Part shown: piece after piece, positions 1 to 64,000 of the stretch
Layout of the letters: each line of letters begins with the position of its first letter
Position numbering within the stretch: the first letter of the stretch is position 1
Source: Atrina japonica
Taxonomy: Eukaryota; Mollusca; Bivalvia; Pterioida; Pinnidae
Assembly: GCA_030159075.1 (NCBI GenBank)
Contig: BROG01000073.1
Coordinates: forward strand, 1,428,501-1,492,500
Direction: 5' to 3'
Length of the DNA: 64,000 bases
Made by a program: the position numbers and the translations under genes
The notes under the pieces: model-generated
What the model saw: only the letters and a program-made list of their open reading frames with translations
Databases searched by the model: none
Told to the model about the DNA's origin: nothing

Positions 1-654
1 CTAATTTACAAAAGTATTTAATGATAGTTTGTAGATTTCCTATTTTTTGTGCGTATTATTCTCCATACCAGTCATTTTTTATGCATGGTTGTTGCTTTTG
101 ACAAATGTCACAGGTTCAATGAATCAGTCAAATTTCCAATTCTTACATCCTTTTTTGTTTTGATGTACAATGTATATGATTGCAATTGAGAGTATGACAT
201 AAAATATGAAAACTAAGTACTGAAAAGGAATTCTATTTAGCATTGAAAGCTAACATGTCTTCAAAGTCCTCTTGCTATTGTCCGAGTGTTGATGTATAAG
301 TAGTAAATCAAAATGTGAAACTCTTTTTAATATTTATTTGACCACTTCCATACATCTTTTGACCAACAAATTTCAAATATGTAATATCACATGACATACC
401 AATAGTTTCGTATCATACTCAAGATTTTATTTAATGAACAACCTACCATGGAACACTACAAACTGGATGTTCTTATTTCTCTGATCTGTTAGTAAAACTA
501 TGAAAAAATGGTACTCACTTAAATTATTATAAAATACAGTTATGACTTATAAGAACCAAAATTCATATTATGAGATTACTTTAAGTGAAGTGCAGAATTG
601 TCTTCTAGGTAATTGAAATCCATTTATCTTTTTCACTTTTCTTTAAATCATTCA

Positions 655-893
655 TAGGGCTTATTCATTGCTGAGTTGTTAGAGCACCATACTCTAACCA
701 TGAAAAGTTTGTCAGCACAGGTTCAGCCCAGCTGGAACCTTTACTGACTTTGTGAGAAGATTTTTTACTTACAGAAGGCTGATGGCCTCTTTGCTGGTAC
801 ATTGTAACCAGGTTCTCTCCTCCACCACTAAAAATGGCCATCACCATGTAACTAAAAAATTGCTGAGTGTGGCATAAAACACCATTCATTTTA
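655..893 (+). repeat. tRNA-headed SINE (bivalve type), copy 1
   Basis: The copy starts with a tRNA-like head (GGGCTTATTCATTGCTGAG, then GTTAGAGCACC) and a degraded B-box-like GGTTCAGCCC. The body holds GTAACCAGGTTCTCTCC, and the tail GTTGCTGAGTGTGGCATAAAACACC-like text is shared with the copies at 4172 and 34851. Spurious ORFs on the minus strand come from it. Confidence 0.7.
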
Positions 894-1398
894 GCGGAAA
901 AAAAAACAGAAAAACACTCATATTTCAATGATACTTCCCTTTGGGGGGGCATTAAATTTTATTGGAACATTCATTTTAGGCCATTAATATGACCATTTTT
1001 ACCAAGTTTACCTTGCTGTCGTTAAGATTGGTTGAGGTCAGGTTTATTGGGGGATATAAAATTAAAGTGTTGAAATGAGATACGCTTTGTAATCTTTGAT
1101 TTGTTTAGATATGGGTTGGTCCATAGTTATATATTTTTTTTACAATGTCTGAGATTTCTTCTTTAGTTTATGACTGAAAATAAAATTACATAAAATTTGA
1201 TGAGATTAAGTGAAAGATCATCCTTAAGTGGTCAGTGCACATTCATTTGGCCCGAGTTGATTATACCCAACAAAATAGCAGATGGAGAGAGGATAACCAA
1301 TGGCACCTTTTGTATAAGAATGTCCACTCTATTATATTGAGTTTGATTTTCAGAACTGAGGAACACAACACACACTCTTGAACCTCTTCTCACTACAG

Positions 1399-1443
1399 GA
1401 AACAAAGCAGCAACACCAGCAAAGAAAGCAAAATGGCATCTGG
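1399..1443 (+). CDS. PRKAA: AMPK alpha constitutive exon (KAKWHLG)
   Basis: A 45-nt exon after acceptor ACTACAG, with donor GTTAGT at 1444. It encodes a Lys/Ala-rich stretch and then KKAKWHLG, which in AMPK alpha directly precedes IRSQSKP. It starts with the last two bases of a codon and ends in phase 1. Confidence 0.9.
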
Positions 1444-4400
1444 GTTAGTTGTCTAACTGTGTCATATCTCTCTCTCAGACAGAAAATGAAGTGACATTAA
1501 ATGAGTTTTTTCTTTCTCTTGACTTATTTTGTAAAGGAGGCAAACAAGAGACAAGAAATTACTTTCTTGATTAGAATGCTAATTTTGTGAACTTCAGATT
1601 TCACTGACTGATTGATGTCTATGACACAGTTTTCCTATATGGAAGAATAATATGCTACTGGATTATGTCCCTTTGCAACATTTTGTAGAACTTTGAAATG
1701 TTAAAGTCCATTTAAATAAAATCCATCTATTAAACTTTTAAAATTGTATGTGGTATTGTAGCTGTTCACATTTCATGATCTTCTTAAGATTTAAAACTGT
1801 AATTACACATAATGTGCTGAAAACAAAATATTCATATATTTTCCTCAAAAATGGAACTATTAATTGAGGATTAAAGCTTAATGAAGCTTCCCACTTTTAT
1901 CATATAAATTGCTTTAACCAAGTTTTCCGTTTTAAACAAAAGTAAATTATCTTCAAATTAATATTGTTATCAATACCCACAAAAAAGCCTGATTAGTTGC
2001 AAAGGGCAGAAAATCCAGTAGTTTCTTATTGATATGGTTAATCAATGGCATGGTGGAGTGGTAATGTATATATCTGGTTGTGTGACACTGTAATCTACAT
2101 ATGTAATAATGTCACAGTAACAGTATTCAGAACTAAAATTTGAATCCAAACATATGCCTTCAATACTTTGGAATATTAATTTATTTATTTGATATATAAG
2201 TTTGAAACTAATATACTTAAAGACCAAACTACAACCTAAAACCTAGCTCATGTAATATTCCCAGAGTCATATAGCAATTACAAAAATAAACTTTCTAATT
2301 ATGTCTTTAAGTGATTTGTTGATTTTAAAAGTTTATAGATATAAAGCCTGGCTTGTTATGGTTTGTCATGTATAAATTCCAATAAGATTGCCTAAACATT
2401 TGATCAAATGAATAGGCAATCCTTGCTAATATAAATATACTTTCTGAAATATGTATAATACAATGTAGGTCTTTATCCTTCCATTGAAAGATAAAAGGAA
2501 TTAAGACTTGAATATAATAAGTAATAAGAACAAAAAATAATCAGTTAAAATCTTCCTTTCATTCAACTTATTTCTTTAAATCTATAAGAAATGTCAAAGA
2601 TTTTAAATGTCTTTGTGCCATCTGAATATGTTGTAATGGTGCTTTATAGAAATTTCTATGTATCTGTGTTTATATATTTATGGCTTGGGTGATAAATCTA
2701 TGATATATAAACCTGTGGAATATATATACATGTACACATGTTAACAGAACTTATCTTTGTAGTACTGTTATCCAAGTTAAACTTAAATTTTATAAAATCA
2801 AGATAACGGTATGATACATTCACACCTGCTATAAGAGGAACATATAATTAGACAACTTCGACATGAAAATGTAAATTAGAAATCAGAAATTATTTGTAAC
2901 ACCATATGTTATCTTTACAAATTCAGTCTTTTGTGAAACACTGCTCAAGTTCTGTTATATCTGAGGGAAATAAGATAAATTGGTTTTGTTATTTTTAAAA
3001 GAAAATATGAGGGGATGAACTTACATGTAATTTGTTTATATGAGGGAATGGTAGATTAGTTTTGCTATAAATGACAGATGTGGTATTATTTGGTTTTAGT
3101 ATACAAGAAGAACATGAGAAAAGATGATGGAATAGCACTTTTGCTTTTATTGGCAAAGTGCAAGAATAATGTACTTGAACACTTTTGACACATCATAACA
3201 TTTTGATTAACAATATGTGCATCACTTTACATGTGACCTACAATGACAGCAATAGTTAATTCCCTTTATGTTTTCACAGACAGAATCTACAAATCATTGT
3301 ACCAACACCAATGTCGTTTACCTGTTGTGTATCACAGTGTGTAATATCAAATATTTCACATGTATGATAGGCAAATGCTTCAGTATGTGTGAATGTGACA
3401 TGATTTATATATTTGTATGAAAATGTTAATATTCAGTATTTAACAATATATCATACAGTTACCTGTTGTTATAAAGTAATTACTACATGCAGATAAAGTA
3501 ATGTTAATATGTAGCTGTTCAGTGTAAACTTACAGCAAATCTGTTATTGTGAGGTAATTACCACATACAGATAAGTAATGTTAATATGTAGGTGTTAAAT
3601 GTGAAAATATAGCAAACCTGTTACTTTAAAGTATTTCTACATACAGATAAAGTTATGTAAATGCATGTATATGGCTGTTAATTATAAAATTACAGCAAAT
3701 GTGTTTCTTTAAAGTAATTACCACATACAAATAAATTAATGTTAATATGTGGCTGTTAAATGTAAAATTACAGCAAACCTGTTACATTATAGTAATTACT
3801 GCATATACAGATAAAGTAATATTGTGCACCTTATTGCCTTCTTATACCACAACTGCCAGTACAATGCATGAATTCAATCAAACATATCAGTGTTGTAGCC
3901 TTAGTTGTATTAGCATTGTAATGCTCAAAAACTTAAAAAGATCTACAAATTACCCATGAACCACTGTTCTTCAGTTTATACTATACTAGATTTCATATTT
4001 TGCAAAATTTGAGTGGTGTGAATTTCCTATAGATAAGTCATGAGAGCTTTTTCAACAGGAAATCTGCTGTTAAAACTGATGGAAAATCAGTACAGTGAAT
4101 TGAAATGTGATAATTCACATAAAACATAGATATTCTTTCAATGATCTATGGTAAGTATGTCATTCTGAATAGGGGCCTTCATGGCTGACTGGTCAGAGCA
4201 ATGTGCACCCCTGGAACCTAAGCTGGTCTGGTGAGAAAAACTGCCAGTTTACTTCCAAAAGGCCAGTTGTAACAAGGTTCTCTCCTCCACCTTTAAAAAC
4301 TGGCCACCACCATTTAACTGAAAAGTTGTTGAGTGTGGTGTAAAACACCATTTAAACAAACATTCTGACCATTCTGGTTGGCACTCCAATGAGCTCTATA

Positions 4401-7400
4401 TTTCTGCACACTTCTTATCTGTTTAAACTTGTTTTTGAAGGTATAAGGTCACAGAGTAAACCACAAGATATCATGCATGAAGTTTTCCGAGCCATGAAGA
4501 CATTAGATTATGTAAGTAAAGTATTGGTGACAAGAGAAATAGTTGAACTCAACAAAGTCCTATGAGAAAAGACTGGCACATTTAACAAATAGAATGTTTC
4601 TGTACATTATCATTTATATATGTAAATGGTTGGAATGAATTTCAATTGTCCCTTACAGGTGAAGTTGGGGTAAGGGGGAGCTACAGGTTTATGTGTCTGT
4701 CTGGTTAAGGTTTTGATTAAAGATTTGCAATTGCTCACCATTCACTGAATGATGTTTTCTCAGGTGAGGGATATGTACAGTGGAACTCAGATACATGTAT
4801 ATTGAAATCTATGAAAAATGATTTTTCTTTCAAATAAAGTATTTCAAAATAAACAGATTTAATGGTAATCAATAAATCTGTTTAGGGAATCTAATTCTTT
4901 TCAAATAAAGTGGGATTTCAATGTAATAGGGTTCAGTATAAGTAGGTTCAACTGTATTAATTAATCAGTGCTCTCAGAATGCTAGTTTTTGTTTTTAGCT
5001 CACCCGAACCAAAGGTTCAAGTGAGCTTTTCTGATTGCCTTTTGTCCATCGTCTGTCTGTCCATTCGTCCATCTGTCCTTAAACTTTTCACATTTTCGAC
5101 CTCTTCCAAAACTGCTGATGGGATTTTGATGAAATTTTATAGGATGAAAGTACTCAAGGTCCTCTACCAAATTTGTTCATTTCGGCCTGATTGGTTCAGG
5201 GATGGATCCAAGGTGGGGCAGAAGAGGCCTCAGGGGATACCCCTCTTTAAAAATCTTCTCCTCCAGAACCGCTCCATGAATTGAAAAACTAACTGTATCT
5301 GAGTGGTCTACATGGATGTATGATACAAGTTTGTTAATTTCGTTGAAATCAGGGATATAAATTTTTGACACATTTTTTATGTCACTCAGACTTTGTAATT
5401 TTCATTTATTATTGTATGATTTCTTTTATTTTCTTTCCTATTATTTGTTATGATGCATGTATTTTATGTATTTTACCTGTGGCTTGGTAGGTAAATGCTT
5501 TCCTGAAAGAATTTTGCCGAAAATTAATTCTTTGAATTTTTTATGAATATTTTAAGACTGCAAAAATGAGAAGGGGGAGGGGTAATTTTCCACATTTTCC
5601 AACTTCTTCTCCAAAGTCACTGAAGGGATTTTGATGCAACTTTATAGGAAGTACTCAAGGTCCTCTACCAAGTTTGTTAATTTTATGCCAGATCGACTCA
5701 GGGGTGGTTCCAGAGTGGGGCAAAAGAGGCCTCAAGGGGTACCCTTCTTTAAAAATCTTCTCCTCCAGAACCACTGTATGGATTGAAAAATTAATTGTTT
5801 CTGAGTGATCTACATAGATGCATGATTAAAGTGTGGCAATTTTGGAAAACTAATTTTTGAAAAGATTTTGACATCTTTCCCAGCTTTGTCATTTTCATTC
5901 ATTTAAAAGTCTCCTCCACTCCTAAGGAGTGTTAAAATAATTTGTAAATTTGAGATTCCCATATTTATAAGATACCAACACAGTTCAGGTGAGCGATGTG
6001 GTCCATGGGCCTCTTGTTTAATTTCATTACAAATAAGTGGAATCAATTTAGTCTTAATCTTACAGGAATGGAAGATAGTAAATCCATATCATGTCCGTGT
6101 AAGAAGAAAAAATGAATTAAGTGGCAGATTTGTAAGTATCATATTTATTGAATCTTGTCATCTACAAAAAGAGTGGTTTGTTGATGGAATATTATTTATA
6201 GGTAGTTAAATATATTTGAAAAGTATCAAAACTTTTTCAATAAATGCCTTGAGCCAGTATTTAGCACATGTTGTGAATTGCATATTTTGTTTAGCAATTT
6301 ATCACCCATATCGTGACAGTAGATATGCAGTTGTATCACAGGTATGCTGTCACCAATTTAATTTTAAATGTTCATATCATCATGTACTGTATTGTAGATT
6401 GTCACTTACATATTGTCTTCCTTACCTTACTCCTGTAAGTAAGTATTAGTCCCCTAAAAACAAGGTTTACCTGTCATCTGTCCATCCGTCTGTCTGTCTG
6501 TCTGAATAACATTATCATCGCAACTTCTCCTACACGCATTAAAGGATTTTGATGAAATTTCTACAAAGGAAGATAACAACATGTAGATGTGCATGAAGGG
6601 AGGAGAATGCTGCTGATGGAGTTATTGCCTGTGGACTTTTTTGGACTTAAATTTTTGATTTAATGATACCAATATCTAGTTTTCATGAGTAATTTATATC
6701 TTAGATACAATACCGTGTCAGGTCAATTGTGGTGTCTTCTGACCATCAGTGTTTAATATTTACAGCTTGAAATAGACAATGTTTTTTTACATCTAAAAAA
6801 TGGTCAAACAAATGATAATAGATAATATATATGTATTTAATGAATACATAATATATATGAATGAAAGAGACATCTTTGGTTGAGTGATTGGAGGAAGGTG
6901 ATTTTAAATCTCATCTCTAATCATTAATGGGTGTCATCTCACTGATATCTAGTTGTAATAGAAGCTCATCATGTTGGATAGTTTATTATATGCTTGCAGA
7001 TGGTTACTAACTCGTGGTAACTACAACAAACTCATTACTTGCATATCATGTTTAAGACTTATTTGTGTTTCTGGTTGTTTTAATTACTGACACAATCAAA
7101 CGCTAGGTAAACAAAGTTATGCAAGTCAGATATGCTATCATCTCCCCTTACATATAGATATAGACAGTTTTCTTAACCACCATTACAACTAAATGCCACC
7201 AAGTCAATGCAAATAGAAACATCCAATGTAGTTACAATCTTACAATATTTATTTTTTTCAGTCAAAGATGAGTTTACAGTTGTATCAGGTTGATCAGAAG
7301 AGTTTTTTGTTGGACTTTAAAAGCCTAAGTAGTGTAGATATAGCAGATAACTTTACAGGACTAGAACCTTCACCATCATTTCAACAGTCTCGGCCTTCAT

Positions 7401-10400
7401 CATTATCAGATCTGGGTTAGTAGTATGACTCGTACAGTCAGTTCTTTTATATTGTATTGATTACTTTAGTTACATAATTGTCTGATAGATTAATCCTTTC
7501 ACCCTAAATAGCTAAATGGTATGTTCTTTTCTGTTGTCTTAGACCAGTCTATTATGTTCTGCTGTGGTGTTGAAATGGTTAATACAAAGCATATGTTAAA
7601 GGGTTGATACTGTCCCTAATAACTGCTTTGTTTTTCCAGTACCTTATTTTGAATCAGGTAAGTTTGATTGTTATGTTTTGAAGGGAGACAACTTTTAATT
7701 CCACACCTGAGTGTTTAATTCACCTATAATAAGATGTAACAGACAGTGTACTAGTTCAGCATTTCAAATTTTTGCTGTGAATCATTGCATCTGTCACTGA
7801 ATAACTGGATTATCTACATATAAGTTTTGTTGAATATTGTGCATGTCAAGTTAAATTAGCATCTGATTTTCAACTGTTTTGTATTCTCTTTGTATTGCAT
7901 CAAGTTTTGTAATTCATTTCATAATTGTATCTTTTGTTCTTTGTCATATTTGCTGCATGCCACAACACAACAGAGCATGAGTTATGATTATAGTTCTCCA
8001 AACTCTTTACAAAACAACAAAAACATATTTTAGAAAACATAGAGTTTAGCTCACAAGGCCCACAGTCTGCCATCTGTCCATTAACTTATTGAATTTAAAT
8101 GATCTCCTCTCAAGAACTTCCAGACAGATTAAAACCAAACTTGGCAGGGAGTTGTGTCCTAGGAAGGGGCATGTAGTTTGCTAACAACAATGGGGCTAGT
8201 GCCCATGGGGGCTCTAAAAGAGGGGCTACAAAACCAAAAACTTGATACATCTTTTAAAATTTCCATCTTATGAACCATTGTTTTTATACAATATTGTTAA
8301 GGCAATATCTATAAAGTTTGTGAATGAATCTTGAATTTGTGACTTTGGTGAACTTATGCAATTGGCCTACCTCCATCATTGTCCGTAAACAATTCAACAT
8401 TTTAACTTATTCTTTAGAACTACTTTTGCAGTTATCTTGAATTTTGAGCTTCTTTAGGCTAAGGGGAACACAGATACGGACTTTCATGATTTTTGTACTC
8501 CCTGATCCCTTTGGGTGTGACCAAAACTGCCAAGAATAACCCAATCCTTTAGAATCTTCCAAATGGAGTCAAAAATGGCGAAAAATTGATACATCTTTAA
8601 AAATCATCTTTTCGTGAACCAGTGATCAATATATGCTTACTGTAATCATGCAGTTCTCTCAGGTGACAAGGCCTGCAAGCCTCTTGTTTTTATATCTGTA
8701 GATTGACCTTTGGTACCCCAAATCAGGTGTTTTGTTCAATTTTTTTATATATATAAGTAACAATGAATTCATATCGGTAGATGAAAATTCATATCAAGAG
8801 ACTACACTAGGATTTTTACACACATTCAAAGATCAGAGATGGTTCATTTTACCGTCTCTCCATATTTCTTTTCTTCCTCAACTTTAACCTTCCTGATAAC
8901 TCGACAAACAAGAAAGCCTCTAAATGTATCAAAATAAAAAATACTATGTATTAATGTTTGTCAAAGGTCAAACTGATATATTTCTATATTTAAGAACATA
9001 TTCCTATTTGTCTTTGACTACACATTGGGGCTTTATTTATTATTTTAATAATCATAAGGCATTATTGTATAACAAACTCATCTTGTTTTATAGTATTTAT
9101 ATAGCTTATTGTAAGAAAAACATTCACAGGGAATAATACCTTAATGGATCAACCAGTCAGAGAAATAAAGCTAATTCAGTTGCTTATACAGTGCATTATA
9201 GGTCATTTAAGTGGTCTTAATAGGCCAGTACATAGTTCCCTACTTGTGAAACTGAGGGAGTTTATTGATTTTTGTCCCGTATTTTTATGAGGTTTTGTAA
9301 TTGCTTGTCATTCATTTTATGTTTTCATGGGTAGAGGGCATGAATTCATTCATCAGTAATTTCAAAATCTGTTTTTAACTTGATTTCACTGGAGTTCATA
9401 AAAGAAAAAGGAAGATTTATTTAGAAGATAAGATTAGAACAATATGCATTAACAGACAATATGAATAGGCATAAATAGGATTTGTTAGAGTAGTATTAAT
9501 AATTAGACAAATAATAGTGTGATATGGATTAGACAAATAATAGTGTGATATGGATTAGACAAATAATAGTGTGATATGGATTAGACAAATGCTAGTGTGA
9601 TATGGACTAGAAAAATAATAGTTTGATATGGATTAGACAAATAATAGTGTGATATGGATTAGACAAATGCTAGTGTGATATGGACTAGACAAATCATAGT
9701 GTGATATGGATTAGACAAATAATAGTGTGATATGGATTAGACAAATAATATTGTGATATGGATTAGACAAAGAATAGTGTGATATGGACTAGACAAATAA
9801 TATTGTGATATGGATTAGACAAATGCTAGTGTGATATGGACTAGACAAATCATAGTGTGATATGGACTAGACAAATCATAGTGTGATATGGATTAGACAA
9901 ATAATAGTGTGATATGGATTAGACAAATAATATTGTGATATGGATTAGACAAAGAATAGTGTGATATTGGAGTAGTATTATAGACAATGACAGTCTATTA
10001 ATTGTTCTTCAGGTATCAGGTTAGAATTTGCTTTGCTGCTCTGTAAAAAATGCCTTATGTCAGATAAAGTTCCCAACTGTGTTTTTTCAAGCTCTTCTTC
10101 TGTGTGTGGCATGCAGCAAGTGTCAATGTTGTAACGTTTAGTTGACATTGGTGATATCTGTTTCAGAACCTGGTAATGACACTGTTTTATTAATGCCTGG
10201 TAAGTCTAAGTCTTATATCTATATAAACAGATGTTTGATATCTGATTTTATTTTGTTGCAACCACAGACTTTTTGTATATAATCAGATTATTTTCTCTGC
10301 ATTTTATTACGGGTATCTGGGTTCAACAAAGCATACTCTTATGATACCTTACATCTTACTGACATTGTAAGTTATATATTGCAGCACTATTTTACCATCC

Positions 10401-13400
10401 AATATCTCATGATTTATTTTCTAGCAGTAAGAATCCAGATATTAAAAGTTTATATTGTAGAATTATCACAAGATTCGATATACATGCAGTTTATATATTC
10501 ATGTATATATGTTACCATTATTTTAGTATTCAATGTTTTATTGTTTATTTTCTAACATTTAATTTAATATTGTGTAGCTTAAATTGGCATTAGCTGTGGG
10601 GTTTTTTTTTCAATTTTTTCTCCTTTTTTACTACTTGGAATAATATACAATAACCAAAAAAGAGATAAACAGCCTACACAGACATATATTTTCTTAAATT
10701 CACATATATTTTGTGAAAATTGCTTGAAAAACCCAGGTTTGCCACTTTTTTAATTGCAGTTGAACTCAGTCTTTCTTTTTGTATATGACTACCACACTGC
10801 ACCCGGCTTTATTTTTATAAAATATATAGGAATTTAAGATTTAATGATAATTACTGCATTGATAAACAATAACAAAAAAGAGATATAAACAGGCATAACA
10901 ATTCTTACAACCCTATTTATTTTGTGAAAATTGCCCCAGAAACCCAGGTTTGGCACTTTTTCACTTGCAATTGATTAATGCAATCTGACTATTTGTATAT
11001 GAATACTAGACTGGACCTGACCTTATTTTCACAAAACATATAGGAATAATTAAAATTAATAGATTTGCAAAGATTTCATTGGTTAAAAATCCAGAAAACA
11101 TTCGAGTCATACATCATTTATGCGAACGGTAATTAAGCCATGCCCCCGGACGACACTACTTTTTGTTAACATGTCAGCCATTTGCAATGCACAAATGCGT
11201 TTTACATCATGCAAGATAAAAACAGGTCATCGTAGTGAAAGTGGTCATAAGTTACAATCGCGAATGCACCACACAATAGAAAAATCTCTATTAGTAACAC
11301 TCTGTCTTCCTTTTTGACTGGTAATTTTGAATCAGCCCAAGTTCAAGTGCATTAGCATTGGTTTTAAACTCAAGTACAGTCGGGCCTATTCACTACTGAA
11401 TCACTTCTGCAGTTAGGCCTACTTGTCTTGCAAAGGGCGATCCAAAGCAATAGATATATTAACATTCCAGTATCATTGGATAACTGTTATTTTAACTAAA
11501 GCAGCCACACATCAACTTCTCTTCCTATGATGACGTAAAAATGATGTAACAGTCTAGTGTTTTTCGCGGTTGTCATAACGACACAATTAAAGCGCGAGAG
11601 TTTAACTTGTTTGTTTATATTATTTGGGAAAATCAGTAAATAAACACTAAATGTTTAAATAATGACTTGTTATTGGAATTTAATTATAAGCATTGATTCT
11701 ATATTTTTTCTGTGTCACTAGGAAATGACCTGAATGAAGACTGTGCACACTTTTGCATATTACACAGTGTACACAGTCTTCATTCGGGTCATTGCACAGT
11801 CTTCATTCAGGTCTTTTCCTAGTTACACAGAAAAAATACAGAATTCAATGCTTAAATATAAGATTTTTTATGGCTATGTATAGCTCTTACTTGTTATTGT
11901 ACATCAATTACTGGGTACAAGTAGTAAAAGTAGAAAAAAATGAAATAATTATTTTTGGTGAATACAGCTAATGCTCCTTTGAATTCTAGCATTTTCACAG
12001 GTTCTTAAAGCAATTTTCTTATAAAATTTGATAAAGACATCCTACTTGTTTTTATAATTATTTGTATAAACAAAACACTGACAAACAATGACAAATCTTT
12101 ACAGGCTTTTGTTAACATATTTCAGTTACTGTGCATTTTAATACTAGGCTTTAAATATGTTTTCACAACAGTCATGAAATTCAGAACTTGAGGTCAGAGT
12201 ATTTGTTAACGGTTAGTGACTTGGTTGGCTTGTAATGCCAGTTAATCCCCTTGTTGTTATTTGCAAGAGTGGTCAGAACATTTCTTTTGTCAATTCATTT
12301 TCATCCTTATTAATAACATATATTTCTTATTCTAATGTTGGAAATCCAGAATGCAAGACAAAATTGTCAATATATAATGATTGTGCTTACTTAAATCTTT
12401 ATTTTTTTATTTTTTACATGAATGAGTTAATTAAAACATGTACAAAATATTACAGTTTGAAAATAAATGTATAGCACTACAGTTTGAAAATAAATGTACA
12501 GCACTTTCATGTATTATTGCATTTGAAGTTCAAGTGATGTATTGTGAAATAGAATTGTATTCAATAAAGAAGACATATATTTACAAAATACAGCAACATT
12601 CACTATATACAGTTCTGTTGAAAAAGTTACAGGGGGAGTTGTTTTTTTTTACATTATTTCCAAATGATGCTACAAATAAACATAACATATATAAGTGAAA
12701 ATTGCATGTAATATACCATGCATATGTAATATGAAATGATAACACCAAAACACCAGATAAAATGCCCAAAACAAAAATAGAGATTTTTCAGTAATATTGC
12801 TTTCTGTGTGACCTTTGGATTTCAAATCTGATGCACCTGGTACCAAGAACCTTTATCACTCTTTGGTTGATTCATAAGTAACAAAAACTTTATTTTGTCA
12901 ATTATAGAAGCTGATAGTAATAACAGCATGAATGGTAAAAATGGTAAATATCAGCAATAACCTCCACTACTACCTCTTTTGTGTACCTCTGCATGTTGTG
13001 TAAGGATAAACTAGATTGTGTGATGGGTTGATTTGTGTGATTCTATAACAAAGCATGACTCACCCAAACACTGTTCTATAGGTCAGGTCTGGTCTGTGTG
13101 TCAAATTGTTAACACCACCTAGTGTTTGCTGTCATTTGTATTAGATATCTATTTATTGAGTGTTGACTTATATATAATTGTAAATTTATCAATTACAGAC
13201 TTGTAGTGAATTTTTTCTGTAGTTTATTAAAGTCACATGAGTCACACAACAAAAATTGTAAATTTCATAAAGGTGGGGGTCAAAATCTTTGGTAAAAAAA
13301 TAATCCTGGACAAGAAGCAAGATAAACCAAAACAAATTAGGTACAGTCAACTCCAGATTTTATGAAGTCAGAGGCACATCAAAAATATATACATAAATTT

Positions 13401-15866
13401 AACATGATCATGTAAATGTTAAAGACAAATAAGATTTAGAAGTTGAAATTCTATCAGTTGCAGTTTTTATGTAGAAGATCTATTTATCATTAAAAAAACA
13501 AATAGATAGATTTCAAATTTTGTTCTTCACAATGAGGAGAATGTTATGACATCTTAACTGTGTCAACACATGAGTAACACTGAAAACACTTACTACAGCA
13601 CTCATGAATTGTTTTCACTTGCAATTATTTGTCTATTACCTATTGTATAATCACCAACCTCGTTGATTTGAGTTGATAAAACCGCCTGGGACCTTGAAAG
13701 TATATTGCACAATGCAATACATGTATATCATTCATAGCAACTTCGTAAACACCGGTTAGTTTTGTTTAGAAATATATGGTTGCTTAGTGGGAGATTCACC
13801 AGGACATCATAAAAACCGATGTATCATGAAATACGACTTCGTAGAAAGTGGAGTTGATTGTATATACATGAATTATAAAGAGCTAGAAGGCCTATGTAAT
13901 ATTCATGACCCCTGGGCCATAATAGATATGATGCTGACTCATGTCTCTATGGGTACTTTCAACCTCTTGTTTATTTGCTCACAACTTTCCATTACCTAGT
14001 AGTACATCTAAATGATTTGGAGGTCATCTGAAGTGATTAAAGTTCTTAAGGAATGGTTTAACTGAGGTTGAGATTTTGTTTCATCTATAGAAGTGTGGTA
14101 AATTGCCAAATACCAAGGATTTTATTCATCATAGGGATTGTGGTAATTCATCATAAATAAGCAGGATATGCTTTATAATTGGGATTGTGGTACCTCATCA
14201 TGCTGTGTATCAAGGATTTGTGCTATCATTGTGGGTGTGGTAATTTATCATGCTAAAAATACCAAAGATATTTTTAGTACCCTACCAGTGAAACGGGCAG
14301 GAGGGATGGGGTTGAACATACAGGGTTTTTCTGTGTTAGTCCAGCCATCAGTTAAGGTTTTTTGATTGCTTACCATTCACTTAATTATGGTTTCACTGGT
14401 AGGGGACTGGTATTGATTTGTCAATACTCTAAAAATGCTTATTATCATAGAGATTGAGATTGAGGTATAATTTTCATGTTAGATATCAAGGATTTGTTTG
14501 TTTTATTATTTGGAGTGAGGTAATTAATTATCATGATAATTATCAAAATGTGTTTTTCATTGGGACTGTGGTTATTTATAGTGCTTAATACCAAGATTTT
14601 TGGTTATCATTAGGAATGTGGCAAAGGTAATTCATCAACTCCATCATTTATAGGAATGTGGTAATTTATCTATTCGAGAACTAAGCACTTGATCATCAGA
14701 AGGAGTGATGTCATTTATAATTCTGAATTCCAAGGATTTTTTTGTTGTCCCTGCTGCATTCGAACAGTGGACATAGAAATGTTATCCACTCTTCCACTCA
14801 TCTTTGTAAGCACTTTCATACCTGCATTTCTCAGCACTATTCGATAAATTTTGTTTGAGTTATGTCCCATGGAAATGGAAATATCTTGTTGTAAGTGCTC
14901 TTAAACCTAAGGAGGGGGACATTGGAACACCACTATCTTTATTATGTGATGACTAATCCGGCAAAGAAATAGGGTTTGTTTTACCCTTGCGACTTTAGTC
15001 ATGCTAGTACAGGAATTCCATCATACTCCATACAGTGCACAGGCTGGTCTTTGTTTTTCTTTGATGTAACCATAGCAATATATGTTGTGTTTCACAAAAT
15101 GACAATTCTTCTATTTGCATCTACTCAGTGCCCTTAAAATCAAGATCTGTCCATTATGTATCATTCACAAAGACATGCATCTGTTCTAGTACATTCTTTG
15201 TAGATTAATTTACTAACACTTTCTATTTCAGTGCCTTGTCCATTTTCATATCAACATCCAATGCAATGGGTCATTTTAGTACTAGGTAAAAACCCAATCC
15301 ACAAAAGCTGGGTCTCTTTAGTTTTATACCAAATTCATGAAGTTACAATGCTTTGTCTAACCTAATGGTCATGAAGGAAATAAGATCTGGGGGGAGCCAG
15401 CCTTTATGGATTAATCTGTTACTTAGCACATTCCAGAAATTATATGATTTGTCATTTCATAACCTAATTGTCCTTTCACAGATGTAGTCTAAACCTTTAC
15501 TGTGTATAAGTTTACTATTTACTCCAAGTCCTGAGAATTTAATTCAACAGTACAAATGTGTTGTTTTATTTACATTAGCATTTATTTTATATTCTCAACA
15601 CCTTTGAGTAAAGGATTTGATTTTTCTCTTTTATCTATAGATTTTGTACATTGTATTATTGTAATGTCCCATTTATTTATTTGATGATTATGTTTTCACT
15701 TGTCTCTGTAAGTTATTTTACACATATATAAACATTGTATTGTCTAATCAATTTCATCTATTTTGCAGATGAGAAAATGGATGTGGATGAAGAACCTGCT
15801 AGAGCCCATCAGACACTAGAGTTTTTTGAAATGTGTGCCAATCTAATCACTACACTAGCTCGATAG
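1399..15866 (+). CDS. PRKAA: AMP-activated protein kinase catalytic alpha subunit, 3' part (spliced)
   Basis: This is the C-terminal regulatory part of AMPK alpha, the catalytic subunit of the heterotrimeric energy-sensing Ser/Thr kinase. Constitutive exons are 1399-1443, 4441-4511, 6066-6131, 7262-7415 and 15769-15866, all with AG/GT borders and compatible phases. Landmarks in order are KKAKWHLG joined to IRSQSKPQDIMHEVFRAMK, then EWKIVNPYHVRVRRKN, then SKMSLQLYQVD...FLLDFKS, and the terminal LEFFEMCANLITTLAR ending in TAG at 15864-15866. These are hallmarks of the alpha C-terminal domain, which binds the beta and gamma subunits. The kinase domain, autoinhibitory domain and promoter are not in the window and should lie before position 1. 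Four in-frame mini-exons between 7640 and 15285 probably vary the segment before the last exon. Family identity is firm; alpha-1 versus alpha-2 does not apply to a single invertebrate gene. Confidence 0.93.
3440..3825 (+). repeat. Diverged tandem repeat, unit about 80-85 bp
   Basis: About four to five copies of a unit containing AAAGTAATTACCACATACAG, ATGTTAATATGT and ACAGCAAACCTGTTAC. The copies are unequal. It lies within the first AMPK alpha intron of the window. Confidence 0.75.
4172..4365 (+). repeat. tRNA-headed SINE, copy 2
   Basis: The head is GGGGCCTTCATGGCTGACTG followed by GTCAGAGCA. The body shares AACAAGGTTCTCTCCTCCAC and the tail GTTGAGTGTGGTGTAAAACA. Part of the anticodon-arm region seen in copy 3 is missing. 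It lies in an AMPK alpha intron. Confidence 0.7.
4441..4511 (+). CDS. PRKAA: AMPK alpha constitutive exon (IRSQSKPQDIM)
   Basis: A 71-nt exon after acceptor TTTTTGAAG, with donor GTAAGT at 4512. It encodes IRSQSKPQDIMHEVFRAMK and then TLDY, the start of the conserved C-terminal domain. It completes the glycine codon begun at 1443 and ends on a codon boundary. Confidence 0.93.
4996..6020 (+). repeat. Dispersed 'TAGCTCACC...CCTCTTGTTT' repeat with inner duplication
   Basis: It starts TAGCTCACCCGAACC and ends GTCCATGGGCCTCTTGTTTA. About 270 bp are present twice inside (about 5085-5310 and 5600-5825, sharing CAAGGTCCTCTACCAA and AAAAATCTTCTCCTCCAGAA). I know this layout as a common non-coding molluscan repeat. 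No protein is supported. Confidence 0.65.
6066..6131 (+). CDS. PRKAA: AMPK alpha constitutive exon (EWKIVNPYHVRVRRKN)
   Basis: A 66-nt exon after acceptor CTTACAG, with donor GTAAGT at 6132. It encodes EWKIVNPYHVRVRRKN and then ELSGRF, the beta-strand segment of the alpha C-terminal domain. It holds 22 whole codons. Confidence 0.93.
6450..6650 (+). repeat. Fragment of the dispersed 'CTGTCCATCCGTCTG' repeat class
   Basis: TCTGTCCATCCGTCTGTCTG, then AAGGATTTTGATGAAATTT, resembles the inner parts of the repeat at 4996-6020. It is partial. Confidence 0.45.
7262..7415 (+). CDS. PRKAA: AMPK alpha constitutive exon (SKMSLQLYQVD)
   Basis: A 154-nt exon after acceptor TTTTTTCAG, with donor GTTAGT at 7416. 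It encodes SKMSLQLYQVDQKSFLLDFK, followed by a Ser-rich stretch that aligns with the start of the ST-loop region of vertebrate AMPK alpha. It ends in phase 1. If it is not spliced, a TAG follows within two codons. Confidence 0.92.
7640..7657 (+). CDS. PRKAA: AMPK alpha candidate 18-nt cassette microexon
   Basis: Acceptor TTTTTCCAG and donor GTAAGT flank 18 nt. Entered in phase 1 from the exon ending at 7415, it adds VPYFES and leaves phase 1 unchanged, so it can be skipped or included without a frame change. Inclusion is inferred from splice sites and phase only. Confidence 0.55.
8047..8690 (+). repeat. Dispersed 'TAGCTCAC...CCTCTTGTTT' repeat, diverged copy
   Basis: It begins TAGCTCACAAGGCCC and ends GCAAGCCTCTTGTTTTT. 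Inside, TTTAAAATTTCCATCTTATG and TTAAAAATCATCTTTTCGTG show an inner duplication as in the copy at 4996. Confidence 0.55.
9501..9967 (+). repeat. 26-bp minisatellite, about 18 copies
   Basis: The unit is ATTAGACAAATAATAGTGTG followed by ATATGG. Copies differ at a few fixed sites (AATAAT/AATGCT/AATCAT, ATTAGAC/ACTAGAC), giving a higher-order pattern. It lies in an AMPK alpha intron. Confidence 0.9.
10167..10199 (+). CDS. PRKAA: AMPK alpha candidate 33-nt cassette exon
   Basis: Acceptor CTGTTTCAG and donor GTAAGT at 10200 flank 33 nt. In phase 1 it reads EPGNDTVLLMP and returns to phase 1 with no stop. It has the same phase rule as the other mini-exons of this gene. Confidence 0.5.
10590..11050 (+). 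repeat. Two tandem copies of a foldback MITE-like repeat
   Basis: Copies at about 10590-10835 and 10840-11050 share TATTTTGTGAAAATTGC, AACCCAGGTTTG, GTATATGA and ATATATAGGAAT. A reversed relative is at 25165-25385. Confidence 0.5.
11683..11863. repeat. Long imperfect palindrome (foldback element)
   Basis: The left arm holds TATTTTTTCTGTGTCACTAG and GACCTGAATGAAGACTGTG. The right arm is its inverted copy and carries the GAAGACTGTG segment twice. The spacer is only about 15-20 bp. The right flank continues into the foldback family seen at 25165. Confidence 0.6.
12908..12943 (+). CDS. PRKAA: AMPK alpha candidate 27/36-nt cassette exon with tandem donors
   Basis: The acceptor is CAATTATAG. One donor is GTAAAA at 12935 (27-nt exon) and a second is GTAAAT at 12944 (36 nt). 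Both keep phase 1. The encoded text is EADSNNSMN, with GKN added by the longer form. The acceptor has a weak pyrimidine tract, so this is less certain than the others. Confidence 0.4.
15232..15285 (+). CDS. PRKAA: AMPK alpha candidate 54-nt cassette exon
   Basis: Acceptor TTCTATTTCAG and donor GTAAAA at 15286 flank 54 nt, read in phase 1 as VPCPFSYQHPMQWVILVL with no stop. The hydrophobic end is unlike the rest of the linker. It could be a real isoform segment or a chance pair of splice sites. Confidence 0.4.
15769..15866 (+). CDS. PRKAA: AMPK alpha terminal coding exon (LEFFEMCANLI)
   Basis: After acceptor ATTTTGCAG the exon completes an Asp codon, reads an acidic linker, then HQTLEFFEMCANLITTLAR and TAG. 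This matches the strictly conserved AMPK alpha C-terminus, a helix that packs on the beta subunit. The 3' UTR follows. Confidence 0.95.
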
Positions 15867-16186
15867 TGTACACTAGTAGTTTAAGTGTATAGTGTAATTG
15901 TATTAGTGCTTGTTATTTTATAAAGTAGAAAGTATCTCTACAGTTACATGGAGAAGCAATGTCAAAATATTCTGATTCTGTTTGTGTAACAGAATTTACA
16001 ATTCAGGGGAACTTGTGGATTGATCATTTGTTTTTAAATATGTACTGTCAAGAGTCTTTGTTGCAAGTGTTTGTTAATGATATATGGTACTTATCAGGTA
16101 AAATAATTCAACATTCTTTGCTGGCACACAATATGTCGTGACACACTGAAAGCTACATTTATACTTTTCACTACCAGATAATTTAT

Positions 16187-16192
16187 AATAAA
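16187..16192 (+). terminator. Poly(A) signal AATAAA after AMPK alpha
   Basis: This is the first canonical AATAAA found after the AMPK alpha stop, about 320 nt into the presumed 3' UTR. The flanking sequence is AT-rich. Confidence 0.45.
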
Positions 16193-17927
16193 ATATGATA
16201 TCAGATTTATTAAGCTGTCTGTTAATCATTATGATCTGGAATTATCTCAAGGGGATATGGATCAGTTTTCCTGTACAAAACCAGAATTTAGGACTGAACT
16301 AGAATGGCATAGAATAGATTTTGTAGGACTGTGATATGAATATTTGAGGTAGTAAGTTATTTGATTGGATCATATGTCTGAGAGAAAATCGGAATATTTT
16401 GTAATTTGCATGGTGTTATGTATTGCAGTAAAGAAAGGGCATTTCAGTATATATGAATTTTGTTGATGCTATGTCAGTTTTGTTAGATGTATTTTTAAGA
16501 CTTGAAATTGATCTAAAATGTTTTTAAAGTATCAATGTTATATCGATTTCAGACTGTGGGCGATTATTCCTGACTTTTTACGAAACATCATACTTTTGAG
16601 TTGTCCTCACATTCACAAGAACTGGATTGTAACATATTTGAACTATGTTGTTTTAATTGCCATGATTTTTACAATTCATTTTATCGTTTATTGTTTTATA
16701 GTATGCCTGGTCATTGTTTGCTGCTAGTGCTAGCGTTATAATCTGTAGTGCTACCCCATCAGTAAGTACTGCCATTGATTTGTTATGCTGATAACTTGAT
16801 GTCACCATGGTGACATTCCAAGATATCGTTGAGACATGATACAGTTCATTATTGTTACAAATCCATAAATCTCATAGCAGATTTCATATTTTTTGGTATC
16901 AAAGACCTTCAGATCTAAGGACGTAGGTTTCTGTGAAATTCAAAATATTGTAATTGACATCATTGATAAAAAATTGTGATTCAATTTAATTTCACTTGAT
17001 TCTCTGTATCTTGAAATTTCTCTTTTTAGCAACAATATTAGTTTAATTCTTGATTTCTGCAAATCAGATAAGCTCATTCTATAAAAATAGGTGTGATTAA
17101 AGACAATTATGTTCAAAGATGGATTACAGTAGCATATCTCTGGTTAAGCTGCAAAGTGTAATTGTATTTTTTCATGAGTACAGTACATGCAGATTACTAT
17201 TAATAGATATTTCCTGAGATTTGATCCTTACTGAGGTTATACATAATCATTATGTAAGCTTTTCTGTTGTAATTTGGTTTCAATTTTGTCTCAAAATTAA
17301 TTATTGATTCCTTGTTTTGATACAACAACTTGGAATGTTTGTTATCCTGTCATATGCCCATCTTACCTCATTTGTAATGCCTATCTGTCATTCATACAGT
17401 TATTTTCACATTTAAATGTAATATTTTTTGTTAAACAGTGTTGTATGAATGTCAAGAGTTTAAAAAATGATGATTAATTTGTATTATTCTATTCCTTTGA
17501 TTTTGTCAGCTGTGTTTTAAGTACAGTAAATGAAGTGGAACTCTTGATGTAATCAGTGGCTTGTTACCTAACCATGTCTACACATAGCTTGATGGTTGAA
17601 TCATGTTTACATTTGTATGTAGTTCTGCAAATGAATCTCTAGAAATTTTACAGGTTAACTGCATAAAATGTACATGCAGTGGAACATGCCATGAGCATTG
17701 ATGAGAAACCATCATGTCTGTATATGTACATTTATGATAGGTGGTCTTTCAGTAGAGGTTTAAGTTTTGAGTGATGATTTTATGGTGTAGAATTCTGGGA
17801 GTTGTCTTTGTGGACAAAATCCATTGTGTCATATGGTCAACTTGAAATGTATATATTATTTAAACCTTGGTAACAAGAAATACACTTGGTATGGCATCAT
17901 CAGCTGTTTTAAATAATGGCTACCAAG

Positions 17928-18141
17928 AGGGTTTTCAATTATATAGACTTGGAGGTTAAGTGGGAAAAAGTAAATATGTAGTTCAGACAGACAATACTAA
18001 TGTAGTGGAACACTTTATATCTGGGATAACAAAGTATGTTTTCAATTATATAGACTTACAGGATAAGTGGGGGAAAGTAAATATGTAATTCAAACAGACA
18101 ATACTAATGTAGTGGAACACTTTATATCTGAGATAACTTAG
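17928..18141 (+). repeat. Tandem duplication, two copies of about 107 bp
   Basis: GTTTTCAATTATATAGACTT and GACAATACTAATGTAGTGGA each occur twice, about 107 bp apart, with few differences. Confidence 0.8.
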
Positions 18142-19147
18142 TATATTAATTGATTTCCCTTAGATTTGCAGTATGACAGGAAACTTCCTGTATATGTAAT
18201 CTAACCATTGATGCATGTTAAATATGTATACCATTTGGATTTACGAAAATGCTGGAGTGAGTCTGCTTCAGTAGAGATTTATGCCTTCTGAGTACTTGTT
18301 TGTCGAAGATTGGTAATTGTTTGTTATGTGATTGAAATGTTTGTGGAATTTGTTTTAGGATAGCATACTTGGTGTTAAACACTTACAGTAAATTGTATTG
18401 CAATCCATAAAAATTATTTAAGTAATGCAAGATGGATTAGAATTTATTTCACTGTAAAGATTTAGAATATAGTTGTGCTCAAAATTTCACTTTGGCACTA
18501 CAATAAGATAGGAAGGTAAATTGAGAAGCCAATTGAAATTCAAGATTAATGAAAAAAGAAACATTATTTCACAAAAATAAATTGTATGATCATCTGATTA
18601 TAAAATATGTGTAACTCATTTGATTACAATGTATATGATAAGCAAACAAAATTGATATTAAAGAATTTCCAGTAGATCTCTTTGTCATTACCGTAATGAA
18701 GTACAAAATCTTAGTGATGTATATTTACTGTAAGTGAACTAACTCTGCCAATAGTATGTTATCTCGAGAATCTTTACATCCTGGCAGCTGTATGTAAAAC
18801 CAACTTCTCTTAACAGTGGGGCTTAGCACTTTGCTCTGCTAGAGAATGGTACTGCCCTCTGGCAGCTAAGCAGTGTAAATAACTAAAGCTTTGTTTCTTA
18901 TGTTATCCTAGAATGGACCTGATATGTTGGGATTTTGCATGGTTACTTTCACGTCATTTCTGATTTAGATATGTTAACATTTATGAATGTGTAATAGTGA
19001 AGATAATTGAATATAACCAAAGTTTATGTCATATTTTAATTGTAATTGTTTTATTTTTTGTAATACTTGTCCCTCAATGAAATATTGTTGCTGTTTAATC
19101 AGAATTTTTCTATTTTTTTGAGAGCCCAATCAGAACAATGATAATGG

Positions 19148-19765
19148 ATACTTCTCCACACTATAGACTGGACATACTAGTACTTCTCCAGACCATAGAC
19201 TGGACATACTAGTACTTCTCCAGACCATAGACTGGACATACTAGTACTTCTCCAGACCATAGACTGGACATACTAGTACTTCTCCAGACCATAGACTGGA
19301 CATACTAGTACTTCTCCAGACCATAGACTGGACATACTAGTAGGCAACGTCTCTAAGATGGTAAACTAGACATACTGATACTTCTCCAGACTGGACATAC
19401 TGGCAGATACTAATACTTATCCAGACTGTAGACTGGACATACTGGCAGATAACAGTACTTATCCAGACCGTAGACTGGACATACTGGCAGATAACAGTAC
19501 TTATCCAGACCGTAGACTGGACATACTGGCAGATAACAGTACTTATCCTGACCATAGACTGGACATACTGGCAGATAACGGTACTTATCCAGACTGTAGA
19601 CTGGACATACTGGCAGATAACAGTACTTATCCTGACCATAGACTGGACATACTGGCGGATAATGGTTTGTACTTATCCAGACCATAGAGTAGACATACTG
19701 ACGGATAACAGTACTTATCCAGACCGTAGAGTAGATATACTGGCAGATAACAGTATTTCTCCAGA
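19148..19765 (+). repeat. Composite minisatellite, 32-bp then 42-bp units
   Basis: The first block (19148-19343) repeats TACTTCTCCAGACCATAGAC followed by TGGACATACTAG. The second (about 19376-19765) repeats GACTGGACATACTGGCAGAT followed by AACAGTACTTATCCAGACC. The 42-bp unit is a multiple of three, which creates long but meaningless open frames on the minus strand. Confidence 0.9.
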
Positions 19766-20159
19766 TCCATAGACTGCACTCCAGTTACATGAACCACAAC
19801 ATCAGAAATTAAACTATGGTTATGGTGATTAGCACAAAAAAGAGCTTTGACTTGAATTTGATTGTAATTTTTATGTTGATTTGTATATAAATAGGACATG
19901 TCCATTGCTTGTACATTAATAATGAAATTCGCATTGACGAGGCAATATACTTCAATACACATAATGTTTCTTTGATAAGAAATTGCACTTGATATCAACT
20001 TGCAGGAAAATAAATATTATTTGTTTCTTGAACCTGAAATCATTTAAATTTTTTTTCATCTGCTAAGTCTTGTTTTGGTACTGTTTTTGAATTGATCACA
20101 ATGCAAAGCAAGAAATGGTGGCAATACAATGTGTTGTAGTACAAATATCCATGTAACAA

Positions 20160-20480
20160 ATACTTAGGGTTTTGAGGGATGTCGGATTATCAAGTATATG
20201 ATCTCCATGTAGCAAAAACTTTGTGAGGGATGTTGGTTTATCAAGTGTATGATTTCCAATAGTGAAAATTTTCTGAGGATTCTGAGGGATATCAGATTAT
20301 TAAGTGTATGATCTGTATGCAGTGAAAACTTCGTGAGGGTTCTGAGGGATATCAGATTATCAAGTGTATGATCTGTATGCAGTGAAAACTTTGTGAGGGA
20401 TGTTGGTTTATCAAGTGTATGATCTCCAATAGTGAAAACTTTGTGAGGGTTTTGAGGGATGTCGGTTTATTAAGTGTATG
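20160..20480 (+). repeat. Tandem repeat, unit about 50-60 bp
   Basis: Six or so copies of a unit with GTGAAAACTTTGTGAGGG, GAGGGATATCAGATTATC and AAGTGTATGATCT. Confidence 0.8.
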
Positions 20481-21589
20481 GTATTCTTTTAGAGGTTACA
20501 TCACATGTCTGAAGTCAATGAATTATAACATTAAACAGATCTGTAAAAGTATTTTTTGGCGTTTTTCTTTCTCGTGGTATTTGAGGTTTCAGCAGACCTG
20601 AAAAGATGCCGCCAAAAGATTTCAAAAGAAAGTTGAAAAGTGTGTCCAAGATAAATTGTCACCAGTAAACACAACACAAGTCTACATTGTAATAGGTAAC
20701 AGAATAGTTAGTTATAGATACAAAATATTGGAGCTACATTGTGGGTCTACTTTCAGAATCTTTTTTACTCATCAACCCCTGAAAAATAATGGACTTTGCT
20801 GTAGATCATAAACCTTAGACCAGTCCAAATGGGTCTCTCAGACTAAATGAGTTAAGTTCCCTTTTATTTTGGTGCAAGTAAGACCACTTTCCCCTTGTAT
20901 TTTCTCTAACTTTATAATAAATCTTTGGTTCTCAAAACATGTCTTGCTGGCAGCCCATGTTCATCACCCTCAGAAATTTAGGTTCAACAAAAAAAGGGGT
21001 TATAGATTTTTAAACAGGAGGTGAAAGTGCAGTGGATTTTGTAATTTATGCTTGAACAGCCATTTTGTGCAGTTAGCAATGTGTCATCAGGATAACTTCA
21101 GATATATTATAAAAGCAGGAAATCTTTGCTTATTGCTGGATGGTTATCAGGATTTCTTTAAGAGTTGGACAAATATATTTTGAAAAGTTAACTTGATATT
21201 TGTTAGATGGTGTCTTGTTTAGATATGTAAGGGAATTTTGTACTTGGCTCGGCTGAGTTCTCTATTTTCTGAACATTTTACTTCCCCATATGGCTGTATC
21301 ATGCAAGTTTAAAAAATGTAGTTTAAATTTGTTTAATCCCATTATCCATATAATTGATTGGTTGGCCAATACAGTTGGGTTTATTTCATTTTTCTTTTGT
21401 ATCTTAAATTATGTTCATACATGTGGAGATGCCACTCACTAATTGTGAAGTACCACAAACTTTTACCTCTGCTATGGCCATACACAATTAATCAACAACA
21501 TAAAATAAGAACCATGGTTTCAGTCTCACTTCATTTCTTTTGCCAAGTGATTGGTGAAGGAACAATAATGTACCAGTACTGCTGGTTTT

Positions 21590-21705
21590 CCAGTCTTGGG
21601 CGTGGCCAAATTTGAGAATTGAACCCAAGGCCTCTCATTTCCAAGACACTAACATCTGACCAACAGTGTGCAGGCAAAGCAGAGGAGCTGGAAACAGCCC
21701 GGTAG
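21590..21705 (-). repeat. Degraded tRNA-headed SINE, minus strand
   Basis: On the minus strand the text TGGTCAGATGTTAGTGTCTT, and after it GGGTTCAATTC, resembles the A- and B-box spacing of the SINE at 57130-57338. The ends are not defined. Confidence 0.4.
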
Positions 21706-22304
21706 TCATACAAGATCACTACTGGTAGAGTAAAATCCATATAACCTTGTGGGGTGGAGTCTGTATTTAAATTACACTGACTAAAGTAATCATTCCTACT
21801 TGTCATCGAGTATCCAGTGAGGAATGAAATGTTTTTCCTGTGAAGCTTGTCATAACCAAAAAGTTAGTAGAATCATTCATATTATAATCAAAAGGTACTC
21901 CGCCCTGCCAAGTTATGTGAATCGGACAATACTAGAACAGTAGCCAGTTGTTGTGATTTTGTTTAAACAGAAGACAAATTTTGAGACTTTTTGTTAGATC
22001 AATCATCTGCTGTTGGACATTGTATTCAAACAGAAGGAAAATAAATACTGTCGTAGTACATGCCAAAGACAAAATCACACCAAAGCCGACTACTGTTCCA
22101 TCATCGATTCTTAACAATAATCCAAGTCAAATAAAATCACTGTAAAATTGTATTTACTTTATTTCTCTTTACTTGTTAAATGTTTATGATATACATTTGA
22201 AACAAAAAACTACATTATTTGTATATAATATTTTAATATATATACAACAGTGGAAATACAAAATGTAATCAAAATTTCTCAACCTTAAAATTCTTTGAGA
22301 AGCA

Positions 22305-22775
22305 ATAGGGAACTTTCGAGTAAGCCCTGATTACCTTTATGATCCTTCATTTATTCGCGCCTTCTCTTTCTTATTCCTCATATGTTCTTCCGGTTTTCAT
22401 ATTTACCTTCTCAATGTTTGTAAAGTAAATGGAAATATTTTAAATTTTTAGCGCATTAAATTCATTTTGTATAAAGAAACCCAAGAGACTTTTAAAACAT
22501 ACCACAGTGGGTTATTTAGATAAACGTGAAATTACTGAAATGTATCGGGCAGAGAAAAATGTACAGACAGACCGGGAATAGAACCCAGGACCTTCTGAAC
22601 ACTTGCAGGGTGCTTTTATCAATTGTGCGGGGGGGGGGGGGGGGGGGGGGGGGGCTAATCTATATATTTTTGAAATCAGAAATAACATTGAGGAACATTT
22701 TTCTACAATCACCCAAATGGCAATAATAAAAGGAGGATTATAACGGTAATCCGGGCTAACTCGAAAGTTCCCTAT
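22305..22775. mobile_element. 471-bp MITE with about 35-bp inverted ends and TA flanks
   Basis: The left end GGGAACTTTCGAGTAAGCCC and the inverted right end GGGAACTTTCGAGTTAGCCC match, and the match runs on through GATTACC. TA flanks fit a Tc1/mariner-type non-autonomous element. Inside are a 26-base-class G run and a tRNA-like remnant. No transposase. Confidence 0.75.
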
Positions 22776-22776
22776 A

Positions 22777-22948
22777 GACCCTTTCACGATAACAGCGGTC
22801 CTGTAACCTTGAGGGAATTAATAATACAGATACCCGCAAAAACACAGACGTCGTTATATTAATTAATCGTTTCTTGACATCATTTTCCACTAATCTGTAT
22901 TGTTTATTCCCTCAAAGTTAACGGACCGCAGTTATCATGAAAGGGTCC
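22777..22948. mobile_element. 172-bp foldback MITE abutting the previous one
   Basis: The ends GACCCTTTCACGATAACAGC and, inverted, GACCCTTTCATGATAACTGC are arms of about 55 bp that also share GAGGGAAT and ATACAGAT. The element is mostly arms. Confidence 0.7.
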
Positions 22949-25164
22949 ATTGTTATCAAGGTAAAATTTATTTCAAAGAATAGGTTATCTCTTCCATTGA
23001 ATGTAAAGTTAAATGTGTAAAAAAAAAATTGAAAATTAATAGAGAATGAAATAAAGGAAAAACACTTTTTGATACAGAAAAGGAAAAATATGTATTATAT
23101 TAAATTAATTAAAGAGCAAAATATGAAATTCTCTCAACTGAATGTTTCGCCATGAATGATGATGCACAAAAAGGTATTACATCATATAAATTTGCAATAT
23201 TGTGTAAAATGCTGAACCAATCTTGATACAAACTAACAGCTTTCAGGTTTTCTCATTTGTTTAAAGCTGTCAACTCATGTAGCAAGATAAATATTCATTC
23301 TCAAATCAATTTCAGAGGTAAATTGTAAGATCTGACATAAAACACCTTTCTACAGGTTGTTTTCTATGTACCTTAAGAGAGCTCTAAGGAGCTATAGGTC
23401 TCGCATGCAGTGACATATAATCAATAATAATCATATAATCTAGGGTACATGGGGATCATTTGTGTGAAGTATGGTTCCAGTCCATCCAGTAGTTCTGCTC
23501 CAGAAACAATTTTCAGTGACTGACCTAGTTTCCAGAAAGTAGGTCAGACCAATAATAGTACACCAAAAGGCACATCTAGGCTACATGGTTATCTTTTGTG
23601 TGAAGAATTGTTCCAATCCACCAAGTATTTCCAGAGTTCTGCCCCAGAAATGATTTTCAGTGCCTGTGACCTAATTTTCTGAAAGTTAGTCAGACCAACC
23701 TTAATACCCCAAGAGGCAAATCTAGGGTACATGGGGATCATTTGTGTGAAGTATGGTTCCTATCCACCCAGTAGTTTAGGAGTTCTGCTCCGAAACAAAA
23801 AAGTTGACGTTTTTCAGTAACTAACCCAGATTCCAGAAAGCAGGTCAAACCAATTAGTTCCCTTAAAAGGCACATCAAGGGCACATCGGGATCATTTGTG
23901 TAAAGTATGGTTGCCATCCACCCAGCAGTTTAGGCGTTCTGCTCTGGAAACGAAATGTGGATGACGACCCCCACTGCCAGACGGAATTAGTGATCCCTGT
24001 CTCACCTTTGCTTTGCAGGCGAGACAAAAAATGGGTACATACCCTTGTGTATTGTGGTATTGTTTTGGAACAGTAAATTGTATTCATTTTTAAAACTCTC
24101 TAAAATCTGTGATGCTCTTTCGAGACATATTAACCCTTTCTACCCTACAGACCTCAATAGACCAGTCTAAACAATAGAAAAGAAAATACCATCTACGGTA
24201 AATACATGTATGTAGGGGTTAAAGGTTTAAACATGTCATGATGGCTGTTTAAGGGTAATATCAAGTAACAAGTTGATAATAACATTTAGCAAGTCTTGAA
24301 CCATCAGGGTAATCAACAAATAACAATGTACTAAGCCATAAACCTAACTAGTATATTCAGCACCAATTCATCTATAGGTTGTCTGTTTCTCAAAATTTCA
24401 ACTGAAAATCTAAGAAATTTCAATGTGAAATCATCCACTGTAAAATGCGAACTTTTTTTTTTTATTTTTGAATGTTTGGTAGTGTGCATACGGAGTTTGC
24501 ACTGATCAACAGTTACAAATTGACACACTTTATAAACATAAATATAAGGCAATACATATTGTGTGGACATAATATTTAGCAAAATTTACATTGTATAATT
24601 GTTGCAATTCTAATTTCCTACTTGTTGGTTTTAGAGCTGAAATGAATGTTTTGATATTTGCCATTTAATAAATGACAAATATTCTATTATAAAATCACCA
24701 TTCAAATATTCAGTCACATGTCTGGTTGCAACTTATTACATGCAGTATAACATCATTTGTTAACTTATGTACATCCGAAAAACAATGGACTCTTCTGTAA
24801 ATTAATGACTTGGACAAGTTCAAATGTCTCTTTAGGGTTAAATGATTTAATCACTTACTGACAATGAAAGGATAAGCTCGGTATGGTATTGTAAGAATAG
24901 ATAATTTGGTCAAAACTTTATTTTCACATATAATATTTATATTTTAATACTCAATTATTAAATCTTTGGCACTCAAATGTCCACATAATACTTATCGCAG
25001 AACCATATATAAAAGGAATATACCAATTTTTTTTCCAGGTTATGAAAAGGGTAAATAAAATCATGAAGTAAAATTAACACATATAGAAAAAGACATATTT
25101 ACAGGGGCATTGGCTGTGTTTAGGCCTACCCCAACAAATTATTTGGAGTTCTTCTACTTTTACT
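22949..25164. other. Spacer, no supported gene
   Basis: AT-rich. It contains the diverged tandem repeat at 23420-23990 and otherwise no structure that I can support. Confidence 0.5.
23420..23990 (+). repeat. Diverged tandem repeat, four units of about 140-150 bp
   Basis: The units begin near 23440, 23577, 23722 and 23876 with CTAGGGTACATGGGGATCAT-like text. Each holds GTGTGAAGTATGGTTCC and GTTCTGCTCCAGAAAC-like segments. Confidence 0.7.
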
Positions 25165-25385
25165 ACTTGTACAATAACAAATAAGAGCTATACACAGTCA
25201 TATAATTCCTATATATTTTGTGAAAACAGCGCCGGGTCCAGTGTGGTATGGATATACAAATAGTAAGGGTGAATTAATCAACTGCAAGTGATTAATTGCT
25301 AAACTGGGTTTCTAAAGCAATTTTCACAAAATATATAGGAATATCGATTCTTGTCTATACCTCTGTTTATTTTGTTATTGTATAT
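25165..25385. repeat. Foldback MITE-like repeat, reversed relative of 10590-11050
   Basis: The left arm has TACAATAACAAATAAGAGC and CTATATATTTTGTGAAAA. The right arm has TTTTCACAAAATATATAGGA and TTTTGTTATTGTA. The middle GGGTCCAGTGTGGTAT is the inverse of text at 10790-10800 and 11010-11020. Confidence 0.6.
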
Positions 25386-25647
25386 CATTTTTTTTTTAAG
25401 TAAAAAAGTTCAGCCTTAGTTGCTTAATAACTAAAAATGTCTAAAAAAAATACACCTAAAAATGTCTAAAAAAAAAAATTAAAAACTACAAAAATACAAC
25501 TTTTTCCCTATTTTCATCCAAATATCCAGTTTAAGAAAAGTAAATATATATTTATAGTAACAGTAAGATAATGCAGAATTACACTATACATATACATAAC
25601 ATACTACCACTAAGAGTCAACATCTGAATTTGATTTATTACAAAGAC

Positions 25648-26032
25648 AACAAGAAACCCAAGTGAGCCTAAATCGCTCAATTGGGCACCATCAACAAATG
25701 TGAAAAAGACCAAGATGAATATATAGGTTACATCAAGCTCACAAGAAATTTGACAGATATTTAGTTTGTTGTTAGCATGCATGAGGGGGGTATGCAAAAG
25801 GAGGGACCCCCACAAGCTATTTTGCCCAACCTTGGACACACTTGACAAAAAACAGCAACACATGTGAACTTAGCCCTGCCAAGTTTTGTCAAAATGCTGT
25901 TTCTGGAGTTTGTTATAATACTTACAATAGTACACTCAATTCCCTTTTTTCAACTAAACAAATGAAAAAACACTATGCACTTATAACCTGAATATAAACA
26001 TTGTTAACAAGTCCAAGGCTCAGGTGAGCTAA
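25648..26032 (-). repeat. Dispersed 'TAGCTCACC...' repeat, minus strand
   Basis: On the minus strand it starts TTAGCTCACCTGAGCCTTGG and ends in a GGGTTTCTTGTTG-like terminus. It is the same family as 4996-6020 and lies just downstream of the zinc-finger gene. Confidence 0.55.
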
Positions 26033-26208
26033 TAAAAAGGTTTATAGATAGATTTGAAACAAGTATAGGTATAAAATGTTAGACAAATGTATATTAAATT
26101 ATACAAAACTACAATAATTGCAGCAGTCAATGTACTGTCCAAATCAATAATTATTGCATTAGTCTTCAATGTCATATAACCACATATGCACATACTTCAT
26201 ATTTACGT

Positions 26209-29200
26209 TCAATAATCCTCTGGTTCTTGTTTGATAATGGTCCCTCCCACTTTTTTCACTACCTGCCCCTCCTCGTCAAGATCCAGGAATATTTCAATTG
26301 TTGTAACTTTCTGACCTTGATGAACTGCTGTCATATGAGAACTGACTGTATCTGGTGTAGCAGTGAACCATTGACAAAGTGCACATTCAAATATATGTGC
26401 TTTATTGTGAGCTAGTTTATGCAACTCATAATCTTTCTGTTCTGGACTAGTATAAAAGCAATCTACTTCAGGACACATAAACACTCGTGATGATTTACGC
26501 AATTTCCTGGCGACACAATCACGGAAAATGATTTCTTCACCTGGATGTTCTCCTGAAATGTGTTCTTTCATATCAGCTATATCAGATCTGATGACACTGA
26601 CTGAACAGTACAAACACTCATACGCGCCAGGTTGCTTAATACCATAGGAAGTAATTGCTGGATGAGAGGATGAAGATGAGGAATCAGCAGTGAATGGTTT
26701 AAGCATGCGTTGTAATTCTTCATTTTCTTTATCTATGTTGTGTTCTTCTTCTGCATGGCTGATGACAGTGGTTTCAGCAGTAGAGACAAATTTACAGCCA
26801 TCTTTTGGACAAATACAGAAGTAGGCATAGTGTCGTGACATCTTCTTTTTCACATCTATTGCTCTAAATGCCTCTAATTTGTGCAACTTACGAATATGTT
26901 TCCTCATTAAGTTGACACCAAAACACATATGTGGACATTGCATACACCGATACATTGGAGGTTGATGACCCTGTGCTCGTACTCGGACTGATGCTTCTGC
27001 TGAGGCTTTCCTAGTGGGTCGTCCTGGAGTAGTTTCTCTTGAAGCTTCATCTTTTACATATTCATTCATCATTTTTTGAACATCCTCCTCAGATACCTCT
27101 AGATCTTCTGGTTGGATATCATCTTCCTCTTCTTCACCATTATCAGAGGTATTTGCAGATGACAGAGGTGTTGAAGCTAAGATTGAGGATTCTTGTGAAG
27201 GAATTTCTGCCTGATGTGCTATTGTTGGTAAAGGTAAATTTTCATCATCAGGAACAGGTGGATCAGTGCCATGCTTTTCTTTTAAATGTTCTTGTAATTC
27301 AATTTCATTCCTTGTTTCCCACAAACAATTTTTACAAAAATAAACTCGAGTTTTCTTCTTCATTTTATGTGACTGAAGATCTTTCATAACAGTCTCTTTC
27401 TCCCTATGATTTGACAACACATGCTTTTTAACTCTAGTATTGTTGTTGGAGGTGTAAGTACAATGTATACAGGCATATTCAGCACTTTTTGTTGCTTTAA
27501 AATTTTTGGCCATTTGGAATGCTTTCTGTGATATTTTTGAGGAGAAAGATCGCGTCAGCTCCAGACATTTTTTGGTTTCAGGATAAACTTGCTCTGGACA
27601 GTCCTCTGACAACCATGGTGTACAACTATCCGAATGGCTCAAATATTCATCAGTTTTCTTTGTAGTAAAAGAACAGTTTTTTCTGTGGCAAAAGAAGACA
27701 TATCTCCTCTGTTTTAACTTCACAGCCCTCATATCAAGTGCATAAAGTACACATCCATTATGTTTCAGCTGCAAATGCTCTTTGATTTTAAAACACACTG
27801 GAGCATTAAAGTTACAATGGGCACATTTGTATGTGAGAGGATACTTTCTCTTCTCCTCTTCTGGAATGTAATCTTCATCATCACTGTCCTCTAACTGGGG
27901 CTCCATCCTTGGACTTGATACAGAAGTGGATGTATCTTCTTCAGTTGTCTGTGGTTCACTTGGTTTTGGTATGCTTGCAGCCTGGTTGTCAACACCACTT
28001 GAGATAACATTTCCATACACTAACGAAGGATTAGGATTAGCATACATCTGGGCATCTCTCTCTTTTATCTTATTCATTTCTTCTTGAGACGAAACCAACA
28101 TAGCAACATACTTGTGTGCTCTTCCTACATGCTGAGTGTTCAGATGAGATTTCAAAAATGTCTGACTTAATGTAACAAAGGAGCAATAACCACAGTTCCA
28201 GCATAGACCTGAAGATACAGTGACAGTGCTGCCTGCTTTTGATGTGGTTGAAGATTGCATATTACCTGGTGTCTGACGGTTTGATGCAGAATTAGGTGTC
28301 CCAGGAAGGCTACCTGTTGTTGGCTGTAAGTGTAATCCAGCATTAGAAACCACTGCCTGTAGACCTAAAGAAAGGGATTTGGTCTCAACAGGTTTTCCCA
28401 CCACTTCTAAATTTTTATTTGTATTTCTTGGAATCAGGACCTTTTCATTTTCTTCTGTTTCTTCTGCCTGCTGATAGCTGCTGTACTCGTTATCATCCTC
28501 AACTTCATCTACTTCCATATCAAACGCGACATAATCTTCCTCTTTATCACCCTTCTTTTCCCCCTCACTGTCTCTGGTACCATTTTCTTTAGTATCTTCT
28601 AGTTTTGATTTCTTGGAAGATGTTTCACTTGTATCATCTTGCTTTCTTTTCTTGGTTTCTAACTTTACTTGCAGGTAATCTGGTAAGAAAGTGCAATACT
28701 TTAAGGTTTTTGCAGTTTCCTTGAAATCTTCATGAACATTGCAGGCATGACGTATAACATCTGCACGGGAAAAGGACTGATAAGTGCATGTCTTACAATG
28801 AAATCGGTGTTCCATCACATGTTGTAAAAGTGCGCTTTTCTTTTCCACTTTATACGGGCAGAAATTGCACCAATAAAAATTCATATCTGTTTGAATGCTG
28901 ACACCGTCCTGTGTCATTACAAATGCTTTATGTGATACTCCACATACCATTTCATGTTTCATTGCTTTAAAGGCATCTTCAGCATGGCTGTCTAAAGCTG
29001 ACATTTCCATCAAAGTTTGACTTATATGTGGCATGTCTGTCTTTGGAATTGAACAAGTTCTTGTAGGACTGCCAGGTCGTAAAAATGACTGAACTTTTTG
29101 CCCTTTCTGAGCTGTTTGTTCAGCAATTTTTTGTTTCACTGCTTCATCATAGTAATTTTTTTTATATGACATATTTCTTGGCTGAGGTTTATAAATGCTG

Positions 29201-29514
29201 GCATCCACCTGTTCTAATAAGTAGTTATTTCTCTCTAGTAAGTCATCAATGACTGATTTAAGAGTCAATTCTTTTTTCTCATCCAGCATGTTATTCAGTA
29301 TTGATCGTATCTTCTGACTAGAATTAGCATTTGGTTGCCCTGGTTCTGCAGACTGAGGAGCAGGTGATGAGTCACTTTGGTTTTGTGGGGACGATGCCGT
29401 ATCATTAGGTAATATGGCAGCCTCATATTCAGGATCTACAGGTTCAGACTTGACTTGAATTTCATCCTCTGATGGCCGCAAGCTCATTATACTCTTTATC
29501 TGTAATCCTGACAT
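26209..29514 (-). CDS. 12-finger C2H2 zinc-finger protein, 1101 aa, single coding exon
   Basis: A probable nuclear DNA-binding regulator. An intact 1101-residue frame opens with MSGLQIKSIMSLRPSEDEIQ. The ATG sits one base after an acceptor (TTGTTACAG at 29516-29524), so the 5' UTR is spliced. Cys2-His2-type fingers start near residues 216, 240, 438, 564, 609, 682, 727, 857, 900, 967, 1014 and 1044. Many come in pairs joined by a spacer with an R-(V/Y)-x-F-C block just before the second finger. Residues 280-360 are an acidic and basic low-complexity linker with KKRKQDD (likely nuclear signal). SUMO-type motifs lie near both ends (VKSEPVD at 21-27, IKQEPED at 1094-1100). The fingers are not KRAB/ZAD type and I cannot assign an orthologue. 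Function beyond DNA binding is inference. Confidence 0.88.
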   Translation of the reverse strand: MSGLQIKSIMSLRPSEDEIQVKSEPVDPEYEAAILPNDTASSPQNQSDSSPAPQSAEPGQPNANSSQKIRSILNNMLDEKKELTLKSVIDDLLERNNYLLEQVDASIYKPQPRNMSYKKNYYDEAVKQKIAEQTAQKGQKVQSFLRPGSPTRTCSIPKTDMPHISQTLMEMSALDSHAEDAFKAMKHEMVCGVSHKAFVMTQDGVSIQTDMNFYWCNFCPYKVEKKSALLQHVMEHRFHCKTCTYQSFSRADVIRHACNVHEDFKETAKTLKYCTFLPDYLQVKLETKKRKQDDTSETSSKKSKLEDTKENGTRDSEGEKKGDKEEDYVAFDMEVDEVEDDNEYSSYQQAEETEENEKVLIPRNTNKNLEVVGKPVETKSLSLGLQAVVSNAGLHLQPTTGSLPGTPNSASNRQTPGNMQSSTTSKAGSTVTVSSGLCWNCGYCSFVTLSQTFLKSHLNTQHVGRAHKYVAMLVSSQEEMNKIKERDAQMYANPNPSLVYGNVISSGVDNQAASIPKPSEPQTTEEDTSTSVSSPRMEPQLEDSDDEDYIPEEEKRKYPLTYKCAHCNFNAPVCFKIKEHLQLKHNGCVLYALDMRAVKLKQRRYVFFCHRKNCSFTTKKTDEYLSHSDSCTPWLSEDCPEQVYPETKKCLELTRSFSSKISQKAFQMAKNFKATKSAEYACIHCTYTSNNNTRVKKHVLSNHREKETVMKDLQSHKMKKKTRVYFCKNCLWETRNEIELQEHLKEKHGTDPPVPDDENLPLPTIAHQAEIPSQESSILASTPLSSANTSDNGEEEEDDIQPEDLEVSEEDVQKMMNEYVKDEASRETTPGRPTRKASAEASVRVRAQGHQPPMYRCMQCPHMCFGVNLMRKHIRKLHKLEAFRAIDVKKKMSRHYAYFCICPKDGCKFVSTAETTVISHAEEEHNIDKENEELQRMLKPFTADSSSSSSHPAITSYGIKQPGAYECLYCSVSVIRSDIADMKEHISGEHPGEEIIFRDCVARKLRKSSRVFMCPEVDCFYTSPEQKDYELHKLAHNKAHIFECALCQWFTATPDTVSSHMTAVHQGQKVTTIEIFLDLDEEGQVVKKVGGTIIKQEPEDY

Positions 29515-29594
29515 CCTGTAACAATGAAAATATAGTTTATTGTTTGTAGTTTGTATAAAAAAACAACTAGTAATTTGCAGATGTGGTACAATGG

Positions 29595-29715
29595 TACTAA
29601 GTCATGTTACTATGGTAACCATGTTATGTTACTATGGTAACCATGTTACAATGGTAACCATGTTACAATGGTAACCATGTTACAATGGTAGTCATGTTAT
29701 AATGGTAGCCAGAGT
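29595..29715 (+). repeat. 17-bp tandem repeat ATGTTACAATGGTAACC
   Basis: About six copies of CATGTTACAATGGTAAC with TACTATGG and GTAGTCATG variants. The unit is a near palindrome around GTTAC/GTAAC. It lies just upstream of the zinc-finger coding exon, in the presumed 5' UTR intron. Confidence 0.8.
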
Positions 29716-32451
29716 AGTGAAGGGGAAATACCAATGCCTCAGTAACAAGACTGTACATGGTAAGACAAAAGGCACAAATAGGATCCTACTTTATCAGCTT
29801 AGAAACCAATAAGATATATAAAGAGTGACTGCCTGCAAAAATTACTTAAGCCATGTATTATGAGAGTGTGAATAATACAAAGATAAATAGATGGCCGTGG
29901 GTCTTTCTTAAAATGCTGCTTTACGTAATTTTGACCAGCTATAAATAAATCAAAAGGCTGAACGGCACAATGGCTTCATGCAATAAAAAAAATACTGCAA
30001 CAGGCATAGCGGGTACCCCAAGAGCATGTTACATCAAACCATCACCCATCCAGGTGCTGATCATGCTCAACATTGCTTAACTTCAGTGCATGAAAGCTAG
30101 TTAAGGACTAGACAGTTACACTGCCTATATCCATGACTGTCACATTAGCCCTCTGCTGACAAGCTTTGTTCCGAAGCTTTATGGGTTGTCCTCTACGTTA
30201 CTGACTCACACAGGTTCAGTTCACAAGTCTGAGGAAAACTAGGTCTCCAGCTATCCATCTATGATTTTAGGTTCTCTCACTGAACACTTCTAAATGTAAT
30301 AGGCATTGGGGGTATGCCAATCATGTCACATCAAACAGTGCCAATCCAGTTGCTGACCATACTGAACGATTCTTAAAGGGATGGTTCACAGGGCTCTAAA
30401 ACACTAAAAAGAATCCACTATTCATTTGGCCAGTGAACCAGAAATTTTACTAGCCAGCCACAAACTTTTACTCGCCAAGATGTATGTATGTATGTATTTT
30501 TACTCGCCAATGTGTGCATGCGTGTGTGTGCGTGCGTGCTTGCTTGTGTGTCGAACACTAGCCATAACTCAGTTCCAGTATTTCTTTCACCAAGATCGTT
30601 TAAACTTGCTAGTGTCCAATGAAGAGGTAGATGCTTCTGTTGAAATCGACACTGAAAAGTAAAAGTCATCATTTTCTGTTTGGAAAGTTTCAAGTCCAAA
30701 ACGCGAAAGCATACAGCGTGTTTTTATACAGTAATCAACGTGAGTAAGATGCTCTAGTCTATCAAAACCGAATAGGTTGTTGTAAAGCGCATAAAAGACC
30801 ATAATTTCGATAATGTAATTTCATAGTGAATATGGACAAACTTTTGATTTCTGGGTCGGGAAAAAAACTAGTCGCAATGTGGCGACTGAATGAGAATAAA
30901 CACTTGCCAAACCTAAAAAATGGTCGCATTTGCGAGTGATTTGGTCACATTGTAGAGCGCTGGTTCACCGTTAACACAAGTTGGGTTTATTTGAAAGAGA
31001 TTACCCTCCTGATTCCAAAACCAAAAAAATATTGTCAATCAGACCAGGCATTTGCAAGAAATCAACTTTTAAAGTTCAAAATTAAGCTCCTATGAGGATA
31101 TCCCACTTTGTGATAGAGGGCGCTGTTTTTGTGATGTAGGTTACACCGTTTCTGAACAACCAACAAGCCAGGAAAAAGCAATCTGTAATTCTTTTTTCTT
31201 GTCACTGACAACAAATAAATTAATTCAACAGAGAAGTATGTATCACTACTTGTTTGAATGAATAAGTGACTATTTCTTTTATCATCACCGCTATATGGAA
31301 ATACCAACATCCTATGTCTCCGGCTAGGTCTAATCCACTGTTGTGTACAATATCCCGTAACGCGACTTTAAGAAGTCGTGATGACAGTACCTACATCTTT
31401 TAATCTCCCTGATGTTGGGAATTCATTTTACTTATAATGAAATGACACATGGCTATTCAATCAAGTGTGGGTAGACGTCAAGGGTGAAATTGAAGATTAA
31501 TTTTAGAATAAATAAACATATTATGGTCTCCCAACCTTAGCCGTATGTTAAAATAAGTATGAGACAAGTATTTAATAAGCACTGCAGAAATGTATTGTTA
31601 TTCTTAATTACTAATTTCAATAAAAAAAACATAAATGAAACTTTATATATTACTACTGAAAATGGCAATTAAATTCTAATTTAATTTCAAAACATACTAT
31701 ATACATGTAATATCTCTCTCACGCGCGCACGTATATCACCTATCATAAACAATGTATTAATTGTTGAAATATCATTAAAGGTGAAGTTTTAAGGACCGTC
31801 CACTACCAGTACAGGTAATTCACTCTCTCAGCTCAAATCAGCTTGAGTATGTTTCCTCTGTGGGACATTTGTCTGTTCAGTCATGTGAGAAAATACAACA
31901 GACTTGGTATAGAAACGATCAGAATTTGACCTGCATGTACACCAACTTCATCCATTGTTTTGACATTATGCCAGATACTCATCTATGAAGAAAATAATAA
32001 CTGCCTAGACAGCTAAATGTTCAAAGATTTGGTATAAACATCAACAGAGCAATAGACAGGTTGATGTATTTCTGCGATATGATATTTGAAAAAATAAATA
32101 AATAAAATTTCGCCAAAAATTGTACGTTTGAGAGTCGATATGGTCAGAGACATGCACTCAAAACAGCGATCAATGCTCAGCTAACAACATATAATATCCA
32201 ACTGACAAACGAAAAAATTGCATTTTATTTCTGTGAATTAAAATTTCTGAATTACATAGGCCCTATATAATTTTGAAATGTGATTACACGGTCTATTCTA
32301 TCATTGACATTTGGGACATGTATACTTTAGATTTAGCCATATGAAAACCCAAGGTAATCACACGTGGATGTAAAACCAGGGACGTCCCAGATAATTCTGA
32401 CACCTGTAAACTTTAGTACCTCAGTATTTACCTGGAGTATTTACTATCGGA

Positions 32452-32545
32452 GTGTGTGTGTGTGTGTTTGTTTGTATATGAGAGAGAGAGAGAGAGTGAG
32501 AGAGAGATTAAGTGTGAGAGAGTGAGTGTGAGAGAGAGAAAAAGA
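32452..32545 (+). repeat. GT then GA microsatellite
   Basis: A short GTGTGTGTGTGTGTTTG run is followed by interrupted GAGAGA tracts. Confidence 0.85.
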
Positions 32546-33373
32546 GACTTGGACAATGCACTTTTGATAAAGTCACATAAGCGGCAGTCAAACATCAAAC
32601 ATTATTAAGCTATTATAACACAAGCCAATTGACTTTATATACATATTCCTAAATGTGGACTGTCACAGCGGGTGCTTTGATAATGACAGACACATATATC
32701 GGAATTGTGCTATACACGTCTATGGGCAGATATAGACTTTTTAATTCATGGAAAACATAGAAACAAAAAATTGCAATTTACCAAGTTATAAAGGCCAAGG
32801 GATAAATGACTCACTGCCCATATTCCAATTCTGTCTGCATCTTGTGTTATTTGCACTGTGTATTGCTTACATTAAATATGGATGAGGCAAACTAAAGCTA
32901 GAGCACTAAAGAGAGAAACTTAGATGGAAGAACAGATAAACAGTCAAGGTAACACCTAATGCCCCTTTCATCTAACGGCAGGGGCATTTTAGACTGGCAA
33001 AAGTATTGGTATATAGAAGTGTTCAATCTAGGCCCTGCCATTGCATCAATGGCCCGCTGAAATCAGACATGGCGCAATTAAAATTCAATGATGGGCCATT
33101 CGGGCGCAATGCTAATCTTCCCAGCTGAAATAATACCTTGAAATGTAACATCATGGATAGTCTAATGCGAATAATTCAAGCCCGCTCTGATTCCTATTAT
33201 CTCCACACTACGCTAGGTTAATGCAGTGATCAAAGTGAATGGAATATAACGACTGAATTATTCGGGTTATGGATAGTCTTGAGCAAACTACATAGCCGGA
33301 AGTAACTGCCTGGTGTTATTGGTTAAAACGTGGCATCAGTGTCAGAGTCTGCCAAGCGCTTAAGGTTTGCTAT

Positions 33374-33601
33374 ATGCTATCAAGCGTATTATGTGCGTCC
33401 ATGAGTTCTAAAAAAAATCGAAATAATATTCAAAACAACCAAAGCTCGTCATCAAGTGAAAAAAAAAAAACAGCAGAAAAATCAGAATATGTCGCTGAGA
33501 ATCAGAAACGAAAGTTTCAAAATCAGTGGTTACACGACGAACATTTTAAAAACTGGTTGACTTCTGATGACAAATCTTGTACCATGAACTGTAGTGGCTG
33601 A
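33374..33601 (+). pseudogene. Fragment resembling the N-terminus of a TTF/hAT-type zinc-finger protein
   Basis: A 75-codon frame has a Ser/Lys-rich start, then KRKFQNQWLHDEHFKNWL and SCTMNC, ending in TGA. The pattern (basic run, FQxxWL, a Trp, then CxxxC) resembles the start of domesticated hAT-derived proteins such as the KIAA1586/ZMYM-like group. The rest of such a protein is not present downstream in any frame. It may be a remnant or a first exon. Assignment is weak. Confidence 0.3.
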
Positions 33602-34509
33602 CTTCAATTTCAAAGAAGCTTTATCGGTGTGGCAAAAAGTTAAGCATAGAAGAGTCTTTGATCATTGAATTGTATATTGGTGAACAATGTACATGGACAA
33701 TTATGATGGTTACAGTAAACTTTAAACTCATCACAACTGGTCAGTTTTTGGGTAGAACTGCTTTAAAAACATTGGGGTCATAGCTTTTTTGGTGCTTCAG
33801 GCCACAGGAAACCAAGCATTAAATCTAATTATTGATCTGATATCTCAATCCTCAGACATTAGTATTTATATTACAAATTTCAATTCTGACTTTACAGATA
33901 TGTAGCCAAGTGTTAATTTGTGTCCAATTCGACACCTTACATTTTTCGGACAAAATATGGGCCAAGAGAAAATGACACCCATGAGCCTGTGATCCCATCT
34001 CTGTAACACATTTAATCTTTTCTTTTTCCAAACTTTTCCAGGAGACTCCCATACCACCTTTACAAAGGTATGTATGCCTTCCTTTCCCAAACCTATACCA
34101 GCTGGCAACCTAACATACCCAGGGCTTTCAATAAGATTTCAATTAAGAGGCCAAATATGGAATGAAGAAGTCCCCAACCCACTCTGGTAAATTTTCAAAA
34201 CACATCTATGAGAGGTCACCCGCATGTGACCTCAAAGAGGATTGCGTTAGATCCCGAGACTATGCAACACATCAGAAAATGGGAGCATCGAGATATCAGT
34301 TTTTAGTTAGATTGGTCAAATTTAAACATGATATAAACATAAATAGCCAATATTTAACTGACAAAAAAATAGCCCTTCATTTTATGACCAAAGTGTCCAA
34401 ATTTTAGCAATGCCAAAATCTCCTAATTTACGGTAACATGAAAGGGCAGAAGACAATCTTAAAATCACACTAAAACATGAAATTACACTCAATTTCAAAA
34501 TTTACTCAC

Positions 34510-34564
34510 TTGCTGAATTCTTTTTCTCTCTGATCTCCAGAAGACTGCTTGACAGAAAACTAAC
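34510..34564 (-). other. Candidate non-coding 5' UTR exon of the zinc-finger gene
   Basis: On the minus strand an acceptor TTTTATTCTTAG precedes 55 nt that end at donor GTGAGT (plus-strand 34504-34509). It would splice to the acceptor before the ATG at 29514. No other candidate was clear. This is inferred from splice signals only. Confidence 0.35.
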
Positions 34565-34850
34565 CTAAGAATAAAAGACAAAATTTAGTGAAGAAAAATT
34601 CTCCAACTTATAATTGTAATAAACATAAAACTGACTAGCATCTCGGAACCTCAGGCTAATATGATATACAATACAGATTTTGCAATGTTTTGTTGTTTTT
34701 ATTATACATTTAAAACTATACTGGTAAACAGAAAAATACTATTTCAAAGAAAAAAAAAAAGACTAGTGTCCCTTTAAGGATAATCCCAAGTCCAAAAATA
34801 TGAAGTACACACTGTTTACACAACTTAAAACTTACCTTCCCCAAAAAGCA

Positions 34851-35106
34851 AGAGGGGACCTCCATGGCAGAGTGGTTAGAGCATTGCACTTAACCATGAA
34901 GTCTCTCATGGAGTCTCGCCTCTAGCGAAGGCTTAATTCCCGCTGGAACCTAACCTGATTTTGTGAAAAATTTTCCTGATTTTACTTGCAGGAAGGCAGT
35001 GGTTTCTTTCCCGATGCATTGTAACCGGGTTCTCTCTTCCATCACTTAACACTGGCCGCCACCATAAGACTGAAAATTGTTGAGTGTGTCGTCAAACGGA
35101 AAGAAA
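34851..35106 (+). repeat. tRNA-headed SINE, copy 3 (best preserved)
   Basis: The head GACCTCCATGGCAGAGTGG, then TTAGAGCATTGCACT, holds a clear pol III A-box of tRNA-Ser/Leu type. The body includes GTAACCGGGTTCTCTCTTCC and the tail GTTGAGTGTGTCGTCAAACG. It is the longest of the three plus-strand copies. Confidence 0.75.
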
Positions 35107-36575
<1,469 letters not shown>

Positions 36576-36705
36576 CGCTGAATCAAGATGATAGATTTTA
36601 AAATTTAATGCTTTGCTCTAACCACTCGCCATCTGAGATCCCAAAATATACAACTTGAATAATCAGAATTTAATAATTTTAAGTAAAAAGATATATAGTC
36701 CTATA

Positions 36706-37093
36706 CATAGGCGTCGGAAGCAAATTGAAAGTAGGGGGGGGGGGCTAAACCAACTTAAAACACACACACGCCAGAAGTGGGGGGGCTAAACCAACTTAAA
36801 ACACACACACGCCAGAAACGTCTTGGAGGCTAAGCCCCAATTTTCAACACCTATGCCTATCTTAGGCGTCGGAAGCAAATTGAAAGTGTGTGTGGGGGGG
36901 GGGGCTAAACCAACTTAAAACACACACACGCCAGAAGTGGGGGGGGGGGGGGTAAACCAACTTAAAAAACACACACACGCCAGAAACGTCTTGGGGGCTA
37001 AGCCCCAATTTTCAACACCTATGCCTATCTTTGCAAAAAAAGTGGGGGGGGGCTAAGCCCCCCCCCCTAGCCCCCCCGGCTCCGACGCCTATG
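36706..37093. repeat. GCGTCGG-ended repeat with inner tandem duplication
   Basis: The ends CATAGGCGTCGGA and TCCGACGCCTATG are inverted. Inside, blocks with AAACCAACTTAAAACACACA and CGCCAGAA recur, together with GGGGCTAAGCCCC and G/C runs. A related shorter copy lies at 52507-52676, on the other side of the Polinton. Confidence 0.7.
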
Positions 37094-38393
37094 CTATATA
37101 CAATCACCACTCCCCCTCGATACCATAATTTAATATCAAAGCCAATAACACTATATTTTTACGAATATGGGAAAACTATTTTACAGAAATCTGTTGATTC
37201 TGGTGATGTAAAACATACAGACCAAATTATGAATCTAAGGTTAATAGGTATGCATTGAAACTGCTCAAATGAGCAGATATAAATTTAATGATTATGACGA
37301 TTTGTTTTATTTTATGTGTCCAGGCCTTATCCATTTTTTTTTTGTCTCTTGAAAATCGAATTCACAGCAACCATAGGCTGTCTATATGTCTCTGCAGCAA
37401 CGATATCAATCTAGGCCTCATGCCAAAAGGTTATGTCCCATTATTTTGTACATGAAAACATCTTTTGCAAATAGTTTTCAGTAACTACATTTTTAAGTGT
37501 ACTTGTATTTTCTGAGTTTTTCAACGATTTTTTTTAAATACATTATATTATCGCTGTACATAGAGATTGATCTCATAACATTCTATTTGAACCTGATTAG
37601 TAATTAGAAAGTTAATACCATTAGTGGCGTAGACGACAAACGCGTGAAAATGGCGAACAGGTAGGATGCAAATCCAATTTGGTCTTAAAATTTTGTTTGG
37701 AAATTTGTCTTTAATGTTTCGACTTTTTGTAGAAAAATGAAAGGTTTTACACCTATTTTATCATCTTTAGTCGACACTCTCTCCTTAATTACTGCACATA
37801 TTTCTAAGTTGTTGGTTTTTTTTTAATTTAGAATACCTTTTTCTGCATCCAGACGCGAAAATACGCATAGCAATACGCTAATAAACCACTTTGATTATCC
37901 TTCTCAAAAGAAGGTTGGATCAGCAAAAAAAGTTACTAAAATCGGGACAGAATTTTTGCCAAATATCCCCCATACATTAATTATGACCTATTTATCGTTT
38001 TAAATATCGTTGATGGATTAATTCGGAAACCCGATGAGGTATCCTCTAGCTTCCAGACACATAAATCGCCATTTCGCAAAATTGTGGTAACAATAAGTAC
38101 GGACTTCGGAGAATCAATTATTCAATAATAAAATAGTTTAACATATATTTATTTCATAAGATAGAAACAGTTTACATAATTGTCATATACAAAATTAGGA
38201 ATTGGAAACATTCTAATTCCTCTCCCTGAACAATAACAATAAATGAACAAACAATAATAAAATCAAGTATTGAAAAAAAAATTGTGGCTGTGTGATAAAA
38301 GAAATCACGTCAAAAGTGAGAGGGGACGTGCCCCCGCTGCCCCTTGTCCTATGCCCTTGACCATAAATTTTATTCTTAATTATTAAATTTTTT
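37094..38393. other. Spacer left of the Polinton, no supported gene
   Basis: AT-rich. The only coding hint is GAAAATGGCGAACAG followed by GTAGGATG at 37647-37668, a possible tiny first exon (see findings). Confidence 0.4.
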
Positions 38394-38399
38394 AACACC
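38394..38399 (+). repeat. Target-site duplication AACACC, left
   Basis: Perfect 6-bp direct repeat with 52012-52017, directly abutting the left TIR. Confidence 0.9.
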
Positions 38400-39139
38400 A
38401 GTAGTTATAGGCAGCTCCATGGCGGGCCATTTGAATTTTGCCGCTAGGGGGCGCCACCAGTGGCGCTGTTGATGACGTCATCAGAATGCTGGCTTCTGAT
38501 TGGTCAATTCAAATGGCCCGCCATGGAGCCGCCTGTGACGTCACAACCGGAAGTGCGTCATACCGGAAGTGAGGTCATACCGGAAGTGCGTCATACCGGA
38601 AGTGAGGTCATGTTGTCATGGCAATAAGGAGAAAGAGCCAATCGTTGAGCTTGGAGGCGTGTCTATGACCGGAAGTAGAAGGTTGTGGGGGGCGGCCATC
38701 TTGGCTAAGGAGCCAATGAGAGCCTTCGTTACAAGAGGTTGGGGTCACGAGAGTTCACGAGAGGTCACGTGAGTTCCCGAGAAGTCAACGGGAAGAGAGA
38801 GAAGTTGGGTTTTTCCAGTTTTGAGCTGAGAGTGAATCTATTTTTAGAACCGAAACTTTGGGTTTTTCCAGTTTTGAGCTGAGAGTAGATCTATTTTTAG
38901 AACCGAAACTTTGGGTTTTTCCAGGTTTGTGAAACTAGCAGTTGGTGGCGCCACCGTCGGTGAAACTAGTAGTTGGTGGCGCCACCGTCGTTGAGAGTTG
39001 TGTATCATGCGCATGCGCGAGAAGCGGTAGGGCCGAGCCCGTATCTGTGAGTTAGTCGTCAAGAGTCCTGTTTCAAGTGCGCAAGCGCGAGAAGTGGTAG
39101 GCCGAGCTCGACTCAAGCTTGTACTAAGACTTGTAGAGT
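38400..39139 (+). repeat. Left terminal inverted repeat (740 bp)
   Basis: It matches the inverse of 51384-52011 almost base for base over its outer 600 bp. It differs by an extra copy of a roughly 53-bp block (around 38869-38920, with GAGCTGAGAGTAGATCTATT) and an extra 60-70 bp near 39030-39100. It holds, from the tip inward: a foldback tip (38410-38533), four ETS-like CCGGAAGT boxes (38550-38610), a YY1-like GCGGCCATCTTGG (38692-38704), CTATTTTTAG twice (38838, 38891), a doubled 36-bp block with GGTGGCGCCACC (38931-38998), and an NRF1-like TGCGCATGCGC (39008-39018). Confidence 0.95.
38410..38533. other. TIR tip foldback: 28-bp outer stem with three inner hairpins
   Basis: Arms 38410-38437 and 38506-38533 pair over 28 bp with one mismatch (GGCAGCTCC against GGCGGCTCC). 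The loop holds the perfect hairpin GCGCCACCAGTGGCGC (38451-38466), the perfect palindrome TGATGACGTCATCA (38470-38483) and TCAGAA...TTCTGA (38481-38499). The right TIR has the mirror copy. Confidence 0.85.
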
Positions 39140-39655
39140 AAAATAAAAAATTCAAACACTCACCCTATGCTGGTAGTGGTTTTTTCTGACGATGTTGACT
39201 CTTCGAGCTTCGGATTGCAAATGAGCTCTCAGAGGTCTAACTGAACCTCTCTCTAGTCATGTGACTTTTTTTTTATTTCTATTTTTAGTGCATGAAAAAA
39301 ATAATCTTGTGTCCTATCTAATAAAAAAATTCAAACACTCACCCTATGCCAATAGTAGTAGTTTTTTCTTATGATGTTGACTCTTCGAGCTCCGGATTGC
39401 AAATGAGCTCTCAGAGGTCTAACTGAACTATACTCTAGTCATGTGACTTTTTTTTTGTTTCTATTTTTAGTGCATAGAAAATAATCTTGTCCTATCCAAT
39501 AAAAAAAATGAAACACTTACCCTATGCTAAAAGTAGTGTTTTTTCTTATATGATGTTAAACACCTCGAGCTTCAGATCTCAAATGACTTTTCACAAAGCT
39601 GAACTGAACCTCTCTCTAGTCACATGACTTACTATATTTAGACTTTTATCTCATG
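39140..39655 (-). repeat. Three tandem modules of about 180 bp inside the left TIR
   Basis: Read on the minus strand (outward), each module has CTAAAAATAG-like text (39279-39288 and 39461-39470, the third degraded), GTCACATGAC, GGTTCAGTTAGA, GAGAGCTCATTTG, CGAAGCTCGAAGAGTCAAC and a donor-like GGGTGAGTG/GGGTAAGTG. A single outward copy lies at about 50540-50640 on the plus strand. Possibly a promoter plus short leader exon. No coding is supported. Confidence 0.6.
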
Positions 39656-39801
39656 AAGTGAATACAACAAAAAAAACACAAATAAAAATTTAATGTTGAA
39701 TATACGCGACTAAATAGTGTGTAGTCGTCGCTGTTTTTTAAACTCACCGCTACAGAATAATACATACTTTCAGATAAGGTTTCTTTTCGAATAAGTTGGG
39801 T

Positions 39802-39817
39802 GGCCCTTAAAAGGGCC
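39802..39817 (-). terminator. Histone-type 3' stem-loop SL1
   Basis: The minus strand reads GGCCCTTTTAAGGGCC, then ACCCAACTTATTC and the purine block GAAAAGAAACC. It fits the metazoan histone stem-loop consensus GGYYYUHUHHARRRCC at all 16 positions, with the usual ACCCA cleavage context and a U7-target-like block. It serves gene E. Confidence 0.85.
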
Positions 39818-39854
39818 GTTGATTTCTCCGAAAAGCTGAATAAAAGAGAGACTC

Positions 39855-40160
39855 CTAATATCTGTCGAGTAGACGTCGCCAATGCCGAACTTCTCTTTCT
39901 TTTTCTATCATCAGTCGATTTATCTCGGCCTTATGTTGTCGAAGATTGGTTAATGCTTCCTGAGCTAGTACGTATTGTACAGGTACTGGAAGTGAAGGGT
40001 CAGGTCTAGGTGGTTCCTCCTGATGTGTAGTAGGTGTCACAGGGGTCCCATCAGAATTGATCGGGCTGCGTGGTCTTACTACAATACGTGTCCTCTGTGT
40101 GAGAATGATTCGCAAGTTTCTCTCTTCAGGTTGCATTTCCATATCAGTTGAGTTATCCAT
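39855..40160 (-). CDS. Short element gene E, 101 aa, unknown, histone-type 3' end
   Basis: An intact 101-residue frame starting MDNSTDMEMQPEERNL, with a Pro-rich middle (PRPDPSLPVPVQ) and a charged, probably helical end (INRLMIEKEREVRHWRR). I do not recognise the family. A TATA box (TATATAAG, plus-strand 40197-40204) with a CRE TGACGTCA (40212-40219) lies upstream, and TTCATTATC directly precedes the ATG. The stop is 37 nt before the histone-like stem-loop at 39802-39817. Being intact with full signals on both sides makes it a credible gene. The role is unknown. Confidence 0.65.
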   Translation of the reverse strand: MDNSTDMEMQPEERNLRIILTQRTRIVVRPRSPINSDGTPVTPTTHQEEPPRPDPSLPVPVQYVLAQEALTNLRQHKAEINRLMIEKEREVRHWRRLLDRY

Positions 40161-40234
40161 GATAATGAACTAACACCGAGACTTAGACAGTACTAGCTTA
40201 TATAGAGTGAATGACGTCACGTATTGATTTTTTT

Positions 40235-40480
40235 CCCACGTCTAGACATCTGGCCACCTGTTGTTGACAGTTTTGACACTTGGCATCTGAACACCTGTTT
40301 TTGACACTTGGCATCTGAACACCTGTTTTTGACATTTTTGACACTTGGCATCTGGCCACCTGTTTTTGACACTTGGCATCTGAACACCTGTTGTTGACAA
40401 TTTTGCCACTTGACATCTGGCCACCTGTTGTTGTAGTCTGTCTAGACATCTACGTCTAGAGATTTGACCACCTGTTTTAT
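40235..40480 (-). repeat. Tandem repeat upstream of gene E and polymerase B, 28-37-bp units
   Basis: Units of ACACTTGGCATCTGAACACC plus TGTTTTTG, with GGCCACCTGTTGTTGACA variants. They hold repeated CACCTG E-boxes, so the tract could act as an enhancer between two divergent genes. Open frames across it are repeat translations. Confidence 0.75.
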
Positions 40481-40656
40481 AAGACAGAAACTGTCACTCC
40501 TTTTTAATATTTTCTTATTCTATATGAAAAATAAAACGAAATACAATACATTCTAGTTTTATGAATCTATAAAACATACAAGACTAGAATATTAAAGACT
40601 ATATAAATGTGATGATACTTCGTTTGAGTATCTATACAGTTTCTTTTCTTTTTTAT

Positions 40657-40690
40657 TATAAATACATGTCTACAGTAACCGTACTTCATT
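40657..40690 (+). promoter_or_regulatory. Core promoter of the polymerase gene
   Basis: TATAAATA at 40657-40664 and an initiator-like TTCATT at 40685-40690, 31 nt apart. The first ATG of the polymerase frame follows at 40722. Confidence 0.55.
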
Positions 40691-40721
40691 TTAGATTTGA
40701 CCACGGAAGCATACGCACGGA

Positions 40722-43700
40722 ATGGCTAATTTACCAAACTTTGATTTATTGTTAAATGAAAGACAAGAACAGGCGAGAAGTCAAAGGCAAGCTCAGCAGA
40801 GAGATCAACGGGGTGATGGATTTAATGCCAATAGGCAACTCACCGATTATAGTGATTACTATAAAGTAGACACTCTGAGTGAGCGTAAATCACGTAAGTT
40901 TAAAACGGCCTCGAATGTGTACCAAGTCAAGTTTAAGCATTTTTCTAAAGATGCCATACACTTAGTATCAGAAGTAATAGATCATATGTTGACTTCTATT
41001 AAGAACAAACTACAGTGTGAAGATCGGGATAAGATGCGAGTCAATATACATCATCCATCGTTAAAAAAGTGAAGTGTGGGTAGAATTTACAGATGCTAAA
41101 AGACCTGAATGCTGATCTATTCATGGAAAAAATTGAGAAAGTGCAACAGAGTAATGAAAATTTTAGAATAGAAGATGGGTCTACCACCCTGTCAGTAATC
41201 CATGTCATACAACCTGTAGGTAGCGGGGGTGGAAAACGAAAATATCATCTCAGTGTTGATAAAAAATCCATGCTGAACAAGAAAAGAAGTTTGATACAGA
41301 TCAAGAATACAGACAAGACCTGTTTAGCTCGTGCTATTGTAATTGGTCGTTTTCATTGTCAGAAACCTGGACTTGGAGATGGAGACAAGTACAAAAACTG
41401 GCAACGCTATTGGAAAACTTTGATTTATGGTGATGCAAAAAGGACTACTCTTCAACGACGAGAAGCTCATGCCTTAATGCAACAAACTGGATGTGATCCC
41501 CAGCAAGAGAGTGGACCTGAAGAATGGCAACGTTTTCAGGCCGCATTGTTACCCCACTACCGTTTGAAAATCTACGAGTTGAATACCAACACAAAACGAT
41601 TGACATTAAATGTACTGTATAGTGGTGTGGGATCCGGGGCCCCCATTCACGTTTTGTACGATGATCACCATTACGATTGTATCGTATCTATGTCTGGACT
41701 CTTGGAATGTAATTACTATTGCGACCGTTGTGATGTGGGTTATGATCATATAGAAGATCACCGATGTCCCCAATGCTGCTTTCGTTGTTTTGCACCGTCG
41801 CCCTGTGTTCCCGACAACACGATAAAACCTATAGAATGTACACATTGTCAGGGGACATTCACATCGACTCGGTGTTACGAGAATCATTTGAAGCCTTATA
41901 GTAGTAATACAACCACTACTCCATGTCAGCTTATGACTCGATGTCCCACTTGTCAATTATGGATAAGTAAGAAACAATTCACACAACACTGTTGTCAAGA
42001 AAAGAAGAAAAAATGTCGCCATTGTAAACAGATCGTGGATCTAGATCATCGCTGTTTTATACAACGGATCCCTTCTCAGGATGAATCATCTTCACCCCCT
42101 TATTACATTTTCTATGATTTTGAGTGTACCCAGGATACCGGAGAACACAAACCTAATCTATGTATTGCTCATCGTGTATGTCCCCAGTGTCCATCCGATG
42201 ATTGGTGTGAGCAATGTAAAACCATGGAAGATCATTGTATTACATTCCGAGGTCCCACGACACTCACTGATTTTTTGACTTGGTTATTTCAAACGACCGT
42301 GTATGATGACATACATCAAAGGGAAAAACTTTTACATGATGGAGCTATAGCTATTGCTCATAACTTTAAAGGGTACGATGGCCAGTTTATTTTACATCAT
42401 CTGGTACATCATGCCTGTGAAAAACCTGATGTGATCATGAACGGTTCTAAGATTATGTCTATGACGGCTGGAAACATCAGGTTTAAAGACTCATGTAAAT
42501 TTCTTGGCATTTCCTTTAGCTTCGTTACCTAAAGCTTTTGGATTGACTGAACTGAAGAAAGGCTACTTTCCGCATTTGTTCAATACAGAAGCTAATGCTG
42601 ATTACATAGGAGTATATCCCCCAGCTATGTATTACAACCCAGAAGGTATGAAACCTGATGTCCGTCGTGATTTTGAAGCATGGTATCAAGACCAAATTCA
42701 AAAGGGTGAGATTTTTTCATTTGCAATGCGAATTAGAAGAATACTGTGAATCGGACGTGACTATTTTGCGACAAGCTTGCATGCATTTCCAAAGCATGTG
42801 TTTGAAACTAACCGATGTGGACCCCTTTGCTGAATCGATTACGTTTGCCAGTACGGGGAATATAGCCTATCGTCGCAATCATATGCAAAAAGATACGATT
42901 GGTATCATACCTCCGCGGGGATATCCTTCACCACGACAGTATTCCACCCTAGCATTACGCTGGTTGAGTTGGAAAGAACATGAAACTGGTCAAACGATTA
43001 GACATGCTCGTCAGGGAGGGGAAGTCCAAGTAGGATCTTATCGCGTGGATGGTTATCATGAAGACTCTCGCACCATTTACGAGTTTCATGGCTGTTTTTG
43101 GCACGGATGCCCGTTGTGTTTTCCTAACTTAAAGCAAGAGCAACACCCGTTTCATCCTTCTTTGACGTATGAAGAAGTGTATCAAAAGACCTTAGAGAGA
43201 GATCAGTATTTGCGTCAACACTATCAAGTAGAAACGCTGTGGGAACATGACTATCGTCAAAGGTACAAGACGGATCCACAGTTTCAACATTTCATTGATA
43301 AAACGTATGAGGAGTTTCCCGATCCGTTAGTTCCTAAAGATGCTTTATTTGGAGGTCGAACGAATGCTACTCGTTTGCTCTGTGAAGAAGGAGACATTCG
43401 TTACGTGGATGTATGTTCTTTGTACCCATTTGTCTTGAAACATGGGACTTTTCCCATTGGACACCCAGACGTGATTACACATGATTTCAAAAGTCTAGAT
43501 CAATATTTTGGACTGGTACAATGTCGAGTTATTCCCCCTCGTCAGCTGTTTCATCCCGTGTGTTACCTTATCGGTTTGCAGGGAGGAAAGCTACTTTTTC
43601 CTTTATGTCGTACTTGTGCTCAACAAGGAATCGAACAGGAGTTGGGTATGAGTTATCGATGCTCTCATACGAATCAAGAACGACGTTTGTTAGGTACATG

Positions 43701-44649
43701 GACGACGTGTGAATTGAATAAAGCTATAGAAAAAGGTTATGTGATCGATCGTATCTTTGAAGTATGGCATTTCCCTGATCAGTCCAATACTTTATTTCGT
43801 AGCTATATTGATCAGTTTCTTCAGATTAAGCAACAAGCTAGTGGTTTTCCTGCTTCCTGTCAAACAGTAAAAGATCGTCGTCAATACCTCAAAGAGATTG
43901 AAACGAGAGAACAACTGATCATACGAGAAGAAGATGTAGAGAAGAATCCTATCTTACGGACCATTGCTAAACTGTTTCTGAACTGTTTGTGGGGTAAATT
44001 TGCTCAACGAACTAATTTACCTCAGACACAGTATGTGGAGAGTTACGAAGCATTTACAACAGTTACTTCAAGATGATACTCGTGATATATTACATTTAGA
44101 ACTGATTCCCAATGACGAAGGCCATGATGAGCTTGACATGATGCTGGTGAATTCAAAACCGAAGGATGACTTTGATGAACCCAATGGTTTTAGCAATGTA
44201 GTGCTAGCAGCCTTTACGACGTCTTTAGCACGGTTACATCTCTATGCCACCCTAGAAGGTTTGGGAGAACGTGTATTTATATTTTGATACAGACAGTATC
44301 ATTTATCAACACGATCCACAGCAGTGGAATCCTACTATCATAAACAGTTTAGGAGGATGGACAGACGAATTAGATGGGGATTCTATCTTATCCTTTGTCT
44401 CGGGAGGTCCTAAAAATTATGCGTACAAGACTCGTCAGGACAAAACGGTGTGTAGAGTCAAAGGAATCACTTTTGATAGTCGTACCACTTCTACAGTCAA
44501 CGTAAATACATTGAAACAGTTGTTACGTGGTCAACAAAAGAACGAAACAACATAAAGTCAAAACACAGGCGATGACTAAAGAAGTGCGTGTCGTGTATGA
44601 TAAGAGACATCGCATTGAAAACTTTTGTACTTTACCTTATGGTTATTGA
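40722..44649 (+). pseudogene. polB: Protein-primed family B DNA polymerase, frameshifted
   Basis: This is the replicative polymerase typical of Polintons. The frame is split into pieces 40722-41072, 41093-42532, 42504-42749, 42658-44076, 44000-44287, 44271-44555 and a last piece ending at TGA 44647-44649. Visible landmarks in order: a Cys/His-rich N-terminal segment (CDRCDVGYDH, about 41719), Exo I YDFECT (about 42115), Exo II HNFKGYDGQF (about 42360), Exo III YCESD (about 42746), Pol A DVCSLYP (about 43410), Pol B LFLNCLWGKF (about 43972), Pol C FDTDS (about 44277) and the C-terminal LPYGY. All catalytic motifs are kept. At least five frame breaks (near 41070, 42495, 42710, 44035 and 44265) mean that this copy cannot make the whole enzyme as written. 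Two breaks lie at A or T runs. Confidence 0.93.
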
Positions 44650-44654
44650 ATAAA
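44649..44654 (+). terminator. Poly(A) signal AATAAA overlapping the polymerase stop
   Basis: TGAATAAAG: the stop codon and AATAAA share a base. A second AATAAA-like site (AATAAAATG) follows about 18 nt later. The polymerase gene thus seems to use ordinary polyadenylation, unlike the short genes. Confidence 0.7.
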
Positions 44655-44707
44655 GTTTTTTGAGTAATAAAATGTAAGAAACTTGACTTTGGTGTTGGTG
44701 TTGATGA

Positions 44708-44743
44708 TATAAAACAGAAGACAGTGAAGGGTAGGGGTTCATT
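44708..44743 (+). promoter_or_regulatory. Core promoter of the virion-like gene
   Basis: TATAAAA at 44708-44714 and TTCATT at 44738-44743, 33 nt apart. The ATG follows at 44773. Confidence 0.55.
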
Positions 44744-44772
44744 GATACAGTGTGATCTCAAGTACACGCATC

Positions 44773-45802
44773 ATGGCGACTCTCGATTCGAAAGATCATG
44801 GTAGTTTTTACATGACTTTACCTAGCGATGCTAGTTTAAAAGTCTTTCCCGATAATACCTTAACAGAATTCAAAACTCATTTACCTCAAGCTTTAAGTAT
44901 GATGGATAGTGAGTGGGAAATAGCGTTGAGTGAATTGATCTTTCCCAACTTAATAGAATCGATAACATCAGATGAGAATTACGTAGATGTCCTGGTTCCC
45001 CTTCACGTTCCTTTGGAATCCGTCGTGACACCTAAAAATCCCCAGGACCCCTCTACGTATCCTAAGAAAAAGGAAATGAATATCGCCAACATGAACGTTT
45101 TACTGTAGAATTGATAAAGAAGCACGTCTCGTTAGATGATCCCCAATTTGATCATGTCATCTCTAAAACTGATACGAAATCGGGGATCGCTTTTGTAGGA
45201 AGTATTTGGAGACTTAAATTTCGTTCGGGGTTTTATGCGTCTCCTGTTGCTTTAATAGAAGAGATGAAAGTTGGGTTTTCTAGAGCCTTTCAATATGTCA
45301 TTGATGGGATAGAAGATCTCTCTCATAAAATACTATTAAATTCAGATATGACTCAGCTTTAGATCGATTCATGATTGAGTTTAAAGGCCGATCCATCTAT
45401 TCCGTTCCCTTTTTAATACGTTTTCCAAGTCTACTAGGTTATAAGCTTGGCTTTGAAGCCGTTGACATGAATGAGGAGATGACGAAATGGGTCGATGTCA
45501 CGCACATGCCAAAGTATCCACCCGATTTAAATATTGGTATGAGTGGTATCTATGTCTACAGTAACATTGCCGAAAGTCAAATTGTAGGTTCACAATCGTT
45601 ACCGTTATTACGTGTGGTCCCTTTTCAAACGGGTCAATCGCTCAATCATCAACATTGGGAACCTTTTCATTACAATTATGTGGGTTTAAATAAAAAGTAT
45701 TTTGATACCATTGAAATACAATTGAGAGATGACATGGGACGTAAAATTCATTTTCTAGGAGGAAAAGTGATTGCCAAACTTCATTTTCGTCGTGTCATTT
45801 AA
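44773..45802 (+). pseudogene. Virion-like protein of metazoan Polintons (F54H12.2-like), frameshifted
   Basis: The start MATLDSKDHGSFYMTLPSDA, followed by DNTLTEFKTHLPQ and EWEIALSELIFP, matches my memory of a protein family found beside polymerase B in many invertebrate genomes and often annotated as F54H12.2-like. A role in the particle, such as a minor capsid or penton-like protein, is inference. The frame breaks near 45108 and 45362, giving pieces 44773-45108, 45111-45362 and 45371-45802, about 340 residues in all. A hairpin CTTCATTTT...AAAATGAAG (45779-45809) spans the stop. Confidence is high that it is a real element gene and moderate on the family. Confidence 0.65.
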
Positions 45803-45878
45803 AATGAAGTGCAACACAGGACTTGGGTCAGTTGATGACCGAGAGTCATCGTGTTCACATCTTGTATTATTTATCAAT

Positions 45879-46459
45879 ATGAATCCGACGAAAAGAGAAA
45901 ATGGCATGACTAAAGCCGTAAGAAAAGAAGATATGAAAAGACGAAAGGGGTGGAAAGGGGAGAAACAGAGAGAAGAGAAACAGAGAGAAGAAGAAGAAGA
46001 ACAGAGAGAAAGAATAGGGGAAAACGATTGAAGGACAGGAAAAGATAGAAGGAGAGAAAAAGTCAGAAGGACAGAGAGATGAAGGAAAAGAACAGAGAAT
46101 GAAAAGAAAGAGGGGACGTCCACGCAAAGTATCTGTAGAGAGAACAAAAAGAACAAAGAGAAGAAGAAGGACAGAGGGAAGGAGTGAAAAGGGGGCGACC
46201 ACGAAAAGTAGAACAGGAAGAAATACCTCATGATATTTTAATGTTTCTACGACAATGGTTAAGCGATTGTCGTCAGTCTCCCATGTACGGTGACACTTTT
46301 CATTTACAATTAAATGATAATAATGGCAATCGAGCAGGTATGATGTATCATGTGCATAAAGAACAACGACAAGTAGCATGGGATCCTTTTGGTCATCATG
46401 TAGACGTACCGATGATACAATTTGTGTTTCAGGACAAAAAACGTAGAAAAATATGATTT
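45879..46459 (+). pseudogene. Charged AT-hook protein, frame disrupted
   Basis: The first piece (MNPTKRENGMTKAVRK..., to 46031) is almost all Lys, Arg and Glu. Two AT-hook motifs KRGRPRKV follow in different frames, at 46099-46131 and 46184-46210, about 85 bp apart. The second piece runs on to a folded-looking C-terminus (DILMFLRQWLSDCRQ, then AWDPFGHHVDVPMIQFVF) ending at 46456-46459. AT-hooks bind the minor groove of AT-rich DNA, so a DNA-condensing or packaging role is plausible. The C-terminal part is not recognised. The purine-only tract between the pieces is prone to slippage, which may explain the breaks. Confidence 0.5.
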
Positions 46460-46471
46460 TTTAGTTCTGAT

Positions 46472-46535
46472 CTAAAAATAGATTTTATGGACCTTATAAA
46501 AAGGAAGTGAGAATGCACATCAGGGACCATTCACT
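46472..46535 (+). promoter_or_regulatory. Promoter of the BIR gene: CTAAAAATAG, TATA, CATTCA
   Basis: CTAAAAATAG (46472-46481, identical to a MEF2 consensus site), TATAAAAA (46495-46502) and ACCATTCACT (46526-46535). TATA to the initiator A is 34 nt. This placement makes the ATG at 46546 a better start than the earlier ATG at 46513, which would lie before the transcript start. Confidence 0.6.
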
Positions 46536-46545
46536 CTCAGACACG

Positions 46546-47091
46546 ATGGAAAGAACATCAAGTATGGAAACTTTATTTTCATCGACGATGGATGCTAGTC
46601 AGATTGTCACGGATAGTGCTCCCACGAACCGAGACATGATGGATAGTGTACCACGAATTCATCGAGTAGAAGTAGATAGTGTACCACGAGCTCATCGGGT
46701 TGAAGTGGATAGCGTACCGAGAGTCAATCTGATAGAAGTGACAAGGACTCCACCTTCCGAAAGGAGACAAGGTGTGACCACTTTTAAACTAAGACCTGCT
46801 ACCGACAGAGGGTTATCGTTTCATCAGGAATTAAGAATACCTTTAGCCTTGCCTAATTTTTGTACGTATGAATCCAGGTACCTGACGTTTAAAGATCATT
46901 GGCCCAAATATCTACCGGGACCTAAACAGACAGAATTAGCCAGAGCAGGATTTGTGTATTTAGGGAACAGTGACCACGTTCAGTGTTTTTCTTGTGGCAT
47001 CTGTTTAAAAGATTGGGAATGGAGCGATAATGCTTTTACAGAACATCGACGTTGGTCTAAAGATTGTACTTTCAGTCAATTGCTGATATAA
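46546..47091 (+). CDS. BIR-domain (inhibitor-of-apoptosis) protein with N-terminal 12-residue repeats
   Basis: An intact frame. I take ATG 46546 (MERTSSMETL) as the start because of the promoter position; the frame is open further upstream. The N-terminal half carries three tandem DSVPRxHRVEV-type units. The C-terminal half is one BIR domain: it holds LTFKDHWP, then LARAGFVYLG and CFSCGICLKDWEW, then H and C with the exact spacing CX2CX16HX6C of the BIR zinc site. BIR proteins bind caspases or IAP antagonists, and DNA viruses use them to delay host cell death; whether this one does so is inference. There is no RING domain. Of the larger element genes it is the only one with an undamaged frame, which suggests it was kept the longest or broke the least. 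Confidence 0.88.
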   Translation: MERTSSMETLFSSTMDASQIVTDSAPTNRDMMDSVPRIHRVEVDSVPRAHRVEVDSVPRVNLIEVTRTPPSERRQGVTTFKLRPATDRGLSFHQELRIPLALPNFCTYESRYLTFKDHWPKYLPGPKQTELARAGFVYLGNSDHVQCFSCGICLKDWEWSDNAFTEHRRWSKDCTFSQLLI

Positions 47092-47158
47092 ACAAAAACA
47101 AAAAACCCTGTGTGGAGCCTCCCTTCTGGAAACATCCAAGTGACTGGCGGCAACGAGT

Positions 47159-47229
47159 CTAAAAATAGATTAAGAAGAAAAAGAACGGCTATAAAGTAAA
47201 GTGAAGTGCAGTGACCAAACATCATTTGA
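47159..47229 (+). promoter_or_regulatory. Promoter of the zinc-knuckle gene: CTAAAAATAG, TATA, TCATTT
   Basis: CTAAAAATAG at 47159-47168 (in the same TCTAAAAATAGATT context as before the BIR gene), TATAAAG at 47190-47196 and ATCATTTG at 47221-47228, with 34 nt from TATA to the initiator A. Confidence 0.55.
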
Positions 47230-47242
47230 ATCAGTCATCAAC

Positions 47243-47862
47243 ATGAGTTATCCAGGCTTGTCACAGACGTACCCAAATTATTCACCTAATACTACACCTT
47301 ACATAGAAGGGGCCGATGAGTTTGATGAAGTTCTCAAAACGTTAGACCAGTTGCAAGAAAAACAAGAAAATGATGCGACCCAGGGAATGTTACGTGATGC
47401 CTTGCTATCCACATTACAGAAAATGAGGGAAGAACTCACGACTATTACAACTACTCTGAAAGAATTGAAGGATAAAGTACAGCCAGGAGTCAGAACATCG
47501 TATATGGGGTACGAATATAAGCCTACGCCCCAGACTCATCCTTGTTTCATTTGTGGTGAAATTGGACATTGGTCTCCTAGATGTCCTAAGAATAACGAGT
47601 CGGCAACAACAACAGCAACAACAGCAACAAAAGTAGAGCCTGAGAACAAAGTAGAAAATCGATCTCGTCAATCGGACCAGTGTGTTATAAATGTCATCAG
47701 TCAGGTCATTGGGCTTATGAATGTCCCGAACAGACTTCAACAGGGGCCAAACGTAAACTCAACTTGATGCTCAAGAAGGGAGGCAAAGCCACCAAAAAAA
47801 GGGAAAGTGGAAACCGAACAGCAGTGAATGTTTTAGTACTGTTAAAATGTAAATACGTTTAG
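47243..47862 (+). pseudogene. Two-knuckle CCHC protein with coiled coil, one frameshift
   Basis: The start ATG 47243 (MSYPGLSQTYPNYSPNT) fits the promoter just upstream. Residues of about 30-90 form a likely coiled coil (DEFDEVLKTLDQLQEKQ...). Knuckle 1 is CFICGEIGHWSPRC (CX2CX4HX4C, about 47545-47586). Knuckle 2, CYKCHQSGHWAYEC, lies at 47683-47724 but in another frame. A single frame break near 47660-47680 separates them, and the first frame ends at 47767. A basic tail with KKGGKATKKRES ends at 47862. CCHC knuckles bind single-stranded nucleic acid, as in retroviral Gag; a packaging or replication-cofactor role here is inference. Confidence 0.7.
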
Positions 47863-48606
47863 TGTCACAGCGTCAAGGAATCCGAACCGACCGATCTAGG
47901 ACAAAAGCTAACGTTCTTTTGCTCCGTGCTGTATGGGCAAGATCAACTGTAGTAGTGAGACAAAGTGACTCAAAGTTTTTGTGATGAACGTTTTAACATG
48001 AAGTTAATGTTTTCAAAGTTAATGTTCTCATAGTTCATTCTTATGTATTGTACATAGTCACAGAAAGTGAATCAGTGTTCTCAAAGTTAATGTTCTCATA
48101 GTTAATGTTCTCATAGTTCATGCTTATGTATTGTACATAGTCACAGAAAGTGAATCAGTATTCTCATAATTAATGTTCTGATAGTTAATGTTCTCATAGT
48201 TCATGATTATGTATTGTACATAGTCACAGAGGGACGGCCCTAATCCTCTGTCGACTATCTAAAAAGTTTTTAGCGGGGCATTAAACTTATTAAAATTGAA
48301 TCTGGTGTTTGTGTATTTATGACTAAAAGGTGTATACGTTTAGAGTACACTTAGAGTTTAAACCCTACTGGGTATAAGGTGTACACTAAGAGTACACTTA
48401 GAGTTTTGCTCTAGTATCTACAAGGTAGACATAAAGGAGTAATGTAAAAACAAAAACTATGAGCAGAAGGAGATCAAGAGTAAAAGTGTAACACTCAGAG
48501 TAGAAGAGATACACAGAGAAAGAGATACAGAATAAGGGTATACAAAAGGATCTATGTTTTATTACTGCTCTAATCAGTCGTAGGTTTCTTTTCGTAAAAG
48601 TTAGGT
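47863..48606. other. Element spacer with tandem repeats, no supported gene
   Basis: It holds the repeat at 47990-48235 and short duplicated AGAGTACACTTAGAGTTT segments around 48335-48405. An ATTAAA at about 48279-48292 may serve the zinc-knuckle gene. Confidence 0.5.
47990..48235 (+). repeat. Tandem repeat with GTTCTCATAGTT units
   Basis: Three unequal copies of about 70-95 bp made of GTTCTCATAGTTAATGTTCT and ATGTATTGTACATAGTCACA blocks. Confidence 0.8.
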
Positions 48607-48622
48607 GGCCCTGAAAAGGGCC
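48607..48622 (-). terminator. Histone-type 3' stem-loop SL2
   Basis: The minus strand reads GGCCCTTTTCAGGGCC, then ACCTAACTTTTAC and GAAAAGAAACC. It is a full match to the histone consensus, with the common UUUC loop. It lies 17 nt after the stop of gene A. Confidence 0.88.
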
Positions 48623-48639
48623 GTTGGTGTTTTAAGGCT

Positions 48640-48834
48640 TTATAGGCCATGACATAAAAAGCATTTTGTCCGTTTTCTCTGCCGTCTTTCTCTTTTTCTT
48701 TTTTCAAGCTTCACGAGCTCAATCCATTCGTCGATATTTGATAACCAGTCCACCTTTCTTCCCACTGTATCGGCACATATCAGCCATTCTTCTTTGTCTT
48801 GTACTTCGCCCCACATGGTTACACAGTCAGCCAT
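48640..48834 (-). CDS. Short element gene A, about 64 aa, unknown, histone-type 3' end
   Basis: I place the start at the ATG at 48834 (MADCVTMWGEVQDKEEW), since the longer frame to 48945 would nearly touch the divergent gene B. The protein is acidic and Trp-rich at first and strongly basic near the end (KRKRERRQRKRTK), closing CFLCHGL with a CxxC. No family is recognised. The stop is 17 nt from SL2. The first 37 codons of the longer frame (Arg-rich, CRVCLRV) cannot be excluded. Confidence 0.55.
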   Translation of the reverse strand: MADCVTMWGEVQDKEEWLICADTVGRKVDWLSNIDEWIELVKLEKRKRERRQRKRTKCFLCHGL

Positions 48835-48953
48835 GATCAAACAATGACTATAGACTCTGAGACATACTCGGCAGGGTGCGACGTCACACGTCGCGTGAGC
48901 GTTTCTTCTTCTCCTTCTTGTTGAACATCGCTTAGTGAAAAACAAAAACCAAA
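48835..48953. promoter_or_regulatory. Divergent promoter between short genes A and B
   Basis: About 120 bp between head-to-head starts. It contains GACGTCACACGTCGCGTG (CRE-like core at 48880-48887), locally GC- and CpG-rich. No clear TATA box is seen. Confidence 0.45.
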
Positions 48954-49314
48954 ATGGAGAGCATCTATACAGAAGCTATTTACAAAATTATTCTGTTACA
49001 ACAGAAGACCAAGTGGCGTACCATGAAGTGTAATCGTTACTATCAGAGTCTACTGACGAAACTGAATCTGAGATGGAGGCAACTGAAACATCAGCAAACC
49101 TCGCAGAAAGTCAGAGATGATTTCGATAGGCAGTACCGACAGGGGTTTAGAGTATTTGTCAGCTCAGTATGTTTCTACTAGAAAACAGATTAGAGCTAGT
49201 TTTCGTCAACAACAGATACCGATCAGCATGACGATCAAGAGAAAGATAGATGATCTACTGGAAGCAGAACGCCGTTTACCTCTGAAAAAGAGAAGATGTT
49301 ACTGTCAATATTAG
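48954..49314 (+). pseudogene. Short element gene B, unknown, one frameshift, histone-type 3' end
   Basis: ATG 48954 opens MESIYTEAIYKIILLQQK and a basic, helical protein of about 60 residues. The frame then shifts near 49140-49150 (a GGGG run), and the continuation in the second frame ends at 49314 with RRLPLKKRRCYCQY. The stop is 13 nt before SL3. About 120 residues if unbroken, small and basic like a histone, but I see no histone-fold motif and do not assign one. Confidence 0.5.
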
Positions 49315-49327
49315 TAACCTAACTAAC

Positions 49328-49343
49328 GGCCCTTTTCAGGGCC
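49328..49343 (+). terminator. Histone-type 3' stem-loop SL3
   Basis: GGCCCTTTTCAGGGCC, then ACCCAACTCATTAGAAAAGT. This is the best textbook form: full consensus match, an ACCCA cleavage context and a purine-rich AGAAAAG block 14 nt on. Confidence 0.9.
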
Positions 49344-49539
49344 ACCCAACTCATTAGAAAAGTAATCTAAACTGTATTGAGATATGCTACATCTACTACT
49401 ACTATAAAACATAGACCTATTACTCATTTTATTGTGTCATAAACCCTATCACTCATATTCTTGTCTCATAAACCCTATAACTCATTTTATTATATACACT
49501 TCACATTCAGTTTAAGGTTTCTTCTCGTAAGATATAAGT

Positions 49540-49555
49540 GGTCCTGAAAAGGACC
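49540..49555 (-). terminator. Histone-type 3' stem-loop SL4 with a compensating pair
   Basis: The minus strand reads GGTCCTTTTCAGGACC, then ACTTATATCTTACGAGAAGA and AACC. Relative to SL2, SL3 and SL5 the third stem pair is T-A in place of C-G, so the stem is kept. Confidence 0.85.
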
Positions 49556-49650
49556 GTTGTTTTTGGCATATCTGCCATGATTCATGTACAGAATCTCTTT
49601 TTAAACGGCAAACACTTCTCATCCATCTGCTTACGTTTTCTCTCTCTTCT

Positions 49651-49854
49651 CTACCAAACCCGTAAAACAGAATTGAGAAGTACAATTCGTCTCAGGCGAA
49701 CATCTTCTTTTCCCTGATGAAAGTTCAGATCAATCTTTCGTAACTTATCTTTAGTATCACGAATAATCTGCCTAGTATCATATACAGGCTCGATTAGAAC
49801 AGGTTCGATTTCTTGTTCCATAGTGTACTCCATAGTATACGCCATGTTTGACAT
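49651..49854 (-). pseudogene. Short element gene C, unknown, probably truncated, histone-type 3' end
   Basis: The frame opens MSNMAYTMEYTMEQEIEPVL and is 67 residues long, with KDKLRKIDLNFHQ and a basic end. Its stop is about 95 nt before SL4, further than in the other four genes, and the gap contains open sequence in another frame (with RWMRSVCRLKRDSV), so a frameshift probably cut the C-terminus. No family is recognised. Confidence 0.45.
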
Positions 49855-50071
49855 TTTTTATTTTTATCACTCTTAGACTGATTTCTCCTAGGCGTCTATC
49901 ACTCTTGACGTTTTCATTGGTGGAATCACGTTGCCAACGATACATAGACCAATCATCAAAGAGGTCAAAGTTGACGAGACGGAGTACGTCGCGTGCACTA
50001 TACTGCTCATATAAAAAGCCGTGCGCGTCTCATTTCACTGCGCTTCATTCCAGAAGACACAACAAAGAAAG
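49855..50071. promoter_or_regulatory. Divergent promoter between short genes C and D
   Basis: CCAAT boxes face both ways (minus strand at 49916-49920, plus strand at 49949-49953). TATAAAAAG at 50010-50018 and the histone-cap-like CTTCATTCC at 50043-50051 serve gene D. The layout resembles a histone-pair promoter. Confidence 0.6.
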
Positions 50072-50317
50072 ATGGTATTAGTGATTAGAGTTCAACCAAC
50101 TAACACAGCCAATATGTTTATTGATACCGAGAAGTTTTGGGCGAGTAAGCCCCAATACATTTTGGACAGCCTGAAGACAGCCAGCGAAGAATGGGAATAC
50201 TTCGAAAGACAGAAGGCCGGAATGGAAAAGTTTTGCCAAGCTGCTGCGGCCCGTGCAGCAGCTACAGAAAGAAAAAAGATGGTGTGCTGCCGGGACTGCT
50301 GTTGCTGCTGCCTATAA
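50072..50317 (+). CDS. Short element gene D, 81 aa, Cys-rich tail, histone-type 3' end
   Basis: An intact frame from MVLVIRVQPTNTANMF to the unusual tail CCRDCCCCCL. The middle is a likely amphipathic helix (ILDSLKTASEEWEYFERQK) followed by an Ala-rich stretch. There is no transmembrane segment. The Cys cluster could be lipid-modified or bind metal, but neither is shown. The promoter (TATA 50010, CCAAT 49949) and SL5 (24 nt after the stop) frame it completely. No family is recognised. Confidence 0.68.
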   Translation: MVLVIRVQPTNTANMFIDTEKFWASKPQYILDSLKTASEEWEYFERQKAGMEKFCQAAAARAAATERKKMVCCRDCCCCCL

Positions 50318-50341
50318 GGGTTTTAACAACCCAAAACAAAC

Positions 50342-50357
50342 GGCCCTTTTCAGGGCC
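50342..50357 (+). terminator. Histone-type 3' stem-loop SL5
   Basis: GGCCCTTTTCAGGGCC, then ACCTAACTTACAC and GAAAAGAAACC (50371-50381). The whole downstream block is shared with SL1 and SL2. Confidence 0.9.
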
Positions 50358-50381
50358 ACCTAACTTACACGAAAAGAAACC

Positions 50382-51383
50382 TTAACTGAAAACTATGCAG
50401 TTTTTGTATGTGTTATACTATAGTGGTAAGTCTAACCTATAATAAGTAAGTTAATTCTTTTACTTGATTGATCAAATTTTATCAGACAGAAATTCAAAAC
50501 GAGGCAATTCTAAAAATAGTAACATTAAAAACTTGAAAATAAGTTCAGTTAGACTACTGAGAGCTCATTTGGCAGCCGAAGCTCGAAGAGTCAACATCGT
50601 CAGAAAAACTCTCTCTGGGTAAGTGTTTAATTTTTTTATTTTATATACAGTAGTACAAGAAATAATATAAAATAATACAGATACTATTTTCACTATCTGA
50701 ACTTTGATACTTGTTGAAACGACGTAAGTGAACAACTTCATACTTTACACTTTACTACTTGTATCACTTTGTCACTTTGAGACTTCATAACTTAGAACGT
50801 TGCACACGTTGCACACGTTGCAAACTTTGAGAACGGTACACACTTGATCACTTTGACAAACTTTGAGAACGGTACACACTTGATCACTTTTGACAAACTT
50901 TGAGTACGTTACACACTTTCATGTTCTATGGTTCTCACTCCTGCCGTGAGATTAGTCAGTCCCATGATTCCATACCCAAGATGGCTACCCTTCCTATACT
51001 TTCTATTTCACTACCCACCCACCCTTCCTCTCTGGTTAAGTGTATACAACCCATATAGAGTCATCGCCCCTTTTGTTCCACCCCTATAGTCTATACAGAG
51101 TAATCCCCCTTTGTTTCATGTATACAGTCTATACAGAGTGATCTCCCTTTGCCCCATCTCTATAGTCTATACAGAGTAATCTCCCTTTGTTTCACCTATA
51201 CAGGCTATACAGAGTGATGTATAACCTATAGAGTCTATACAGAGTAATCTCCCTTTGTTCCACATATAGAGTCTATACAGAGTGATCTCCCTTTAGTCCT
51301 ACTCATACAAGCTATACAGAGTAATCTCCCTTTGTTTCACCTGTAAAGTCTATACAGAGTGATCTCCCTTTGTACATACTCGT
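50382..51383. other. Right element spacer: leader-like module and tandem repeats, no supported gene
   Basis: It holds CTAAAAATAG at 50510-50519, one outward leader-like module (about 50540-50640), repeats of CACACTTGATCACTTTGACA and AACTTTGAGAACGG (about 50795-50930), and about nine units of TCTATACAGAGTAATCTCCC plus TTTG (about 51030-51375). Confidence 0.6.
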
Positions 51384-52011
51384 CACTCTACAAGCCTTAG
51401 TACAAGTCTTAGTTCAAGCTTGAATCGAGCTCGGCCTATCGCTTCTCGCGCATGCGCATGATACACAACTCTCAACGACGGTGGCGCCACCAACTACTAG
51501 TTTCACCGACGGTGGCGCCACCAACTGCTAGTTTCACAAACCTGGAAAAACCCAAAGTTTCGGTTCTAAAAATAGATTCACTCTCAGCTCAAAACTGGAA
51601 AAACCCAACTTCTCTCTCTTCCCGTTGACTTCTCGTGAACTCACGTGACCTCTCGTGAACTCTCGTGACCCCAACCTCTTGTAACGAAGGCTCTCATTGG
51701 CTCCTTAGCCAAGATGGCCGCCCCACAACCTTCCACTTCCGGTCATAGACACGCCTCCAAGCTCAACGATTGGGTCTTTCTCCTTATTGCCATGACAACA
51801 TGACCTCACTTCCGGTGTGACGTACTTCCGGTATGACCTCACTTCCGGTATGACGCACTTCCGGTTGTGACGTCACAGGCGGCTCCATGGCGGGCCATTT
51901 GAATTGACCAATCAGAAGCCAGCATTCTGATGACGTCATCAACAGCGCCACTGGTGGCGCCCCCTAGCGGCAAAATTCAAATGGCCCGCCATGGAGCTGC
52001 CTATAACTACT
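51384..52011 (-). repeat. Right terminal inverted repeat (628 bp)
   Basis: The inverse of the left TIR, without the left copy's extra 53-bp block and inner insertion. The same ETS, CRE, YY1, CTAAAAATAG (51566-51575) and NRF1 motifs are present. A handful of point differences (for example GTACGTCACACCGG for GTGCGTCATACCGG) suggest limited divergence since insertion. Confidence 0.95.
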
Positions 52012-52017
52012 AACACC
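52012..52017 (+). repeat. Target-site duplication AACACC, right
   Basis: Perfect 6-bp direct repeat with 38394-38399, directly abutting the right TIR. Confidence 0.9.
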
Positions 52018-52506
52018 ACTTAATTGATGAATTTTGCAAAACCATAATGACATTTCCTTACTTGTTCTAAGTAAATTACTCCAAACTTGTTGCAAACAAA
52101 ATATGCTGTATCTCGGAATTTTAGTACTACAGAATCATCAGTGATCAGAAACAATGAAATTTAAATACAAATACAAAAAAAACATACCAGATGAATATTT
52201 TTTAAAAAGATCATTTTACATCGAAAGTAATGAGAGAAATTATGTTTGTTCATAAATTTATGACAATGTACTGTATATGTAGTAAACTTCACTAGGTAAT
52301 GTTCTAAAAGTTAGATGTTGTACATAATTCATTTATTTATGAAGCCTAACTCTAAGTAGAATGTATTATACCCGTGACAATTAACTTGATTTTCCCCCGC
52401 TTCATAATTTATAACATGGGAAAATGATAAACAAAAAACTGTAATCGTTAAGTACTTGACTCCAAAACTAAGATTTGCGACATGTATTAAATTTCTAGAT
52501 ACAATT

Positions 52507-52676
52507 CATAGACGTCGGAACTGGGGGGGCTTAGCCCCCCCCCCCCACACACACTTTTTTGCAAAGATAGACATAAGTGTTTAAAAATTGGGGCTTAGCC
52601 CCAGACGTTCTGGCGTGTGTATGTTTTTTAAGTTGGTTTAGCCCCCCCCACTTTCAATTTGCTTCCGACGCTGATG
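52507..52676 (-). repeat. GCGTCGG-ended repeat, short copy
   Basis: Ends CATAGACGTCGGA and TTCCGACGCTGATG. Inside are GGGGCTTAGCCCC, CTGGCGTGTGTATG and AAGTTGGTTTAGCCCC, the inverse of blocks at 36706-37093. Confidence 0.65.
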
Positions 52677-52785
52677 CAATTTCTTTAATAATAGTTATTG
52701 GTTGTATTCAATCCGTGTTCAAAGCGTTTCACCGTTTCAGATTCTAACAGATAGACACCTTGCCGGTAACCGGAAGTGGAGGAAA

Positions 52786-52892
52786 ATGGCTGTGCTCAGT
52801 AAATTGACAGCCAAAAATACAGCAGTGACAACAGCAGGTGTTGCTGCCGCTTATATATTATATAGGAATGTTACAACTAGGAAAAGAAAAAG
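52786..52892 (+). CDS. Candidate first coding exon of an ABCD3/PMP70-like peroxisomal transporter
   Basis: ATG 52786 opens MAVLSKLTAKNTAVTTAGVA and then AAYILYRN with a basic RKRKR, followed by donor GTATTT at 52893. Start, length and layout (SK-LTA-N, a short hydrophobic helix, then basic residues) resemble the N-terminus of ABCD3, the 70-kDa peroxisomal membrane ABC half-transporter. An ETS-like CCGGAAGTGG lies about 10-20 bp upstream, as in many housekeeping promoters. No later exon with the ABC domain was found in the remaining 11 kb, which may be the first intron. The family call is tentative. Confidence 0.4.
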
Positions 52893-55800
52893 GTATTTTT
52901 GTACAATTTTTCTGTATATTATCCAGATCAAATACTTTAATTCTCATCGTCCACCCGAGTCTAAAGGTCATTCTTGTCATCATGATCATATTATATGGGA
53001 CGCACTCAATCATGGCTATGCTTCTAAAGCTGTGACAAGAATTCTAATTTAAGGCAAATTGCAACATAACTGAGCCATGTTATCCTGTTTACCGTACTGT
53101 TATACCCTTCACCACAAAAGTGAAACACAGACCTGAAACACGTGTACAGTATCTTGGCAACTCGTATTTAAAATGTACACATTATTTAACTTCATCAGTG
53201 ACATCACATAACATTCTCATAAGACACATCGATAAAAACACAGTTTAGAATTTTTAGTAATTTATTTGATTGATTTCAGTAAATAATCAGACTCACCTGG
53301 GCTCAAAAAGCTATGAGCCAAAAAATTTGCCAACCAAGGTATTTTTTAGCCAATAAAATTTTTTATTAGTCAGTTCAATAAATATTTATACCAAATATGT
53401 TTTTAATTTTATGTACATGTACAATGTAAGTATAAGTTACCCAAGAGTTTTTGAAATTCACTGGTCTTACCAGAAAAACCAGTAAAGTCCGGTGAAATCT
53501 ATCTGATAACTGGTCCAAACGACCAGTAATTTTCCATTTTATTTCAATTGTGTATATATACAGACCAGTGAAAAATTTTCTTTGACCAGTGAAATTTCTT
53601 TATTCACTGGTCCGGTTGACCAGTATTTTTTTTTTATTTCAAAATGTATGTTACCCCATAGGAAAGTGTTGGTTATATTATGATACACCATGGATGAGTG
53701 CAAAATTATGCATAGCATGCCCTCTAATTTTATCATTTGGGGGTTTTTGTACCCCGACATGTCATTTTGGGGGTACAGAACAAATTATGAGGGTACACCA
53801 AATATCCCCCAAATAGAGGAGAGTATATTTTTACAAAAATGTATTTTCATTGTTATGCTTAAAATAATTTTTTACTACCTATATTAGTATATACATGTAA
53901 CTATCAAAGAAAGTGCCATATTTTTATGCTTATAAATCATTATGGTGGATAGGTCAAATGGTAGATTTGTGGCAAAAATTCTAATTTAAGTAGTTGACAG
54001 TTCAATGTTGGCAGAGATGAAAAAAGGGATTGGTCATCACAAAAACAAATCGTTTATGTGGATCTAACATGTAGAATAACTGGTGCTGAAACAGTAATAT
54101 TTTGTAGTAAATTATTAGATTTAAACATGAATTTTATTTCAAGAGCTTTTAAGTTGAATCTGTCTTGTATTTTATCTTATTTTGTATCTCTCAACATTGA
54201 TTGTGGATACGAATTATGAAACAGGTAACGTCTTACATTGGTAATAATATGATAATTACCAAATCATCATTATAATTTCTCTTACTTTATGCCACTAATG
54301 TAACTGTAACACTGTACAGTGATCTCAGTACTTTTGTATCCTTACTTAACCTAAATTATGTCAAACAATTAAGCAACCAAAGATGAGTGTCTGATCACAT
54401 AGGATCATATTTTTGTGTATGAATAATGTAATGGGGCTGAAAATTCCTTAAGCCAGAGGTCCGGGACCTACATATTTTACTTTCTTACTCTGTCGTTTTC
54501 TTGCTGTGTGGGTCCGAGGACTAATAAGTCTGAATCAATGAATGACTATTCTGTCAACATCTTTATTTCTAAACTTTATTTGTTTCCTTTGTAAAGTTAA
54601 ATTGTCATTTTCTCATATGACTTTGGCAGATTTTGGTTTATATAATTCTGTTTGATAATTGTTATTTGTATTGATTGATTATATTAAAATTCTGACTTAA
54701 GTTTATTGTTATTCGCACAAAAAGCACAAAAGTTAACAAAAATTATTTAAAACCTGTATATTTTAAATAAAAAGTTGGAAAATTAATAAAAAAAAATAAC
54801 TAAAATGTTTGTGCCTCCCTATGATCGGCAAAACAATTATAAATGTATATACTCTTCCTTCCCTATAACTTGAAATCCTGGATGTTTTATTTGAAAACCA
54901 AATCTGCATTGTATTAAAATGTATACAATTTTCCCTTCTGTTATTATCAGCCGAAGATTCAAAAAATTCAGTCATCAATGATATCCAATTCTTTACACAT
55001 AATGAACGAACAGAATTTTCATGTGTAAGGTGTCTTGTCACCCCCCCCCACCCACCCCCACCCCCCCAATATTAGAAAAGCAAACTTTTCGACCCTCTTT
55101 GAAAATTCCTTAATCCACTCCAGAATAGTGGCCTAATACAGACCTATAGTTATCCTGCTTCCAATACTGGAAATATGTGCATCATTTCAAACTGATCTTA
55201 CAATGTTAAACTTTAAATTTTTGTTATTTTTATATTCAAATTATTTCTGTTCGTAGATGAACTAACTACATAAATTTTTGCTCAATCTTTAAAATGTATC
55301 AATATTTTCAGGTTTTTCCACATGACATTTGCTCAGTTTATCAAAAAGAGAATTTGATACATCATGTTTATTTACAGTGTCTGCATACACCATGGGAAGC
55401 TAGATACACCATAGCATACCAACATACCTCACACCCCTAATATTTGCACGGGTCAGAATTCTATGGTGTATGTAGAGATGCACTACACACATTATAATGA
55501 GAAAAAGAGGCAGCCTATGGTACAACATGGGGGTGTGACAAGTGGAAAACTAAATAAACATGTACATCAGAGTTTTCCCTAGTGTGTTATTTTAGCGAGT
55601 CCCAGGGACCCACAAGAACAAAATTCCTGAGACCTTCGTGGAATTTTTGAGTCCCCTAGTCAATGAAATTCAAGAAAATACATGAAAACAAAGGCACACT
55701 TTTTCAGTCTCAGGTTGAAAAAATAATTACTTAGTTTTTGTGCATCCTTAGGGACTCACTAATATTCATGTTTTGCGTCCTGAAAAGATTTCATGCATCA

Positions 55801-56305
55801 GAGAAGCAGAAATCATTTAAGGGATTACCCTGGTACATGTGCAGTAATGTGGTACACCATTTACAGGTGTGGAGGTTTACTTAATGGGAAAAATTATAGA
55901 ACAATTCTGTTTTTGTCAACCAAGCATGCCTTTGTAATTGATGCCATATGGATTGTCAAATGTAGTTGTCTGTGGTCATGATATATCTTTCTCTTTTGAA
56001 TGACAGTTTGATACACACCCCCAAATTAACCAATTATGATATTTTTAGCCAGTCTTGAAAAAAATAGTCAATGGCTACATTGGCAAATGACAGGGTGTTT
56101 GTCCAATAAATTAAAATGAATGAGTACCAAAATACCAATATTCTTGCTACTTTGCTTGCCATTTAGCTATGCCCTGCCTCACAATCCGTGTATTTTGTGA
56201 ACAGTTACAGTCATGTTATATAAATTCAGGGTATCCCACAAATTGTGGTAGTTTTTCATGTACTACTTAAGTGCTCCCAGAGCACATGACAATGCACTTC
56301 TTAAG
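52893..56305. other. Presumed intron or spacer, no supported coding region
   Basis: It holds ACCAGTGAA-type short repeats near 53450-53640, a degraded dispersed repeat at about 54720-55050 (with CTCTTCCTTCCCTATAACTT, see findings) and a C-rich tract near 55040-55068. Confidence 0.45.
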
Positions 56306-56309
56306 AAAT

Positions 56310-57100
56310 TTTTAGCCCATAATCAACAGATGGTGGGCTATTCAAATTACCCTGCGTCCGTTGTCTGTCTTGAATAATTCTTGTTACCACTTTTTCTTAG
56401 AAAGTATTGAAAGGATATCCTTGAACTTTGACATCAAGGTTCCCCTTGAGGTCTAGTTGTGCATATTGCATCTTCAGAGAGATTTGAATCCAATATGGCC
56501 AACAAAGGACAATCTTGGATTTTGACCAGTGGCAGTTTGTTAGTGTTACTTTTCTGAAAGGACTGAAAGGATCTCCTTAAAATTTAACAATGATATATAT
56601 GACATTTTCAGAGAAATTTGTTTCCAAAATGACTGACAGGTGGCCATCTTTGATATTGACAATGGAAGTATGTTACTCCTTTTTCTCAGTAAGTACTGAA
56701 GTGATCTTGTTCAAATGAAGTTTCCCTTTGAAGTCTAGATGGGCATATTACATTTTCAGAGAGATCAGAATCCAACATGGTTCATAGGCTGCCATTTTGG
56801 ATTTTGATCAAAGGAAGTTTGTTATCATTTATAGTACTTAAGGGATCTTATTGAATTTTGACAGGAGGGTTGACTTTGAGGTTTAAGGTCTAGCTATGCA
56901 TATTACATTTTCAGAAGGAACAGAATCCAACAATGCTAGCAGATGGGCATGTTGAATTCCATTCTCTCTGGAAATGTAATATTTCACAGAGTTCAAATTC
57001 AATCTTGAGACACAAAATAGGAGAAAAGAACAGTCTGTCATAGATCAGACATAGAACATTCCATGTTGGGCGTCAAGGTCCCTCTGGGATCTCTTGTTTA
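56310..57100 (+). repeat. Dispersed 'CCCATAATCAACAGATGG...CTCTTGTTT' repeat
   Basis: The end GTCAAGGTCCCTCTGGGATC then TCTTGTTTA, and inner duplicated CATATTRCATTTTCAGAGAG-like blocks, place it with the 4996-6020 class of non-coding repeats. Confidence 0.5.
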
Positions 57101-57129
57101 TTTTACAACAATTGACAAACAAGTTATAT

Positions 57130-57338
57130 CAACTTATATAAATGTCTCTCTTAGGCTCTGATGTTGGCGTGCGGGGTCCTTGCTGTGGGAGGAAAATGTA
57201 ATACTTGGAGAAAACCATGGTGTCTGACTTGGTGACTGCCCTACCATTTCACATACTCCCCTGTCCAATCTAAGAATGGAACCCAAGTCACATTGGTGAG
57301 AAGCGAGTGCCCTAACCACTTCACTACCAAGACACCTT
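57130..57338 (-). repeat. tRNA-headed SINE, second family, minus strand
   Basis: Read on the minus strand, it starts GGTGTCTTGGTAGTGAAGTG then GTTAGGGCACTCGCTTCTC, with the B-box GGGTTCCATTC. A non-tRNA body follows with GTGTCTGACTTGGTGACTG on the plus strand. The head is close to a tRNA but has no acceptor-stem partner, so it is a SINE and not a tRNA gene. Confidence 0.65.
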
Positions 57339-58733
57339 TGTCATTTGTTGTCAAAGGATATCCCAAGAAAAAAATATTGTTGTGAAGTGACTCTGTTGAG
57401 AAGGCATAATCATTTTACTGGCCTCGTCACAGATTGCTGTGCAGACCAGCTATGGATCATGCAGAAAAATAAACATGTTGACATATGAGGGGGGGAAATG
57501 AAATAAGTATATATGGTTTTAAAAAATGAAGAAAAAAAATGATTCCTTTAAAATGTATGTTTGTGAATCAATATAAATGTATCATGAACAGCAAATGTTG
57601 AAATATATGTCTGTTTTAGGTTTCCATAGCTACTACCATGAAATTGGTAATATTAATGGCATTTACATATACCCTCACATTGATCCAGTATGTAAATGAG
57701 TGTCTGGTTATTGCTTAGGCAGGAAAAACTTTTTCCCTAAAATAAATCAGGCTCATCTTTTCTTAATTTTTTGGTATGAGCTTTGTTTTGATTTTTATCA
57801 GAATGTCCAGTAATTCTGGTTTTTTTTTGTCAGTCTAATGCAACAAAGACTGTGAGCATGACAGAACTTTTATTATAAAAAGTATTCACATCTGAAGCAT
57901 TTGCACATACAATGAAACTTGTATACAGCAACCTCCTTAAGAAGACAAGAAACCCTGTCTTTATAGGGATGTGGACTTTATAGAGGTTGATTTACATACA
58001 AATGGTGCATAAAATGGTCTTTGTGACAAGGTGGTCTTTATACACAGGTGGTCACTAAAGCAGGTTTTACTGTAGCTGATATTTAATGACACAGTTGCAC
58101 CACCATTGCTTTATGATTATTTGTCATTGTTGTTTTACATCCCATCAAGAATTGTTGATCTGTTCACAGATATGACCAGCTACATTGTATTTGTTGGTGA
58201 AGACTGAAGTGTGAAGACATTCTAATCTGACTTGTTCCATTGCATAAGTTCCCCATATATGCCTTGCACACCATGACACACAGGCCTCAGATTTTCATCT
58301 TAAAGGCTTCATATCTCCATTGTGTTTGGTACATGTATTAAGAACACAAAAAGCTAATAAGGACATTCAAATGAAAACAGTAGTTAAAAGACACATTTAA
58401 ATCAGATACTTTGATGAAACTGTGAAAAAAACATTTATCTTCTAATTGTATACATGTACAGTAAAACCTGCCATAATGGACACCTTAATTCAGTGGGCAC
58501 CCTCTGTTTATGGACAGTTTGTTTAGGTCCTGATTTACATTGCTATATAAGACTACAGGAGTCTGTTTTAAATAATGGACACCTCCCTTACCAGGACAAT
58601 GAACAAAGTTGTTGGCCCCTTGGCCAATATGCATAATTTCTGTATTTTCAACCTTGAAATAGCAGAGTCTGGGTAAGGGAGGTGTTCATTTATTTAAAAG
58701 AGAGGCAGGTTTTATTGTGTATATATATTTATT

Positions 58734-58768
<35 letters not shown>

Positions 58769-60279
58769 ATGTATGTAAATATCACACAAAGAAAAGTTTA
58801 CGGAGTTCTACATAAGAACTTTTAGTAAACCCTTCATGCAATGGAAAAGAACACTTGTGACTGCATATTGATGTCCTTACTAATGCCTATAGGGATTTTC
58901 TTTCTTAAAAGAATTCAATCAAAAAGTGCATAGGACAAGTTTAGGAATATATGGAATTTGTACTTTAATGTCAATTTGATTTCCTTTTTAATAGCAGGTA
59001 ACAAGTTCAGACCTGTGTGTAGGAAAGTTATCATGGAGCATCTAGTCTTAGTGGATGATCTTATACAAATGTATCTTCATTACTTGTTTTTTGTTTGTGT
59101 TTTTTTTTTTATCAAGATATTTGGCACAAGTGTATTCACCAGTGTAAATAAAAATCAAGCATACCTAGCCCTATAATGTATGAACCTAAAAGTATACTGG
59201 TAAAATAAAAGCCATCAGGACTTCACATCACCAAGTATAGAAAATTCTGTTTTTATTACATTGTTTTGATTGTACATACCGGTATGTCATATATCAATTT
59301 TAAAAGCACATAAATGTGATGAAAAAGAAATATACGGTCACTCCAATTAATTGTTTAGGTCTAATCACAAGTATCAAAACGGCAGCCTATATCAGTGTAT
59401 GCCTTTAAAACTAATGAGATTGAATCTTAGTCTAAGGGTATTTTATTTAAACAGATATACATGTATATATTTAACAAATGAACGCTTGTCAGATTGTATT
59501 ATTGTCAATTTGGATGCCATAAGGGTGACAGATAAATGGAATGGCACCCGGTAAGGCTCCATGAATATTTATCAGTCACCCAAAACTGCAGCCATATTGA
59601 CAATAAATGCACTCTGACAAGTGTTCACTTGTTATATTTTCATATCAAAGTTTTCAATGGAATCAAATATATATCACCTGATACATGACCAGTCTCATTT
59701 TGATGGAACAGAGAAGTTCAAGGTAGAATAATAAAGTATAAGTATTATTGGTGTGACATCATGTTACGAATGAAGCTAAACCATTGTGTGACATCATATG
59801 AAGAACTTCATTTACCGATATAGCTGATATGAACTCCGTCTAGATTAACACAGAGTCTATGACAGGAGACTGCTGCTGGAAATGTAAATGTATTGTGATG
59901 AGTGATTGTAGTACAAGTTTCCAGCTACATGGTTTTAGCAGGACATCTTGCTTTGTATCATACTAACATCAGTGTCATCAACATGCAGGTCCTGCAAAAG
60001 GCCCCATTCCCAATGCAAAATCTGCTATTTTTTCCCAATTTTGTTCACCGTGTCATTCACAATTGGTATGAATGACATTGAATTGCACTTTGATGTCTCA
60101 GATGAAAATGCAAAGTTACTTGTCCAAAATTGTAGATTTTTAGTATTAAATATGTAGTTGTTGTTTCCTAAAAATGTGTTTATTACCTTTAGAGGTTGTA
60201 TAATGTCTTAGTAACTTTCTTAATTTCTCAACAGTTAGCATTTGTACTCTTTACTTTAAATAGATTTTTTAAACTTGGT
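57339..60279. other. Spacer, no supported gene
   Basis: It contains an AT then GT microsatellite near 58725-58775 and 'ACAGTAAAACCTGCCATAAT'-type repeat text near 58460. I see no conserved coding stretch. Confidence 0.45.
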
Positions 60280-60570
60280 TTTCACTTGTCATATTGGAAA
60301 GTGCTACATGTAAGTCACTTGTCATACAGGACAATTGCTACATGTAAGTAAGTTTTGTTGTCTGGACATGGTGGTTTTAACTTGTCATATTGGAAAGTTC
60401 TACATGTAAGTATGTTTTGTTGTCTGGACAGTGGTGATTTTAACTCTTGTCATACTGGACAAGTGCTACATGTAAGTATGTTTTGTTGTCTGGACAGTGG
60501 TGATTTTAACTCTTGTCATACTGGACAAGTGTTACTCGTAAGTAAGTTTTGTCATCTGTACAGTGGTGAT
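60280..60570 (+). repeat. Tandem repeat, unit about 66 bp
   Basis: About four copies of TCATACTGGACAAGTGCTAC, ATGTAAGTATGTTTTGTTGT and CTGGACAGTGGTGATTTTAA. Confidence 0.8.
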
Positions 60571-62160
60571 TTAAGTACATGTAGTCATAAAAGAATCATA
60601 TTAGACATGTACTACATGTAACTTTAGGATGTACATGTAAGTAACTTTCACTTGTTCATCTACAGAATTAACTGAAGTCAGATAGACAGGTGCTCTTGTT
60701 GTGTTGTTTTGTAAATGTATAATATATATCACATAAGAATGGCTTAAATGTTTAGAACCATTGAAGGAAAATACCAAGCCTCTCAGAGTCTCCAGTGTGT
60801 GTACACGCCTTACTCCATCAAGGTCTGTGAGACAGCTCTCTAAATTTAACATGAAAAATACAGACATGTAGCAGATATTTTCAGCATTTATCACTTCTCA
60901 TATGTCAAGCCTGATTAACTTTATATTATTGTTGAACCAATGAGTCTGTACTTTTAAAGTATCTCAAATTTATGAATGTGAAGTTTTCAGTATCAAATTT
61001 CACTAACATGTATTTAATTTGCATTTCTAGTTCCTGTTTATTATTAACGTACAGTGGCAAAACGTCTGAAGAGCTTACATTATACCCCAACATTCTCAGT
61101 GTCATCTATAGCCAAGAAATTAAATGGGCTAGATATCTGAACTATATAGTATAGGGCATTTAGTCATATGCATGACTTTTCACCCCAGGGCCCTCTGCCC
61201 TCCAACCCAGGCCCTCTTCCCTCCACTACAGGAGCATCTTTCCAACACTAGATTACAGGGAGCAGAACAGTTATATACAATTAGAAGTCATTAATCAAAT
61301 TACTCTATAGCTCAGTGATATAAGTCAATCTTCATATATCTATATTAATGGTCACCAGTACATGTAGGCTATAGTCAAATTTACAATTGAGAGGAAGTGT
61401 GTGTAAATTATATACAATTGACTTGCACTTATAATATTGATATTAAAGTCTGTATAAGAAATATTTCATATGCTAATTCAATCCATCAAATTTTAGATAC
61501 ATCAATGTTGGGTTTAAAGGAACATACACACTTAGTTAATAGCTTGGGGTTGTATGATATGTTGGATTTCTTGGCTGTGTGATCACATACTAATAGCTTT
61601 TTATGTTAACATAAAAGATATCTTCAGGTGGAGAATGGGTGGGACAGATACAAAATCATTGTAAAGTCACTCAACCGTTTGTACATCAGTTAATAGACAC
61701 ATGTTCATTTAAAAGGTTAGTTATAGGTCCAACAACATGATCAAGATTCCAGGCTTATGAAACATCCAGTTGAGACACATTTTTGTTACATTTCTATATA
61801 TGTGATGCTAAGATGGACTTTTTTTTCCAAATTCTTCAAATATTTTGATGCAGTGCTAAATACAAAATAATATTAATTCAGGAAATGGCTGTGCATAAAA
61901 AGCAAAACAAAAACAAAATTGTGTGTTATATCATATTTAATGTTTTATTTATGTTCTATCAAAATATTTGATTTACATTTGTGATTTTATCTCTCCTCAC
62001 CTATGCTCTTTATCCCCTGTGGAACATAAGGCCTGTGATCTACTATTACTTTTGATTTATTTTTTAGAATTGTGAAAATTCATGCATGAACTGAGTAAGG
62101 CATTGTAGTAGTACTTATCCGAACACATTTATGGCTGTTTGTTTTATTCCTGATTTCCGA
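60571..62160. other. Spacer, no supported gene
   Basis: AT-rich. No structure is supported. Confidence 0.45.
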
Positions 62161-62373
62161 AAAATATAATTTGATCAGTGGCGGATTCAAAGTGAGGGTG
62201 TAAGGGGCATACGTCCCCCTTTTAATGCCAAAGGATATATGTTTATACAGTAAAATCAACTCAAAAGCCCATAAGTTAACAAAATTCCTATATGTTTTTA
62301 ATAAAAAGTTGGGAAATTAATAAAAATAAATTACCAAAAATTTCAAGCCTATCTTCACTCGGCTAAAACAATT

Positions 62374-62873
62374 ACAGCCAACTCCAATTATAATGAGATG
62401 GCTTATAACAAGATTCCGCTCATAATGAGAATATCTCCATTCCCCTTGCCTTTACTATTCAATTCTGTATAAATTTGAATGCCTATAACAAAATAAATAT
62501 AAAGAAATATCCCATGTAACGAGCTTATAAATTTGTCCCGATGACGGTTTTATCCTGTTTTTTTTAGTGCTGTATATCAAGGTGTTTTACAAATAAGACT
62601 TACAATATTTATTTATTGTTTTTTTTTCAAACTTTATGTTTTCTTTTCAAATAAACTAAAATTTTATTAAGATTAAATTGACTGTATTATAAACTCTTGG
62701 CTTTGATGTCATCCTGTGACACATGATTCAACATTGTGTAATTAAGTTGCCTTATACAACTGGTTATCAATCAATATAACCTGTAATCTGACCTCATTCC
62801 ATATAATGAATTCCGGCGAGATATAAATATTTCTGCCTTCCATTTCATTATAATTGGAGTTTGACTGTACATA
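62374..62873. mobile_element. About 500-bp MITE nested in a larger repeat
   Basis: The left end TACAGCCAACTCCAATTATA and the inverted right end TACAGTCAAACTCCAATTAT match, and the match runs on through AATGA. Inner text includes GAGCTTATAAATTTGTCCCG. No transposase. Confidence 0.6.
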
Positions 62874-63633
62874 CTCTTCCTTCCCTCTAGCTTGAAATCC
62901 TGGATTCATTCTGAGTTTGTCTGTATATACTCTTCCTTCCCTCTATCTTGAAATCTTGGATTCATTCTGAGTTTGTCTGTATATACTCTTCCTTCCCTCT
63001 AGCTTTGTCCTGGATTCATTCTGACTGCTATCTCTTCCCTCTAGCTTGAAATCCTGGATTCATTCTGAGTTTGTCTGTATATACTCTTCCTTCCCTCTAG
63101 CTTGAAATCCTGGATTCATTCTGAGTTTGTCTATATATACTCTTCCTTCCCTCTAGCTTGAAATCCTGGATTCATTCTGAGTTTGTCTGCATATACTCTT
63201 CCTTCCCTCTATCTTGAAATCCTGGATTCATTCTGAGTTTGTCTGCATATACTCTTCCTTCCCTCTAGCTTGAAATCCTGGATTCATTCTGAGTTTGTCT
63301 GCATATACTCTTCCTTCCCTCTAGCTTGAAATCCTGGATTCATTCTGAGTTTGTCTGTATATACTCTTCCTTCCCTCTAGCTTGAAATCCTGGATTCATT
63401 CTGAGTTTGTCTTGTATAATCCCTCTAGCTTGAATCCTGGATTCATTCTGAGTTTGTCTGTATATACTCTTCCTTCCCTCTAGCTTGAAATCCTGGATTC
63501 ATTCTGAGTTTGTCTGTATATACTCTTCCTTCCCTCTAGCTTGAAATCCTGGATTCATTCTGAGTTTGTCTGTATATACTCTTCCTTCCCTCTAGCTTGA
63601 AATCCTGGATTCATTCTGAGTTTGTCTGTATAC
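62870..63633 (+). repeat. 56-bp minisatellite, about 13-14 copies
   Basis: The unit is TGTATATACTCTTCCTTCCC, then TCTAGCTTGAAATCCTGGAT and TCATTCTGAGTTTGTC. A few copies are shortened (around 63005-63045 and 63410-63440). Confidence 0.92.
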
Positions 63634-64000
63634 TTTAGATTTTTTGGCTTATGACTATGCTTTATTATGTTTTAATTTCTTTAAAACATTTGCTCTACAT
63701 ATCAGTAAAATCGTTTTTTCAGCACGTATGAGTATGAAAATTTATTGTATAATTGGCAAAATTTGCATTGTATCAAAATGTAAGTTATATCGTGCCAAAT
63801 ATTTACACATAATACATACATGTATATATAAATGTTGGAACTGAGGTGTCCAGGGGTGCCCCACCCTCACACTTTTCTCACATACGGTACTAATTTTTTA
63901 TACAAAATCAATATGTATGGAAATCCAGAAAAAGGCTTCCCAGAACTTTTAAGAATAAAAACTTTTCTGGACCCCCTCATCATGCTCATGCATTTGTGTT
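63634..64000. repeat. Right part of a dispersed 'GGCGGATTC' type repeat
   Basis: ATTGTATCAAAATGTAAGT and the G/C-rich GTGTCCAGGGGTGCCCCACC resemble the continuation of the repeat that begins near 62176 (GTGGCGGATTCAAAGTGAGG). It runs out of the window. Confidence 0.4.

Follow-up and report, generated by a model that had tools for sequence, protein, structure and literature searches.

A Polinton-type element of Atrina japonica may time five small genes to the host S phase through histone-type mRNA 3' ends

Analysis of a 64-kb window of Atrina japonica DNA (the whole stretch of 64,000 nucleotides) points to a mobile element of Polinton type in which five small genes, A to E, are each followed by a hairpin and a purine block resembling the 3' ends of replication-dependent histone mRNAs. 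In histone genes, the stem-loop and downstream purine block direct processing by SLBP and the U7 snRNP, the transcripts are non-polyadenylated and limited to S phase, and the stem-loop is, by textbook account, almost exclusive to these mRNAs. An SLBP/U7-type 3' end for the five small genes of the element is well supported by sequence, given the Rfam scores, the position of the hairpins after ORFs, the agreement of strands and the HDE-like block, together with two-sided changes in the stem and retention of the module in other copies. We consider it likely that the small genes would use the host SLBP/U7 route to yield S-phase-limited, non-polyadenylated mRNAs, and that the polymerase gene would use poly(A) signals; the S-phase coupling and the missing poly(A) tail are predictions from these features. 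The wider reading, that a Polinton-type element runs an S-phase programme in which five small genes are limited via host SLBP/U7 and the polymerase is expressed via poly(A), is one that we favor with more reserve.

The element that carries these genes spans 38400-52011 (13,612 bp, 13.6 kb); its ends are inverted and flanked by a target duplication of 6 bp, a Polinton trait (Table 1). The interval claimed by the earlier note, 39802..50381, lies inside these limits, the element being larger than that interval. Like Polintons/Mavericks, it has ~0.6-kb terminal inverted repeats (TIRs), a 6-bp target-site duplication (TSD), and a B-family DNA polymerase of the protein-primed class (priming is assumed here), but it differs from them in having no recognised integrase, capsid, ATPase, or protease and in carrying extra BIR, AT-hook, and zinc-knuckle genes. 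Among the scanned ORF pieces, no Pfam match to an RVE integrase was obtained, and no capsid, ATPase, or protease gene was recognised by Pfam or PHROG. The scan covered ORFs of at least 80 aa, together with B and C of the window and D in its L012 form (L numbers designate loci), and left out 40198-40449 and the minus-strand ORFs 41606-41887, 45755-46231, and 45867-46379. With no gene recognised for an integrase, a capsid, or an ATPase, we classify the element as Polinton-type but reduced, and the window copy is decayed; the earlier assignment to Polintons is favored by the TIRs, TSD, and polymerase and weakened by the genes that went unrecognised. Nine Polintons without MCP, protease, and ATPase all together are reported in PMC4028283.

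The middle piece of the polymerase matched PF03175 (E 9.2e-32), whereas the first piece fell below the Pfam cut-off; a PHROG match to DNA polymerase was also obtained (2e-18), and the piece at 44033-44287, without a Pfam match, was assigned by position. The broken frames at 44773-45802 possibly encode a penton-like protein, a label that is our guess. No believable Pfam or PDB match was found for this protein, the single-sequence fold prediction of its second piece was poor (pLDDT 36.6), and a PDB search returned nothing for the polymerase piece or the penton-like protein of copy L034. In that copy, the zinc-knuckle protein has 193 aa and two knuckles. The BIR (IAP-like) protein at 46513-47091 is a possible apoptosis blocker.

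Table 1. Features of the element, in order along the window.
Feature	Position	Strand	Evidence or remark
Target-site duplication AACACC, left, 6 bp	38394..38399		
Left terminal inverted repeat, starts AGTAGTTATAGG	38400..39031		arms 98-99% complementary
HDE-like block A, CGAAAAGAAACC	39778..39789	-	
Histone-type hairpin A	39802..39817	-	consensus, Rfam, fold
Small ORF A, 101 aa	39855..40160	-	identical protein in copy L019
B-family DNA polymerase, frame-broken pieces	41093..44287 (41093-42532, 42658-44076, 44033-44287)	+	Pfam, PHROG
Two AATAAA hexamers downstream of polymerase gene (44649, 44666)	44649..44671	+	
Possibly penton-like protein, broken frames	44773..45802 (44773-45108, 45371-45802)	+	
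AT-hook protein zone, approximate limits, broken in window copy	45804..46464	+	219 aa in copy L034
BIR-domain (IAP-like) protein, 192 aa	46513..47091	+	PF00653 E 4e-22
Zinc-knuckle protein (CCHC)	47243..47767	+	Pfam; frame broken ahead of second knuckle
HDE-like block B, CGAAAAGAAACC	48583..48594	-	
Histone-type hairpin B	48607..48622	-	consensus, Rfam, fold
Small ORF B, 64 aa	48640..48834	-	conserved among copies
Small ORF C zone, two overlapping frames in window	48954..49314 (48954-49181, 49117-49314)	+	
Histone-type hairpin C	49328..49343	+	consensus, Rfam, fold
HDE-like block C, AGAAAAGTAATC	49356..49367	+	
HDE-like block D, CGAGAAGAAACC	49516..49527	-	
Histone-type hairpin D, GGUCCU/AGGACC stem	49540..49555	-	consensus, Rfam, fold
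Small ORF D, 67 aa in window (early stop)	49651..49854	-	
Small ORF E, 81 aa, fast evolving	50072..50317	+	
Histone-type hairpin E	50342..50357	+	consensus, Rfam, fold
HDE-like block E, CGAAAAGAAACC	50370..50381	+	
Right terminal inverted repeat	51435..52011		arms 98-99% complementary
Target-site duplication AACACC, right, 6 bp	52012..52017		

All five hairpins match GGYYYTHTHHARRRCC exactly, at the places and on the strands given by the earlier note, compared to a mean of 0.03 matches (maximum 2) in 100 shuffles of the window. Each folds as a six-pair stem with a four-base loop, and each reaches the gathering score of the histone 3' stem-loop model (RF00032, 34 bits), at 39.9, 39.7, 39.3, 37.9, and 34.4 bits, with D barely passing; no further Rfam family reaches its cut-off in the window. 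The purine block that had been noticed after each hairpin begins 12 nt past it at every site and is identical at A, B, and E, with variants at C and D. With the hairpins as anchor, agreement among the five sites is limited to ~-10 to +45 relative to the first hairpin base, and identity outside these limits is 0.19-0.41 per ten bases. Because identity is so confined, the conserved unit consists of the hairpin, its flank, the spacer, and the purine block, and no longer repeat. The claim that each hairpin follows a short ORF on the same strand holds for 5/5, with the qualification that the window copy has a broken frame in ORF C and a premature stop in ORF D.

Fuller forms of these ORFs occur in other copies. 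ORF C is unbroken, with 119 aa and an end 13 nt before the hairpin, in L084, L085, L087, and L088, and ORF D has 82-89 aa and ends 26-27 nt before the hairpin in L011, L012, L013, L084, and L087; in L016 it likewise has 89 aa, and the D hairpin is damaged. Distances from the stop of unbroken ORFs to the hairpin were 36-37 nt for A, 16-18 nt for B (one at 9), 13 nt for C, 25-27 nt for D, and 16-29 nt for E, typical values in other copies being 13-37 nt, and L015 has an A-like protein whose end lies 24 nt ahead of the hairpin. Several of the small ORFs appear to be under purifying selection in other copies, judging from dN/dS values of 0.16-0.29 for E in five of six pairs (the remaining pair is saturated), 0.19-0.54 for C, and 0-0.31 for B in pairs without L013. 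Pairs of B that include L013 gave 0.31-5.78, at low dS, and D gave 0.42-1.98, also at low dS (0.42-0.64 without L013); for A, the single available pair is identical and yields no usable dN/dS. Pfam and PHROGs, the latter queried with A, B, and E, returned no believable family for the small ORFs; in the wider S-phase reading, the five genes would probably be regulatory.

The consensus hairpin pattern occurs at 2177 places in the 832-Mb genome, as opposed to 451 for a reversed control, and not every one of these matches is a stem-loop. The genome carries many copies of the element. Of 20 stretches drawn from the matches listed for the consensus pattern, 16 matched it by blastn. Three others in that sample (L025, L027, and L028) are other small genes bearing the 3' module. 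A further 17 hairpin-site stretches included 16 that match the element, the exception being L048. In addition, a pattern with UUUU/UAUU loops was found at 18 places, all within element copies. Complete five-hairpin sets on C5 and C12 have the same order and strands as in the window and similar spacing. Since some loci repeat the same place (L008/L017, L009/L016, and L002/L003/L020) or look alike (L084/L091 and L087/L093 are near-alike and may each be a single copy that is duplicated or entered the assembly twice), counts of loci are not counts of independent copies. Several candidates were rejected: L026 and L048 as histone-type sites, the flank and purine block being absent; five of six odd pattern variants, which lack the same parts (L079 alone has the module); and a recurring consensus match, GGCCTTTTACAGGACC, whose stem contains an unpaired C-A. 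A search of IMG/VR by exact short words, which is weak for distant relatives, returned no relatives of the polymerase or penton-like piece and no instance of the hairpin plus HDE pattern; the strict hairpin pattern occurred at a single place within a phage coding region, attributed to chance.

The hairpins are retained in other copies. Sixteen element loci contain 33 exact-consensus hairpins, 27 of which pass RF00032, the six misses all being of type D. Among six close copies, hairpin and HDE together are 95-99% identical, a value inflated because these copies were found by their hairpins, while 3' flanks and the C-D gap are 76-84% identical and coding sequences are ~94% (B, C, and D) or 66% (E) identical. 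A survey of homologous sites located by flank similarity (53 loci and the five window sites, 92 sites in total) gave mean identities to the window, by site, of 96-99% for the hairpin and 90-98% for the HDE, with 79-93% for the upstream and 82-89% for the downstream flank. After removal of the 16 search-hit hairpins of L082-L099, 61 of 76 hairpins were fully intact, in a set that still contains hairpins found via the consensus pattern. The earlier note had regarded the loss of hairpins from copies that keep their ORFs as evidence against its reading. Among hairpins of L082-L099 that were not used to find the copy, 21/29 are intact (B 6/9, C 1/3, D 8/11, and E 6/6) and 8/29 are damaged; such losses are mostly single changes in generally decaying copies like that of the window.

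Changes within the stem were also considered. Pairs 3 and 4 show C-G/U-A changes on both sides, and cells with two-sided changes number 10, vs 2.8 in shuffles (0/500), with 97.9% of cells paired vs 94.2% when shuffled (0/500). The count of cells with two-sided change and the covariation score exceed all 500 shuffles, a result that relatedness alone can also produce, whereas neither the number of stem pairs with two-sided change (2/6) nor that of further pair types (4) exceeds shuffles (270/500 in each case). These values derive from 62 sites, 32 of them distinct, mostly chosen by the Y/R pattern and including four from non-element genes; the damaged C and D sites of L016 were left out. Copy L081 has a GGCTCT/AGAGCC stem behind a broken A-type ORF, adding a U-A form at pair 4.

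In the mechanism that we propose, host SLBP and the U7 snRNP would cleave the pre-mRNAs just 3' of the hairpin. The resulting mRNAs would be short, would lack a poly(A) tail, and would probably have no introns; their synthesis and translation would fall mainly within S phase, and they would be degraded when it ends. Ordinary poly(A) signals would serve the polymerase gene and perhaps also those for the BIR and zinc-knuckle proteins; ATTAAA occurs at 48280 and 48289, 3' of the zinc-knuckle gene. With apparent histone-type ends on the small genes and poly(A) signals after the polymerase gene, the element would have two expression classes, and the one tied to S phase may ready the cell or the element for DNA synthesis. 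Genes B and C, like D and E, form a divergent pair with a short shared upstream region. Inspection by eye of these regions and of that upstream of A showed TGACGTC-like sites (A, B/C), CCAAT boxes (D/E), and TATA boxes (A, E). The purine-block sequence considered for predicted pairing with host U7 was GAAAAGAAACC. Scanning the genome with the Rfam U7 model yielded 0 matches, the control being silent too, and a pattern joining a TTTCTTTT block to a U7-type Sm site matched 22 places vs 16 in a reversed control; among the 20 of these 22 contexts that were examined, none had a convincing 3' hairpin. Host histone genes were not found at 20 places of two hairpin patterns.

The hairpins might instead have been inherited with captured 3' UTRs, their mRNAs being mostly polyadenylated nearby without strict S-phase coupling. 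Poly(A) ends are possible for B and D because AATAAA hexamers lie close downstream (76 nt past the B stop; 90 and 148 nt past the D end), and hairpins are damaged in some copies, as dual or poly(A)-only use would allow. However, neither AATAAA nor ATTAAA is present within 150 nt past the stops of A, C, and E in the window copy, the nearest ATTAAA noted being 160 nt past the A stop and 206 nt past the E stop, and the hairpin, its spacing, and the HDE-like block are retained jointly, with two-sided stem changes. We regard this explanation as distinctly improbable. Still less credit is given to a role at the level of DNA, with the palindromes serving as origin, packaging, or recombination signals: the stems are indeed palindromic, and certain derivatives (L023/L024, L050/L051) contain two of them, one close to either end, but the hairpin strand is the ORF strand in 5/5, the UUUH loop and the purine block on the 3' side are asymmetric features of the kind that RNA processing requires, and the Rfam score is that of histone hairpins, which makes such a role very improbable.

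A rather stronger, if still unlikely, competitor holds that the small ORFs derive from a family of small, replication-linked genes of the host and that the element is a mere carrier. Other single-ORF genes of 120-131 aa do carry such a hairpin with a GAAAAG block (L030, L031, and L032), but blastp of A-E against ORFs of the collected loci, these three included, gave no match to L030-L032 at 1e-5, and A-E are found at constant positions in many copies of the element. This account concerns origin and is compatible with SLBP/U7 processing. The three genes (L030:4544-4939(+), L031:3490-3852(+), and L032:4686-5057(-)) have no blastn match to the element and are possibly non-histone host S-phase genes. 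Over 76 aa, the L031 and L032 proteins share 41% identity; two hairpins stand in tandem at L032, and in L030 and L031 an AATAAA directly follows the hairpin. In the PDB, the L032 protein matched ubiquitin chains, which we take to be spurious, and it had no relatives in IMG/VR by exact short-word search.

Processing by SLBP and U7 is the reading that we prefer, and the element shares with the histone 3' UTR stem-loop (RF00032) the 16-nt consensus, the AAC 5' and AC 3' flanks, the purine block 12 nt downstream, and a hairpin soon after the stop codon. It differs in that the structure here belongs to five genes of a mobile element, none of them a histone gene, and in that the stem is mostly GGCCCU/AGGGCC and not GGCUCU/AGAGCC. 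Bivalve histone primers listed in PMC6210712 suggest, by our own reading of those sequences, a GGCCC-type histone stem, AACGGCCCTT, with an AAC flank, as in the element. Virus-encoded histones (bracovirus H4, xenomavirus H3-like), as far as the sources consulted describe them, are likewise a case of mobile or viral DNA borrowing from the host histone system, although the protein is borrowed there and the mRNA 3' end alone here; a term search of the review PMC9145170 returned neither stem-loop nor polyadenyl. A literature search at title and abstract level, in which subscription journals are thinly covered, returned no Polinton or other transposon with a histone stem-loop, SLBP, or HDE, in keeping with the earlier statement that no such description was known for Polintons. 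If our reading is correct, this would be the first known mobile element or DNA virus, within the literature searched, to commandeer the 3'-end pathway of histone mRNAs for genes of another kind; that pathway would be open to capture by selfish DNA, and a DNA element would have a direct way to time its genes to host DNA synthesis. The element also offers small natural non-histone reporters of SLBP/U7 processing.

Some further arrangements were observed in and around the element. Just outside its right end, ORF 52786-53052 looks like the beginning of an ABCD-family peroxisomal ABC transporter. Shorter derivatives (L023/L024, L039/L040, and L050/L051) contain an inverted pair of the hairpin module with ~5-8 kb between the hairpins, and in the deletion derivative L038 the zinc-knuckle gene adjoins the 3' end of gene E, with the hairpin kept.
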